Shown one piece after another: positions 1-64,000 of a DNA stretch of 64,000 nucleotides. Source of the stretch: Mayamaea pseudoterrestris. Taxonomy: Eukaryota; Bacillariophyta; Bacillariophyceae; Sellaphorales; Sellaphoraceae. Location: positions 496,001 through 560,000 of the forward strand of contig BROI01000016.1 in assembly GCA_027923505.1 (NCBI GenBank). Reading direction: 5' to 3'. The notes under the pieces are model-generated. The model saw nothing but the letters and a program-made list of their open reading frames with translations. It was not told the DNA's origin and ran no database searches. Each line of letters begins with the position of its first letter. Within the stretch, counting starts at the first letter, position 1. The position numbers and the translations under genes are program-made.

Positions 1-309
1 AATGATTCAGCCATATATCATGGAGCAACGAAAACGAAGCAGGAGTATTGCATCCCTCTTAGATTGCTTCAAAGATCCGACACAGTTGATGCCGTGGAGG
101 GACCGAGCAATGAGGCCTCTTGAATTTTCGTTCAACAATTATGTGGGAAAATGCTTTACGAGAAGAAGGAACGTGTCGGCTTTCGGCATCATCTGTAGTG
201 TTACCAAAGGATAGTCCATTCGTCGACCATTTTCACTCACTTTTTATTGCTTTCTTCCATCTCTTTTGTTACTCTTGCATCCAATCATGATAATTATTTA
301 CTATGACAG

Positions 310-3300
310 ACTCGTCGATGACGTTTTGGGCCAAGACACGAGCGACGCCGTGGCCATGGAGAAGGTGGTCATGCTCATTTGGTCCTTTCGGGATGATCCG
401 GCGGTGGTCACATTCATGGCGCGGTTCATTGCCAAGGTTCGTCAAGAGAAGAATGTGAATATGATTATGAATGAAAAATGAGCGAGAAACAAGAAAGAAT
501 CAAGCTGTAGCGATTGCTTTCATGCATTTGTATCCCAAGAAAAATTTCGTTTGCTGTTCACTGTTTCTCATTTATTTTCGCTCACTGCACACAGTTCTCC
601 GGCTCACGTCACGTCTTTGACGGCATTGAATTCTACTTGCCGCAACTGGCGCACATGATTATACACTTGGAGGCAGACTGGGACGACGAAATATTGGAGC
701 GATTCGCCTTGGTGATTGCGCAGCAGTCGGTGCACTTTTCGCTGCAACTCAACTGGATGCTCAAGGGGGCGCTCGAGGACTACCAACCCGAGTCGCCGAG
801 CGCGCCGGGCATGTCCAACTGTAACTACAATCCGTTATACTACTCGCGCTGTCTAAAGCTGCTCAAGAACGTTGAGCGATGTGTTGTTTACGGCAAGCCG
901 CGCGCGCAGGAGCTGCAGCGGTTGTACGAGATTGGCAAGATTACCAAGCAGGAAATTATGCTGCTGGAGCAGGCGGATCGGCGGTTCAATGCCTTGCAAA
1001 TTACCAGTGAGGAGGATGACGCGCGGCATTTTGAACGTGTCGATGGGTGGCTCTACATGGTGTTGCATGAGCCTGTCAAGCGCGGCATGGTGGTGGAGGA
1101 TGTGGCAACAAAGGATAGCAAGGACAAGGAGACGGCGAAGCAAACTGCGTCGAATGCAAAGTCGGACTACGTCTACGCCACTCTCGACAAGCATGTTCTG
1201 GAGATTAAAAAGCCAACCAGCGTGTGCAACTGCAGGGAGGAACTCAAACTAGATCGAGCAGTGGCACTGGAGCGAGCCGTCATTCAGGACGTTAAGAATC
1301 TTGGAATTCGCATCACGACGGCAAAAGGAACCGACTTGACGCTTCGTTGTTCGACGCAGGAGGAATATACGCTGTGGCTGCGTCGATTACGGGAGGAGGC
1401 GCAGGCGAGCAAACTTTTTGGTGCCAGTGGAAATCCGGCGAGTGAAAAGATTATGGACGAAGGCGCGTCACATCCGCTGTCAACGTCGTTGAAGGGAGAC
1501 TTGTCACCTGCCGAGTTGAACCGCTTCGAGTTTTTCCAGAATGAACGCAACTTTGTTGACGATTTGACGCGAATTGCGGAAGACTTGCGCTTTTGCGATC
1601 GAGCGCAACGAAAGATTGTGGCACCGTCGTTCATGGAAAAGTTAGTCATTCCGCCAAATGTTTATGTTCCGCTTTGTAATTCGTCAGACTATTGGCGACG
1701 AGCCGTGATGACTTTGCCACACGAGACTCGAGTCTTCAACACGAAGGAGCGTTGCCCTACCGTCATGCAATTTGTTGCCAAGCGGGGCGAAACGTTGGAA
1801 AATGGAGGGCGAATTGAACCGACAATTGATGTGGCAACGTACATGCACACTCATTTTGATGTCATTGCTGAAATGGACACGATAAAGGAAGTTGATAGTG
1901 GCGAAGAAAAGCAAACGGCGCCAGCGGCAGAAGAAACGACTGGAAGCGAGAAGAATGGCGGTGATCGCGAGTCGATGCACAGCCGATCAAACATTTGGCA
2001 CGAGGACGAGGAAGGTAGCACTAGAGATATTGAAGTCGAGGTCGAGGATGACCGTGGCGATGGTGCCCCCATTTCACCCTCCAACAAACGAGCTCGGCCA
2101 AAACCAGGCGGAAATAAGCGAATGCAGCGCTTACTTCGCGAGTCGGTTGTAATTGTTCCAAATCGAATCCAGCGACGTCTCAAGGCACAAACATCAAAGA
2201 AACGCATGACAAATAGTGTTGTGGATCGGCAAACTGAAGTTGCACCCGCGGTGCCAATCCTGGAAGGTGACCACGCGCTTCATGTTGGCGACGGAAGCGC
2301 TGTTGTGTCTACTGGGAGCAGTGTTTTGGTCAAGGGTAAAATTATCATGGCGCATGTGGATGGCGGCAATATAGATGATGAAAGTATCGCAAGAGCCAAT
2401 CAAATAATATCAGGTGGAGAGAGTTGGGCCGTCAGGACAGCAAAAATGCTCGAGGAGGCGCGCGCTAAATCGAACGACTCTGATGAGCATTGTCAGACTG
2501 AAATAGTTAGTTGTCTGGCCAAGTCCAACGACGACCTGCGACAGGAAGTGTTTGTCATGCAAATGATTCACTTTTACAAGTCAGTTTTTGCGCAAGCCAA
2601 GCTACCTTTATGGCTCAAGACCTATCGCATCTTGAGTACGAGTAGCAGCACTGGTCTTTTGGAGTTACTGACTGACGCCACTTCGCTTGACGCCCTTAAG
2701 AAAACCGATGGCTATCCAAAGGAAGGCGGATTGCGCGCTTACTTTGAAAACGTATACGGCGGACCCGACTCTGAGTCGTTCAAAGCCGCTCAAGCGAACT
2801 TCGCTCAAAGCCTCGCTGCCTATGGAATCGTAGCTTACCTCTTGGGTCTAAAGGATCGACACAACGGCAACATTATGATTGACACACGTGGTCATTTAAT
2901 TAACATTGATTTCGGTTTTGCCATGGGGATGAGACCAGGTAATGGATTCAGCTTTGAGCGAGCTCCCTTTAAGCTAACCAAGGAGTATGTTCAGGTCATG
3001 GGTGGCATTAAGTCGGGATGCTACAAAGAGTTTGAACGCTTGTTTGTCGCTGGTTTCGAGGAAGCACGTAAGAATTCACAGATCGCTCTTGGTTTGGTAG
3101 AGATTATGATGTACAAAAGTAATTATCCATGCTTCTCGGGGAAGCGTCACGGGCATGGAAAGGCCTTGACACAGTTCGAGGACCGCCTTATGCTCAAGGT
3201 GCCCGAGCACAAGGTCAAGGCGAGGATTCTCGGTTTGATTCGCAAAGCGAGACAACATGCAGGTACCTATATGTACGATGCATTTCAAAAGGCATCGAAT

Positions 3301-3315
3301 GGATACGCTATATAG
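310..3315 (+). CDS. PI4K: Phosphatidylinositol 4-kinase, PI4K-beta/Pik1 type with PH domain (5' partial)
   Basis: Phosphorylates phosphatidylinositol at the 4 position, normally at Golgi or endosomal membranes. Exons seen are 310-436 and 595-3315, joined by a 158-nt GT-AG intron (donor GTTCGT, acceptor CACACAG). Order of parts: helical PIK domain across both exons (about 310-840, with FDGIEFYLPQL and QQSVHFSLQLNW), a PH domain (about 1040-1410, GWLY to the W of YTLWLRRL), a low-complexity acidic/basic linker (about 1870-2250), then the kinase domain (about 2510-3290). The kinase has the catalytic loop DRHNGN (about 2857-2874) and the metal-binding IDFGF (about 2908-2922). The beginning of the gene is not certain: the helical domain is incomplete at 310, and an earlier exon may end at 44 (donor GTATTG, matching phase), so the start is probably outside the window. 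A PH domain between helical and kinase parts is absent from animal PI4K-beta. Family call is firm; the 5' end is not. Confidence 0.9.
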
Positions 3316-3743
3316 TTAAAAGTTGTTTTGTAACGATGGTTGCTATCCATAGTTATCACTCTTGTTTCCACCCTTGGCTACTGCTATCTTTCGCGCGACC
3401 GTACTACGGCAGCTCGTACTACACCATGATAACAATTATCAAAGCTCTGAAATTGATTAAAAGAGACGAAAGCGGAAGGCCACGGTGGAGAAAACGCAAC
3501 CAACCACGATCCTGCATTCCTTTAACACTTTAAAGAATCCGATAGTGTCAAAACCCAGTGAAATCATGTTCTTTGCAATCAGACGGTATGCAAAAAATAT
3601 GAACTGGATTTCAGCCATCGCTTTGTGTTGCCGTAACAAATTTGGTTTGATATTAACGTTTAATTTGAAAAATTATCTACAAAATGCGAGTAAGAGACGG
3701 CATTCACCTTACTCTACGCGATGGATGCACGAAGGTTCAGTAT
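3316..3743. other. Convergent intergenic region between PI4K and LRR gene
   Basis: Tail-to-tail spacer of 428 bp. Reading frames here are short and lack family motifs; those overlapping the right side are antisense to the last LRR exon. I see only AT-rich 3' flanking sequence. Confidence 0.5.
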
Positions 3744-6177
3744 TTATCGCAAAGACACGGCGGCTCCGCAAGTGCAGTTACACGCGCATTCCACGTCTTC
3801 GCAATCCACATGGAACTCCATTCCGTCAACAAAAGGTGACAATGCTTGACAAACTTCCGATGGCACTGATCCAGACAAATCGTTTTGTTGCAAAAACACA
3901 CCAATGGGCGCATTTCTGCCCAATCCTTGTAACTCGGAAGGTATTGTGCCGGTGAGCATATTGCCGCTCGTATCCAATACTGGGCAAGCGAAGAGAAGTT
4001 AAGTGTTAGTGTCCTGGTTTTGCGCCCACCTGTGGGCATGCAAGTTTTCGCAATGGATTTCACGTACTGTAGCAGTCACGCAAGTTCCCCAACTCCGTCG
4101 GGATTGTGCCAGTCAATTGATTGTCGCTCCTATTGCCGAAAAAAAGGTGAGCCTATTTTCTGATGATACATTGTGCAGCCTCACTCGCGTGAACTTACGT
4201 GTAGAACGAGCCACAAGCAGTCAATGCCCCCAACTCGGTCGGAAGTGTTCCCGTCAAAAGGTTTTCTCCAAACGAGAAAGCTATCATGCTTTGATTCCAC
4301 ATGGCTAAACTTGTTGGAAGCGTTCCGGTCAGTTTGTTAATGCCGACGTAAAAGTCTGTGGCCAGAGTCAACAAGCCAATCTCGGTTGGAATGGTCCCGT
4401 ATAGACGCGCCAGCTCCTCCATTTCAAAATACGTCACCTTTGTCAGCTGACCAAACTCGGATGGGATGGTCGAAACGATCTTGTTTCTGCCCATCAACAT
4501 GGTTTCAACATTGGTCAGCAATCCCAGCTCTGTCGGCAGCGAGCCACTAAATGCGTTATCGGAAAGCGCAAACGATAGCATCGAGCTCAACATTCCGACC
4601 TCTGTCGGTATCGTCCCAGTCATCAAGTAGTTTTCCTCCACACGAAGAGCCTGCAAGGAAGTCATGAGACCGAGGTAGGTCGGCAGTGTGCCCGACATGG
4701 AGTTTCGGACCGTGTACAGGAATTTCAAACGCTCCCAGCCGGCCCATACTTCATCCGGAATGCTTCCCGTCAGCAAATTCTCATGAAGACGCACGTCCGT
4801 CAGCTTGGTGAGGTTGCGCGTCGCCACTGGAATGCTGCCGGAAAGACTGTTGACGTACAACCGGAGCTTTGTTAAATTGGGCACGCTGCCGCTCAAACCT
4901 TGTAAAATGGTTGTCAAATTACCAGTCAAACCACATTCCCCACACTCGAGCGTTCGCAGTTGCGTCAACTGCGCCACGGTGCTTGGCAAGGTGCCCGTCA
5001 ACGAGTTAATGTTGAGTGACAAGGTGGTGAGCGTCGTCAGTAGCCCAATCTCCATGGGAATGCCATTAGAGCCCACCAAGCCGTTGGCCGCCAATCGCAA
5101 TTCGCGGAACCCATCTTGACGACACGCTTTTAAATAATCCTCCTTGTTGCGAATGCGCTCGTTGGGGTAGCCCATGTGCGTGGGTTCGGAGCTGCTGAAC
5201 CAGGTGCAAACGTCGTTGGTGCTGTTGCCGTTTGAAATGCCCAGCCAGTTGGTGTAGTCGTTCCAGCTCAATCCGTCCGTCGCAAAGAACAAAACAGCGA
5301 GTGCAAAGCGCGTCGTGAGTTGCTCCTCTGAATAAGAAGCAGATGATGATGATGCTGCTGTCGTATTGGAGGAGCTGATTGCCAGTGGATCCGAAAGGAG
5401 CCACTTCCACGCTTGTCCCTGCGGCGACGTTGGTTGAAAGTCGGTGTCCGTCCAGCGCATCGTTTCGTACCACGCACCAGATTCTGCAGAAACGTCGGCT
5501 CGCAGCGCCTGCACCGTGTAGCTTGGCAAGCGGCTGGTGGCCACTCTATAGAGGTTTGTTTCCTTGTCGCTCCACCAAAGATTGTTGCCGCTAGTCGATA
5601 GACTCTTGGTAGTATCTTCATTCTTTTTCTTCACCATGACGACGCTGACAGTGACAACAATCACAATGACTGCCGCAAGAATGGCACACACAACAAAGGC
5701 CCGCTTTTTGCTCACCAAGCAGTCCTCATCCGGCACGGGCTTGGCGTTGTAAACGACTGATTGTTGCGCATTATTGTCGGCATGCTGCTCCGGCGACGAC
5801 GCATTCGCCGCATTGACCGTCTTTGGAATGGTGGCTATGGGAAGAAAGTGTTGCGTCGGCACGGCGCGCAGCGTCGTTGGATGCGCCGCTGCTGCTGTTG
5901 TTGATGATGATGGCGCCGTCGAATCGTCCGTGGCCGTCGTGGCGCCGCCAGCGGCAGTGGAGGAACCGGACGACTGCAATATCGTGGGAGGCACTTGTCC
6001 GTCCTGGAGAATCTTGGATTCCAGCAAGTCTTGGAGCAAGACGGAGGAGTTGGCGCCTGCCGAAGAGGAGAGGCCGCTGGTGCTGGGCGTCGCGGTTGTT
6101 CCTTCCTCGATATCCGGCAGAGTATTGGCGTTGCCATCATTCGAAGCCGAAGGAGGATCCGTCGACGCGGATGACAT
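3744..6177 (-). CDS. Diatom-type LRR ectodomain protein with one transmembrane span
   Basis: Probable cell-surface or endomembrane recognition/adhesion protein of 758 residues in three exons: 4199-6177, 4068-4129 and 3744-3979. Introns are 69 and 88 nt with GTAAGT and GTACGT donors, and each lies inside the LRR array. Residues 1-157 are disordered, rich in Ser, Thr and Ala. Residues about 158-185 form one hydrophobic membrane segment followed by KKK. Then comes the juxta-LRR module known from diatoms (hydrophobic ALAVLFFATDG, SWNDYTNWLG, a Cys-Trp-Phe), followed by plant-type repeats of the form LTGTxPxELGxLT. The C-terminus is Cys-rich (DCEDVECACNCTC) and probably caps the array. There is no kinase domain. 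The start at 6177 was preferred over an in-frame Met at 6246 because the protein then begins with the usual acidic/Ser-rich head; the upstream Met remains possible. Ligand unknown. Confidence 0.85.
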
Positions 6178-6344
6178 GATGATGCTTTCTGTTTGTTGTA
6201 TAGTACAATGGAAGGATATCCTTGAATGGATCTGCTGAGATTCCACAAGTGAAAGGTGCCGGAGCGTTTGGTGGCAGCAGATGTCACTTTTTCAGTCGTT
6301 CCAAATGTTGTTAGTCACGTTTTGGATTATGCCCCATCTTGAAT

Positions 6345-6393
6345 CGTGAAAAGACAGTTTTCACGTTAATGTGAGACGTCGCAACGCGTCTCA
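6345..6393. repeat. Two adjacent short inverted repeats upstream of the LRR gene
   Basis: CGTGAAAA (6345-6352) and TTTTCACG (6358-6365) form a perfect 8-bp stem with a 5-nt loop. Seven bases later TGAGACG (6372-6378) and CGTCTCA (6387-6393) form a 7-bp stem with an 8-nt loop. Both lie about 170-215 bp upstream of the minus-strand LRR start. They may be regulator sites or chance; the function is not shown. Confidence 0.4.
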
Positions 6394-6836
6394 AATGGGC
6401 ATTGGGGCGATGGCTAACCACGGCAAGGTCTAAAACATTAACAACGTCCAAGCCAACGAGGAGCATTGTTTGACTCGTACCTTCGCTTTTTGTACTGCCG
6501 ACAGACACAGCATCAGTTTGTGTTGCTCATGGACAATGACAACATGGAGCTTTCCCAACATGTCCTGGATGATTTGCTTACTGTCAACGAGGTCATTTTG
6601 AACACGCGCACTGCATCGTTGGCATCGCTCCTACAACTATGATACCGGCGCAACTCGCAGGAGAAACGGAGAAACTGCTACGGGCGAGATTGCTTGTGTT
6701 ACGAGTAAGCGCTGCTAAGCTGCTAAGCATGGCAGCTTCTCTTCGTCAGCACAAAATGTAAGCTACTCTACAATGTAATCTGGCTTGTAGCAGGCAATTG
6801 TGTGTTAATCATAGTTGTATGGCGAGTATGTCTTTT

Positions 6837-7196
6837 TTAAAACCATCTGGTCCATTGCCGGTCGCATTCCGCGCTCGAATGGTGCATCTCACTCTGTTTC
6901 TGTTGTGACGGCCCACGCAGCTTTGCCGCTGAAGCTTCCATATTTGACGCAAGGAGTTGCTCAGAATTCGATTCGCTCTTGTGAGATCGCTGGCTGATGA
7001 TCATGGGAGGCTTGGTGTCTGCTGCAAAGGAAATGCTCTTGTGATCAACGGCGAGCAAACAGTGCGAGTCCGACGACGATGATGCGTCGTCCAAGGAGGA
7101 GAATTCAATGGAGATGCTGCAATCCGAGCTTGAAGAGTCATCCGTAGGAGACAGTCGACTGTTTGACTTTTTGAGAATGGAGACTGGAGCGATCAT
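6837..7196 (-). CDS. Small disordered protein with SILK and RVxF-like motifs (candidate PP1 regulator)
   Basis: Unrecognised 119-residue protein, Ser/Asp-rich and predicted disordered. SILK at residues 6-9 fits the [GS]IL[RK] docking motif, and KSISF at 53-57 fits the RVxF consensus [KR]x[VI]xF, in the N-to-C order used by inhibitor-2-like partners of protein phosphatase 1. The residues after RVxF (AADTKP) resemble AGTKP in the protein at 8670-8957, which carries the same pair of motifs, so the two look like diverged relatives. The Met at 7196 was chosen because it leaves SILK near the N-terminus; a non-ATG upstream extension would run through a 33-bp repeat. PP1 binding is inference from short motifs. 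A spliced alternative C-terminus cannot be excluded. Confidence 0.5.
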   Translation of the reverse strand: MIAPVSILKKSNSRLSPTDDSSSSDCSISIEFSSLDDASSSSDSHCLLAVDHKSISFAADTKPPMIISQRSHKSESNSEQLLASNMEASAAKLRGPSQQKQSEMHHSSAECDRQWTRWF

Positions 7197-7230
7197 TATG
7201 TTGTTGCCTTGACAAAAAATAATGAGCAAG

Positions 7231-7296
7231 CCATGGTTCAAATTTGTCGCCCACGTATTCCAGCCATGGTTCAAATTTGTCGCCCACGTATTCCGG
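7231..7296. repeat. 33-bp tandem duplication
   Basis: Two head-to-tail copies (7231-7263 and 7264-7296) beginning CCATGGTTCAAATTTG, differing at one base (near 7295). They sit just upstream of the small minus-strand gene ending at 6837, in its probable 5' leader or promoter. The unit is a multiple of three, so any frame reading through stays open. Confidence 0.85.
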
Positions 7297-7629
7297 CAAA
7301 CGTGTGGCATCAAAAAAGTCCCGAGGAACGATTCGTCCGTGTCTGTGACGCCTATGACCATCTATCGAGGCAAGGTTCGCGTTTTAACATATATGCCTAA
7401 TGTTTTCCCGCATGCTCGAAAAGCTGTTCAGGCTGGCAGGCAATAATAGTTGATACCACCTGCACATTCGTAGCGGCCAATCATTCGTGTCAATCGGTCA
7501 TTCCTGTTTTGTCACGAATTCTTCCGCATTAGGAGTTGGGCAGCATTTTTCCGACAGGACAACAATTACATCGCATAATTCAACAAACGAGCCAAGACGA
7601 ACAGCCACTACTTTATTGTAACATATACA

Positions 7630-7989
7630 ATGGACGAAGACGGTCTACAGACTCCTCTTTCCTCATATCTGGAAGACCTCCTCGCCGGATGTCGCCGCGT
7701 CAAAATTGTTCACGACCAGTGCAAGACCAGTCAAGCTCTCAAGCACACTTTTGCACCAAAACATAAACGCCGCTCCATGGACATGATTTGTCGTTCCAAA
7801 GACACCAACCCATGCCGTCCAAATCGTCGCACGTCCATGGAAATGACCTGCAAGGTTTCCATCCAGCCTCCGCGCATGCCAACGCGTCGAGGATCTTGTG
7901 GAGTCTATACGCCAGCAACTGTTGCGCGTCCTGGCATTCCGCACAAGGAAAAGGCCATGATGCAGCTTGTGGTGTCGCCAATGGCGTGA
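7630..7989 (+). CDS. Small basic protein with three R/K-R-x-S sites
   Basis: Unrecognised 119-residue basic protein. A short internal repeat is visible: RRSMDM (47-52) and RRTSMEM (66-72), each followed by a Cys, with a third basic-Ser site TRRGS (85-89). KRRS, RRTS and RRGS all match the [RK]Rx[ST] consensus of AGC/CaM kinases. No signal peptide or membrane segment. It is divergent from the 6837-7196 gene, with 433 bp between the starts, and upstream of 8670-8957; the three may form a cluster of small signalling proteins, which is inference. The ATG at 7630 follows an A-rich leader and is the first in frame. Confidence 0.5.
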   Translation: MDEDGLQTPLSSYLEDLLAGCRRVKIVHDQCKTSQALKHTFAPKHKRRSMDMICRSKDTNPCRPNRRTSMEMTCKVSIQPPRMPTRRGSCGVYTPATVARPGIPHKEKAMMQLVVSPMA

Positions 7990-8669
7990 GTGTGAAAAGA
8001 GCGTAAAGCTCACAGCGTTAAACCTTTGAACCTATGAACGAAGTAGGAAGCACCAAAAAAGGGAAACCACACGGCACCGATTTGACGGGAATATAGTATA
8101 CATTATATAACACTAGATAACTCTGTTGCCGATTCCATTGTATAAATTGTCCTCTAGCGGACTTGTTCTAGCGGACTTGTGTTTGCCATCAATGCTGGCC
8201 GTGTCCAGGCACCCAGTGCACATTTCAAAGGGTGCCAATCTACAGCCAAGACGCAGGCTTGCCAAAATATCATAAATTGTTGTCTTTGTCACTGCTACTG
8301 GTATCGGTATATACAGTGTAGTACAAAAGCTCCCGGATTTGATATATATTAGCTAGGAGTATGTAGCTTCGAGTCGCACAGTGTTTATCATACATTTAGC
8401 TCTTGGCATTGGGCCGAATCTTTTTACTCTGTGCAGTATTTGCTGCATTCAAGAAGGCACGAAGTGTATTGACGACTAGGACTTGAAGTATGAGTTATCA
8501 TCGGCATTATGTGAGTCCTACTGTCCACGGAAGATGTCACAAACAGCCTTCACCTTCTTCCAGATTGTCTTGACTCCCATAATTTCAAGCGAAGATTCAT
8601 GGCAGGCCATTTCAGGTCCAGGTTCAAGTCTACATCTACCACTAACCTTTCCATTTCTTTCGAACAACC
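7990..8669. other. Intergenic region with a 14-bp tandem repeat
   Basis: No gene was recognised. A perfect 14-bp tandem pair TCTAGCGGACTTGT occupies 8153-8166 and 8167-8180. The rest is AT-rich non-coding sequence, with several TATATA-like stretches near 8090-8110 and 8310-8350. Confidence 0.5.
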
Positions 8670-8957
8670 ATGGTGACATCCACCATGACCAGACCTCAAA
8701 CCAAGCCCCGCTCCATCCTCAGAAACAAGCTGCATAGCGCTATCAATGACGACGAAACTGAATCGTCCGAGTCGTCGTCGCGAGGCACCAAGATTTCTTT
8801 TCAAGCAGGCACCAAACCTGGCCGTGGCGTGCAGGCGACGCGAGGAAACGTTTGCCGGTCAACCGACGATCTACTTGATGAATTTGACTTTCTAATGACC
8901 ACATTTGAAGATCCTTACCGACGGAGGAGTGGTCGAGTCGCTACGCCGTGCAAATAA
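8670..8957 (+). CDS. Small disordered protein with SILK and RVxF motifs (candidate PP1 regulator)
   Basis: Unrecognised 95-residue protein. SILR at residues 15-18 fits [GS]IL[RK], and KISF at 41-44 fits RVxF; between them lies an acidic/Ser stretch. QAGTKP after KISF parallels AADTKP in the protein encoded at 6837-7196. A C-terminal segment DLLDEFDFL is amphipathic and acidic and could be a further docking helix. There is no signal peptide. A second in-frame Met at residue 6 is possible. Binding to PP1 is inferred only from motif order and from the shared arrangement in two neighbouring genes. Confidence 0.55.
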   Translation: MVTSTMTRPQTKPRSILRNKLHSAINDDETESSESSSRGTKISFQAGTKPGRGVQATRGNVCRSTDDLLDEFDFLMTTFEDPYRRRSGRVATPCK

Positions 8958-9900
8958 TCGATCAACGCATGCAGTCATCTACGCCACCATCAAGCGCATA
9001 CACTTACATCTCCAAGCAACAATTTTGAATGGCTAGTATTGATATCACTTACAATTAGAGCTCAAATTTTCATACTCAGCGCTAGGCCTTTCGTTGATCT
9101 CGTACGAGTACTGATGACTGATGAAGTTACAACCTCCGGAAGCGACACAAGGTGCAAGCGGTGCAAGAGCTAGTGAATGTGACTAATCACTAAAGCCAGC
9201 GGATTCCTAACATTGGAATCCTTCGACGGCATGATATCATGCTGGATTGTTTCATAACAATGTAAGCAGTAGAGTCTGTCGGAAAGGTTGGCTGCATGGT
9301 CATGCGTGGTGAATGCCGGCACATTCCGCCATGGTGCGACTCGTTTCTTTTCGCCAGCTGTTTCGGCTTGGGCCTTTCCAAGCAGTCTTTCTCTTGTTGA
9401 ATTTCATTCACAGTTCCACTTCCTTTCAAGATCGATGTTGGGCCTTACTGTTAGCTATGCACCTACCATCGGGCGCGAACAGTTTAGTATGCGTAAAGCT
9501 CTATAGTACCTTGAACATGTTGGGGAAGGAAAGGAGTGATTAGGATTAAAAGTACAGCAAGTTTGAGCCTGACAGTACCGATGTTTCTACAAACGTTGGC
9601 TTTTGGCTCAAGCCTCGCGACACACAGCTGCACACGGAAGTAGCCGTCGTCTGCTGTCCTACTCCATGCGCAACAGGCCTTTCATGCCGCATTATTAGCT
9701 TAGCTCATATTGCTGCGAGATGAAGGAGGGAGGCGGAGAGAATCGCGATAGCTTTGTAGCTTCGGGAACGAGTGCGAATGAATTCCTACAGCGCCGCTTT
9801 AACTCCATGACCGTTGATAGCTTGGCTCCGATGCTTGAAGTTACTCCTATACCGTATTGTATAGTATTGATCGCGCTTTAACAATCTACTTTGGTGTAAT
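8958..9900. other. Intergenic region, nothing recognised
   Basis: About 940 bp between the small plus-strand gene and the 3' end of the FKBP gene. Frames are short, lack motifs and are interrupted on both strands. No repeat or RNA gene was recognised. Confidence 0.5.
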
Positions 9901-10726
9901 TTAAAGCTCCGCTGTAGTAGATTCGCCTTCACCCTTTGCTTTCGAAACCATTTGCTCCAGCAAGTTCTTTCGCCGCTTCAACCACTCGACCAAGTCTTGC
10001 TTGACCGTCTTGCTGCTTTCGCCCAAGACCTTACGCACTCGCTCCAGCTCCTGCTGCACTTTAGTTGGTTCCCAAGCGGCAGTCTTATCAATGTAGGCTT
10101 GCTCCTTTTCGTTGCAATTCTCCTTGTCGAGCGAGCAGGTAATGGCAAGGACCTTGTCGCCGTCGAGAATCTATAATGGCAAATGGAAAGCGAATCGATG
10201 AGATCCTGAAATTTATTTCAAAGACATTGACCAAGTAATGTAGCAGTCATTGCACTTATGTCATTCATGCAAGCACCACGCTTACCTTGACAATTTCCAT
10301 CTGAAAAATGAGCATACTTTCGCCTGGAATTTTCGGCGGACTACCTCGATCACCATAGGCCAATTCACTTGGAATATACATTTCCCATTTATCGCCTTCC
10401 ACCATTAGCTGCATAGCTTCCGTCCATCCCTTGATGACTTGGTTGGGAGCAAAGGTGGTTGGTTCGCCGCGCTCGTAGCTCGAATCAAAGACTGTTCCAT
10501 CCATGAGCTGGCCACTGTAGTGGCAGCTGCACGGAGTACCAACGGCTGGATGGTACAAGCCGCTGCCCTTGTTCAATACCTTGTACTGAAGGCCGCTGGC
10601 CAAGGTAACGACGCCGGGTTTCTTGGCGTTTTCCGCCAAAAAGTCAAGACCTTCCTTGTTCGTGGCGCATGACAGGGAAAATAGAAGCGAGAGGCACAAG
10701 GCAAAGGTTTTGGCGTTAAGAATCAT
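9901..10726 (-). CDS. Secreted/ER FKBP-type peptidyl-prolyl isomerase with C-terminal extension
   Basis: Catalyses cis-trans isomerisation of prolyl bonds, probably in the secretory pathway. 236 residues from exons 10286-10726 and 9901-10170, with a 115-nt intron (donor GTAAGC, acceptor TATAG). Residues 1-20 are a hydrophobic signal peptide ending in SCA. The FKBP fold runs from about 35 to 147: GLQYKVL, CHYSG, GTVFDSS, VIKGW (the W of the active site), ELAYGDRG, and LIFQMEIVK closing the fold exactly at the intron. The second exon encodes a 89-residue charged, helical extension with a Cys pair (TCSLDKENC) that is not part of a minimal FKBP. There is no phenylalanine at the cleavage site, so plastid import is not indicated. 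It is divergent from the gene at 10926 with 199 bp between the starts. Confidence 0.9.
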
Positions 10727-10925
10727 TTTAACGACTATAGTGATATGCAGTCAGCGTCTATTGTACGTCTCGATTGCTGCAAGTGCGATACGGATTGGAA
10801 TCGTTTGGCCAAGGCCGCGTCGTCGCGGTCGCAGTAGAAATGTCTTTTTAGACGCGCTTCCAACTTGCCTCGTCGCAACAGTGAACGGATATCTCATTTT
10901 AAATTTAGCTTTTCAAGATCGCTGC
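10727..10925. promoter_or_regulatory. Shared divergent promoter region, FKBP / CNVCG protein
   Basis: Only 199 bp separate two outward-facing starts, so the core promoters must lie close together or overlap. No TATA box or known element was identified; the call rests on gene arrangement alone. Confidence 0.4.
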
Positions 10926-13361
10926 ATGGTATCTTTGCGGAGCACCAAAACCGACGAATCGATCATGATCGCTTCATCAGTCGCTAATTCCACCATGAGC
11001 ACGTCCGACATGGCTGTCACAGTAGCCTTTGAACCACCTCCAACGAAAAGTCTAACCGCTGGCAGTAGTATGCGACGCAAGGCCATTCTACTAGCGATTG
11101 TGAGTGCAGCGACACTCTGGTTTCAGTTGCCTCTACCTCAACTGATGACTCGAGAACTGTTTGTTATAAAGCTACCCGACGTTCGGTTGGATGTATCTGT
11201 TTATTCTAAACAAGAAAAAGATGCATCAACGCCTTCTGGATTTGTCGCCATTGACAAGAACGTATCGCGGAGTGTCTTTTACAACGTGTTCATTCCAGAC
11301 ACGGACGACGGCAAAAACAATACACTACGCATTGTTGAGGAACAGCTGCAACAAGTGGCTCAATCGTATGCGGTCACATCCATGGAGCAGCCCATGCCTG
11401 TCTTTTATCATACCGTTGGAGCTGCAAATGTGCTAACGAAGGAAAGTATGGCGTCCCTTTGCCCTGCTCCATTGGAATGCCATCATGTGCAACATCATTC
11501 CCAAGGATTCGAAGCCGTAACGTTAAATTCTCTTCGGGATTACTGCATTGAAAGACCAAATGTTACGGTCTCTTACATTCATTCCAAAGGATCCTACCAC
11601 AACATACCCTTGAATGAGCGATGGCGACGCATCCTCACAGATGCCGCCCTGAGCGAGCAATGCTATTCACACATGGGTACAGACTGCAACGTTTGCGGCG
11701 CCCAATTTTATGCAATTTGGTCTTACTTTTTTCCTGGAAACATGTGGACAGCTAATTGCGACTATGTAATGCAGCTGACAACTCCTGATTTTTTTGGAGC
11801 AACCATGTTGCAAGTTCGCAAGAGGTTTCTGTTACTGCGGCTCCGCAAACATATGACTACCGAGCAGATGACGTTTGAACAAATTACCGCTTTTGCGTTG
11901 GAGCGGTATGCCGATGAAATCTGGGTAGGCTCGCATCCAGACATTCGGCCGTGCGACTGCTTGCGCACGCGACAGCTTGCCGCACTCGTACAACCCGACC
12001 TGACACGATCCGACCTGGAGTTTTTCAAGGGGCTTCGCGACTATCAACCTGCCGTACGACCAGCGGTTGAAGAAACCATGAATGAAACGGAGGCGCGCAT
12101 GCGAGACTTTTTTGTGTTCTCCGGAATGCTTATGAAATGGTACACCCTACATGGTCGGGCGCCAGACCCATCGTCGTGGGTGTGGACGCATAATCCGGAT
12201 GGCGCCTTTTGGCTTGACAAGGTAGAGCAATTTGGTGAAAAGGCAATTGAGGAAGTAATGGGGCTGCCATTGGCCGCGCCAATACTGTTTGCGCCAACAA
12301 ATTCATCAAGTGTGTTTGCAGATGTGGGCAAACGACGCGAGACAACATTTGTCTTTTTTGATGCCCACATACCATCTACCATTTCAAGTAGAAATTTTGT
12401 TCGTGAAATGGAGTCAATCAATCAACTGGTCGTACACGTAAAAGGTTTGGCAGAATCATTGGATCGAAAAGTAATAATGCTTTACAATACAATCGATGAC
12501 GAAGTTTTGACGCAAGATTTGTCTCATTGTGCGGCAACTAATTCTGATTTTCAGTGTCTCCCGCTATCTCAAAACACTAGTCAGTACGAAGGAGAAACGC
12601 TGCGCCAGTTATTCATGTTTTGCCAAGAAAATCCATCACAGAGTGTCTCCTACATTCACAATCGCGTCCCGAAAGACCTTGCCAAGTCAAGCATTGACGT
12701 GAAACGCCGCTTTTCGCGTCACATGGCAATGGCGGTCATGTCGTCGCAATGCGCTGAATCCTTGACGGAGCAATGCAACGTGTGCGGCCTCAAGTTGGAG
12801 ACAATGCCTCATCCTGAATTATACGAAAACATGTTTTCAGCCAAATGTGATTACGTTAACAAACTACTGCCACCGAATATATATGTGGAAAGGATGGAGT
12901 CGCACATTGCTGATGTGCTTCATCAAATGCTGGCAAAAAGGTTCAACGCAGGGATTCAAAAGGCCTCACCAAAGAATCTTGGTTTGGGAGAGCACTCGTT
13001 GAGCTATTGGATTGGCAGTCACCCCGACTTGATGCCTTGCGACTTGACAGATCAATCGCTAAAGTATTGGACAATGGAGAATCGCACGAGCAATGACTTT
13101 TCCGCGGCATCGATGCGCCGTCAAATACCACATTCCTGGAAGTACGATGCATTGGCCGTTGCAAACGTGACGGCAGATCCCAGTCTTTCTCTACGCGAAA
13201 TTCAGTATCTACCCGGCCAGGTGTTCCGGTGGCACAATCTTTATCACAAAATGCCAGACAGCTCGTCGCCCATTTATCAGTTGTACCCCAGTGGCCAAGT
13301 GTGGTCCGAATGTATGGAACGAAACAGCGGCGGACTGGACTGCTTTAATGAGATACTGTAA
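10926..13361 (+). CDS. Type II membrane protein with two CNVCG-type glycosyltransferase-like domains
   Basis: 811 residues, no intron seen. One N-terminal hydrophobic segment (about residues 50-67, ILLAIVSAATLWFQL) fits a type II anchor with the bulk in the Golgi/ER lumen or outside. The lumenal part is a tandem repeat of one domain: each half has a Cys-poor alpha/beta start (FYNVFIP; FVFFDAHIP), then SYIHSKGS or SYIHNRVP, a Cys-Asn-Val-Cys-Gly motif (near nt 11685 and 12775), an ENMFSAKCDY or GNMWTANCDY element, and WVGSHPD or WIGSHPD. I know such a domain from many diatom hypothetical proteins and it resembles glycosyltransferases, but a reaction cannot be assigned. The start at 10926 was chosen because upstream in-frame Met codons lie inside the FKBP gene. 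The second half lacks KG after the SYIH motif, so the halves may differ in activity. Confidence 0.75.
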   Translation: MVSLRSTKTDESIMIASSVANSTMSTSDMAVTVAFEPPPTKSLTAGSSMRRKAILLAIVSAATLWFQLPLPQLMTRELFVIKLPDVRLDVSVYSKQEKDASTPSGFVAIDKNVSRSVFYNVFIPDTDDGKNNTLRIVEEQLQQVAQSYAVTSMEQPMPVFYHTVGAANVLTKESMASLCPAPLECHHVQHHSQGFEAVTLNSLRDYCIERPNVTVSYIHSKGSYHNIPLNERWRRILTDAALSEQCYSHMGTDCNVCGAQFYAIWSYFFPGNMWTANCDYVMQLTTPDFFGATMLQVRKRFLLLRLRKHMTTEQMTFEQITAFALERYADEIWVGSHPDIRPCDCLRTRQLAALVQPDLTRSDLEFFKGLRDYQPAVRPAVEETMNETEARMRDFFVFSGMLMKWYTLHGRAPDPSSWVWTHNPDGAFWLDKVEQFGEKAIEEVMGLPLAAPILFAPTNSSSVFADVGKRRETTFVFFDAHIPSTISSRNFVREMESINQLVVHVKGLAESLDRKVIMLYNTIDDEVLTQDLSHCAATNSDFQCLPLSQNTSQYEGETLRQLFMFCQENPSQSVSYIHNRVPKDLAKSSIDVKRRFSRHMAMAVMSSQCAESLTEQCNVCGLKLETMPHPELYENMFSAKCDYVNKLLPPNIYVERMESHIADVLHQMLAKRFNAGIQKASPKNLGLGEHSLSYWIGSHPDLMPCDLTDQSLKYWTMENRTSNDFSAASMRRQIPHSWKYDALAVANVTADPSLSLREIQYLPGQVFRWHNLYHKMPDSSSPIYQLYPSGQVWSECMERNSGGLDCFNEIL

Positions 13362-13772
13362 ACTATTGTCATGTAAAGGTTATGATAAACCTTCTTGCAT
13401 TATTTTTCTTGTCCTACGTAGTACTGAGTACAGTACTATACGAATGATGGCGCCAAGATAGCATACGTCGTTGCGGTACTACATTTGTAGGCTAAATATT
13501 TCGACGACACGACTTGAAAACGCGCATGCGGCTTTGCGACCATGAGGATTCCGACAAAATTGACCCGGCCAAATCCTAATTGACCCTTTCGCCGATCGAG
13601 ACCTTCTTGAATACTCGTCGGCAGCTTCTCTTGAATACTGAATGCCAAAGTCTCTGCGTCGTTTCAGCGTCTCAAGCAAAACTACCAACGAGTTTGAGCA
13701 GCAGCTTGAACGAAGGAAGATACAACAACTAACTGCAAGCAATTAGCAATTTAAAACAACTAAATTTCCATC
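13362..13772. other. Intergenic region, nothing recognised
   Basis: 411 bp with no supported gene. An AGTACT motif occurs twice around a GAGTAC (about 13420-13438), a short palindromic cluster of unknown meaning. Confidence 0.45.
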
Positions 13773-16640
13773 ATGCAGCAGCGCCGCTCTCCAACGACCA
13801 TGGACAACTTGCGGTCCTCGTCGAATGAGTCGCCCTCGATGAATCCTGCCGACGACATAACGGACGACGATTCATCGCATCCAGTGTCGCTGTCCAGTCT
13901 CCAAAATCACGAGCTGCTGCAACTCGACGCTGATGACAGTCATGACGACAATGACGACCAGCGACAGAAGCAAGCTGCTACATTAGCGAATGAGCAGACG
14001 ACGCTGACGCCTCCGCGATATAATGATCAGCAAGAAAAGAAACGGAACATTATCATGAGCAGCGATCCAAACGGCGAACATGGTGCTGCACCAAATAAAA
14101 AGGATTCAAAGCTGCAGCCATATTCCATTTGTCAGCATGCGAATGAAGCCAAAGCGACTGGAAACAATATGAAGAATGTCATTGGTTTGGAGCATGTCAA
14201 TGGAACTGAATCAAAGGCGACGCTTCCGCAAAATCTTGATACTAGCGCAAGTACAACGACTACAACCACCATGGATGCATCAACTGCCACCGCTTCCACC
14301 TCTTCTTTTTCGTCATTATCAAACTCTAGCATGGCTGCTCCACCACCGCCCGTGGCGTCGTTGCATCGCATGTCGAGCACGCCGGGAGCCTTTGCGGCGG
14401 GTGGAAGTCTCGCCACGTCCACGCGCGAGCAGCGGCAGCGGTTGACGAATCCCGATGACGACGAAAATATGCATGATAGTACGAATGCAACAGTATTGTC
14501 TCGCAGTTCGAGTCATTCGCCGAGCAATATAGAGCAATCTCCACTCGACACGACCAGCGAAGTGTTGATTCAAGCCACATTGGTGACGGATCGCGACTTG
14601 GAATCCAGCGGCAAACCAGGGCCACTGTTAATGGCGGAGCCGCTCGAGGAGAAGCCAAAACTTTGGTTTCAACACTTTTGGGGCCGCGTGTGCGTTTTGG
14701 TTAGTTGCTTAATGGCGCTGGCGCTCATTGTAGGCTTGACGGCAAGTTTGGTGCAGCAACAAAACAATAATATCAAAAACAATTCCAATTCGACGCAAGA
14801 CTACTGGGACGTGATTGGCCGCTTTCGAACGACGAAAAAGCAAGCCTACTACGTGGTGGTGTTTGGGTCGGCGACGGATTGTTTCGACTATGACGCCCCA
14901 AAATTGACGCTGCAGTGTGGAGACTCCAACGAAGAGAGTTTGATCTTGCTGCTGGACGATGACACTAATGCAAACAATGACGATGACGAGAATAGTGACG
15001 CTGCGCAGAATGATGCATCGTCTCGGTCAACCAATAGCAGTGCTGGCAATGCCACTAATGCTGGTGGCCGGCGACGAATGCTGCGACTCCTTAGCTCTGG
15101 CAACGTTACGAATCTGGATGTTTCACAGCAATCAACATTGAATACTTCGTGCGATCGAACTAGCTACACTGATTTGCAGTGTTCCTTTTCGCTCGATGTT
15201 GGAAATGATAGCAAGTCGACCGAAGGTGGTCGGTTACCATCGAGTGACAGCGGATTTGGCGACGGAATCCCTGAGAATACTGCAAGCAGTAACGCGACAA
15301 CTGACGATCAGTTGATTAATGGAACTGGCATGATGCCAACCGTCTCTCTCAAGCCAGTGTTTCCCGGATCGGAACGTCGCTTGCTGCTCGCTTGTGCCGG
15401 CAAGTCGGAAGCAGATGTAATTCTTCACGCTTCCTTGGATCGGTCGGATGCCTCGCGATGCAGCACGCCATTCTACGCCGACACGAAAGCGCAATACTTT
15501 GGCGGCGCTGTTTCCACTTACTTGACGGTTGGTCAAATTTGTCGCGACGGCGATGCGTGGAGGCTCGATGGATCGTCGTCCAAGTGCCAGGCGGGTGACT
15601 CCTTTGACGCGGATCCGCTCAGGTACTGCCACTCATCCAAAGCTTGCGTCGCCTCGCAAGTATGTGCACTTGGCGACCTTGACTGTCCAGCGTTTACATG
15701 TGACATGAACATTGGAAACATGAAGGAAACCACTGGCAGCTCCCAGTGTGTATTGCCGGTTCCTGGTAATTTTGGTGATCCGACGAGTCAACTTCGCGAC
15801 ACTGTCACGGCAGAGGTTCCCTTTCGCGAAGATGTTTTGGATGAAACGTACGCGAGTTTGTTAGACCCAACATCCACTGAGTTGGACATGCCGGATCCGG
15901 ACGAAATTTTGTTGTCAAAGAAAAGGCTGCAGGCCAACTTTGCCATTGGATGGGGTTCAACATCTACTTGTGACGATCGTATGGGACCCAGCGCGTGGAT
16001 TGACTGTGGAGCGGATAATGTTGTGGCGGTTTTAGACAGCAACGGGACCGACTGTTTGCGCGTCAATGCCAGTCATGTTTACTGTGCGAGCCAAGATTTG
16101 CAAATAGAAGTGAAAGTGCTCGTTGCATGCGGTGCAAATGACGTGGAAGGTTTGCACGCGTCTGCATTTTTGGAGGAACAACTGGACTCATCGAGCTGCT
16201 CGAATTTCTTCTACGCTGATTCTGAATCGTCCATTTTTGGTGGCGGTAGCGCCAACTACTTATCAATGGGTCGCTTTTGCAAAAAATCAAGCGGCAGTGG
16301 CTGGAAACTAGAGACTGCTGTATCCACATGCAGATCGGGCCAACAATTTACATCATCTAGCAGCGATCAATCGTTTTGCTATTCGACAGGCGTCTGCTCT
16401 ACAGCACATACATGTGGAAATTTCGACGAAAACTGTACGGACGTAGACCACTGCCAAGCGCTCGCTGGTGATATTGACATGAAACTTGATTTGAATGACT
16501 CAACTTGTTCAAGTAATGTCGGAGAGAACGCTGCCGTGAGCACTGTCATGTGGCCGCTGGTGAACTTGCAGTTGAGGAGCGGCCTCAGCTTTATAGAAGG
16601 TGCCTTGTCAGTTTCGATCAGTGCAGTATTGCAGCCGTAA
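13773..16640 (+). CDS. Large membrane protein with repeated Cys-rich ectodomain, function unknown
   Basis: 955 residues, no intron seen. Residues 1-300 are disordered (acidic, then Ser/Thr/Ala-rich with a Thr run). A single membrane span lies at about 305-328 (VLVSCLMALALIVG). The remaining ~630 residues form a Cys-rich part with two related blocks: each has LLACAG or LVACGA, then FYAD, FGG, a YL[ST][VM]G element, a W-[RK]-L turn, a C-x-[AS]-G element and paired Cys (near nt 15380-15700 and 16110-16470). An acidic Asn/Asp-rich insert separates the first part. The arrangement, cytosolic disordered head plus one span plus Cys-rich ectodomain, matches several diatom hypothetical surface proteins. 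No catalytic motif was found. The C-terminal 40 residues are less ordered and a 3' intron cannot be excluded. Confidence 0.7.
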   Translation: MQQRRSPTTMDNLRSSSNESPSMNPADDITDDDSSHPVSLSSLQNHELLQLDADDSHDDNDDQRQKQAATLANEQTTLTPPRYNDQQEKKRNIIMSSDPNGEHGAAPNKKDSKLQPYSICQHANEAKATGNNMKNVIGLEHVNGTESKATLPQNLDTSASTTTTTTMDASTATASTSSFSSLSNSSMAAPPPPVASLHRMSSTPGAFAAGGSLATSTREQRQRLTNPDDDENMHDSTNATVLSRSSSHSPSNIEQSPLDTTSEVLIQATLVTDRDLESSGKPGPLLMAEPLEEKPKLWFQHFWGRVCVLVSCLMALALIVGLTASLVQQQNNNIKNNSNSTQDYWDVIGRFRTTKKQAYYVVVFGSATDCFDYDAPKLTLQCGDSNEESLILLLDDDTNANNDDDENSDAAQNDASSRSTNSSAGNATNAGGRRRMLRLLSSGNVTNLDVSQQSTLNTSCDRTSYTDLQCSFSLDVGNDSKSTEGGRLPSSDSGFGDGIPENTASSNATTDDQLINGTGMMPTVSLKPVFPGSERRLLLACAGKSEADVILHASLDRSDASRCSTPFYADTKAQYFGGAVSTYLTVGQICRDGDAWRLDGSSSKCQAGDSFDADPLRYCHSSKACVASQVCALGDLDCPAFTCDMNIGNMKETTGSSQCVLPVPGNFGDPTSQLRDTVTAEVPFREDVLDETYASLLDPTSTELDMPDPDEILLSKKRLQANFAIGWGSTSTCDDRMGPSAWIDCGADNVVAVLDSNGTDCLRVNASHVYCASQDLQIEVKVLVACGANDVEGLHASAFLEEQLDSSSCSNFFYADSESSIFGGGSANYLSMGRFCKKSSGSGWKLETAVSTCRSGQQFTSSSSDQSFCYSTGVCSTAHTCGNFDENCTDVDHCQALAGDIDMKLDLNDSTCSSNVGENAAVSTVMWPLVNLQLRSGLSFIEGALSVSISAVLQP

Positions 16641-16857
16641 TCATGTACATATTGACTGCATCTGAAGGTTGTCGACGTTTCATATGCTTTGAGCTAGGTG
16701 AATCGTCAGTTACTTTTTCAAATCTAAATGATGCTGATCATTGCTAATACGACCGGTGGGTTTAACGACTTACGCGATTGGCTTGCTTTTAGCGTATGTC
16801 AAACTACGACGAAAGATCATTTATTTTCAACTGTTACAAAGATCACAATTTTAAAAA

Positions 16858-19800
16858 TTATTTACGGGTACGCTTGACACACTTTCCCAGTTTGCACCAG
16901 AAATTATTCGCGCATTGCGAGTTGCGTAAGCACTTGCCTCCGCGCGAGATAGCAGCCTTGCAGGTTCGCTGGGAAAGTGCTGGCCCGTCGCAGGTGTTAC
17001 TCGATCCGCAGCAGTCGAGTGCCTTGCGACAAGGCTGGCGGAATGTCTTACAACCCGATTTGTCCTGACTGCATGTGATGCTCAAGCCCGAATAACTCTC
17101 GCTAGCGTAGACGGTGGCATAGACAGTTGTGTCCATTGAAATGACTTGGGTCTCGCACACCTCGTTAGACATGCTAGGAGTACTGGCTTCGCAGTCGTTT
17201 CGACCTGACAATGGGTGCGCCATACCTCCCTGTCGCACGTACAAGTCCGCGTCACCATTAGTGCCTTCAATGTGACATTCCATTTTTGCACCCCGGAGTA
17301 CGTTTGCCAGTTGATAGACGCGAATGATCGAGTCTGTGCTATCGACCCCATCCTGATTTGGCAATGCGACTCCATCCGATAAACTGACTGTCGGACGCTT
17401 TTTGCCACAAACGACTTCCATGTTTTCTGGTTCGGGATCATTAGTGAGATCTCGCACAGCATACACCCTCGCATATACCTCTGTGCTGACCTCAGCCGCA
17501 TCGGATAAACATTCTGCAAAGTTGGTGTCGTAAGGAACACTTGAGGCACAAGCTAGCCTGGAATCGGTCGCGTCTGCCGGTCGTCCAAAGTAGATGCTGA
17601 GCCCTGTGTGAAGGTGCTTGCTCCCCTTCACAAAACATGACACTTGTTCGCTCGCCTCAAGAGGGACGTCCAGTGTGTAATAGTATATATACTCCACGCC
17701 AATGTCTTGGGTGAAGATGTTAGCTTCAGGTTGCACCACCCAGTTCGAGATGGCGGTCACTCGTTGTGGCTCGACCGTGCAAGTCAGAGTCACCCCTTCA
17801 AAGCCCGCGCTATAGGCAAAAAATGAGAGCCTCATGTTCGAATAATCTATCCCGCTTAAGGTCTGCATAGTGAATTCAGCAACTCCTTGATTATATCGAC
17901 CTTCGTCAATGATATCGTAGTTGTAGTCAAAAGCGGACTTGTCGTCAACAAAGCTGACCTCCACAACAGAAGGAATAACATCCGGTGCTTCAATGGAACA
18001 TTTCACGGAAGCCAGGGCTGGAATGTTGGTATACAAACAGGATAGACTGGCATCAATTTTTGCTCGTAATTCTGTCGCAGGTACTCCGTTTTGAATGATA
18101 TTCCAGGCCGAGTCAACCGATGCGCAAGAAAGCTTCAAGTTGTTGAAAGACGAGTAAGCCGAAATAATGATTGACGCAGTTGTCATGTGATCAGAAGGAC
18201 CAACTGCACATGCTTCCACCGAGCCGAAATCTTCCGTCAGGCAGGAGGGAATAGAATCGGTCGCAAAGTATGGACCATTAATTTCCATATAAAGGTCCGC
18301 ATCCCCGTTGTCGCCTTCAAGCGTGCAAGAAAGCAATTTGCCAGCAAGAAGACCCACGTAAAGAAAACTCAGTGTGTCTCCCTTTTCAGCGGACAATCCA
18401 ACTATCGGTATACCATCACTGACCACTGCAGGCCTGCATCCAACTGCGTCCCACGCCGCCTCAACGTTGGTCGCGAATGCGCCAGCATGAAGCAAGGTGC
18501 ATTCTCGAATTTCGTAGAACCCTGATGCGGGAGTCAAGCAAGCGGTATTAGCCATGTAAAAAATATTGGCAGCAGCTAGCAGAGAAGTGTCAAAGTTGGG
18601 ATGAATCGCTGGAACAACAATATCCGTCATCCCGCGCGGATGCGTGCCGCCTTGCACCATGAGAACGAATGCCAAGCTGACAATGCCAGAGTTCCAGTGC
18701 ACGCCGCCATTATCATCATCACCTTGATACCTATCCGGATAGTAATCGGTCTCGCCCTCACCAGTCCTTGTCGGGTCATTCAAATAGCGCAAAGCGTCAC
18801 CTTTCATGCCAGGTGTCCATACCTCTTCCCCAAGCAGCCACGTATTTTTGACCGATGCACCTTCTTGACGATCCATGCAGGCGCCCATAATGTCGGATAT
18901 AGCCTCATTCAAAGCTCCGCTGTCACCATAACCTATAAGTCCCGAGGTGTAATCCGTGACGCCGTGGCTGTTCAATGAAACGAATGAAGTGGTAAGGAGC
19001 GTTGTCGATATAGCTTTCAACTGACGTAAGCTTACTCACGTATACTCATGCCCCACGACATCAAGCGCACGGGAGAGTGGATTGAGCAGTTCACCGTCAC
19101 CATCTCCATACTGTAAGGCGTATCCATCCCATGCCGCATTGTTATAGTTCCTTCCAACGTGCACCTGCGAAACAATTTCAATACCTTGGTCGTCAAGAGA
19201 GTCGCGCCCAAAGTTGCGACGATAGAATTTATATGCAATTCGTGCATTGTTGTGAGCGTCATTGATAACCTTGTCGCGCGTCTTGATCACTCTGTTGCTC
19301 GTGCTGACAACCTTGCATCTGTATGTATTGAAAGAATTATTGCAATTTTCCGTGCGGAGCGCCATGGCGCCCATGACCTGCGGGCGAGTGGCGACAATGT
19401 CGCCCGTGACGACGGATGCGTAGAGTAGCGTTTTTTGGTAGAGTCCCTGCGCTGGCTGATATCCAATCATGCGCACCCACGCCTTGTGAGCGTCTCCGTG
19501 CCTGCCGTCAATGACAATCTTGGTGTCGCAATCGGTGAGCCACGTCGCAGCAGTTTGATACTTTGGATTCTCCAGAATGCCATTGAATGCCTGCTCACAG
19601 GTCACTTTTTCGTTCATATCGACGCTTCCATCCGTTACAAATTCTCCATGAATGGCGTACACTTGGTTGTCCTCATTCAAGTGCATGACAATCGCCGCGT
19701 CCACAACCTCCAAACCTTGGTAGGTTTGCTCGTACCGCAGATGTTTGTGATTTTGCTGGTCCGCCACCATTCGATTCTTGTGCTTGCCGGGACGAATGCT

Positions 19801-20174
19801 TTCGCGCCCCGTCGCTCCAGATCGTTCCTGCAAGACGGTTGTCAACGTTTCTAATGCAGCAGAAAGTAGTTGATTGGCATTCACGGATTCGCCCGAGATG
19901 GAGGGATTACTCTCATTTTCTGGTGCTTGAACAGTTCCAAGACTTCCCTGGAAAAATATGGAGCCGCTCTTTTTGGAAAGCGTCTGGGCCACGGCAACAT
20001 GGGGCGTGACAAAGGCCAACCAAGCCAGAATGCGGGGAATATTGGAGGTGCGAAACGTCCCCGCTGTCCTAGTATTTCCAAATATGACGAGCACGATGCT
20101 GGTGAGTGTTATCCATTTTGCTTGTCAGACACTTTATATCGTTCCACGGCTTGCGTTACTTACCTGGTCCTCAT
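16858..20174 (-). CDS. Secreted M4 (thermolysin-family) metallopeptidase A, copy 1, complete
   Basis: Zinc endopeptidase, probably secreted as a zymogen. 1059 residues in three exons: 20164-20174 (an 11-nt coding exon, ATG AGG ACC AG), 19040-20098 and 16858-18967. Introns are 65 nt (GTAAGT) and 72 nt (GTGAGT). Parts in order: hydrophobic N-terminal signal region (to about residue 42), FTP/PepSY-like propeptide (about 90-260), M4 catalytic domain (about 270-535), four beta-rich PPC-like domains (two with the GDADLY signature), and a C-terminal Cys-rich module of about 55 residues. Zinc ligands are HEYTH (354-358) and Glu378 in GALNEAISD; the catalytic His is His447 in GGVHWNSG. The second intron splits HEYTH. 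The last 48 residues (six Cys) lie outside the duplicated unit, so only this copy has them. It is divergent from SEC63 copy 1. M4 plus PPC domains are mainly bacterial, so ancient transfer is likely but not proven here. Confidence 0.9.
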
Positions 20175-20606
20175 GTTGTTTATGTTGTTGATGAACAAGA
20201 AAAAGTGTCGGATGGCAGCTCGATTCAATCGTGTCAAATCTGTGATTTTTTGTGTGGCCGGCTGTTTTCATGATGTAAATAGGAAAGGTTTTGCCAATTC
20301 ATGATCGGAAATGACTTTTCCGACCCATCATGCGCGCACCAAGGAAACGTCATCATGTCGTAGCAGTTTTACAAGTTGGTTGCCGTGCTCTCGAAGCCTT
20401 GGAAACGCATCATGGCCGCTCCTTTTTCGTCTTCCATCCATCGTCACGAAACGTTGAAGCTTGCCGCACACAATTCTTTTGGAAGCAACCTTGACCAATA
20501 TTGCTATCTTTTGCTCGAGACGCTCCAGTAGAGACGAGAACTCAATCAACGAGAACCAGGAGGAATCGCTGTCTGTTTTTGAATTAAAATAAAACGCAAC
20601 GCCACC
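20175..20606. promoter_or_regulatory. Divergent promoter region, peptidase A copy 1 / SEC63 copy 1
   Basis: 432 bp between two outward-facing start codons; an identical copy occupies 29539-29970. It contains ATTAAAATAAAA just before the SEC63 start and a Kozak-like GCCACC directly at that ATG. No named binding site was recognised. Confidence 0.5.
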
Positions 20607-22679
20607 ATGCTTCAGTACGACAATTCAGCCTTTTACTTTTTCCTGCTGAGCATGCTCAGCTTTTATTTGATTCCATGTACGTTTTCGTATTGTATTTTTG
20701 AAAGAGATGGATGGTGAAAGATGCTGCATGAGAAATATGCGCAGGCGAGATGTTCCATGCAGCGCCAAGGCAATATTGCGACGCGATGGATTGTCATCGT
20801 TTACAATCATTTGCCGCTTTTGTCTTCTCACTCGCTCATTACATGATACAATTTGATTGCAGCATGGTACGGCATTCTATCCAGAGTCTACAGAATTCTT
20901 TCGGCGAGCGACAAGGAGATTGGAGCCGTGACTCGAACGACTGCCGAACAAAAAAAGGCCGAGCAGCTCAAGAAGGAAACCAAGGGTTTGACGCAACTTT
21001 TGACGCGCAGCTTTTTAACCAATCTTGCCGTGACAGTCATTTTGACTCTAGTATTCTTGTGGCTACTATACAAGGTGACTTCGGATGAAGGTCAAGTCAA
21101 CTCGTTTGATCCATTCACCATTTTGGAGATTGACTCCGGCGCCGACTCTAAAATTATCAAAAAGGCCTACCGCCGCCTATCGCTCGTCTACCATCCCGAC
21201 AAGAATCCCGGCGATCGGGCGGCTGCCGCAAAATTCATCATGGTCAAGAAAGCGTACGAGTCACTGACGGATGAAACTGCCAAGGAGAATTGGGAAAAGT
21301 ATGGAAACCCAGACGGCAAGCAGAGTTTGGAGGTGAGCATTGGATTGCCAGCGTTTTTGCTCGATACCAACTACCGCAACTTGGTGTTAGTCGCGTATTT
21401 GATCATCATGGTGGTGGTCATTCCATTGGCAGTATGGACATACTACTCCGACTCGAGTCAGTATGGCGAAAAGGATGTCATGTACGATACCTACTCGTGG
21501 TTTCATCACGCACTTTCGGACAGTTCGCCGGTGAGGTCGCTGCCCGAGTCACTGGCCGGCGCCGCCGAGTTTCGCACGCGCAACAAGCCAACGGATGCGG
21601 GTGAGCGCAAGGAGATTGCCGATTTGATGCAAAAGGATATCAAGGCGAGCATGACCAAGCCGAAATTTAATCATCCTGTGGTTGTCAAGGGAAATTTGTT
21701 ATTGCATGCGCACTTGCTGCGCAAATCAAATTTACTCAGTCCCAAGCTACAAGACGATTTAAAGTACATGCTGCGATGCTCGAATTCATTAATTGAAGCC
21801 ATGATTTCCGTCTGCAAGCATCAAGAGTGGCTCAACACTGCAATTCAATGCATTGAGTTTGGCCAGTGCGTCGCCCAAGCCATGTGGTCCAAGGACAGTC
21901 CACTGCTGCAGCTTCCGCACTTTACACAAGAGGAAGTCAAGCACTGCGAAAATGGCAAGGTCAAGATAACATCCATCAAGCAATACAAGGAGCTGCCGGA
22001 CGACCAAAAGAAGGGAATGAATGACTTTACCGACGCGCAAAAGAGAGATGTTGCGCAGTATCTCAACATTTTCCCCGACATTACTGTTGAAACGAGAGTT
22101 TACACGGACGACGACGAAGATCCAGCCGTGTACGAGGGCGATTTGGTCACGGTGGAGGTGACTCTGACACGCAACAATCTTGCACCCGGCGAAAAGGCGG
22201 GTCTCGTGCACGCTCCATTCTTTCCGTTTCCCAAGAAGGAGTCTTGGTGGGTCATGCTTGGTCAGCTGCATGCTGGCAAGATTGTTTCGATTGAACAATT
22301 GTCCAACCCGAACCAGAAAGTCGTGCACAAGATCAAGTTCCAGGCCCCACCCAAGGGTACATATGTTTTTGATCTGGTTATCAAATCGAACGCCTACGTT
22401 GGATGCGACGCGCAGGTCAAGGTTGACATGGAGACGAAGGACGCATCTACATTACCTGAATACAAGGTGCACGCCGAAGATGCGGAGCTTGATGACGAGC
22501 CCACATTGTTTGAGGAGATGCTGAATGCGAATATCGAGCGCGACAGTGACGACGAGGATTCCGACGATGAGGACGAAGACGCAGACAATGGCCAGGCCAT
22601 GAGTGCAGCAGACAAGAAGAAGGAGCAGTTACGAAAAGCACGACAGGACGATGACGACGATGATTCGGATAGTGACTAA
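20607..22679 (+). CDS. SEC63: SEC63 translocon J-domain protein, copy 1
   Basis: ER membrane component of the Sec62/63 translocon; its lumenal J-domain recruits BiP to drive or gate import through Sec61. 628 residues from exons 20607-20676 and 20863-22679, with a 186-nt intron (GTACGT to TTGCAG). The short first exon supplies MLQYDNSAF and the first membrane span. Spans lie at about residues 9-29, 74-94 and 195-217. The J-domain (about 106-171) sits between spans 2 and 3 and keeps the HPD motif at 134-136 within YHPDKNPG. The Brl/Sec63 domain follows (about 290-560) and the tail is a run of Asp/Glu/Ser, typical for Sec63 and for CK2 sites. The start codon is in a GCCACC-ATG context. The copy at 29971-32043 is identical in all reading frames I compared. 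Confidence 0.95.
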
Positions 22680-23083
22680 TTAGTATGTATGTTTGCGTTT
22701 GCTTCATTCCATTCTTTCGCGCATAGTACTATAGCTTGAAACATTTGATAGAACTATGCAGCATTTACTAAAGCATAGGGTGTATGATGCGTACAAAAAC
22801 GTTCCAGCAGACTATGATCGAGACCATTCTGACTGGAGCAAAGATAATCTCACCAGCACCTATCCATTAGTGATGATTGATGCACTACAGGACGTAGGGC
22901 AGTCGATGCTTGCGCAACTTCTTCAGAATCTATGCAGTGTTGTGCTCGCCGCCGAAAGTCAACAGGCGCATCGCGCAGCTAAGGCGCACAACGCTTCATG
23001 ACGCAAGATTGCCGACAAAATTTGCCAGCAATTACTTTAATCTATTACGAAACGCATTGTCACTACAATGTTTCTCTAATAAT
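22680..23083. other. Convergent spacer between SEC63 and peptidase B (copy 1)
   Basis: 404 bp tail-to-tail spacer, repeated at 32044-32447. An 81-codon frame at 22756-23001 has no recognisable motif and is not called. Confidence 0.5.
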
Positions 23084-26000
23084 TTACAAATCTACAATGC
23101 GTCTTCTCCGCCTCCTTCGCCTTGTACGCATGACGCAAACGTTTCTCCTGCAAGTGTATCCCTGTAAGCACTGCGTCTTGCGCACGCAGCGCCCGCCGGG
23201 AGAAACAGCCTTGACGCAAACTTTGTTCGTATCCGTCGTTCCGTCGCAATTGGTGTTCGAGCCACAGCATTGTTTTATTCTCATGCACGCCGCACCAAGT
23301 GGCTTACATGAGGGAGTGCTGATTCGCGAGCACACGAGACTCAGATTTGTAAAACTTGCGTAAGTATGGATCGAAACAAAAACAGACGAGTCGGATACAA
23401 GCGCTTCCGTCGTACATGCTTCCGTAGACGACGGGCCTCCAGATACGCACGAGTATTTGTCTGCGAGTGGATGCGGAGTCGATCCAATTTGAACATACAG
23501 ATCAGCATCACCATCAGCACCGCCACTAATTGAACACGCGACTTTCTCTCCTGTGATGACCCCATCCAATCGGAATACTTGAAGGGCGGTGTCACCGCCA
23601 GCAATGCCAGAAATTCCTGTTTGGATGATTTTGTTTGTAATGGCAATAGGAGTTGGCTCTTGGCCGCAGATAATGTCCGTGCTGATGGCAGTGGACAGAG
23701 TCGAAAAAGGTTGTGTCGTCACTTGCGCGTACACTCCTGCCGATCCATCGGCCAATGAAGAAGTACACTCCTTGACTCCAGTACAGGCGAGTTCAGGCGC
23801 CATTCCCGCGTTCGGTACACTTCCGTAGTATACCTGGAGCTCGGCAACAATATTTTCGCTGGCTTTCATGACACATGTCGCTTGTTTGCCTTGGTCAATA
23901 ACTGTATCTAAGCTGTACAAATTAATGCGGTCATTTTTTCCGACTGTATCCACCTGGAAAGCAGTGTCGGTGTAATACACCCAGTTGGAAAGTGGATTTA
24001 CTTTGATTGGCTGCAACGAACATGTCAAACTCAAGCCACTAAATGCCTGACCGACAGCGTACACTCCGAAATACAAGTTTGTCGTCGCTTTCTGCGGAGA
24101 ATTGAAGATGCACAGCGCAGAACCACGAACAAACTCGCTCCCTGCAACAGAGCACGGATCATACTCGTTGATGTCGCCGTCGTCTGTCATCAACGAACCA
24201 TATAGAGTTGGTACACCGGTCTGGGTAGTGACTTTGCAGCTCACTGCGGTGAGCGGAGGAATACTGGGTAGAATGAACAAATTCGCATAGCCAGGGCTCG
24301 CCGCCAGCCCAGTCTGCGCCACACCATTCGCCAGTGGCGTCCAAGTCGACGTTTTCGTACAAGTCAACGACAGATTGGTAAAGGCGGTATACGCGTAAAC
24401 AGTGATCCAAACCTTGGTCACATCGCCTTGAAAGGAACCAACCGTGCACGCTTCGGTAGAGTATTGTCCAAGTGACGAGCAGCTGGCGCTGCGATCGTAG
24501 TTTCTAATGCTCTGCATGGTCAAATACAAATCAGCATCTCCATTGTCACCGTTAAGGCTGCACGAGACTGTCGTTCCGTATGGAACGCCGGCAATTCCAT
24601 ACTGGAGCAGCTGTCCCTTGACGGCATTAATGCCGGTGATGGGTGTGTTGGTATACAAGGTCACCAAGCCAACGGCTTGCCAGGCCGCCTCAACGGACTT
24701 TACATGATTTCCAGCATGAAGCATGGTGCACTCCCGAATTTCATAAAACCCAGACAGCGGCGTCAAACAAGCAGTGTTGGCCATGTAAAAGATTTTAGCC
24801 GCTATTATCAAGGACGTGTCAAAGTCTTGATCAATGGGAGGGACCACCACATTCGACTTGCCGCGCGGATGCTTGCCGCCTTGCACCATGAGCGTAAAGG
24901 CAAGGTTCATGATACCCGAGTTCCAATGAACACCACCGGCATCACTTGTACCCTGGTACCTGTCTGGGTACCAGTCAACGCCGGAATCCCCTTGCGTTGG
25001 GTTTGTCATGTAGCGAAAGGCATCTCCTGGAACGCTTGGCGTATATACTTTCTCGCCAATCATCCAAGTGTTGGCAATGTTTGCACCATTCTCGCGGTCC
25101 ACGCAGGCACCCATAATGTCCGAAAAGGCTTCATTCAATGCGCCCGATTCTGCTTGATACACCAAGCCACTTGTCCACTGCGTGACACCATGACTTTGTT
25201 GATGATAGATGATAGTGTGAGCGAGAAAGTATCTCCATGTGCACGTCGTGCGTATCAAAAGACCCCCGCAAGACTCACCTCAACTCGTGGCCCACAACGT
25301 CAATGCCCCGACTCAGTGGCCCCAAAACGTTGCCGTCGCCATCACCATAGGTCATACTCGTCGTATCCCAAAACGCATTATTGTAATTTGTAGAGTAGTG
25401 CACATGCGAAATCAACGTCATGCCATTGTCATCAATCGAGTCGCGACCAAAGTGTTTCTTGTAAAACTCCCACGTGCTAATCGCAAAGTTGTGCGCGTCA
25501 TTCACCACAGGGTCACTGGTGGCAAGTCTCCTGCTGCTGGTGCTCACGACGCGGCAATTGTCGGTGCGGTCCGCGTTGAGGCAATTCTCCGTCCGCAGGC
25601 TCAGCGCGCCGTGCACCTGCGGACGTACGGCGACAATATCTCCCGTCACCACGGAGGCATACAGAAACGTCTTTTGATAGGGACCTTCAATCGGCATGTA
25701 ACCAATCATGCGCTGCCATGCTTTATGGGCATCGCCGTACTGATCAAACACAATCTTGACGTCACACTCCGTCAACCAAACGGCGTCGCTGCCGTAGTTT
25801 GGATCCGTCAGCGTGTCGGCAAACGCATCCTCGCAACTCACTCGCACCTTGGTATCCACGGATCCTTCCATGACAAACTCGCCGTTGACCGCATACACCT
25901 TTCCCCGCTTATCCAAATGCATCACCATGGCAGCATCCACCACGGAAACGTTTTGATACGTTTGCTGAAACCGCACATGCTGGTGTCCCTTGACATCCTT

Positions 26001-26234
26001 GACGAGCTTGTTTTTGCGTTTCGAAACACGAAAATCTTCCCGGCCCGTGGCGCCGAGGCTGGTGCGCAGAATGCTGGCCAAGGTGGAAGTTGCCGCCGGA
26101 AGGGCGCCGTTGGCTGCAACGTTCGTGTCGGACACTTGTCCCAGCGAACCTCGCGTAAAGGTGAAGCCTCCCGTCTTGTCGGATGCGACAATGGTTGCCA
26201 ACAGTAGAATGATGCAAGGAATACGCATCGTCAT
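23084..26234 (-). CDS. Secreted M4 metallopeptidase B, copy 1, with shortened upstream region
   Basis: Paralog of peptidase A. 1021 residues in two exons, 25279-26234 and 23084-25193, with an 85-nt intron (GTGAGT to ACAAAG). A signal peptide (residues about 4-18, IPCIILLLATIVAS) is followed by the propeptide and the M4 domain: HELSH at 316-320 (split by the intron), Glu340 in GALNEAFSD and catalytic His408 in GGVHWNSG. Beta-rich PPC-like domains follow (two with GDADLY) and then a Cys-rich C-terminus ending in a run of arginines. The A-type 11-nt first exon is absent. Because of the tandem junction at 26368/26369 this copy keeps only 134 bp of its own upstream sequence, and the stop of peptidase A copy 2 lies 32 bp before its ATG. 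Expression of this copy may therefore differ from copy 2. Confidence 0.9.
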
Positions 26235-26266
26235 GATTGTCTTTAGTTACTCTGTTTTGTTCAACT

Positions 26267-29200
26267 TTAGTAGCTCGAGGCTCGTGACCGAGTCGCAATA
26301 TGTGAGCTATCGGATGGCAATAGAGATGCAGCAATGTGCCAATCGAATGTCGAGAACCTGGTGCGATGTCCGCAGCAGTCGAGTGCCTTGCGACAAGGCT
26401 GGCGGAATGTCTTACAACCCGATTTGTCCTGACTGCATGTGATGCTCAAGCCCGAATAACTCTCGCTAGCGTAGACGGTGGCATAGACAGTTGTGTCCAT
26501 TGAAATGACTTGGGTCTCGCACACCTCGTTAGACATGCTAGGAGTACTGGCTTCGCAGTCGTTTCGACCTGACAATGGGTGCGCCATACCTCCCTGTCGC
26601 ACGTACAAGTCCGCGTCACCATTAGTGCCTTCAATGTGACATTCCATTTTTGCACCCCGGAGTACGTTTGCCAGTTGATAGACGCGAATGATCGAGTCTG
26701 TGCTATCGACCCCATCCTGATTTGGCAATGCGACTCCATCCGATAAACTGACTGTCGGACGCTTTTTGCCACAAACGACTTCCATGTTTTCTGGTTCGGG
26801 ATCATTAGTGAGATCTCGCACAGCATACACCCTCGCATATACCTCTGTGCTGACCTCAGCCGCATCGGATAAACATTCTGCAAAGTTGGTGTCGTAAGGA
26901 ACACTTGAGGCACAAGCTAGCCTGGAATCGGTCGCGTCTGCCGGTCGTCCAAAGTAGATGCTGAGCCCTGTGTGAAGGTGCTTGCTCCCCTTCACAAAAC
27001 ATGACACTTGTTCGCTCGCCTCAAGAGGGACGTCCAGTGTGTAATAGTATATATACTCCACGCCAATGTCTTGGGTGAAGATGTTAGCTTCAGGTTGCAC
27101 CACCCAGTTCGAGATGGCGGTCACTCGTTGTGGCTCGACCGTGCAAGTCAGAGTCACCCCTTCAAAGCCCGCGCTATAGGCAAAAAATGAGAGCCTCATG
27201 TTCGAATAATCTATCCCGCTTAAGGTCTGCATAGTGAATTCAGCAACTCCTTGATTATATCGACCTTCGTCAATGATATCGTAGTTGTAGTCAAAAGCGG
27301 ACTTGTCGTCAACAAAGCTGACCTCCACAACAGAAGGAATAACATCCGGTGCTTCAATGGAACATTTCACGGAAGCCAGGGCTGGAATGTTGGTATACAA
27401 ACAGGATAGACTGGCATCAATTTTTGCTCGTAATTCTGTCGCAGGTACTCCGTTTTGAATGATATTCCAGGCCGAGTCAACCGATGCGCAAGAAAGCTTC
27501 AAGTTGTTGAAAGACGAGTAAGCCGAAATAATGATTGACGCAGTTGTCATGTGATCAGAAGGACCAACTGCACATGCTTCCACCGAGCCGAAATCTTCCG
27601 TCAGGCAGGAGGGAATAGAATCGGTCGCAAAGTATGGACCATTAATTTCCATATAAAGGTCCGCATCCCCGTTGTCGCCTTCAAGCGTGCAAGAAAGCAA
27701 TTTGCCAGCAAGAAGACCCACGTAAAGAAAACTCAGTGTGTCTCCCTTTTCAGCGGACAATCCAACTATCGGTATACCATCACTGACCACTGCAGGCCTG
27801 CATCCAACTGCGTCCCACGCCGCCTCAACGTTGGTCGCGAATGCGCCAGCATGAAGCAAGGTGCATTCTCGAATTTCGTAGAACCCTGATGCGGGAGTCA
27901 AGCAAGCGGTATTAGCCATGTAAAAAATATTGGCAGCAGCTAGCAGAGAAGTGTCAAAGTTGGGATGAATCGCTGGAACAACAATATCCGTCATCCCGCG
28001 CGGATGCGTGCCGCCTTGCACCATGAGAACGAATGCCAAGCTGACAATGCCAGAGTTCCAGTGCACGCCGCCATTATCATCATCACCTTGATACCTATCC
28101 GGATAGTAATCGGTCTCGCCCTCACCAGTCCTTGTCGGGTCATTCAAATAGCGCAAAGCGTCACCTTTCATGCCAGGTGTCCATACCTCTTCCCCAAGCA
28201 GCCACGTATTTTTGACCGATGCACCTTCTTGACGATCCATGCAGGCGCCCATAATGTCGGATATAGCCTCATTCAAAGCTCCGCTGTCACCATAACCTAT
28301 AAGTCCCGAGGTGTAATCCGTGACGCCGTGGCTGTTCAATGAAACGAATGAAGTGGTAAGGAGCGTTGTCGATATAGCTTTCAACTGACGTAAGCTTACT
28401 CACGTATACTCATGCCCCACGACATCAAGCGCACGGGAGAGTGGATTGAGCAGTTCACCGTCACCATCTCCATACTGTAAGGCGTATCCATCCCATGCCG
28501 CATTGTTATAGTTCCTTCCAACGTGCACCTGCGAAACAATTTCAATACCTTGGTCGTCAAGAGAGTCGCGCCCAAAGTTGCGACGATAGAATTTATATGC
28601 AATTCGTGCATTGTTGTGAGCGTCATTGATAACCTTGTCGCGCGTCTTGATCACTCTGTTGCTCGTGCTGACAACCTTGCATCTGTATGTATTGAAAGAA
28701 TTATTGCAATTTTCCGTGCGGAGCGCCATGGCGCCCATGACCTGCGGGCGAGTGGCGACAATGTCGCCCGTGACGACGGATGCGTAGAGTAGCGTTTTTT
28801 GGTAGAGTCCCTGCGCTGGCTGATATCCAATCATGCGCACCCACGCCTTGTGAGCGTCTCCGTGCCTGCCGTCAATGACAATCTTGGTGTCGCAATCGGT
28901 GAGCCACGTCGCAGCAGTTTGATACTTTGGATTCTCCAGAATGCCATTGAATGCCTGCTCACAGGTCACTTTTTCGTTCATATCGACGCTTCCATCCGTT
29001 ACAAATTCTCCATGAATGGCGTACACTTGGTTGTCCTCATTCAAGTGCATGACAATCGCCGCATCCACAACCTCCAAAGCTTGGTAGGTTTGCTCATACC
29101 GCAGATGTTTGTGATTTTGCTGGTCCGCCACCATTCGATTCTTGTGCTTGCCGGGACGAATGCTTTCGCGCCCCGTCGCTCCAGATCGTTCCTGCAAGAC

Positions 29201-29538
29201 GGTTGTCAACGTTTCTAATGCAGCAGAAAGTAGTTGATTGGCATTCACGGATTCGCCCGAGATGGAGGGATTACTCTCATTTTCTGGTGCTTGAACAGTT
29301 CCAAGACTTCCCTGGAAAAATATGGAGCCGCTCTTTTTGGAAAGCGTCTGGGCCACGGCAACATGGGGCGTGACAAAGGCCAACCAAGCCAGAATGCGGG
29401 GAATATTGGAGGTGCGAAACGTCCCCGCTGTCCTAGTATTTCCAAATATGACGAGCACGATGCTGGTGAGTGTTATCCATTTTGCTTGTCAGACACTTTA
29501 TATCGTTCCACGGCTTGCGTTACTTACCTGGTCCTCAT
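26267..29538 (-). CDS. M4 metallopeptidase A, copy 2, chimeric C-terminus
   Basis: Duplicate of the gene at 16858-20174: exons 29528-29538, 28404-29462 and 26267-28331, 1044 residues. Signal region, propeptide, HEYTH, zinc Glu, catalytic His and the PPC-like domains are all kept, with one changed residue (Gly to Ala in the propeptide, TYQGLEV versus TYQALEV). The duplication breakpoint falls after CCG in the C-terminal module: the last 48 residues of copy 1, with six Cys, are replaced by 33 unrelated residues starting HRTRF, read antisense through the upstream region of peptidase B. The Cys-rich module is therefore destroyed, while the catalytic domain should be intact. The stop at 26267 lies 32 bp before the start of B copy 1 on the same strand. 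Confidence 0.88.
26368..26369. other. Duplication junction
   Basis: The right end of unit 1 (GGTGCGATG) meets the left end of unit 2 (TCCGCAGCAG) with no inserted bases and no microhomology. This novel joint creates the hybrid 3' end of peptidase A copy 2 and removes the normal upstream region of peptidase B copy 1. Confidence 0.95.
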
Positions 29539-29970
29539 GTTGTTTATGTTGTTGATGAACAAGAAAAAGTGTCGGATGGCAGCTCGATTCAATCGTGTCA
29601 AATCTGTGATTTTTTGTGTGGCCGGCTGTTTTCATGATGTAAATAGGAAAGGTTTTGCCAATTCATGATCGGAAATGACTTTTCCGACCCATCATGCGCG
29701 CACCAAGGAAACGTCATCATGTCGTAGCAGTTTTACAAGTTGGTTGCCGTGCTCTCGAAGCCTTGGAAACGCATCATGGCCGCTCCTTTTTCGTCTTCCA
29801 TCCATCGTCACGAAACGTTGAAGCTTGCCGCACACAATTCTTTTGGAAGCAACCTTGACCAATATTGCTATCTTTTGCTCGAGACGCTCCAGTAGAGACG
29901 AGAACTCAATCAACGAGAACCAGGAGGAATCGCTGTCTGTTTTTGAATTAAAATAAAACGCAACGCCACC
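29539..29970. promoter_or_regulatory. Divergent promoter region, peptidase A copy 2 / SEC63 copy 2
   Basis: Identical copy of 20175-20606, 432 bp, between two outward-facing starts. Copy 2 of both genes therefore keeps its native upstream sequence. Confidence 0.5.
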
Positions 29971-32043
29971 ATGCTTCAGTACGACAATTCAGCCTTTTAC
30001 TTTTTCCTGCTGAGCATGCTCAGCTTTTATTTGATTCCATGTACGTTTTCGTATTGTATTTTTGAAAGAGATGGATGGTGAAAGATGCTGCATGAGAAAT
30101 ATGCGCAGGCGAGATGTTCCATGCAGCGCCAAGGCAATATTGCGACGCGATGGATTGTCATCGTTTACAATCATTTGCCGCTTTTGTCTTCTCACTCGCT
30201 CATTACATGATACAATTTGATTGCAGCATGGTACGGCATTCTATCCAGAGTCTACAGAATTCTTTCGGCGAGCGACAAGGAGATTGGAGCCGTGACTCGA
30301 ACGACTGCCGAACAAAAAAAGGCCGAGCAGCTCAAGAAGGAAACCAAGGGTTTGACGCAACTTTTGACGCGCAGCTTTTTAACCAATCTTGCCGTGACAG
30401 TCATTTTGACTCTAGTATTCTTGTGGCTACTATACAAGGTGACTTCGGATGAAGGTCAAGTCAACTCGTTTGATCCATTCACCATTTTGGAGATTGACTC
30501 CGGCGCCGACTCTAAAATTATCAAAAAGGCCTACCGCCGCCTATCGCTCGTCTACCATCCCGACAAGAATCCCGGCGATCGGGCGGCTGCCGCAAAATTC
30601 ATCATGGTCAAGAAAGCGTACGAGTCACTGACGGATGAAACTGCCAAGGAGAATTGGGAAAAGTATGGAAACCCAGACGGCAAGCAGAGTTTGGAGGTGA
30701 GCATTGGATTGCCAGCGTTTTTGCTCGATACCAACTACCGCAACTTGGTGTTAGTCGCGTATTTGATCATCATGGTGGTGGTCATTCCATTGGCAGTATG
30801 GACATACTACTCCGACTCGAGTCAGTATGGCGAAAAGGATGTCATGTACGATACCTACTCGTGGTTTCATCACGCACTTTCGGACAGTTCGCCGGTGAGG
30901 TCGCTGCCCGAGTCACTGGCCGGCGCCGCCGAGTTTCGCACGCGCAACAAGCCAACGGATGCGGGTGAGCGCAAGGAGATTGCCGATTTGATGCAAAAGG
31001 ATATCAAGGCGAGCATGACCAAGCCGAAATTTAATCATCCTGTGGTTGTCAAGGGAAATTTGTTATTGCATGCGCACTTGCTGCGCAAATCAAATTTACT
31101 CAGTCCCAAGCTACAAGACGATTTAAAGTACATGCTGCGATGCTCGAATTCATTAATTGAAGCCATGATTTCCGTCTGCAAGCATCAAGAGTGGCTCAAC
31201 ACTGCAATTCAATGCATTGAGTTTGGCCAGTGCGTCGCCCAAGCCATGTGGTCCAAGGACAGTCCACTGCTGCAGCTTCCGCACTTTACACAAGAGGAAG
31301 TCAAGCACTGCGAAAATGGCAAGGTCAAGATAACATCCATCAAGCAATACAAGGAGCTGCCGGACGACCAAAAGAAGGGAATGAATGACTTTACCGACGC
31401 GCAAAAGAGAGATGTTGCGCAGTATCTCAACATTTTCCCCGACATTACTGTTGAAACGAGAGTTTACACGGACGACGACGAAGATCCAGCCGTGTACGAG
31501 GGCGATTTGGTCACGGTGGAGGTGACTCTGACACGCAACAATCTTGCACCCGGCGAAAAGGCGGGTCTCGTGCACGCTCCATTCTTTCCGTTTCCCAAGA
31601 AGGAGTCTTGGTGGGTCATGCTTGGTCAGCTGCATGCTGGCAAGATTGTTTCGATTGAACAATTGTCCAACCCGAACCAGAAAGTCGTGCACAAGATCAA
31701 GTTCCAGGCCCCACCCAAGGGTACATATGTTTTTGATCTGGTTATCAAATCGAACGCCTACGTTGGATGCGACGCGCAGGTCAAGGTTGACATGGAGACG
31801 AAGGACGCATCTACATTACCTGAATACAAGGTGCACGCCGAAGATGCGGAGCTTGATGACGAGCCCACATTGTTTGAGGAGATGCTGAATGCGAATATCG
31901 AGCGCGACAGTGACGACGAGGATTCCGACGATGAGGACGAAGACGCAGACAATGGCCAGGCCATGAGTGCAGCAGACAAGAAGAAGGAGCAGTTACGAAA
32001 AGCACGACAGGACGATGACGACGATGATTCGGATAGTGACTAA
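29971..32043 (+). CDS. SEC63: SEC63 translocon J-domain protein, copy 2
   Basis: Exact structural copy of the gene at 20607: exons 29971-30040 and 30227-32043, encoding the same 628 residues with three membrane spans, the HPD-bearing J-domain, the Brl domain and the acidic tail. I saw no difference from copy 1 in the reading frames. The promoter, intron and 3' flank are also inside the duplicated unit, so both copies should be expressed alike, doubling the dose of one translocon subunit. Confidence 0.94.
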
Positions 32044-32447
32044 TTAGTATGTATGTTTGCGTTTGCTTCATTCCATTCTTTCGCGCATAGTACTATAGCT
32101 TGAAACATTTGATAGAACTATGCAGCATTTACTAAAGCATAGGGTGTATGATGCGTACAAAAACGTTCCAGCAGACTATGATCGAGACCATTCTGACTGG
32201 AGCAAAGATAATCTCACCAGCACCTATCCATTAGTGATGATTGATGCACTACAGGACGTAGGGCAGTCGATGCTTGCGCAACTTCTTCAGAATCTATGCA
32301 GTGTTGTGCTCGCCGCCGAAAGTCAACAGGCGCATCGCGCAGCTAAGGCGCACAACGCTTCATGACGCAAGATTGCCGACAAAATTTGCCAGCAATTACT
32401 TTAATCTATTACGAAACGCATTGTCACTACAATGTTTCTCTAATAAT
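32044..32447. other. Convergent spacer between SEC63 and peptidase B (copy 2)
   Basis: Copy of 22680-23083; nothing further recognised. Confidence 0.5.
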
Positions 32448-35400
32448 TTACAAATCTACAATGCGTCTTCTCCGCCTCCTTCGCCTTGTACGCATGACGC
32501 AAACGTTTCTCCTGCAAGTGTATCCCTGTAAGCACTGCGTCTTGCGCACGCAGCGCCCGCCGGGAGAAACAGCCTTGACGCAAACTTTGTTCGTATCCGT
32601 CGTTCCGTCGCAATTGGTGTTCGAGCCACAGCATTGTTTTATTCTCATGCACGCCGCACCAAGTGGCTTACATGAGGGAGTGCTGATTCGCGAGCACACG
32701 AGACTCAGATTTGTAAAACTTGCGTAAGTATGGATCGAAACAAAAACAGACGAGTCGGATACAAGCGCTTCCGTCGTACATGCTTCCGTAGACGACGGGC
32801 CTCCAGATACGCACGAGTATTTGTCTGCGAGTGGATGCGGAGTCGATCCAATTTGAACATACAGATCAGCATCACCATCAGCACCGCCACTAATTGAACA
32901 CGCGACTTTCTCTCCTGTGATGACCCCATCCAATCGGAATACTTGAAGGGCGGTGTCACCGCCAGCAATGCCAGAAATTCCTGTTTGGATGATTTTGTTT
33001 GTAATGGCAATAGGAGTTGGCTCTTGGCCGCAGATAATGTCCGTGCTGATGGCAGTGGACAGAGTCGAAAAAGGTTGTGTCGTCACTTGCGCGTACACTC
33101 CTGCCGATCCATCGGCCAATGAAGAAGTACACTCCTTGACTCCAGTACAGGCGAGTTCAGGCGCCATTCCCGCGTTCGGTACACTTCCGTAGTATACCTG
33201 GAGCTCGGCAACAATATTTTCGCTGGCTTTCATGACACATGTCGCTTGTTTGCCTTGGTCAATAACTGTATCTAAGCTGTACAAATTAATGCGGTCATTT
33301 TTTCCGACTGTATCCACCTGGAAAGCAGTGTCGGTGTAATACACCCAGTTGGAAAGTGGATTTACTTTGATTGGCTGCAACGAACATGTCAAACTCAAGC
33401 CACTAAATGCCTGACCGACAGCGTACACTCCGAAATACAAGTTTGTCGTCGCTTTCTGCGGAGAATTGAAGATGCACAGCGCAGAACCACGAACAAACTC
33501 GCTCCCTGCAACAGAGCACGGATCATACTCGTTGATGTCGCCGTCGTCTGTCATCAACGAACCATATAGAGTTGGTACACCGGTCTGGGTAGTGACTTTG
33601 CAGCTCACTGCGGTGAGCGGAGGAATACTGGGTAGAATGAACAAATTCGCATAGCCAGGGCTCGCCGCCAGCCCAGTCTGCGCCACACCATTCGCCAGTG
33701 GCGTCCAAGTCGACGTTTTCGTACAAGTCAACGACAGATTGGTAAAGGCGGTATACGCGTAAACAGTGATCCAAACCTTGGTCACATCGCCTTGAAAGGA
33801 ACCAACCGTGCACGCTTCGGTAGAGTATTGTCCAAGTGACGAGCAGCTGGCGCTGCGATCGTAGTTTCTAATGCTCTGCATGGTCAAATACAAATCAGCA
33901 TCTCCATTGTCACCGTTAAGGCTGCACGAGACTGTCGTTCCGTATGGAACGCCGGCAATTCCATACTGGAGCAGCTGTCCCTTGACGGCATTAATGCCGG
34001 TGATGGGTGTGTTGGTATACAAGGTCACCAAGCCAACGGCTTGCCAGGCCGCCTCAACGGACTTTACATGATTTCCAGCATGAAGCATGGTGCACTCCCG
34101 AATTTCATAAAACCCAGACAGCGGCGTCAAACAAGCAGTGTTGGCCATGTAAAAGATTTTAGCCGCTATTATCAAGGACGTGTCAAAGTCTTGATCAATG
34201 GGAGGGACCACCACATTCGACTTGCCGCGCGGATGCTTGCCGCCTTGCACCATGAGCGTAAAGGCAAGGTTCATGATACCCGAGTTCCAATGAACACCAC
34301 CGGCATCACTTGTACCCTGGTACCTGTCTGGGTACCAGTCAACGCCGGAATCCCCTTGCGTTGGGTTTGTCATGTAGCGAAAGGCATCTCCTGGAACGCT
34401 TGGCGTATATACTTTCTCGCCAATCATCCAAGTGTTGGCAATGTTTGCACCATTCTCGCGGTCCACGCAGGCACCCATAATGTCCGAAAAGGCTTCATTC
34501 AATGCGCCCGATTCTGCTTGATACACCAAGCCACTTGTCCACTGCGTGACACCATGACTTTGTTGATGATAGATGATAGTGTGAGCGAGAAAGTATCTCC
34601 ATGTGCACGTCGTGCGTATCAAAAGACCCCCGCAAGACTCACCTCAACTCGTGGCCCACAACGTCAATGCCCCGACTCAGTGGCCCCAAAACGTTGCCGT
34701 CGCCATCACCATAGGTCATACTCGTCGTATCCCAAAACGCATTATTGTAATTTGTAGAGTAGTGCACATGCGAAATCAACGTCATGCCATTGTCATCAAT
34801 CGAGTCGCGACCAAAGTGTTTCTTGTAAAACTCCCACGTGCTAATCGCAAAGTTGTGCGCGTCATTCACCACAGGGTCACTGGTGGCAAGTCTCCTGCTG
34901 CTGGTGCTCACGACGCGGCAATTGTCGGTGCGGTCCGCGTTGAGGCAATTCTCCGTCCGCAGGCTCAGCGCGCCGTGCACCTGCGGACGTACGGCGACAA
35001 TATCTCCCGTCACCACGGAGGCATACAGAAACGTCTTTTGATAGGGACCTTCAATCGGCATGTAACCAATCATGCGCTGCCATGCTTTATGGGCATCGCC
35101 GTACTGATCAAACACAATCTTGACGTCACACTCCGTCAACCAAACGGCGTCGCTGCCGTAGTTTGGATCCGTCAGCGTGTCGGCAAACGCATCCTCGCAA
35201 CTCACTCGCACCTTGGTATCCACGGATCCTTCCATGACAAACTCGCCGTTGACCGCATACACCTTTCCCCGCTTATCCAAATGCATCACCATGGCAGCAT
35301 CCACCACGGAAACGTTTTGATACGTTTGCTGAAACCGCACATGCTGGTGTCCCTTGACATCCTTGACGAGCTTGTTTTTGCGTTTCGAAACACGAAAATC

Positions 35401-35598
35401 TTCCCGGCCCGTGGCGCCGAGGCTGGTGCGCAGAATGCTGGCCAAGGTGGAAGTTGCCGCCGGAAGGGCGCCGTTGGCTGCAACGTTCGTGTCGGACACT
35501 TGTCCCAGCGAACCTCGCGTAAAGGTGAAGCCTCCCGTCTTGTCGGATGCGACAATGGTTGCCAACAGTAGAATGATGCAAGGAATACGCATCGTCAT
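32448..35598 (-). CDS. Secreted M4 metallopeptidase B, copy 2, native upstream region
   Basis: Same 1021-residue product as the gene at 23084-26234, from exons 34643-35598 and 32448-34557 with the 85-nt intron splitting HELSH. All zinc and catalytic residues are kept. Unlike copy 1, this copy retains what should be the ancestral promoter: 569 bp separate it from the divergent lipase start at 36168. If only one B gene is normally expressed, this is the better candidate. Confidence 0.9.
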
Positions 35599-35729
35599 GA
35601 TTGTCTTTAGTTACTCTGTTTTGTTCAACTTTAGTAGCTCGAGGCTCGTGACCGAGTCGCAATATGTGAGCTATCGGATGGCAATAGAGATGCAGCAATG
35701 TGCCAATCGAATGTCGAGAACCTGGTGCG

Positions 35730-35951
35730 ATGCAAGCAAAAGCGTTCCAAGCTGTCAAGCAAATCTTGCTGTCAAATATGGAGTCAATCGTTGAAAAGTC
35801 GAAACGTTCCAACGTGCTACCGTCCAAGAATCGGACTGCCAGAAGTGATTTTTCGAAACCATCCAACGCCATACGCCAAGGGCGCTCTGCCAATTCCGTT
35901 CGGTTCAACGACTCGTGTCAAAACTGTGAAGGTCATGTAAGAGGTCATTAA
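35730..35951 (+). CDS. Small unrecognised protein starting at the duplication boundary
   Basis: 73-codon frame with coding-like composition: an amphipathic N-terminal helix (FQAVKQILLSNME), a basic disordered middle, and a SVRFND element followed by a C-x-x-C. The duplicated unit ends exactly at the G of its ATG, so the unit-1 copy has only the start codon and then different sequence. A good donor (CAT|GTAAGA) near 35937 suggests that the gene could continue in another exon towards the lipase. Function unknown. It would share the spacer with divergent peptidase B copy 2. Confidence 0.3.
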   Translation: MQAKAFQAVKQILLSNMESIVEKSKRSNVLPSKNRTARSDFSKPSNAIRQGRSANSVRFNDSCQNCEGHVRGH

Positions 35952-36167
35952 TGACTCTGCTTAATTTTTCAGAGTCATTTGATGTACTGTTTGACATATA
36001 CCTGACGAAGGCAATGTTCCATGGAATATCAATGTTCCGGACGCCGAACGACTGTTCTTCGATGTTCGAATCGTTGGCGAGTGAGCACATGCAGTTCTCA
36101 AAACAATGATGATCACCTTGGCGCCACTGCTAGCAAAGCCTTGCATGGCTGGACATGAATCTGAACA

Positions 36168-38054
36168 ATGCGCATCTGTACTCATCTCTTACTGGCATTG
36201 TTAGTTGTTTCAAGCCAATTTTGTGAAACTTGCGATGCATTCAGTGTCAGCGCCTTTGGGCGTGCACATGGTAATCGCAACGTTTTGGACTTATTCGACA
36301 AGCATTACCATCGGAAGAGTAGATTTAAACATGGGCGCTTGCGTCGTTGTTTAAGTCTCGCATGTGGCAACAATAATGATGATGATTATGATGGTGGCGA
36401 AGACGAATCGATGCGGACCAATGCGAACGCTTCTACCTCGACGCAACATGACAACCACGATGGATTGCTTAGCGCTATCAAACACAGAGTATCGTCTTTG
36501 CTCGACTCGAAGAAGCATATGCGACATTCGCGGCAGCATTCAGACGACGATGGTGCGCAGACTGGCCTTGACAAGCTCGGACGAGCTTTACAAAACATTC
36601 TGCACAATGGCCGAGACGAGGAGAGCGAGTATAGCCACTCCGCAGTTACTTCGCCACTGGATGACGGCATGGAAAGCATTGTCGCGACCTTTCGGGAAAG
36701 TACGGAGCAAGGTCAGCTGGAAGACACGGCGACGTTTGCTGAAATTTTCGCCATTTTCGACGAGTACGGAGAGCTACTCCAGTCAACATGGGCCCGCTTT
36801 GTGGGTAGCATTGGGCATGACACGAAGGTATCACCGGCTGCGCTATGGTACTATTTGGAACACGAGGATGAGCGCAAAAACCCAAGCTGGAAGCGCCGCG
36901 TTCATCGCTACCAACCAACGGTGATTGGTGAAAACTTGAGCGAGCTCAACGAAATACTTGGCTTGGCCCAGTTGACGTATTTGGATACTGCCGATGAAGT
37001 CCAACAAGGTTTACAAAAGGCTGGTTATGACCTCGTCTACATCGATCTCGTTAGTGAACCAGGGCGACCAGCTCACTTTATTGGTGTCCAAACCAGTTTG
37101 TCAGAATCTTCCAGGATCAACGACGATGAACTTGCCGTTTTGATGGGCATTCGAGGAACAAAGACTGTTGCCGACACAGTCACGGATCTTCTATGCGAGG
37201 CCACCGACTACAAAGGAGGCAAAGCGCATGGCTATTTGTTGAATAGTGCCAAGTACTTGGTTGACAAGCATCTCCCGCTAATGACGGATCTGATGCAGCA
37301 AGCTGGAAAGTCGCGAATCGTCCTCATTTTGACGGGACACTCACTCGGAGCCGGCATTGCTGCGATTGCCAGCATTGAATTCAACAACCACAAGGATGTT
37401 TATGCGTACGCATACGGCTTTGGGACACCGCCGACACTGACACTCGACCTTGCACAGGAGGCAAAGGCTTTCATCACGACTGTCATTAGTGACGCAGACA
37501 TTATCCCTCGGCTGAGCACAAGTTCAATGGCCAATCTGATTTTGAGTGTCAGCAGATTCAACTGGAAGGAATATGCCGCCCGGGACATCAATCATGCACT
37601 GGGAGTTCTACATCTGCGACATCCGTTGCTTTTCAACGATCAGGTCGTCGTTGCTATTTCAACGGCAGCCCAAAAGCTACTCAGGATTGGCGCCATTACA
37701 AATCAGACAGAGACTGAGGATTCGCAGCTGTTGGAAATTGAACTCTACCCGCCTGGACGATGCGTCCATTTCTATCGCGACGGCAAAGGACTTTCGTCCT
37801 CGGTTGTCCCGAACGAGTTCTTCAGCGAGATTGACGTGAGTCGAAGCATGATCACAGGTGCGTTTAAGCTCTGCAGCTTTGAACTGCAAGCTTGCCGCAA
37901 TCTTGCTGTCTAACATTTAATTTATCTACTACCCCGCTGCATGCATACAGACCATTTATTTGACACTGGCTATCAATGGTGCATGCTCGAGCTGGTTCGT
38001 GAGCGACTCGGCGATCGCCATTTTAGATTCGAAAAGGGTGACTACGTCGAGTAG
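36168..38054 (+). CDS. Class 3 lipase, probably plastid-targeted
   Basis: Alpha/beta-hydrolase of the fungal lipase class 3 (acyl ester hydrolysis of glycerolipids). 597 residues from exons 36168-37857 and 37951-38054, with a 93-nt intron (GTGCGT to ATACAG). Residues 1-24 are a signal peptide whose predicted cleavage CDA|FSVSAF places Phe at +1, the ASAF-type signal for import into complex plastids. Catalytic Ser392 lies in TGHSLGAG, the acid in SDADIIPR (about 442-444), and the His is most likely His565 in DHLFDTGY, which is encoded only by the short second exon; an unspliced model would lose it. The middle (about 60-180) is disordered. It is convergent with the DHAR-like gene: the stops are 49 bp apart. 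Confidence 0.88.
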
Positions 38055-38103
38055 GCATTGGAAACGACAAACAGGTTTACGATTGCTATTTCTCGTGTAA
38101 TTA

Positions 38104-39057
38104 CTATTGCCGAGCGTTCGTCCATCCCCAAACAACAGTCTCTGGCGAGTAAACAGTCGTTTGGAACGATTCACGAGCAAACAACAAATCCATGTATGCC
38201 TGCAGGCGAGGGTATTGCTTCGGAATATCAACGCTTGTTGAACCAGACTTGAACGCATCTAATCCAACCGTCATGTGGTAAAGCTTTGGCGCCAAGTTCA
38301 AATCCACAACCGTGACTTGGTCGCCCACCAAGTATGGGTTGTGTTCCGTCAAATGATCCTCCAGCTTTGTCAGTTGCTCCACAAGAATTGTTTCAAGTTC
38401 CTTGTCGGCAGTGTCGCCATCGGGTGTATGCTTGAAATACTTCGCCAGCGCCGGGAAGAAGCCTTCCACAACTGCTTCAGCTTGTTCCTGCAAGGCCGTT
38501 TGCGACGACTTTAGTGGCGGCTCTGGAAAAAAGAAGTCGACATAGTCGCACATGACTGCCGACTCCACGTAGGCATCCTTGCGATGCCGCAGTGCCGGCA
38601 GCTTGCCCGAATAATGATCCACGAGCCACTGCGGTTTGGATTCAGCTGTCGCTGGCTGCACTTGGTAGTCGAGCTTTTTTTCCTCCAACACTAGTCGGAC
38701 GGAATGTGCAAATGGGCAGTCGCCAATGCTGGAGGGACCGTCGGGACCGGCTTTGACGTATAAAATCATTCCTCCTTCTGTAAATGTTGTGAAAATGTGT
38801 GAGTACGTGATTGGGCATGTCAATGAACATGAAAAGGGGACCAGTTACGACATACCTAGTGGAGTAGCACTCTCAGATCTAGTTTCTAGTCCTCTGTTTC
38901 TTCCCATCATGAGAGCAGTCGATTGATTGGATATATGTCGCAGTGATGTTTGCCTTGCTTGCAAATCGTTTGTTCTGTGGTGGATTGGAGATTGAAAAGC
39001 TAGCGAACTGAATGATAATATGAGTAGCAATATGAAGCTAATCCAATAGGATGCCAT
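38104..39057 (-). CDS. Dehydroascorbate reductase / GST-like protein, plastid-targeted
   Basis: Glutathione-dependent thiol-transferase fold, likely reducing dehydroascorbate in the chloroplast antioxidant cycle. 291 residues from exons 38856-39057 and 38104-38777, with a 78-nt intron (GTATGT to TTACAG). The first exon encodes a signal peptide cut at SSLA|FQSP (Phe21), followed by a Ser/Arg/Thr-rich transit region, a typical bipartite plastid presequence. The mature part starts near 70 with a thioredoxin-like domain and the active-site motif GDCPFAHSVRL (Cys88), then the GST C-terminal helical domain with LEDHL and VTVVDLNLAPKLYH. The single Cys in CPFA is what DHAR and Cys-GSTs use. Assignment as DHAR rather than another Cys-type GST is probable, not certain. 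Confidence 0.85.
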
Positions 39058-39348
39058 GTCAATTGTCGGTGTAGAAGATCGCAGCGGAATAGATAGGATT
39101 GCTCTTCAAATGCGAGCGTCGGCTTTACTTCTGCGAAAGAAAAATCTCATGGTCGTCGTGATGGCTCGACAAGTTTCGCTGCGACATCAAGCAGTCACTA
39201 TGCGACGCATGCTAATTTATGTTCACATTGCATCATTACCTTGGGGATCGAACGATACATCGCCCTTTATTGTATATGTTGTTGAGCACGACAACAGAAT
39301 ATATAAAACAAGTCTGATTTATGTATGTTACACTTAACGCATCTGCTT
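39058..39348. promoter_or_regulatory. Upstream region of the DHAR-like gene
   Basis: 291 bp between the minus-strand DHAR start and the stop of the BspA-like gene further upstream on the same strand. AT-rich; TATAAAA at about 39299-39305 is on the plus strand. No specific element identified. Confidence 0.3.
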
Positions 39349-40390
39349 TTAACTGCAATTCTTGGCCCAAAGGGAGTCAACTTCTGCGGCATATGCATTT
39401 TTATCACCACTCGTCTTTAGAAACTTCTTTTTGCAGGCCCCCGTCATGAGTTTCTTGACACATTTTGCCTGTTCACCGCAGCTGCAGCGAAACTTTTTGA
39501 ATCGCCTGTCCAAACAACCTTGCACGTCATATTTTGGCTGGCAAAAGCCGCCAACCTTGCTTGGATCGCCGGCCAATGGACAGCTCGTTCCTTCCAACAT
39601 GGCAATCGTCGTTGGTGTTCTACCTTCGCAGTTTTTGGCTTGCAACTGTTGGTCCAGAAAATTCAGATTCTGTTTGTACGATACTGCGTCCATGAACATG
39701 AAATCGATCTGACAGACATTCGAAAAGTCCCAACTCGACAAGTCACCGTTGAAGCTTGCCGCTGCATTAAAGGTTCCGGAGAAGCTTTTCGCGCTAGACG
39801 TGTTCCACTTGGAAAGGCTTTGCGCAAAAGCTGTGGCGCCAATGAACATGGTATCAAAGTTTTGGACTTGGCTCGTATCCCAGTCACCGATGGACGGCTG
39901 ATTGAAGCTTGCAGCGTGTCCAAACATTGCGTTGAATGATTGAGCTTTTGAAGTATCCCAAAGGAGCGGTTCATTAAAAGTCTGTGCGTCGATTGAAAGA
40001 ATGAATGGAGGATGAGCATAATGCAAACTTTTAACAAGGCAAAAAACGACGACCCTCCAAAACCGACGACCGACGACGTACCTCCAATCCGTAAAAGGTT
40101 GCATAAAAGTCAGTCACTTCTCCAGTGCACCAGGTTGAAATGCTGCTTCCATAGTACTTTTTCACTTGCTTGTAGCCTCGCGCCGCCTTTGGGAGGCTGC
40201 GACTGCTGCAAAACGTCGGGTCTTGCGAAACGTAGCAACGCACGGCCGCGTAAAGTTCACCTTCGTAGCCCTGCGGCAAACCATGCGTGTTGAAGACTGC
40301 CTGATCGACGCCACACTCTGCATTCGCCGTCGCTAACAACGACGCGACAATAAAGGTTGCGGCAAGCGAGCGATGAAGGAGACTCGGCAT
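39349..40390 (-). CDS. Secreted BspA-like (DUF285) repeat protein
   Basis: Extracellular or wall protein of 313 residues from exons 40082-40390 and 39349-39981, with a 100-nt intron (GAG|GTACGT to GCACAG). The signal peptide covers residues 1-24 (LAATFIVASLLATANA). The first exon encodes a Cys-containing head. The second has tandem BspA/DUF285 leucine-rich-like repeats of about 27 residues with the motifs DWDTSQVQNFDTMF, KWNTSSAKSFSGTF and SWDFSNV. The Cys-rich, Lys-rich C-terminus (about 240-313) has eight Cys. Such proteins are expanded in diatoms and some protists; adhesion is assumed, no enzyme motif is present. The start at 40390 was chosen because it opens directly onto the signal peptide. 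Confidence 0.82.
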
Positions 40391-41789
40391 GATTTGAATT
40401 TTGTGTGCGAGACAAAACGGTGCAAAAGTTGGCAAAGGTTTGGAACTTGACAGTTCTCTTTCGTGCTCATACGGGTCATGGGCTGTTGCTAGACGGGCCA
40501 AACACGCCGAGTTGGGTCATATTCAAACTTCAGGCAATAATAAATATGTCGAGATATCATCTCAAATGACCCATACTGATACGGCCTCTTTCACTGGACT
40601 GGCATAATGTCTGTCGACACTATAGCCTATGCAGGATCGACACATGGTGAATCGTGACTGACGCGACAAGAAAAAATTGAGCTCGCCTTTTGCTCGTATT
40701 ATACAACTCCGGCTACCTCTTCAACTACTGTTCAATTTGGAGCGCATGATGCGGCCTCGTCGCATGCCTCATCATGCAGCAAGAATATAAATGGGCCAAA
40801 TTAATCTTCTCCATGGCTCAGCGTGTACCTGAAAAGAAGCCATGGACAATTAAACCACCACCATTGGAATGGATGGACCTATACTGATGTGGTGCTTTGC
40901 TTGGAGTCAGTCTTGGACATAACTACCGGTACATATTATAGTCAAGTTCGATGACTGTCGCGACAAGTGACAGTGAGTGTAGCTGACCAAACGTTTCCTT
41001 TGGCACTCTGCTTGGCATTTCACTGGGCGTGACACACAAAAAGCAAACGCACTCTGACACGCGTGTGTCACCATGGTCGCTGACGTCGTTGGTTGTGATG
41101 TCACGTTGCGATTTTTCGACCACCGACCAAGCTGCTTCAACGTTTTTCTCTCCCTCTGGAAGAATGCGATTTTGATGGCAACATTCAAGTCGTACTACTC
41201 GATACTCTACTTGTTAAGCAGTTGTAAACATACATAGACAATCAGACTATAATCGGGGAGCTATAGCTGCACGACAAGGTGACAACAATACACGAGGCGA
41301 GCGACGACGACGAAAACCTACACGTGTTGCCTCCTTCCAATCTTCTCCACGAATAAAAAAAGTGACGGAGTCGAAGACGTACCAGCAGGTCGAGACTATA
41401 AATCATTTAAAAAGCTAAAAAGAGTCGCATTCACCTGCTTCCTTGCTGCCTTCGTTAAAAAGTCACACCTTTTCGCTTGGTGGGAAGAGTCTTTGTCGGC
41501 AGCAGGATCAAGGACGAACAATCTACTGCCGCGCATTGATACATAGCCAAATATAGGGTACAGCCTCTTGCGAGCGACTATATCGTCCGGCGTACTTGAG
41601 TCGTCTGGGAGCAATTTGCAGCGATCCATCTGCTCGATTTTGATTTGCGCGAGACGAAAGGCATTTTTAGCTATACTCTGCTCTGCTGCTAGCTGCCATA
41701 CACTTGCATATTATTTCCTAGGCTACATACACTTGACAGACTCATATCAATCAGCAATCATCTACTAAAATTCAAACAATAATATCAAC
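40391..41789. other. Long intergenic region with one possible micro-ORF (40774-40887)
   Basis: 1.4 kb between divergent genes. A 37-residue frame on the plus strand at 40774-40887 (MQQEYKWAKL, then KKPW, KPPP and EWMDLY) has a Trp/Lys/Pro composition that looks coded rather than random, but there is no family match I can name and no proven exon partner. A 77-codon minus-strand frame at 41396-41629 has no motif. The remainder shows nothing recognisable. Confidence 0.35.
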
Positions 41790-44683
41790 ATGGGATCACG
41801 ATCGTCTCGCTTCTTTGTCGTTCTGCTGCACTTGGTGGGAGTGTCACGCTTTCGACCCTACCGACCCTCCCATCGCGGCTTGGTCTTTGGAACTAGTATA
41901 ATACAAACGACGCAGCAAAAGACATCATCATCATCATTAGCCATAACATCAGTACAAGACGACGACGATCACAATGATTCCGTTTGGATACAAGATTTGC
42001 AGTCGCGCGACTGCTTGGGACCATTCGGATGGTCCGACTGCGGCGACGCCACGCAGTGGACCATGCGGCACGTGGTTCCGGCGCCGCCGCATCGACTGCG
42101 CATGGGTTTGTTTGGCGTCAAGCTGGCCGAGCAGCGGAAGCGAAGTCTTCAGGCGGGGTGGAGAATATGCTTGTTGGAACGTCATGATGATGAAAGAGAA
42201 ACTAGTAGTACTAATTCGCAAGCATCGCGGCGGCGGCAAAGGAAAACAAGGTCACCACAACAACAATCCTGTTTGGCAGTTTATTCCAAGAGCAGCAGCC
42301 AAGTAGTACTGGAGGAGAAGCAATGGAAGCGAAACCAAATGGAGGCGCTTTGGAGAATGGATCCGAATCACAATAGCTTGCAGTCTCTGGGAGCGGCTCC
42401 GGAAACTGCAGCTCAGCAGTGCTTGTATCGACCAATGCAAAAGTCACAAGGATCATCATCGCTGGGTTTGACCATAGGTTCGTGTGATGAACCGAACGAT
42501 CAGAACCAAAGAAAGGTCAACGTATCGCTGATACGATACAGAGCTGTCGCAATACTTTCAGAGGAACTAAGTGATGCCTCTACTACAATGCAACCGATAC
42601 TACCCGAGGTTGCTACTGCATCACCACAAACTATTGAGCGACAACCCAGGACGCAACATTTTGCGTCACATCATGCACATTCATTTCCAACGAGGGCTCC
42701 CTCATTGGCGCCGCGACCAGTTTTGTCGTCGTCGTCTTCTCCACCTGCCCTGAGGAACCATCGCAACCAGGCTCATGCTGCTGCTGCAAGTGCCATTGAG
42801 CCGCACAATGTACTTCCATATTTGAACAAGAATACACATGGTCAAGTTCACCAGGCGTTACTGAAAGGCTCCAATCCAATTCTACTGACGAATCGTATCA
42901 ATCGGCAAATGATGGACATTGGAAGCAAGAAACGACAATCATCCTTGCCGCAGCGAAGCTCCTCATCGTCGCCATCCGCCGGCATTAAATCGCGAAGCAA
43001 AATTGAGATTCATCCGTATTTTCAAGCTGCCAAGCATGAAATATGGAAGGATCCATCGACTGGACTTGAGTTTGCGACAGATTTGACGACGCAGTTAAAC
43101 AGAAGTCGGCAGGAGCATGGGCGACACTCGCTCATGGGTGTCGGCCAGTACGTCAAGGGCTTTGTCATCAAGGTGTATGGAATTGCCTTCTATGTGAGCA
43201 AGCGCGACGCCTTGGCAGACGCTGCGTTGGAACCCTTTGCCGGTCTCAGTGCCGATGAACTTCGACAGCGGCCCGACTTTTACCAAGTGTTACGAACCAT
43301 GGGAGCAACTAGTAACAACTTTGAACGGACGCTGGTGCTAAAAACTAACATGCAGCTGTCGGCAGATACAATGAGAAGCTCACTTCATGCCGACTGGAGC
43401 CAGTTGACGGATGAAATGAAGGACATGCTGCTCAATTCGAGTATGGAACCTCGGCCTGCTGACAAGAAAATGCTCGAGTGGGTTCAGAGCTCGGAAAACC
43501 CGAGTCGATGCTCGTGCTCGTCCGTAGCACCGCCGGAATACAATGCCGACCCAAACTGCTGCGCCAGAGGTACCGAGCTGGCATTTACATGGCTCAAGTC
43601 TGGAGATTTGGAGGTTCGTTACCGTTTTTTATGTTGAATCGGCAGTTCACGACAATACCTCACACGCTTTTCCTTCCACCATCGTAGGTCCGCATGAATG
43701 GTCACATTATGGATACATTTCCGAACAAAGACATGGCTGAGGGTATATTTTACGAATACTTGCGAATGGACGATCCAATTTCTACCGACTTCCTTAATCG
43801 AGTTGTCGACGGCTTTCCATTTCTTCTCGCTCCACTGGCCCAAGTACGAGGCGTACACCTGGGCTATGGTCAAGGAGCTAGCAAGAGCCAGGGTAACGCA
43901 ATCACCAAATTGCTGTTTGGAATGCTTGATACGATGCAATCCGGCGCGTCGACTGCTGCAGGCATGATACATTCCACCGTTGCCCCCGTCGTGGCCCATG
44001 CCAATCACGCCACTAAAACGTTACAAGACGCAGCTAAGGCATCGTACAAGGAACTTGGAGTGCATAAAGATATTCTCGTTGATTCGTTTATCTCCTTTCC
44101 GAAATTTGTCATGGGCATCGTTTCGGGCGAAAACGGTGCCCCAATTCTGGACTCGGTGACTGAATGGGTAACGGCAAACATCACACCAACGCATGAGGAA
44201 CTTCAAGTCGTAAGGCGCGATTCGCTTGGTCGCGCGTTTGGCTACCCATTATCACGGTGGTTTAGTGATGTATACCAAGCACCGGATGAAATTGGGCCGA
44301 TGAAGGTAGACCCGACCATGAACACGACGCGAAGGATATTCCTCGCCTTTGTCCACATTTACCTGCTACTGCTATTCATCGTTAGCTTTCCAGGATCTTA
44401 TAGTAATCGAACGCGGTTAATTGTTCGAAACAACTTGGTTCAACTGGATCGAGCAGACAATGGCTCGCTAAGTAGTACCGATGAATCAGAAACGGCCGAG
44501 AAGGAGTTTGGAGATGTATCGGACTTGCATTTTGATTGTAACGACGACGAGCAGTCGATCCAAATGCGAGGTTCTAAACGGCAGCTGCCTCGCTCGAGAC
44601 GAACACTGCGACCAACCAATGCACAAGAGCATTGCGAAGAGGGAAGCCGACTAAAAAAGAAGAGCCTCAGCTACTTTCTGTAG
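41790..44683 (+). CDS. Beta-trefoil-like / chalcone-isomerase-like fusion with C-terminal membrane span
   Basis: 939 residues from exons 41790-43613 and 43688-44683 (74-nt intron, GTTCGT to ATCGTAG). After a hydrophobic N-terminus, residues about 65-260 resemble the Cys/Trp module known in diatom proteins (CLGPFGWSDCGDATQW, SCLAVY, QCLYRP, IGSC), probably a beta-trefoil lectin-like fold. A Ser/Gln/His-rich linker follows. Residues about 405-685 match the chalcone-isomerase fold: EFATDL, VKGFVIKVYGIAFYVSK, TLVLKTNMQ, GTELAFTW and VRMNGHIMDTFPN-type strands; the intron cuts the last of these. The C-terminal part has a helical region, then a membrane span (about 849-869, IFLAFVHIYLLLLF) and an acidic/basic tail. 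Outside plants the CHI fold is mostly non-catalytic and binds fatty acids, so flavonoid synthesis should not be assumed. Confidence 0.78.
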
Positions 44684-44969
44684 CAGTAGGCGGCACCTCA
44701 TTACTTTTACATGTTTCCATGCACATCACGATAGAGCTACGCACGCAAAATACATTACATGAGAATCTAGATATCCAGCAAGTGCACAGAACGGATCACA
44801 TTTTATACCACGCTACTGTATTGATAAAGTAAAACGATTTATCTCTTACTATTTGCAATGTTGTCTCCGTCAATGTACTACTTATCATCCCATGGCAGTC
44901 ATAGCCTCTTCGCATTAAAGCTTACGATGTAGAAACATACTTTGCAATCGTCTAGCGATTTTTGACATT

Positions 44970-47171
44970 TTACTCAATCTTTTCAAGCGCCCAAGCACAT
45001 GCTGCTCGACAATCCGTATCCTCCTCTTCCGCCATTCGCTTCTCCAGCGCCGGTCGCACCTGCGCTTGGATCATGTCCGCGTCTCCATCCGCCATGACAA
45101 CCTTTCCAAGCCCCTTGGCCGACACCATACGAACATTTGGCACCTTGTCATTCAAGGCGCGCGTAATTTGTAACACTGCCTCTTGCCACAGCTCACCTGA
45201 TTTGCACTGACAAGCCACTTCCACGTGCGCCATGATAATCGTGTTGCGAATCAAATACGAGTTTGTTTGCTGATACAAGGAAATGTGTTGCGGTAGCATG
45301 CTACTCAAGACCCATTCATCGCCAGATACCTTGACAAGTAGTTGCATTCCATGTACCACGGCCGCGCGGACACTAGCCACTGGATCGAGCAGCAGCGGCA
45401 TCCATACCGACTCGAGTAACATGGATTGGAACCACTCCGTGCCTCGCGCCTCGGCCAAATGGGGCAGCAACCTGGCAATCGATTCGCGGACCCGCCAATT
45501 ACTCGCCTTGGTCATGCGCAGCAGACTCGACACGACATTCGTCAAGCCAGGAAGCAAGTGCGACACCTTGTGCAAGTTTGTCAGCACTTGCAGTTGCACT
45601 TCATGAAACTCATCCTGCAAAAACGCATCCAATAGTGGCTCAAACGCTTGTAGAACAACTGCATCCTCCAGCGTCCCCGATTCCGCCGCCTCCATGAGTC
45701 CCAACGCACACTTGCTTCGCACTTCCATGACTGGATCATCCGCCAAGGCTGGCAGCAGTGGTTGCAAGTGCGTCTGAAACTGCGCTGGTCCACCCCAAAA
45801 CAGCATGCGCGCCAAGTGTGCGACCGCCGCCGCGCGCACATCCGCCTCGGCGTCGGTGAGTAGCGTGGCGAAGCATGCCATGACGAGCGACTGCTCATTG
45901 ACGTAGCGCGCGTCGTGTTGAATGCCCAGGTTGGTGGCCACGACGGAAAATGTCTTGGCCAAATCGTTGCGGACGCGCCTGGAGAAAAGAGGCGAGTGAA
46001 GGTGCAAATATGTGAGATGAGCAGCGAGTAAAATAGAAGCACTGGCTAATATTCACCCCACGCAAGCATCCATGTACAACAGCAATAATTGCACATACCA
46101 ACTCATATCCGTACTTCCATCCTTGACCAACGGCAACCAATGCTGCACCGTCCACTCCGGTTGCTTGGCTCCAAACTCGTCTCCAACATGCGCCAAGCAC
46201 GAGACTGCCAGCTTGCGCACCGAGTCTTGCTCATCCTGCACCAGCGCCGGTAGCGCCGGCCGTATCAGCTCCACGTAGCGAATACCAGCAGCGCATATGA
46301 CCTTGCCCAAGTCCTTGGCCGCGCCTCGTCGCACCATGGGCGCGTCGTCCATACACAAGTCTTTGAAGACGTGCAAGAGTTCCTCCATAATGGCGTCCGT
46401 CTTTGTAGTGGTGGTGTTTGTAGATGGCGCTTTATCATTGTCGTCGTCATGAGCCGCACTATTCACCAAACGAAGCAAGGCGCTCGCCATGCCGCAGGCG
46501 CTCACCTTGGAGGTGAACCATTCGGCGTTGACCAGTCGCTTCCACGTGGCGACAAAGGGACTGACAATGGTCGACTGCCAGGCGGAAACGGAATCGTCGT
46601 CGTCTGCAGTGGCATGTTTCATTTGATGCTGCAGCTCCACGTCGCTCACCAATCCGTCGCACAGTTGCACAAAAACCACCACCGCTTGGTCCCGCACCAC
46701 CGTCTCCTCGACGCTCGCCAGTTTCTCCATCAAGTCGAGTAATTTCGGATAATACTGGCGCGGCACCAGCTTGGGAAACGTCAAAATGCGCGACAGCTCC
46801 TGTCCCAACAATAGCAGCAGTTCGTCCGCCGGCATGGGCTTGTCCGGCTGATCGGAATGCGGCGGCGTGACAAACTGCGTCAAGTATGGAATCAATTGAT
46901 TCACGACTTGGTTATTGTCTGGATCATCCGATGCAGTAGTAGTTTCAGTATTCCACATGAGCGACTGCGCCACAATCACCAAGCGATGCATGGCGTCAAC
47001 GCTCGCCTCCAAGCTGTTGGATTCGAGCTGCAGGCAAAAGAGCTGCAGCGGCGTTTGCAGTGCCACATCTTGCACGGACAGTTTCATGAGGCTGCGCGCC
47101 AACGGAAGGCTCGCGGCTGGAAGTGTGCTAATCATGTTGGGCGGCAAGGTGGGCGTTACTGGTAGTGACAT
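44970..47171 (-). CDS. PP2A scaffold subunit A (PR65), HEAT-repeat protein
   Basis: Scaffold that holds the catalytic and regulatory subunits of protein phosphatase 2A. 693 residues from exons 46099-47171 and 44970-45978, with a 120-nt intron (GTATGT to TCTCCAG). The intron splits the Trp codon of SWRVRNDLAK, one of the best conserved PR65 repeats. HEAT repeats run through the protein: examples are DDAPMVRRGAAKDLGKV, DSVRKLAVSC and DPVASVRAAVVHG-type helices. It is longer than the usual ~590 residues because of low-complexity inserts in the first half (an Asp/Asn stretch near 75-85, HATADDDDS, and a Thr run). The start at 47171 gives MSLPVTP; no signal peptide. It is convergent with the CHI-like gene and divergent from FkbM. 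Confidence 0.92.
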
Positions 47172-47675
47172 GGTTGCGGCGGCGGCTGCTGCTTGGTGAA
47201 ATTTATAATAATTCGGCTCAATTTTGACTTGCTTACTGTCAGCAGTAGTATATATATTCGCTTTGTATAAAGTTCTCTTAGTAGCAAGAAGGCAAAAAGG
47301 GGAGCGGACAATTTGTAGTTTCAAGGCAGCAAAACGGTCCTTCGGCTGCAATCTTCCTTGTGTGTGTGTGGCTGCGTTGCGGAGCGAGCTCATTCGCAAG
47401 TTTGGATATGGCGTCTGTGCTTTGCGCGCGTAAATATCGTAGCGGTACTTCAACAGAGTCGGAACGGTACTCACACGGCATTGTACAGCTGCCGCCGGCT
47501 CGGCTGGCTCGCTCGCGTCCATCCTCTAACGAGCGTGCCGGCCACTCCACATTTTCTTGCACCATTTTTTGCTTCCAACGCCAGCTTGAGACTCGGGATT
47601 AAACGGGCCGTCTGGTCATGAACATATGTAGCTATCAGCAGTGACAGAATTGCTCTTTTTGTATTCGAAAGTCAA
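47172..47675. promoter_or_regulatory. Divergent promoter region, PP2A-A / FkbM
   Basis: 504 bp between two outward-facing starts. It includes a TATATATA-type run near 47250-47256. No gene is supported inside it. Confidence 0.4.
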
Positions 47676-49002
47676 ATGAAGAACCAGCGTCAAGAGTCGT
47701 CTGCTTCAAACAGCTACTTGTCACGCCTCCTTTGGCTGGCACTGTCAGCGACAGCACTTGGATCCGTTTGCTTCTTGCAGCGTTACAACGAAGCGCAGTC
47801 CTTCATCCATCAGAGCGCAAATCTCCTGAGTCTGCAGGGAGGTGCTGTTCGTCGGGCAGCGTCAGTCTCACTAAGTTACGCAGCGTCTAATTCAGCTGTC
47901 GACACTTTCATGCCGTTTCCCTACGCCGACTCCATTTCCTGCGAGACGATTGACACTCGCGTTCTCGACGGCACTTACTCGGATCCAAACAATGGAAAGT
48001 ACAATATACGACAAGTCATTGATCGGCCTATCTTCAAAATGAGCATGCACAACCGCGAATACGATCACATGCGATACGATACCATATTTACGAATGGACG
48101 ATACTATGAGTACAAGGTGAAGAAACGGTTCGACCTTATTCTTTCGAAAGCGCGGTCGTCAGCTACTCGATCCATTGTCCTTGACGTTGGAGCAAACATT
48201 GGCTACTATACAATGTTGGCGGCAGCCCATGGTCATGACGTAGTTTCGTTTGAAATTAATCCAGGTAAGTGACGCAAGGTGCATTGTCGACCAGTCATCA
48301 ACAAATACACAGATCACCGACTCACGCTCATGCTGCATCGTTGCTCCAACCCACCCAATGCCATATCCAGCCAATTTGATTCGACTTTGCGAATCGCTAT
48401 CCATCAATCGATTCGACCACAGGGTGGCCATCTACCAGCGAGGCGTCAGCTCCGTGACCGACCAGCCGCTCCGCGTCGTCATTCCTGCCCGCAACCCTGG
48501 CCAAGCTCGCATGGAACAACATAACGCGACGACTACAAACGGCCGCAAAATGTACACGACGGAAACGACAACCATTACGCTCGATCGCTTCGCGCACGAC
48601 CACGGCTGGTTTGACCATTTGCAACAACAATCTCCTCCAAAAGTGACTATTCCACTGCTGAAACTTGACGTGGAAGGCCACGAGCCTCACATTATATCTG
48701 GCTCCAAGCAACTCCTATGCTCCGGCTTGGTCGAAAACGTCTTGCTCGAGTTCAATCGCATGCAGGAACCAAACTCGCAAACCGCCATTAGCATTTTGCT
48801 AGAGTGCGGATATGTTGTTGTTCATCACGAACATAATGTTGTGACAAGAAAAACTAGAGCCGAAACGAACGCATACTTGATGGAGATTCACGAGTGGCGG
48901 CAACGGACGAAACAAAACATTGACCTATGGTTCCAGCTCGCGGAGGCAGGCAAAAGTGATGAGCGACATCAAGCAGTTGACTCTGCCGTGATTGCTGCAT
49001 AG
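47676..49002 (+). CDS. FkbM-family SAM-dependent methyltransferase, type II membrane protein
   Basis: 406 residues from exons 47676-48264 and 48371-49002, with a 106-nt intron (CCAG|GTAAGT to TATCCAG). One N-terminal hydrophobic span (about residues 18-35) suggests a Golgi type II anchor. The methyltransferase starts near 165 with the SAM loop VLDVGANIGYYT and the acidic EINP, the latter cut by the intron. FkbM-typical downstream motifs are present: TTTITLDRF, LLKLDVEGHE and ENVLLEFN. This family O-methylates sugars or other small hydroxyl groups; the substrate cannot be told. No deviation in the SAM-binding residues was seen. Confidence 0.88.
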
Positions 49003-49223
49003 TTTCAGAGTTTAATTAGTTACAATCAGTTTATTTCTAATTTGCTTGGGTTGGACGAAGCTAAATTCTGGTTCTACCGGTAGTCAAGGTGGACCGCGGT
49101 AGAGTGCAATAGCAAGATGTCGATAGTGAGAAGTCGCACCGGCATACAATCGAGTCGTCGCGATTCATCCGATTTCACCACCACCAAAACGATTCGTTTT
49201 GTCATGATGAACACTTTGTGAAC

Positions 49224-50375
49224 ATGTCGCTCGACAACGGAGACCATCAGCAGCACCAAACTCCTTTACGTACATTAACGGAGGATGTCAACTCTTGGAA
49301 CAAGGCAAGCTTGCTGAGTGTTTCGCAAATCACCGCCGGTGGTTTGCAGCTACTCTTCCAACGTTCGCGCGAGATGCGTCGACTCGTGCGCGAAAACGGC
49401 GGCGGAAACCATCTGCTGCAGCACAAGCTATTGGCCAGTGTCTTTTACGAGGCATCCACGCGCACGGCATGCAGCTTCCAGTCCGCCATGATGCGACTGG
49501 GTGGCAACTATTTGCATGTGGAAGGTCACTACGGCGGAAACTCGTCGGCGGCCAAAAAGGGGGAGTCGCTGGAAGATACCATCAAATGTTTGGAATGCTA
49601 CGTGGACGTGACGGTGCTGCGGCATCCAGTCCAAGGAAGCGTGGAAGCAGTCATTCACATGGCGAATAAGCCGGTGATTAACGCTGGTGATGGTGTGGGA
49701 GAGCATCCGACGCAGGTATTTTTGTGCTTTTGTTTGCATTATATACTGGAGTATAAACTTTTGTGATTGTCACTCATCTCAACAATTTGGTTCTCATTTT
49801 GTTCTCACTGTTACTCATTTCATATGTAGGCACTTTTGGACGTGTTTACCATTTACGACGAGCTAAAAATGCACGAGGCCGAGCAGAAACGATCCCATTT
49901 GGTCGTTGTTATCTTGGGCGATTTGAAACACGGGCGCACCGTTCATTCCCTGGCCAAGCTCCTCTGCACGTCCAACATTTGGCAGGAGTCGCTGACGCTT
50001 CGTTACTGCTCACCCGATGGCTTGGAAATGCCGCCGTACGTGCAGCACGACTGCGCGCAACACGAACACGTGCAGCAGGAAACCATCCATCACCTTCGCA
50101 CCGCCATTGAAGGTGCGGATGTTTTGTATGTCACGCGCATACAGCGGGAGCGGTTCGACAACTTGGACGACTACGAAAAAGCGAATGGTTCCTACGTGGT
50201 GGACGCGTCACTCATGGAGAATGCGCCAGCGGAAATGGTCGTTTTGCATCCATTGCCCCGGGTGAACGAAATTACGACCGAGGTGGATGCGGATCCGCGA
50301 GCAGCCTACTTTCGGCAAATGGAAAACGGAATGTTTGTGCGTATGGCTCTGCTGTCTCTCATATTAGGAGTGTAA
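49224..50375 (+). CDS. PYRB: Aspartate carbamoyltransferase
   Basis: Second step of pyrimidine synthesis: carbamoyl phosphate plus aspartate to carbamoyl-aspartate. 345 residues from exons 49224-49715 and 49830-50375, with a 114-nt intron (CAG|GTATTT to ATGTAG) immediately after HPTQ. Carbamoyl-phosphate motif STRT is at 78-81, HPTQ at 161-164, and the aspartate-binding HPLPR at 304-308 in the 240s-loop region. It is a single-domain enzyme, so it is not part of a CAD-type fusion. No clear plastid presequence is visible: the N-terminus (MSLDNGDHQQ) is polar, which argues for the cytosol. An upstream GTG in frame is not needed. Confidence 0.95.
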
Positions 50376-50694
50376 TGCGACTGGATCTGCAGCTAGCAAC
50401 GCGTTCAACTACAAACCAGCGTATACTCGTAGTCGCTTTATAAAATGTTTTAATCATCAATCTTGCGCAATACAAATGCTTGCTGCTCCAATCGCTTAGA
50501 ATATGTACAATTTGAATATTTTCCCTCTCTTGCGCAACACTGCTCCCTGCTTCTTGCTCCCTACTTCCTGCTCCAGTTGGCAATTGGGTAGCTAAATGAA
50601 GCGATTCGGATAACCCGGACATGCAACAAGCGAACGCCAGAGATCAAATCAGCAGCATCATCCGCACGCAGCGTCACACAAACACTCGCTTTCC
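50376..50694. other. Intergenic region, nothing recognised
   Basis: 319 bp between the ATCase stop and the SAP30-SGF29 start. Contains a CTCCCTGCTTCTTGCTCCC-like pyrimidine-rich repeat near 50550-50575. No gene seen. Confidence 0.4.
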
Positions 50695-51658
50695 ATGGCA
50701 CCGACGGCAGGAAGCCCTTCTGCAGCTGCTAATCCACCTGCTGCTGCCAAGGCGCAGCGGCGGGGAGCCTACAAGCAACAGTCGCGCGCCTATCCTCGCG
50801 GCGTCTGTTTGGATTTTCGCAAGCTTGGTGGCTTGAGCTTGCTTTCGTACATTGATCATCATGGTATGTTTAAAGTGCGTGTGTTCGGACGTGGAGTCGC
50901 ATTGAACGTATGAAACTAGTCATAATTGCATTCAATATATGTAGAAATTAATTGGATCTAATCATTCTCTTTCTTATTCAGGAGTCCCAGTTCGTTCCGA
51001 CGCTCCCCTCCACGAACTCGCCGTCGCTGTCGCGCGCCACTTTGAAGCTTCCGATGTGGACGAGGAGGAATGCATCAGCGGCTTTTTGGAGCGCCTCGAG
51101 AAAGGGCCAACGGCTCCCACCGACTACACCTTTCGGACCGCCTACTTTGATGGCCGCGGACCACCCGTTTCCGTCCGCAAGCGCCGCCGCACCAAGTGGG
51201 CGGCCCGGCCGGGTGAACAAGTGGCGGCCAAGGTGACGCGGACGGATGAAAACGGGTCCTGGATTCTCGCCGTCGTGCAGCGCTACTACGCCGACACGGA
51301 TACCTATGACGTTCAGGATGAGGATGATACCAGCAAGCTGATTCGCTTGCCGTGGAGTCATGTAATGCGACTATCCACTGGAACGGAAGGACGCTTTCAT
51401 CGCAGCACGGACTGCATGGCCATTTTTCCGGAAACAACCTCCTTCTATCGCGCCAAGGTGAGCAAGAATCCCATTTGGAAGTTGGACAAGAGTGGACCAG
51501 TTGTGAAGGAGATTATTGTCAAGTTTGAGGATGATGAGGATGCCCAAGGAAGGACCCCTCACCGCCGCGTGCCGAGTCGCTATGTTATTCCGTTGCCGGC
51601 TGATTACTTTTACGATGAAGCGGATGATGTTGATTTGGTGCCGCCAACGGCAAAATAA
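50695..51658 (+). CDS. SAP30-type Sin3-binding domain fused to SGF29-type double Tudor
   Basis: Predicted nuclear chromatin protein of 281 residues, exons 50695-50863 and 50982-51658, with a 118-nt intron (CATG|GTATGT to TTCAG) inside the first domain. Residues about 36-96 match the SAP30 Sin3-binding region: LDFRKLGGLSLLSYID, then LHELAVAVARHFE and a final DEEECISGFL helix, in the family's order and spacing. Residues about 131-263 match the SGF29 tandem Tudor of SAGA: GEQVAAKV, YDVQDED (acidic pocket for the H3 N-terminus), PETTSFYRA, VKFEDDED and PSRYVIPLP, so the aromatic cage residues (Tyr212 and Phe238 by alignment from memory) look kept. Sin3-HDAC and SAGA-HAT act in opposite directions, which makes the pairing striking. 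Both domain calls are from motif recognition, not a search. The linker (98-130) is basic, a possible NLS at VRKRRR. Confidence 0.8.
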
Positions 51659-52036
51659 GAATTTTTAATGTTGCAGTGATGGCATGTGGAGGAGACTGGA
51701 GATGTGCATGTAGATGATAGGACTAAGATCAATCATAGTAGCAAAAGTTTTTGCAGGCTTTGTGAAACCATTGATCCTTCCACCTCCCCGCCCCGCGAAT
51801 GTGCGACGTTGTATCTATTCTTCTATTACTGGTTCTTTCGGTGGGGGATGGTTTTGGTGGGGGATGGCCGTCAAAAACAACACGGGCTCTATCGCTCGTG
51901 AGGATGCATCGCCATCAAGACCTCGTACAACGTCGCACCGAGTCTAAACGCGACACTCGGAAATGCTCGAGCATCGCACGCACCCATTATTCTTCGTTGT
52001 CCCTCTCATCGACCCAGACTTGCTGCTGCGCTTGCC
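51659..52036. other. Intergenic region, nothing recognised
   Basis: 378 bp upstream of the VOC gene. Contains a G-rich stretch (GGTGGGGGATGG pair near 51840-51868) in an otherwise ordinary spacer. Confidence 0.4.
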
Positions 52037-53248
52037 ATGTCTAGGACGGCGTCAATACTACAGCTCTTGATACTGTGTAGTAGTCTAGCGAAATCATCGT
52101 TTGCTTGGATAGCGCCATCAGTGCCGCTCATTGCCACCACCAGGAACACAATACAGCCATTACGAGCAGCACGACGACGAGCACTCTTCATGTCATTATC
52201 CTCTACTCCTTCGCCATCATCCACCATGACGACATCTACTACTCCTGCTACTACAGAAGAACGAAAAATTGTCGCCAAGTCTAGTCTGCTACTGCTGGAG
52301 CATGTGAACATAAACATTCCCTCGCACGAGCATATTGACTTTTACTTAAATTTACTGAATCTTGGACTGGACCCTCGCAAGGCTGGCAACGTCATGAACA
52401 ATAACGAAACTAGCAGCAAGACACTCTGGGCCAATGCTGGCGTGTCGCAGTTTCATTTGCCGTACGGAGAAACGGCGCAGGTGATTCCAGGTCACGTGGG
52501 CTTGACGTTTCGCAACTTACAACAATTGCGAAACCGCATGCAACAATTTCCAAGCTCGTTCCAGTCGGCGGTGGAAACCATTGACGCACGCACCAACGTT
52601 ACTGTCATGACACTGACGGATCACTACGGCAATGTCTTCAAGTGTCGGCAGCAGCAAAGTCTCATCATGACGGATTCCGACTACCAGCTGCAGCCGCAAC
52701 CAATCGTTGGAACGAGCGAAAGTGACGTTGCCACTCGGGGCGCTGATTTGTTCGCACGCTACGGCAAGACGATCAGCGACTGCACCGGGATTTCCTACTT
52801 GGAATTTAATTGTCCGGTCGAAACGGCGGCAGTCATTGCCAACTTTTACGAGCATGTTTTGGGGGCGGCCACGACAGTGATGAGTGACGCCAACACGACC
52901 GTCGCCATTATTGCCATTGGCCAGATTGATGAACACGGACGTTCCGATCAGTCGCTCGTGTTTCGAGAAACCAGTGAACCACTGCCGCCCTACGACGGCC
53001 ACCACGTTGCTTTATACGTAGGCGAATCGCCAAGCGCCTTTGACCAAGCCTATATGAATTGCGAGCAGGCCAATGTGATTTGGGTCAATCCGCGGTTCAG
53101 CGACGCGGCAAATACAATCGAGGCGGCGCGCCACTGCAAGCAGTTTCGGTTCAAGGATATCGTGAATCTCAACACGGGCCAAGTGGTGTACGAGCTCGAG
53201 CATGAAGTGCGATCCATGGAGCATGAGTGCTGGACGGGTAGGAGATGA
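52037..53248 (+). CDS. VOC/glyoxalase-superfamily protein, probably plastid-targeted
   Basis: 403 residues, no intron seen. The signal peptide is followed by SSFA|WIAPSVP (Trp24 at +1), an accepted variant of the diatom plastid motif, and then an Arg-rich transit region (AARRRALF). The mature part from about 88 has two betaalphabetabetabeta halves of the vicinal-oxygen-chelate fold: LLLEHVNINIPS with DFYLNLLNLGLDP, and a second half around YLEFNCP with FYEHVLG. Metal ligands cannot be assigned with confidence: the first-half His (EHVNI) is present, but the usual second-half His is replaced in YLEF. A glyoxalase activity is therefore doubtful and the class is given only as VOC-like. Ser/Thr-rich 52-82. 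Confidence 0.72.
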   Translation: MSRTASILQLLILCSSLAKSSFAWIAPSVPLIATTRNTIQPLRAARRRALFMSLSSTPSPSSTMTTSTTPATTEERKIVAKSSLLLLEHVNINIPSHEHIDFYLNLLNLGLDPRKAGNVMNNNETSSKTLWANAGVSQFHLPYGETAQVIPGHVGLTFRNLQQLRNRMQQFPSSFQSAVETIDARTNVTVMTLTDHYGNVFKCRQQQSLIMTDSDYQLQPQPIVGTSESDVATRGADLFARYGKTISDCTGISYLEFNCPVETAAVIANFYEHVLGAATTVMSDANTTVAIIAIGQIDEHGRSDQSLVFRETSEPLPPYDGHHVALYVGESPSAFDQAYMNCEQANVIWVNPRFSDAANTIEAARHCKQFRFKDIVNLNTGQVVYELEHEVRSMEHECWTGRR

Positions 53249-53545
53249 GTATACTGTATAATAATAATACAAGAGAAGAGTTATAGTAATGTTGTCACAA
53301 AATGTTTATCATAGTGAGGCGAATGATGTTGCATTGACTGCTTGGCAGCTTTCGCGTGGGTAGCTAGATGTCCGAAACCGCTGTGACACGATTGATCGTG
53401 GCCGACTCGTCGACTCGTCCTTCGCCTTTTGCCACAGCCACCGTGGAAAATACTTGCATCAATTGACTACTTTTATCATATCATTCATTCATTGGAAAAG
53501 GAACAAGACTACATCCACTAGTAGTAGTAGCGTACTGCTTATATC
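53249..53545. other. Intergenic region upstream of the ALDH gene
   Basis: 297 bp; an ACTAGTAGTAGTAGCG triplet run lies just before the ALDH start. No gene recognised. Confidence 0.4.
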
Positions 53546-55243
53546 ATGACGAAAGAGAGAGACGCTGTAGCCGATACCAACGGCAGCAGCAGCAAACAAG
53601 ACACGCTACACCAAACCATTTGCTCGATTCGCTCCAGCATGGAAGAAACTCACGATTCCGGCATCAATCACTCGCTCCAGTGGCGACTCGACGCGCTCGC
53701 CTGCATGCAGCGCATGGTTTCCGAAAATCATCAAGCCTTTGCCACTGCCTTAAAGCAAGACTTGGGCAAGCTGGAGGCGGAAGCGTACGCAACGGAGATT
53801 TTGCTCGTGCAATCCGAGATTGCACTCTTTCAAAAGCATCTGGCAACGTGGCTGACACCAACGCAAGTGCCGTCGCCCATGGCGTGTCTGCCGGCGCGTT
53901 CGCACGTGGAATACAAGCCACTATCAAGTCCAGGCGTCTTGGTGCTGGGTCCGTTCAACTATCCGTTATTGCTGTGTTTGCAGCCAGTGATTGGATCACT
54001 GGCGGCGGGCAATCCGACGCTGCTGAAACCGTCGGAACTGTGTCCGGCGACGAGCCAATTGCTGCAATCGCTGATTAGTCAGTATTTTGACAAGGGCGTC
54101 TTACAGTGTTTGACAGGCGGCGTGGTTACGGCGCAGGCGCTGCTGCAGCACTCGTGGGGAAAAATATTCTTTACGGGCAGCACGCGCGTGGGACGCATCG
54201 TCGCGAAGGCGGCGGCCGCAACACTGACGCCCGTCGTCTTGGAGCTGGGCGGCAAGTGTCCCGCTGTTGTGGACGAAACCTGTCACAAGCGTCACTTGAA
54301 TCAAGTGGCGCATCGCATTGTCTGGGCCAAGACGATGAACGCTGGTCAAACGTGCGCGTCGGTCGACTACTTGCTCGTGCACGAGTCGCATCTACAGCAA
54401 TTGTGCGAGTATCTAGTGCAAGCCTTACAAACACAGTTTGGACCAAGTGCGACGGAGCTGGGGCGAATTGTTTCGGTGGAGCATGCCGCGCGACTACACT
54501 CCATGATACTCGAGGTGGAAGAAATGATTGCCAACGAAAAGAGGTCGAGTACGGCCAGCAGCTGCAAGATTTTGACGGGCGGCTCGCACAAGAACCGGGT
54601 GAATGATCGCTTAATATTTCCAACGCTCATTGTGAATCCGCCCAAGTCGTGTCGCTTGATGGAGGATGAAGTCTTTGGACCAGTCTTGCCCATTTTCTCC
54701 TTTTCAAGTCGATCCGATGCAATCCACTTTGTCAAGCAAATTCCACTCACGCCGCTCTGCAAGTACATTTTTACAAGCCGCAGTAGCGTTTACGACGACT
54801 ATAATGTCAAGATTCCTTCGGGCAGCGCCATGCGCAACGATTGTTTAATTTCCCTACTGTCGCATGCATTGCCCTTTGGCGGTCTCGGCACGTCGGGGCA
54901 TGGCAACTACCACGGCAAGTACTCGCTGGAAACCTTTTCACACAAATTTGCCAGCATGCATCGCCCGCTCGGCGTTGGCTTGGATTGGGGCAATGTGCGG
55001 TGTCATCCCTTTGTGGGGCAGCCCGTCAAGGAGTTGTTGCTGCGGCGCATGATTACAGACATGCCGTACGTGCCAGTGCTGCTGACGAAGCGCAACGTGG
55101 TGCTGGGCGCAATGGTGGTGGTGGCAGCGTCCTGTTGCATGGCGCCGCAATATAGTGGCCTTGCGCGGAGCAATGACTTGCTGCGAACGTCTGCGGATCT
55201 ACTGGAGCATGCCGCCAAGTGGGTGCGCGGTCAGATTGAGTAA
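53546..55243 (+). CDS. Class 3 (fatty) aldehyde dehydrogenase with C-terminal membrane anchor
   Basis: Oxidises fatty or aromatic aldehydes to acids with NAD(P)+. 565 residues, no intron seen. Family motifs: GPFNYPLLL, NPTLLKPSE, FTGSTRVG (NAD-binding turn), VVLELGGKCP (Glu233, general base), NAGQTCAS (Cys270, nucleophile), EVFGPVLPI, and ALPFGGLGTSGHGNYHGKYS near the C-terminus. The N-terminal 30 residues are polar without a signal peptide. A hydrophobic segment at about 520-537 (NVVLGAMVVVAASCCMAP) fits the tail anchor that ALDH3A2-type enzymes use in ER or peroxisome membranes. The length is about 60 residues more than soluble ALDH3, consistent with the anchor. Confidence 0.92.
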   Translation: MTKERDAVADTNGSSSKQDTLHQTICSIRSSMEETHDSGINHSLQWRLDALACMQRMVSENHQAFATALKQDLGKLEAEAYATEILLVQSEIALFQKHLATWLTPTQVPSPMACLPARSHVEYKPLSSPGVLVLGPFNYPLLLCLQPVIGSLAAGNPTLLKPSELCPATSQLLQSLISQYFDKGVLQCLTGGVVTAQALLQHSWGKIFFTGSTRVGRIVAKAAAATLTPVVLELGGKCPAVVDETCHKRHLNQVAHRIVWAKTMNAGQTCASVDYLLVHESHLQQLCEYLVQALQTQFGPSATELGRIVSVEHAARLHSMILEVEEMIANEKRSSTASSCKILTGGSHKNRVNDRLIFPTLIVNPPKSCRLMEDEVFGPVLPIFSFSSRSDAIHFVKQIPLTPLCKYIFTSRSSVYDDYNVKIPSGSAMRNDCLISLLSHALPFGGLGTSGHGNYHGKYSLETFSHKFASMHRPLGVGLDWGNVRCHPFVGQPVKELLLRRMITDMPYVPVLLTKRNVVLGAMVVVAASCCMAPQYSGLARSNDLLRTSADLLEHAAKWVRGQIE

Positions 55244-55536
55244 GTCTATGGTTGAGTATAACTGTATATATAACAAAAGTTTACCAAACTGATCATGGGG
55301 TCTTGCAGAATACGATGTTGCAAGAGCTAGGTAGGCGCATACTAAGGGATGGGGCGGGTCGCCGAAACCTATCCCTACACGACATCAACGAGTACCGCGG
55401 TTCTTAAATATCCAACACCACAGCGCACTTCCACGATGCGAAGCGTTACCTCAAAGCGCGGCGGTAAAACCGCTCATAAATTTGCATCCCATTCTATCTA
55501 CCTTACGGAACATTATACTCCTTGCAAAGACTAACA
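55244..55536. other. Intergenic region, nothing recognised
   Basis: 293 bp between the ALDH stop and the next start. No motif or gene recognised. Confidence 0.4.
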
Positions 55537-57349
55537 ATGAACACGGTAGGAGAAGAGATGAAGAAGATCTACCGCAAGTTGTCGGGTGTCATTTCAAGTC
55601 TTCAAAACAGAGGCAACGCGGATACAGAGGTCGCCTCCCTTGAACAAGTGCGGAATGACTTGTTTCGTCTCGAGGAAAACATATGGAACGTAAAGCAGCA
55701 GGATGAGATAGACAAATGTCTTTACTGTCTTAAATGCGGCATCAAAACCCCTTTTGAGTTTGGTGAGTTTGCGCCACTATTAGCTGAGGAATATGATGTG
55801 GACTTGGAGCTACATTCGCAGCAGATGGTTTTTTTCTCGCGCGATTCTTCCGCTCTAGATAAATTCATCGAAACATTGATGTTACCGGCATATTCATGCA
55901 ACATCAAATCTCTCCGGTTCGATATTCAGGACGCTGCTTCCATGGGTGGTACACCCAGTTCGCTGGCAAAGGTCGACACAATTTGTTACACACGCTTGCT
56001 TGCAGTTGCGGCACAAGTCGGGCAACATCTTGTATCTCTTTCGAAACTGGAAACACTGAGTCTCTTTATTGACGATTCATTGATTCCGCATGCGGCGATG
56101 GTTTTTGCTCCCATGATTATTGCGTGTCGTAAAGTGAAGCGTCTGTTTATTAAAATACACCAGATCAACCAGGAATTTCTACCGGTACTTAAATCATACG
56201 TGCAGACGCTTCAAGGTCTCGAGGAATTTTATATAGATTGCGGGACAGCAGACGCAAAGGCGGCAATCCTTGCACTGCTTCATCCCCTTGGGACTTCACT
56301 GTCCCTCCGGATCTTTCATGTCACTGCAATGGAGGTGACACCGTGTGTCGCCTTGGCGCTTGAAAACGTGCTGCTCCACCCCACAATGGAATTTGCAGAG
56401 CTCGACTTTTTAGATATTGCTTCTAATGAAGCGTTCGACATAATTATTCGCGCTTTAGGCCAAGCAACGCTGAAGCAACTGTATGCATTTGGTTGGTCGT
56501 ATCCGGAACAGAAAGGGGTGCAGGTGGCACAAGCACTGGTCGCTTCAAAGATTGTAAAATTGTGTTTTGACCACCATTGCAACACTGTCGCGTACTATGA
56601 CGCTCTTGGTCGGAGTTTTGCTGCCGAGTCGGAGAGTGGCTGCGTGAAACTTGGCTTCGATACAGACACTAATAATATGGCGACGTTTTTTCAATATGCA
56701 GATGGCTTTACCTTTCATACCCTTTGTCTTGAGTTCCGAAGCATTGAAACGTGGAACGAGGCGTTTACCACCTCTTTTGCGCATTACATCGCCAATAATG
56801 AGCATTTGCGACAACTAATATTGGACTGTTATAACGGGTTTCGGTACGGTCACATGCTGGTTTCGGCGCCGCTGCTAGGGGCATTTGGGAAGGGCCAGGG
56901 AAGCCTGGACTCCATTCACATTGTATCGCATGACGAGGAGCCGACTGGGATGGATTGGGCTCTAACTCTACAAAAGCATGTCGCCTCAAACCTGAATGGC
57001 AATCGCCGACGCTCGCGCGCATTGTTTGAGTTTGCTTTTCAACACCAGACTGAAAGCATTGGGCAAGCGGCTTTTTCAAAAGCATTGTCAAGAGTGAACG
57101 CGAGTGCTCGATTTGCGTTTCTGTCCGACAATGAATTTTGCTGCCGCAACGTACTTCTTCGAGATCCTCAAGAGGCCCAAGAGGCGACAACTTGCGTTTC
57201 TGTCGGGCAACGAGTTTTGCTGCCGCAAGGTGCTTCTTCGGGATCCTCAAGAGGCCGAAGACGAGGCAACTTTAGACACTGGTTTGCAAAACAGAAAGTG
57301 CCAATGGACTGATGATGCGGAAATGGAAGATGGTCATGATGGTGTTTAA
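55537..57349 (+). CDS. Unrecognised intracellular protein; 3' end with a duplication-derived intron
   Basis: No family recognised. The protein begins with a Lys-rich helix, has a CLYCLKC pair near residue 63, and continues with many leucine-spaced strands and helices (LKQLYAF, LRQLILDC) that recall degenerate LRRs of the F-box type, but no F-box is visible. No signal peptide or span. The preferred model joins 55537-57150 to 57230-57349 (577 residues), removing 79 nt (GTACTT to CGCAAG) and ending in an acidic tail, CQWTDDAEMEDGHD. Read straight through, the frame ends at 57312 with 591 residues and a basic tail containing SSRGRRRG. The 79 nt are one unit of a tandem duplication (see the repeat entry), and only removal restores the frame used before the duplication. 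Confidence 0.7.
57112..57269. repeat. 79-bp exonic tandem duplication
   Basis: Units at 57112-57190 and 57191-57269, about 85% identical. The unit is 26 codons plus one base, so reading through shifts the frame. Unit 1 carries CGCAAC|GTACTT and unit 2 CGCAAG|GTGCTT at the same place. Unit 1 offers a donor (GT) and unit 2 an acceptor (AG), giving a predicted intron of exactly one unit length, 57151-57229. Confidence 0.85.
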
Positions 57350-57591
57350 TTGCGTAAGCGTATGCCGCCCAATGGATGCGCGGTCGAATTCTACCGGATT
57401 GAGACAGTGGTATATGTGATGACTGTTTCTATAATGTGAACGGAGCTGATTAAAAAATAAATATATATATTTGCCGACCTGTGACTAGAATGTAACATCA
57501 GCCGGCTATTGGCGATCCACAATCATGAGCGAGAATCGATGCGCGCACTACAAGTGGCCGACATAGGACATTGACCTTTCCTCATTACATG

Positions 57592-58380
57592 TTACTTGGT
57601 CCGAAACACTTGACACATGTACAATCGCCCATCCTTCCCACGCGCCTTGCCAATCCCCACTTGCTCAAACTGCCCCAGTATGTTGTTGTAGCTCGAACTA
57701 CCCACCTGCGTCATGATGGCGTGGTGCATTTCCTCCATGCTCACGCCGCTCTGCACGTTTTCGGCCACGCTCGTTTGCGCCTGCAGTTTCACGTGCAGTT
57801 CGGCGGCGCATGACACCGAGTGCACCACGACGAGCTCGCGCGCCAAGTTGGTGGCGTGCGTCTGCGCAATCTTGTCTAAAAAGGTGGTGCGCGTCAATGG
57901 AGGTAGGTTGTGGAGGGCACGTTCCTTGTTGAGCAGGTCGTGAGAGCGAGGCTTGTGGCTGCTGTCGCGTCGTTTGCTGTCGCGTCGCTGGCTGCTGCGA
58001 AATCGAGGACTGGTATTCGTCAGCGAAGGAATACTTCCTTCGAACGAAAGTGAGCTGCTATTGTTCAATGATAGAAAACTGGCATCATTTTTGATAGGTG
58101 ATTGACTGGTAGATACTCTTCGATGCTGCGGCGGAGCTAATGAAGCACTCTGGCGTCTCCTCGACTTTTCTCCGAGTCTTGAGCTTGAGGATTCATGTAG
58201 CTTGTCACTGCGACGATGACGATGTTGGCCCGAGCTTGTGCCTCGCAGTGAGCGAGTTTTTGTGCCTTTACTTGGCGATCTGTCACGTCCTCGCCGGGAA
58301 GAGTTTTCCTTGCCACCACTGCTGCTTCTGCCTCGCAGTGGAGACGAATGGCGGGGATCCTGATCAACGTGAGTTCCCAT
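57592..58380 (-). CDS. CAP-domain (SCP/PR-1) protein with disordered basic N-terminus
   Basis: 262 residues, no intron seen. Residues 1-145 are disordered and rich in Arg, Ser and Lys with SR-like and RRDS stretches. The CAP domain follows (about 146-262): LLNKERALHNLPPLTR, HATNLARE, the ENVQSG motif that carries the Glu of the CAP cavity, NNILGQFEQVGIGKA and a closing YMCQVFR strand. CAP proteins are normally secreted and disulfide-bonded; this one lacks a signal peptide and has few Cys, so it is probably intracellular. The second CAP His (HS in VVVHSVS) appears to be present. Function unknown; sterol or lipid binding is a family possibility. Confidence 0.8.
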   Translation of the reverse strand: MGTHVDQDPRHSSPLRGRSSSGGKENSSRRGRDRSPSKGTKTRSLRGTSSGQHRHRRSDKLHESSSSRLGEKSRRRQSASLAPPQHRRVSTSQSPIKNDASFLSLNNSSSLSFEGSIPSLTNTSPRFRSSQRRDSKRRDSSHKPRSHDLLNKERALHNLPPLTRTTFLDKIAQTHATNLARELVVVHSVSCAAELHVKLQAQTSVAENVQSGVSMEEMHHAIMTQVGSSSYNNILGQFEQVGIGKARGKDGRLYMCQVFRTK

Positions 58381-58500
58381 GGTCTATTGTTTAATATGAG
58401 ACGGCTATGATACTGTAAAAGTTAACGCTTGGTATAGAATGGCCGGTGCATTGGACGGGCCAAACGTCCTTGGCCAGTGAGATGCTCGGTCTTGGTCGCG

Positions 58501-58722
58501 ATGATGCTTGCGGTCATTTTCGCAAGTTTCGTGGGACTGATAAATGACTATGACAAAATCGGAGTCTACTCGGAGTACAGCTGGAAATACAACATGTCGC
58601 ACCGATTCATGAACGCGTCAGCTCGTGACAGCAACGATCTTCTTTCGAATTCAGTTCGCATTCGCACCAAGTCTCGGAACATTGTCCTTCACAAACCTTG
58701 CCCAAAGGCCACGAAGCAATAG
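58501..58722 (+). CDS. Possible small secreted or membrane peptide
   Basis: 73-codon frame with a hydrophobic start (MMLAVIFASFVGLI) followed by a polar, Tyr/Lys/Arg-rich body with two N-glycosylation sequons (NMS and NAS). It lies in the 378-bp divergent spacer between the CAP gene and the P-loop kinase, so it could equally be leader sequence of the kinase, whose ATG is 37 bp further on. Not recognised; weakly supported. Confidence 0.25.
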   Translation: MMLAVIFASFVGLINDYDKIGVYSEYSWKYNMSHRFMNASARDSNDLLSNSVRIRTKSRNIVLHKPCPKATKQ

Positions 58723-58758
58723 AACTAATACAATACATTCAATCAACGCCTTTATACT

Positions 58759-59637
58759 ATGTTTACTCACAAGATTCCATCATGCGGCTCGCTGCCGCAG
58801 CAACAGATTGGCTGCGACACGCTCGAGCCAGCGCAAGCCGACAATTCCACCATGCGCATCACCTACCACCTCTTGGCCCTAAACGCCATGAGCGCGTTGC
58901 AGCAATCACACAAGGACCGCATTTGGATCGCCGTCTGCGGCGGCCCCGGCGCCGGCAAGACGACACTGGCCGTGGCCGTGGCAAACCAAATCAACCAGCT
59001 ATCCCACAACGCGACCAAAGCCGTGAGCATTTCCATGGACGGCTACCACTACACGCGCGCGCAAATGCGTGCACTTGGCTACGACATGAAGCGGCGCGGC
59101 GCGCCGTGGACCTTTGACGCGGAGCGCTTGGCCAAGGATTTGGCGCTGGCGCGCGACAATCGCCACTTGTGTCTATCTCTGCCCGGTTACTCGCGCGAAG
59201 TTTCCGATCCAGTCGAGCGCATGGTGCAGCTGCAGGAGAGTCATCAAATTGTACTCGTGGAAGGCAACTACGTGTTGCTCGGCAAGCTGTGGGAGGAGTG
59301 TCACGGCATGAATGGCGTGGTTGACGATTGCTTACTGAAAATGCCATACGAATACGACGGTCCTCGCTTCATTCAACAAGAAGTGACGCGGTGGAAACCA
59401 GTCACCGATGGCTTCGACTACAGTTGGTTCGTTCATCCGTGCGACGGCTACAACGAGCAGCGCCGTCGACTCATTCAACGTGCGTTGCGAACGTGGAACG
59501 ATGAAAAAACTGCCTATTGGGGCGGCGAAACAAGTTTGGAGGCTGCCACGACGCGAGTCGATTACAACGATTACAAGAATGCAGCCTTGGTGGACTGCTG
59601 TCGCAAGCATGCCGATATTGTCATACCTAGCGTGTAG
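58759..59637 (+). CDS. P-loop kinase of the uridine kinase/phosphoribulokinase superfamily (Yfh7/FrlD-like)
   Basis: 292 residues, no intron seen. Walker A GGPGAGKTT is at 61-69. The substrate-side aspartate motif SMDGYHYTR (Asp94) and the following RRGAPWTFDAERL segment are typical of the family branch that includes yeast Yfh7 and bacterial or plant fructokinase-like and pantothenate-kinase-like members. VLVEGNYVLL is the Walker-B-like strand, and RxRVDYN-type sequence near the end (TTRVDYNDYKNA) matches the nucleotide-base loop. The natural substrate is unknown and should not be called uridine on this evidence. The N-terminal 30 residues are polar. It is convergent with the SDR gene (125 bp between stops). 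Confidence 0.85.
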   Translation: MFTHKIPSCGSLPQQQIGCDTLEPAQADNSTMRITYHLLALNAMSALQQSHKDRIWIAVCGGPGAGKTTLAVAVANQINQLSHNATKAVSISMDGYHYTRAQMRALGYDMKRRGAPWTFDAERLAKDLALARDNRHLCLSLPGYSREVSDPVERMVQLQESHQIVLVEGNYVLLGKLWEECHGMNGVVDDCLLKMPYEYDGPRFIQQEVTRWKPVTDGFDYSWFVHPCDGYNEQRRRLIQRALRTWNDEKTAYWGGETSLEAATTRVDYNDYKNAALVDCCRKHADIVIPSV

Positions 59638-59762
59638 CTGCTAACGTTTATAGCGATAGGTTGTATAATATGATTACGTTGTAATTTGTTGTGGTAGCGT
59701 TGTTGACTCGAACAGTTGTTGTTCGCATTATATCATCATATCCATTGCCCTTGATAACAATT

Positions 59763-61073
59763 CTACTCATTCGGCGCCGGCGGCCTCCCCGACGCCATGA
59801 GCCAAAACGGCAGCTTCCAGTCTGGAATCAGCCACGTCGGAACCCTTTGTCGCATCTTATCGTCAAACGCATAGGCGGGCAGCAAAAACTGGAGCGACCT
59901 TATGCTGACTGGTTCCTTGCCATTAATGTCAACAAATTTGTACTCTCGCGCCAGTTCGGCCACCACTTGGACGGTTCCCGCCTTGGCCATGTTGTTGGCG
60001 TCTGTTGCCACGGCAATTATGGCGCGACCCGTCAGTCGCGGCGACTCGGCGTTTTCAAGGGGAATACCGACGAGCTGGTCCCACTCGCCCGAAATCACAC
60101 TCTGTTGGGTGCGCTCCGTGTTTACAACGCCCGGCCAAAAACTCACGACGCAAACGTTGGTTTCGTCCATGCCGAGTTCCACAGCCATGTCCTTGGCCAT
60201 GCGGTCGACGGCCGCCTTGCCGACGCCATAGGGTACGTTGAAGGTGTACGACAAGCCGCCGAAGCTGGAAACCATGGCCACCAACGGACGCGCCAAGTGC
60301 TTGTGACGACGACGACGACTAGCCTTGAGCAGCAGCGGCATGGCTAGACTCGTCGCAACAAAATGTGACCGCAGTCCCACCGTATGCAGCGTGTCCCAGG
60401 CTTGTATGGCACCGTCTTGGTAAAATTTGGATTGCAGCACACTGACGCCACCCGACGGAAGCCGAAAGGCGTTGTTCACTAATATATCCAAACGGCCGTA
60501 CTCTATTTGGATACGTTGCATAAGCGCCTTCACTTGGGCATCGTCGGCGTGGTTGCAGTAGACGGCAACGCCAAAACCTCCAGCAGCCGTCACTTGGTCG
60601 GCCGTTTCGTCAATGGTGCCTGGACCTCCCGTTTCGTTCGTGGAAACATAAATGTCGAATGATGATGATGTATTGCGAGTAGTAGTATTGCAAGTAGTAG
60701 CATTGCGTGATGACGTTCCAGTCACGTAGACGATTGCTCCGTGGCTTCCAAGCTCTACTGCAATGCCTTTTCCGATCCCTCGACTGGCGCCAGTGACGAG
60801 ACACACGCAGTCCTGCAGTAGACGGCGGTCATTGATGTTATTGTATGTTTCAATGTTCAATAATGATGCATGATGATGTTTTGTTCTGGTGTTTGCCAGT
60901 GAAGCGACAAAGGCAGCCGCTGGAAGCAAGCATGCAGCCAAAATAATGACAATGAGTATTCCCATGGTGACAAAAGTGGCCGTCGAAGTCGGAATGTTGT
61001 GTTGTCGCAGTGAATCACGGAACGACGAGTTTAATGCCGCGTCTTTGCGATCTTGGGGCAAGCTGGAGTACAA
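59763..61073 (-). CDS. Short-chain dehydrogenase/reductase, DHRS1-like
   Basis: NAD(P)-dependent oxidoreductase of 436 residues if begun at 61073. Rossmann motif TGASRGIG is at 94-101, LVNNA at 198-202, and the catalytic Ser-Tyr-Lys as Ser269/270 and YGVGK (Tyr282, Lys286); AVYCNHADD resembles the DHRS1 branch. A poly-Thr/Asn insert sits at 122-140. A second in-frame Met at 60965 would start exactly at the hydrophobic segment MGILIVIILAACLLPAAAFV; its cut AAA|FVAS (Phe at +1) would be a plastid-type signal, while the longer form would be a membrane protein. The two starts predict different locations. Divergent from the gene at 61374. Confidence 0.85.
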   Translation of the reverse strand: MYSSLPQDRKDAALNSSFRDSLRQHNIPTSTATFVTMGILIVIILAACLLPAAAFVASLANTRTKHHHASLLNIETYNNINDRRLLQDCVCLVTGASRGIGKGIAVELGSHGAIVYVTGTSSRNATTCNTTTRNTSSSFDIYVSTNETGGPGTIDETADQVTAAGGFGVAVYCNHADDAQVKALMQRIQIEYGRLDILVNNAFRLPSGGVSVLQSKFYQDGAIQAWDTLHTVGLRSHFVATSLAMPLLLKASRRRRHKHLARPLVAMVSSFGGLSYTFNVPYGVGKAAVDRMAKDMAVELGMDETNVCVVSFWPGVVNTERTQQSVISGEWDQLVGIPLENAESPRLTGRAIIAVATDANNMAKAGTVQVVAELAREYKFVDINGKEPVSIRSLQFLLPAYAFDDKMRQRVPTWLIPDWKLPFWLMASGRPPAPNE

Positions 61074-61373
61074 AACTCCGTCGTCCGTCAGTTTGGTTGT
61101 GCACTTACTTATGCCTATTGGTGCACTGATGAGTCATTATGAGAAATTGAGCACAAGATTACTCAGCAAGTAATACGTCAGATCGGCGCATGAATCTGCA
61201 AGGTTCAGACCAGGCACTCGGATGCGCGAACTTGTGACGTACGATGAGATGTCGTACTGCTATTGCGAGTCGCGGCGCGGTGGCTCGCCGCGCACACAAG
61301 TTCTTTCAAAATACGGGAAGAAGCAAGCAAGCACTCCAACAGCTCCATTGTCAAGCACCAGTACGTATTCACA
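61074..61373. promoter_or_regulatory. Divergent promoter region, SDR / Ala-rich protein
   Basis: 300 bp between two outward-facing starts. TGACGTACG near 61227 and TACGTCAG at 61175-61182 contain the core ACGT of bZIP-type sites, which is suggestive only. Confidence 0.35.
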
Positions 61374-62621
61374 ATGAAAAACTCTTTTCCTATCACCATG
61401 TTGTTCGCCGTTGCGTCGTCGCAGATTCATGCGACTAGCGTCGGCGTGCTGCTGCAAGGTGCGCCTTGGTGCGAGCATTCGTTGGCGATTTCAACGCACC
61501 GTTGCCAACGAACTCGCATGTTCGACGAGTCGTCCGTTTCGAAGCAGTCGCCGACACAAACCAATGTGTTACAATGCGAGCTCTCGTCGCAACATGTCAA
61601 GCTTGCCAAGAGCTTGTCGGAGGATCGTCCAAACGTTTGTGCGACGAACTTCCTTTTCGCCGAATCAGCGAGCGACATTATTCATCACCACCACCTTGAC
61701 ACCGTTATTCCATTACATGACGTCGTGACATTCTTCGTCGACCATGACTTTGCAAACGAGGCGGCGGTTGTGACCATTCAAGTCCAACAGGTTAGTCATA
61801 GACATGATGAAGAACATGTTCAGGAGGCGATTGATGATGACGGAATTTGCCAGGCGCTCTTTGACTACTGCAACGCCGTCGTGCACGATCAAGCCAGCGC
61901 CCAGACTCGAGAGCGTTCCATCAAGAGTCGCGCTCATGACGCTTTTTCGACAATGGCGGCTAATGACGATGCTGCTGCCATGAGTCCAAGTTATGGTTAT
62001 TTCGAGGCCATGAACGCCAATGAGCTCGGCGAAACTGCCGACACTACGGACAAGGCGGGTATTGCGGAAACTGCTGCTGCTGGTATTGCTGGTATTGCTG
62101 CTGCTGCAGAGGCCAAACCTGCATCTGTTAATGAGTTTACCAACATTGGCGAACGTTTCATGGTAGAGCCAATGAACCTGGCTGCTCCGGCAACTGCCAC
62201 TGCTGCTGCTGCACCACCTGCTGCAAGTCAAGCAGATACCGAATTTGTCACGGAGCTAAGAGGCGCAAATGTTTTTCCAAGTCAAGCCACGGGAAGCGGC
62301 TCGGAGATTGACATTCCGTCGAGTGGATTCCGGCTAGGAAAAGTGTTGCAAATCTCAAATGTCGATCCGAAAACCAAAATGCTTATTGTTGCCATGAAAC
62401 GTATCTTTCGCGGCCAAGTCACTATTAAACGAGAGCATGATTGGAGCGACTGGAGCGTTTCCATTCAGTTTTGGAGCTTTTTGACTCCTCAACTGACTGC
62501 CAATGTGAAGAGAGAGCCTGATGGTGGCATTGGAGGTCATTTCAAGCTGGGCCGATTTGGTAGCAAGAAGAAATTGCCGTCTGGCCAGGACGAGAGAAAG
62601 TCATTGACGTTGGAAGCATGA
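61374..62621 (+). CDS. Unrecognised secreted protein with Ala/Gly-Ile-Ala repeats
   Basis: 415 residues, no intron seen. Residues 1-19 form a signal peptide (ITMLFAVASSQIHA), and the start at 61374 was chosen to place it at the N-terminus. The first half has scattered Cys (CEHSL, HRCQRT, LQCELSS, NVCATNF, GICQALFDYCNAV). The middle (about 225-285) is low-complexity with GIAGIAAAAEA-like and Ala/Pro/Thr runs from GCT-repeat DNA (about 62070-62225). The final 110 residues are more ordered, with two basic/aromatic strands (WSDWSVSIQFWSF) and a Lys-rich end. No catalytic motif or known domain. Extracellular or vacuolar location is inferred from the signal. Confidence 0.6.
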   Translation: MKNSFPITMLFAVASSQIHATSVGVLLQGAPWCEHSLAISTHRCQRTRMFDESSVSKQSPTQTNVLQCELSSQHVKLAKSLSEDRPNVCATNFLFAESASDIIHHHHLDTVIPLHDVVTFFVDHDFANEAAVVTIQVQQVSHRHDEEHVQEAIDDDGICQALFDYCNAVVHDQASAQTRERSIKSRAHDAFSTMAANDDAAAMSPSYGYFEAMNANELGETADTTDKAGIAETAAAGIAGIAAAAEAKPASVNEFTNIGERFMVEPMNLAAPATATAAAAPPAASQADTEFVTELRGANVFPSQATGSGSEIDIPSSGFRLGKVLQISNVDPKTKMLIVAMKRIFRGQVTIKREHDWSDWSVSIQFWSFLTPQLTANVKREPDGGIGGHFKLGRFGSKKKLPSGQDERKSLTLEA

Positions 62622-63860
62622 GACGATTTGCATGTACATACAAGAATTATCGCGGCTGCTAGTGGACAAGCCATTCGCTTTGTCATGACGGGACATGAGA
62701 GACATGAGAGCCGTAAAGGCATCGATGGACACGGAAACTCAACAAAAACTTCATTTTTGGGCTGTGCAAATATGAGACATAAACATTATATACTTACATA
62801 CTATACGTTTCATTCTTGACTACAAAGGTACTTCTTGTATGGGCAATCGCCATTAATGTACTGCTTCGTAATTGCGGAAGACGTTGTCGTTAACAATCTG
62901 CAACGCTTCTTCAATCATCTAATCAAATGACGGTTCAGCCAACTGGAATCTCACTTTGATAAGTAGCATATCAAGTATACTGGAGCACGACCAACCAATG
63001 CTCCGTCAGAGAGTGCGGCGTATAAGCTTCTAAACTCCGCCTCGTTTCCGGACTGCTTGCATTCGGCACGTCGGTAAAGCTTGTGACGTGGCTCGCCGCT
63101 GATACATTAACTTCTGTGCGGCACTGTAAATTTGTTTTCCCCGTCAAATGAGCACTTTCCTAAATGAGTCGCTCGACTCTGGTCCTGCACCATCTCTAGT
63201 AGAAGTCTGACAGTGCAAAACGCAGTTCCTCGTCATTAATGAAACGTCGATCCAGACTGCAGATTACTAGTCCTTCACTTTGCATTCTGCATCGTGCGAT
63301 ACTCGCGCATTCGCTCCAAAAAGACTGAATGCGTAGTTACAACCTCTCAATGATCGGAACTTGATTGTGTAGCCACCATGCTCCGACATTTTGTCAACCA
63401 ACTCGTCCAACGTCGCCATATCATCTTTTTCCATCCATTAAAAGCCTCATCGATTGCATTTACACTCGCAGCGGTCTAGTGCCGGTTCTTTGCTGCATTC
63501 TTCAGCTTCGATTGAACAAAACTCTGTCGCGTACTTCAAATATGCTCGCTACAGCGCTTGCTCTCCATGTCTCACCTGGCAACCCAAAATGAGTCTCCAT
63601 TACCTTGTTCCTTTTGCTAAGATATTACCTCTACCCATCTTTGTACTAGCACGGCCCGGTATTGTTATCATGACGCATGAATTTTGTTGCACGCCACGAT
63701 CGCAATCGCTGCTATTATACCTTTTCAGTGTAGCCTTCATGCCAGAGTTACCGTTACTGCAAATGCTATCTGACTTCAGATTGCATGCCTAGTTCTGTCC
63801 ATGTAATTGTAACTACAGGCGATGATATAAAGACTACCGCTATAGAGAAAGACTTGCAAA
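62622..63860. other. Gene-poor region with possible decayed coding segments
   Basis: No convincing gene. A 55-codon minus-strand frame at 63267-63434 (MEKDDMATLDEL, then SEHGGYTIKFRSLRG) has coding-like composition, and nearby minus-strand frames (about 63440-63740) show similar open but short segments in different registers. They could be exons of an unrecognised gene or a decayed one; no family was identified. Confidence 0.3.
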
Positions 63861-64000
63861 ATGGACGATCTTCGCCATGGTGTGGTCGGCTTGGCGCGGC
63901 GCTGCGACACCAATGTCCTACAAGTCACTGTGCGACTAGTGTACAGTACAGTTCAACGGGTCGTGCGAAAAAGCTTTTCGCCGCGTCTCGGAAGGCAATT
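63861..64000 (+). CDS. Possible 5' end of a gene running off the window
   Basis: 46 codons open to the right edge, starting MDDLRHGVVGL with a basic segment (VVRKSFSPRLG) at the end. Context AAAATGGAC is acceptable. Too short to recognise; it may be chance. Confidence 0.25.
   Translation, partial: MDDLRHGVVGLARRCDTNVLQVTVRLVYSTVQRVVRKSFSPRLGRQ

What the first reader, a model, noticed from the sequence alone, without database searches (positions are those of the whole stretch)
50695..51658. SAP30-like Sin3-binding domain fused to an SGF29-like double Tudor
One 281-residue protein combines the Sin3 docking module of histone deacetylase complexes with the H3K4me3-reading Tudor pair of SAGA. Key SGF29 elements (acidic YDVQDED, FYRA, VKFEDDED) look intact. 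It could bring Sin3/HDAC to H3K4-methylated promoters, a reader-eraser link not known to me in model eukaryotes.
Basis: partly seen in the sequence, partly recalled or inferred. Interest (0 to 1): 0.78.

Follow-up and report, generated by a model that had tools for sequence, protein, structure and literature searches.

The report
Diatom SAP30–SGF29 chromatin fusion protein
In diatoms, a piece that docks onto the Sin3 gene-silencing complex is joined in one protein to a module that other organisms' gene-activating SAGA complex uses to read methylated histone H3, so the silencing machinery may read that mark with a borrowed part.

Summary
Window 50695-51658 (+) encodes a 281-residue, two-exon protein with a SAP30 Sin3-binding domain (PF13867, 36.5 bits, cut-off 22.2) and an SGF29 double Tudor (PF07039, 96.5 bits, cut-off 23.8). 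Exon 2 alone passes for both, so the fusion does not rest on the intron. The genome matches the diatom Mayamaea pseudoterrestris. A 98% identical second copy exists. Of the 120 best homologues, 120 carry the Tudor and 114 the SAP30 domain; every row with a readable organism name is a diatom, pennate or centric. The methyl-lysine cage is conserved except Tyr238 to Phe, which in human SGF29 leaves H3K4me2/3 binding near wild type (PMC4589357).

A Sin3/HDAC complex that reads H3K4me3 is already known: yeast Rpd3L, through PHD fingers of Pho23 (ING) and Cti6 (PMC10224958). What is unusual is the parts: the only ING-type gene found here also ends in an SGF29 Tudor, without a PHD finger, and no plain SAP30 was found. 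Diatoms seem to have rebuilt a known reader-eraser link with a SAGA-type reader. Sin3 binding and histone binding are inferred. I found no paper on it in the searches named.

The parts
50695..50863 (+). Exon 1: Met1 to the first base of codon 57; basic/Ala-Pro-rich tail, SRAYPRG motif and start of the SAP30 domain
50864..50981 (+). Intron, GT...AG, phase 1, 118 nt; same position in the C2 copy (98 nt)
   Evidence: sequence; comparison
50982..51658 (+). Exon 2: rest of the SAP30 domain, linker, double Tudor, stop codon
50836..51094 (+). SAP30 Sin3-binding domain, residues 48-94 (intron inside)
   Evidence: PF13867 36.5 bits, cut-off 22.2; three helices 46-56, 66-79, 84-97 in the model
51055..51090 (+). 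Third predicted helix of the SAP30 part, within residues 81-93 (approximate)
   Evidence: model
51212..51598 (+). SGF29-type double Tudor, residues 134-262
   Evidence: PF07039 96.5 bits, cut-off 23.8; best structural matches are SGF29-H3K4me crystals
51317..51325 (+). D169 and D171, at human D194 and D196 (acidic pocket; residue roles recalled)
   Evidence: alignment; invariant in 120 of 120 homologues
51425..51448 (+). Cage residues F205 (human Y238) and Y212 (human Y245)
   Evidence: alignment; invariant in 120 of 120; cage named in PMC4589357
51524..51532 (+). Cage residues F238 (human F264) and D240 (human D266)
   Evidence: alignment; invariant in 120 of 120

Best explanation
The gene encodes the diatom's SAP30-type subunit of a Sin3/HDAC complex with a built-in histone reader. 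The N-terminal helices dock on the third PAH domain of Sin3; the C-terminal double Tudor binds the N-terminus of histone H3 when Lys4 is di- or trimethylated. The likely result is that the deacetylase is held near the 5' ends of active genes and trims acetylation there, as yeast Rpd3L can do with PHD fingers. Shown here: both domains, cage residues, predicted Tudor fold, conservation in diatoms, Sin3 and HDAC genes in the genome, no plain SAP30 found. Inferred: Sin3 binding, H3K4me binding, complex membership, effect on transcription.
Against: The SAP30 part is a distant match: PDB E 0.015 at best, and neither Foldseek nor VIA showed a SAP30 row, their lists being filled by Tudors. The human SAP30 piece found nothing in the genome, not even the two fusion copies, which shows how far apart they are and that this search cannot exclude a plain SAP30. 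No Sds3-family match, though yeast Sap30 staples Sds3 to Sin3; that search has no eukaryotic control. No SAP30 zinc finger. Binding was not measured. SGF29 Tudors serve an acetyltransferase complex elsewhere, so this protein might act with one.
Confidence: 0.62

Rival explanations
1. The protein is the diatom's SAGA SGF29 that has gained a SAP30 domain, and it bridges GCN5/SAGA and Sin3/HDAC or works mainly with the acetyltransferase.
For: Of the four kinds of Mayamaea Tudor aligned, its Tudor is the closest to human SGF29 (36% against 26-31%). Databases label relatives 'SAGA-associated factor 29'.
Against: It lacks an SGF29 N-terminal half. Ada3 and SAGA-Tad1 profiles found nothing in the genome, but no control rang, so this shows little. 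A separate Tudor gene on C24 could be the SAGA subunit.
Confidence: 0.2
2. The helical part is SAP30-like in sequence but has lost Sin3 binding, and the protein is a free H3K4me reader with another partner.
For: Weak PDB E-values; no zinc finger; Sds3 not found.
Against: Passes the curated PF13867 cut-off; core residues such as Y33, P34, R35, F41, L44, H55, H76, F77 and L95 are invariant in 80 aligned diatom sequences; few replacement changes against many silent ones between the two copies.
Confidence: 0.13
3. The fusion is an artefact of gene prediction: two neighbouring genes read as one.
For: The intron has not been checked by cDNA from this species.
Against: Both domains pass in exon 2 alone in one open frame; same architecture in a second genomic copy and in transcript-derived relatives.
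Confidence: 0.02

Closest known systems
Yeast Rpd3L / mammalian Sin3L HDAC complex (Sap30, Pho23/ING, Cti6)
   Same: Sin3 scaffold, SAP30-type docking subunit, H3K4me3 reading coupled to deacetylation (PMC10224958, passages).
SGF29 of SAGA (human 3ME9, yeast 3MP1)
   Same: Double Tudor PF07039, H3K4me2/3 cage residues with one Tyr-to-Phe change, closest solved fold.
   Different: No SGF29 N-terminal half (recalled as the part that joins SAGA); a Sin3-docking domain instead.
Human SAP30 (2LD7) and yeast Sap30 (8GA8)
   Same: Sin3-interaction helices, PF13867 above cut-off, best PDB sequence matches of the N-terminal profile.
   Different: No SAP30 zinc finger; a histone reader is added at the C-terminus.
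Diatom/Nannochloropsis ING-SGF29 proteins (C14 gene, P0121, P0191)
   Same: Another known HDAC/HAT-complex subunit domain joined to an SGF29 Tudor.
   Different: ING instead of SAP30 N-terminus; its Tudors form a separate group from the SAP30-linked ones in a 17-row tree.

Membership tests
SAP30 (Sin3-interaction domain) | PF13867 above the curated cut-off | tested here: met
   36.5 bits against 22.2; 114 of 120 unselected best homologues match at E<=0.01
SAP30 (Sin3-interaction domain) | Sequence kinship with solved SAP30 chains | tested here: inconclusive
   Best four of 5 PDB matches are SAP30, E 0.015-0.08; single-sequence phmmer listed none
SAP30 (Sin3-interaction domain) | SAP30 fold by structure comparison | tested here: inconclusive
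   Three helices modelled, block pLDDT 81-90 over residues 41-100; Foldseek and VIA lists filled by Tudors
SAP30 (Sin3-interaction domain) | Binding to Sin3 PAH3 | not testable with these tools
   Sin3 genes with a third PAH match exist in the genome; no complex could be modelled
Animal SAP30/SAP30L subtype | zf-SAP30 zinc finger PF13866 | tested here: not met
   No PF13866 match in the protein at E<=10; none in the genome at E<=1, no working control. That yeast Sap30 also lacks it is recalled
SGF29 | SGF29-type double Tudor PF07039 and fold | tested here: met
SGF29 | H3K4me2/3 cage (human Y238, Y245, F264, D266) | tested here: met
   F205, Y212, F238, D240; Y238F keeps near wild-type binding in the human protein (PMC4589357)
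SGF29 | Subunit of SAGA | not testable with these tools
   No interaction data; N-terminal half is a SAP30 domain
ING/Pho23 | ING N-terminal domain plus PHD finger | tested here: not met
   Neither found in this protein at E<=10

The most novel reading that the evidence does not exclude
Diatom Sin3/HDAC complexes have replaced PHD-finger readers by SGF29-type double Tudors on both SAP30 and ING, so that the module which brings the SAGA acetyltransferase to H3K4me3 in yeast and animals brings the deacetylase in diatoms. Acetylation turnover at H3K4-methylated promoters would then be set by competition between homologous readers tied to opposite enzymes.
Probability: 0.38. Interest if true: 0.72.

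Novelty: new variant of a known kind. Interest (0 to 1): 0.52.

Why it matters
It would show that the link between H3K4 methylation and Sin3/HDAC is kept while its reader is swapped (PHD finger for double Tudor), and it gives a one-gene handle for testing how diatoms balance acetylation at H3K4-methylated genes. The link itself is not new, which limits the surprise.

Tried and rejected
Artefact of splicing: rejected, both domains pass in exon 2 alone.

Novel reader-eraser principle: rejected, known for Rpd3L.

Absence tests: Ada3, SAGA-Tad1, zf-SAP30 and the human SAP30 piece found nothing, without a working control; Sds3 found nothing, its control ringing only in two prokaryotes below cut-off. 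None of these shows absence.

Fusion outside diatoms: not settled. The protein searches list 120 of 385 and 120 of 171 matches. Rows with a readable organism name were diatoms; most rows have none.

Tree of 17 Tudors: six homologues that my pattern missed were dropped; SAP30-linked (9) and ING-linked (5) rows fall on separate sides (96/93), but human, SRA and C24 rows have very long branches and their places are not used.

Weak ING match on C24:227827 (19.7 bits, below cut-off): rejected, it lies in a long coiled-coil frame.

Papers: the listing shows 15 of 4,746 papers, none with SGF29, so it says nothing on absence; others (8 papers; 5 papers) had nothing relevant by title. The phylogenetic survey I wanted is not held.

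A first attempt to file this report was malformed; the present one adds the unselected count and lowers the novel-case probability slightly (0.40 to 0.38), because one search shows how weak the absence of a plain SAP30 is.

Full report
What is there. The gene at 50695-51658 (+) lies between a two-exon aspartate/ornithine carbamoyltransferase gene (49113-50375; OTCace_N and OTCace) and an open frame at about 52037-53248 without a Pfam match. It has two exons (50695-50863, 50982-51658) and a 118-nt GT...AG intron in phase 1. The 281-residue product scores PF13867 SAP30_Sin3_bdg at 36.5 bits (cut-off 22.2, residues 48-94) and PF07039 SGF29_Tudor at 96.5 bits (cut-off 23.8, residues 134-262). Exon 2 alone scores 27.4 and 97.3 bits, so the fusion does not depend on where the intron is drawn.

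Organism and copies. The closest database protein is MPSEU_000163800 of Mayamaea pseudoterrestris, 98% identical, on a contig of 2,775,980 bases, the length of contig C2 of this assembly; the ING-type gene of C14 is 100% identical to MPSEU_000697600 of the same species. Mayamaea is a pennate diatom (lineage; 'pennate' recalled). The C2 copy keeps the intron position with a 98-nt intron; 65 codon pairs differ silently and 6 change the residue out of 281. That pattern means purifying selection on the protein since the duplication. The flanks align little better than shuffled sequence (5' flank 260 identities of 400 bases against a mean of 214 for 20 shuffles; 3' flank 227).

Conservation. The search found 385 proteins at E<=0.001 and lists 120. 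Scanned without selection, 120 of these 120 match PF07039 and 114 match PF13867 at E<=0.01; the database's own precomputed domains show both in 96 of 120 (my count). The second search (length window shifted) lists 120 of 171, with both precomputed domains in 108 (my count; the lists overlap). Readable names are Entomoneis, Seminavis, Epithemia, Nitzschia, Pseudo-nitzschia, Cylindrotheca, Ditylum, Cyclotella, Cyclostephanos, Thalassiosira, and two cut names, Amphi... and Aulaco...: pennate and centric diatoms (grouping recalled). Fourteen clusters bear the MMETSP transcriptome label and both domains (my count), which is cDNA-level evidence in relatives. A selected set of 79 homologues plus the window protein matched both domains in 80 of 80; it was chosen by a SAP30-part motif from 168 proteins and six rows were dropped (the near-copy P0001 and five with apparent retained introns), so it is biased.

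The SAP30 part. A profile of 12 pieces gives five PDB matches at E<=10; the best four are SAP30 chains (2ld7 E 0.015, 9v2w 0.048, 9v2v 0.05, 8ga8 0.08), the fifth an unrelated baseplate protein at 0.44. The model with 80 sequences has mean pLDDT 80.6 and three helices at 46-56, 66-79 and 84-97. Foldseek and VIA returned Tudors, so the SAP30 fold was not confirmed by structure. No SAP30 zinc finger is present.

The rest of the genome. PF07039 rings at five loci: the two SAP30 fusions; C14, an ING N-terminal domain followed by an SGF29 Tudor without a PHD finger; C4, a SAD/SRA domain with an SGF29 Tudor; and C24, a 691-residue frame with the Tudor only. PF13867 rings only at the two fusions. PF12998 (ING) is over its cut-off only at C14 (the weak C24 match is coiled coil). 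The ING-SGF29 protein is itself conserved: 76 proteins, 47 with both precomputed domains (my count), including diatoms and two Nannochloropsis proteins; Pfam scans confirm both domains in Mayamaea, Fistulifera and Nannochloropsis. Two Sin3-type genes (C1, C14) and seven places with HDAC-domain matches are present. The C14 Sin3 frame lies about 6 kb from the ING-SGF29 gene.

How it may work. In mammals SAP30 is constitutively bound to Sin3A PAH3 (about 10 nM, 1:1; PMC6295471, passages). In yeast Rpd3L, Sap30 and the ING protein Pho23 are core subunits and Pho23/Cti6 PHD fingers read H3K4me3 (PMC10224958, passages). In the diatom the two subunit types found here, SAP30 and ING, both end in SGF29 Tudors. 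The simplest reading is that the diatom Sin3/HDAC complex reads H3K4me2/3 with SGF29-type Tudors. Both H3K4me2 and H3K9/14 acetylation peak close to 5' ends of genes in Phaeodactylum (PMC4504042, passages), so mark and substrate would meet there. Binding, complex membership and effect are inferred. ING proteins also belong to acetyltransferase complexes (abstract start), so the ING gene does not by itself point to Sin3.

Novelty. Automatic annotation already names both domains for relatives ('SGF29 tudor-like domain/Sin3 binding region of histone deacetylase complex subunit SAP30'). No held paper has SAP30, SGF29 and Tudor together; two have SAP30 and diatom, on other subjects by title; nine have SGF29 and SAP30, none on diatoms by title or abstract start (listing only). 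Only open-licence PubMed Central papers were searched. I rate it a new variant of a known kind: a known reader-eraser link with an exchanged reader.

Noticed in passing
G000 contig C14 484.5-485.7 kb (-), locus L004:1492-2549: ING N-terminal domain fused to an SGF29 Tudor with the full cage (Y, Y, F, D) and no PHD finger; 283 residues, three exons, identical to MPSEU_000697600; relatives in diatoms and Nannochloropsis.
   Followed up: yes
G000 contig C4 1222.0-1224.3 kb (+), locus L003:1-2262: Long frame with a SAD/SRA domain (36.3 bits, cut-off 30.7) and an SGF29 Tudor (74.7 bits): an UHRF1-like pairing of DNA-methyl reader and double Tudor by another route (UHRF1 comparison recalled).
   Followed up: partly
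G000 contig C24 76.9-77.4 kb (-), locus L005:1270-3342: 691-residue frame with an SGF29 Tudor as its only Pfam domain and an acidic C-terminal tail; candidate for the SAGA SGF29.
   Followed up: partly
G000 contig C14 476.3-478.3 kb (+): A second, shorter Sin3-type gene (PAH repeats, weaker Sin3_corepress match) about 6 kb from the ING-SGF29 gene.
   Followed up: no
window 52037-53248 (+): About 400-residue open frame downstream without any Pfam match at E<=0.01.
   Followed up: no
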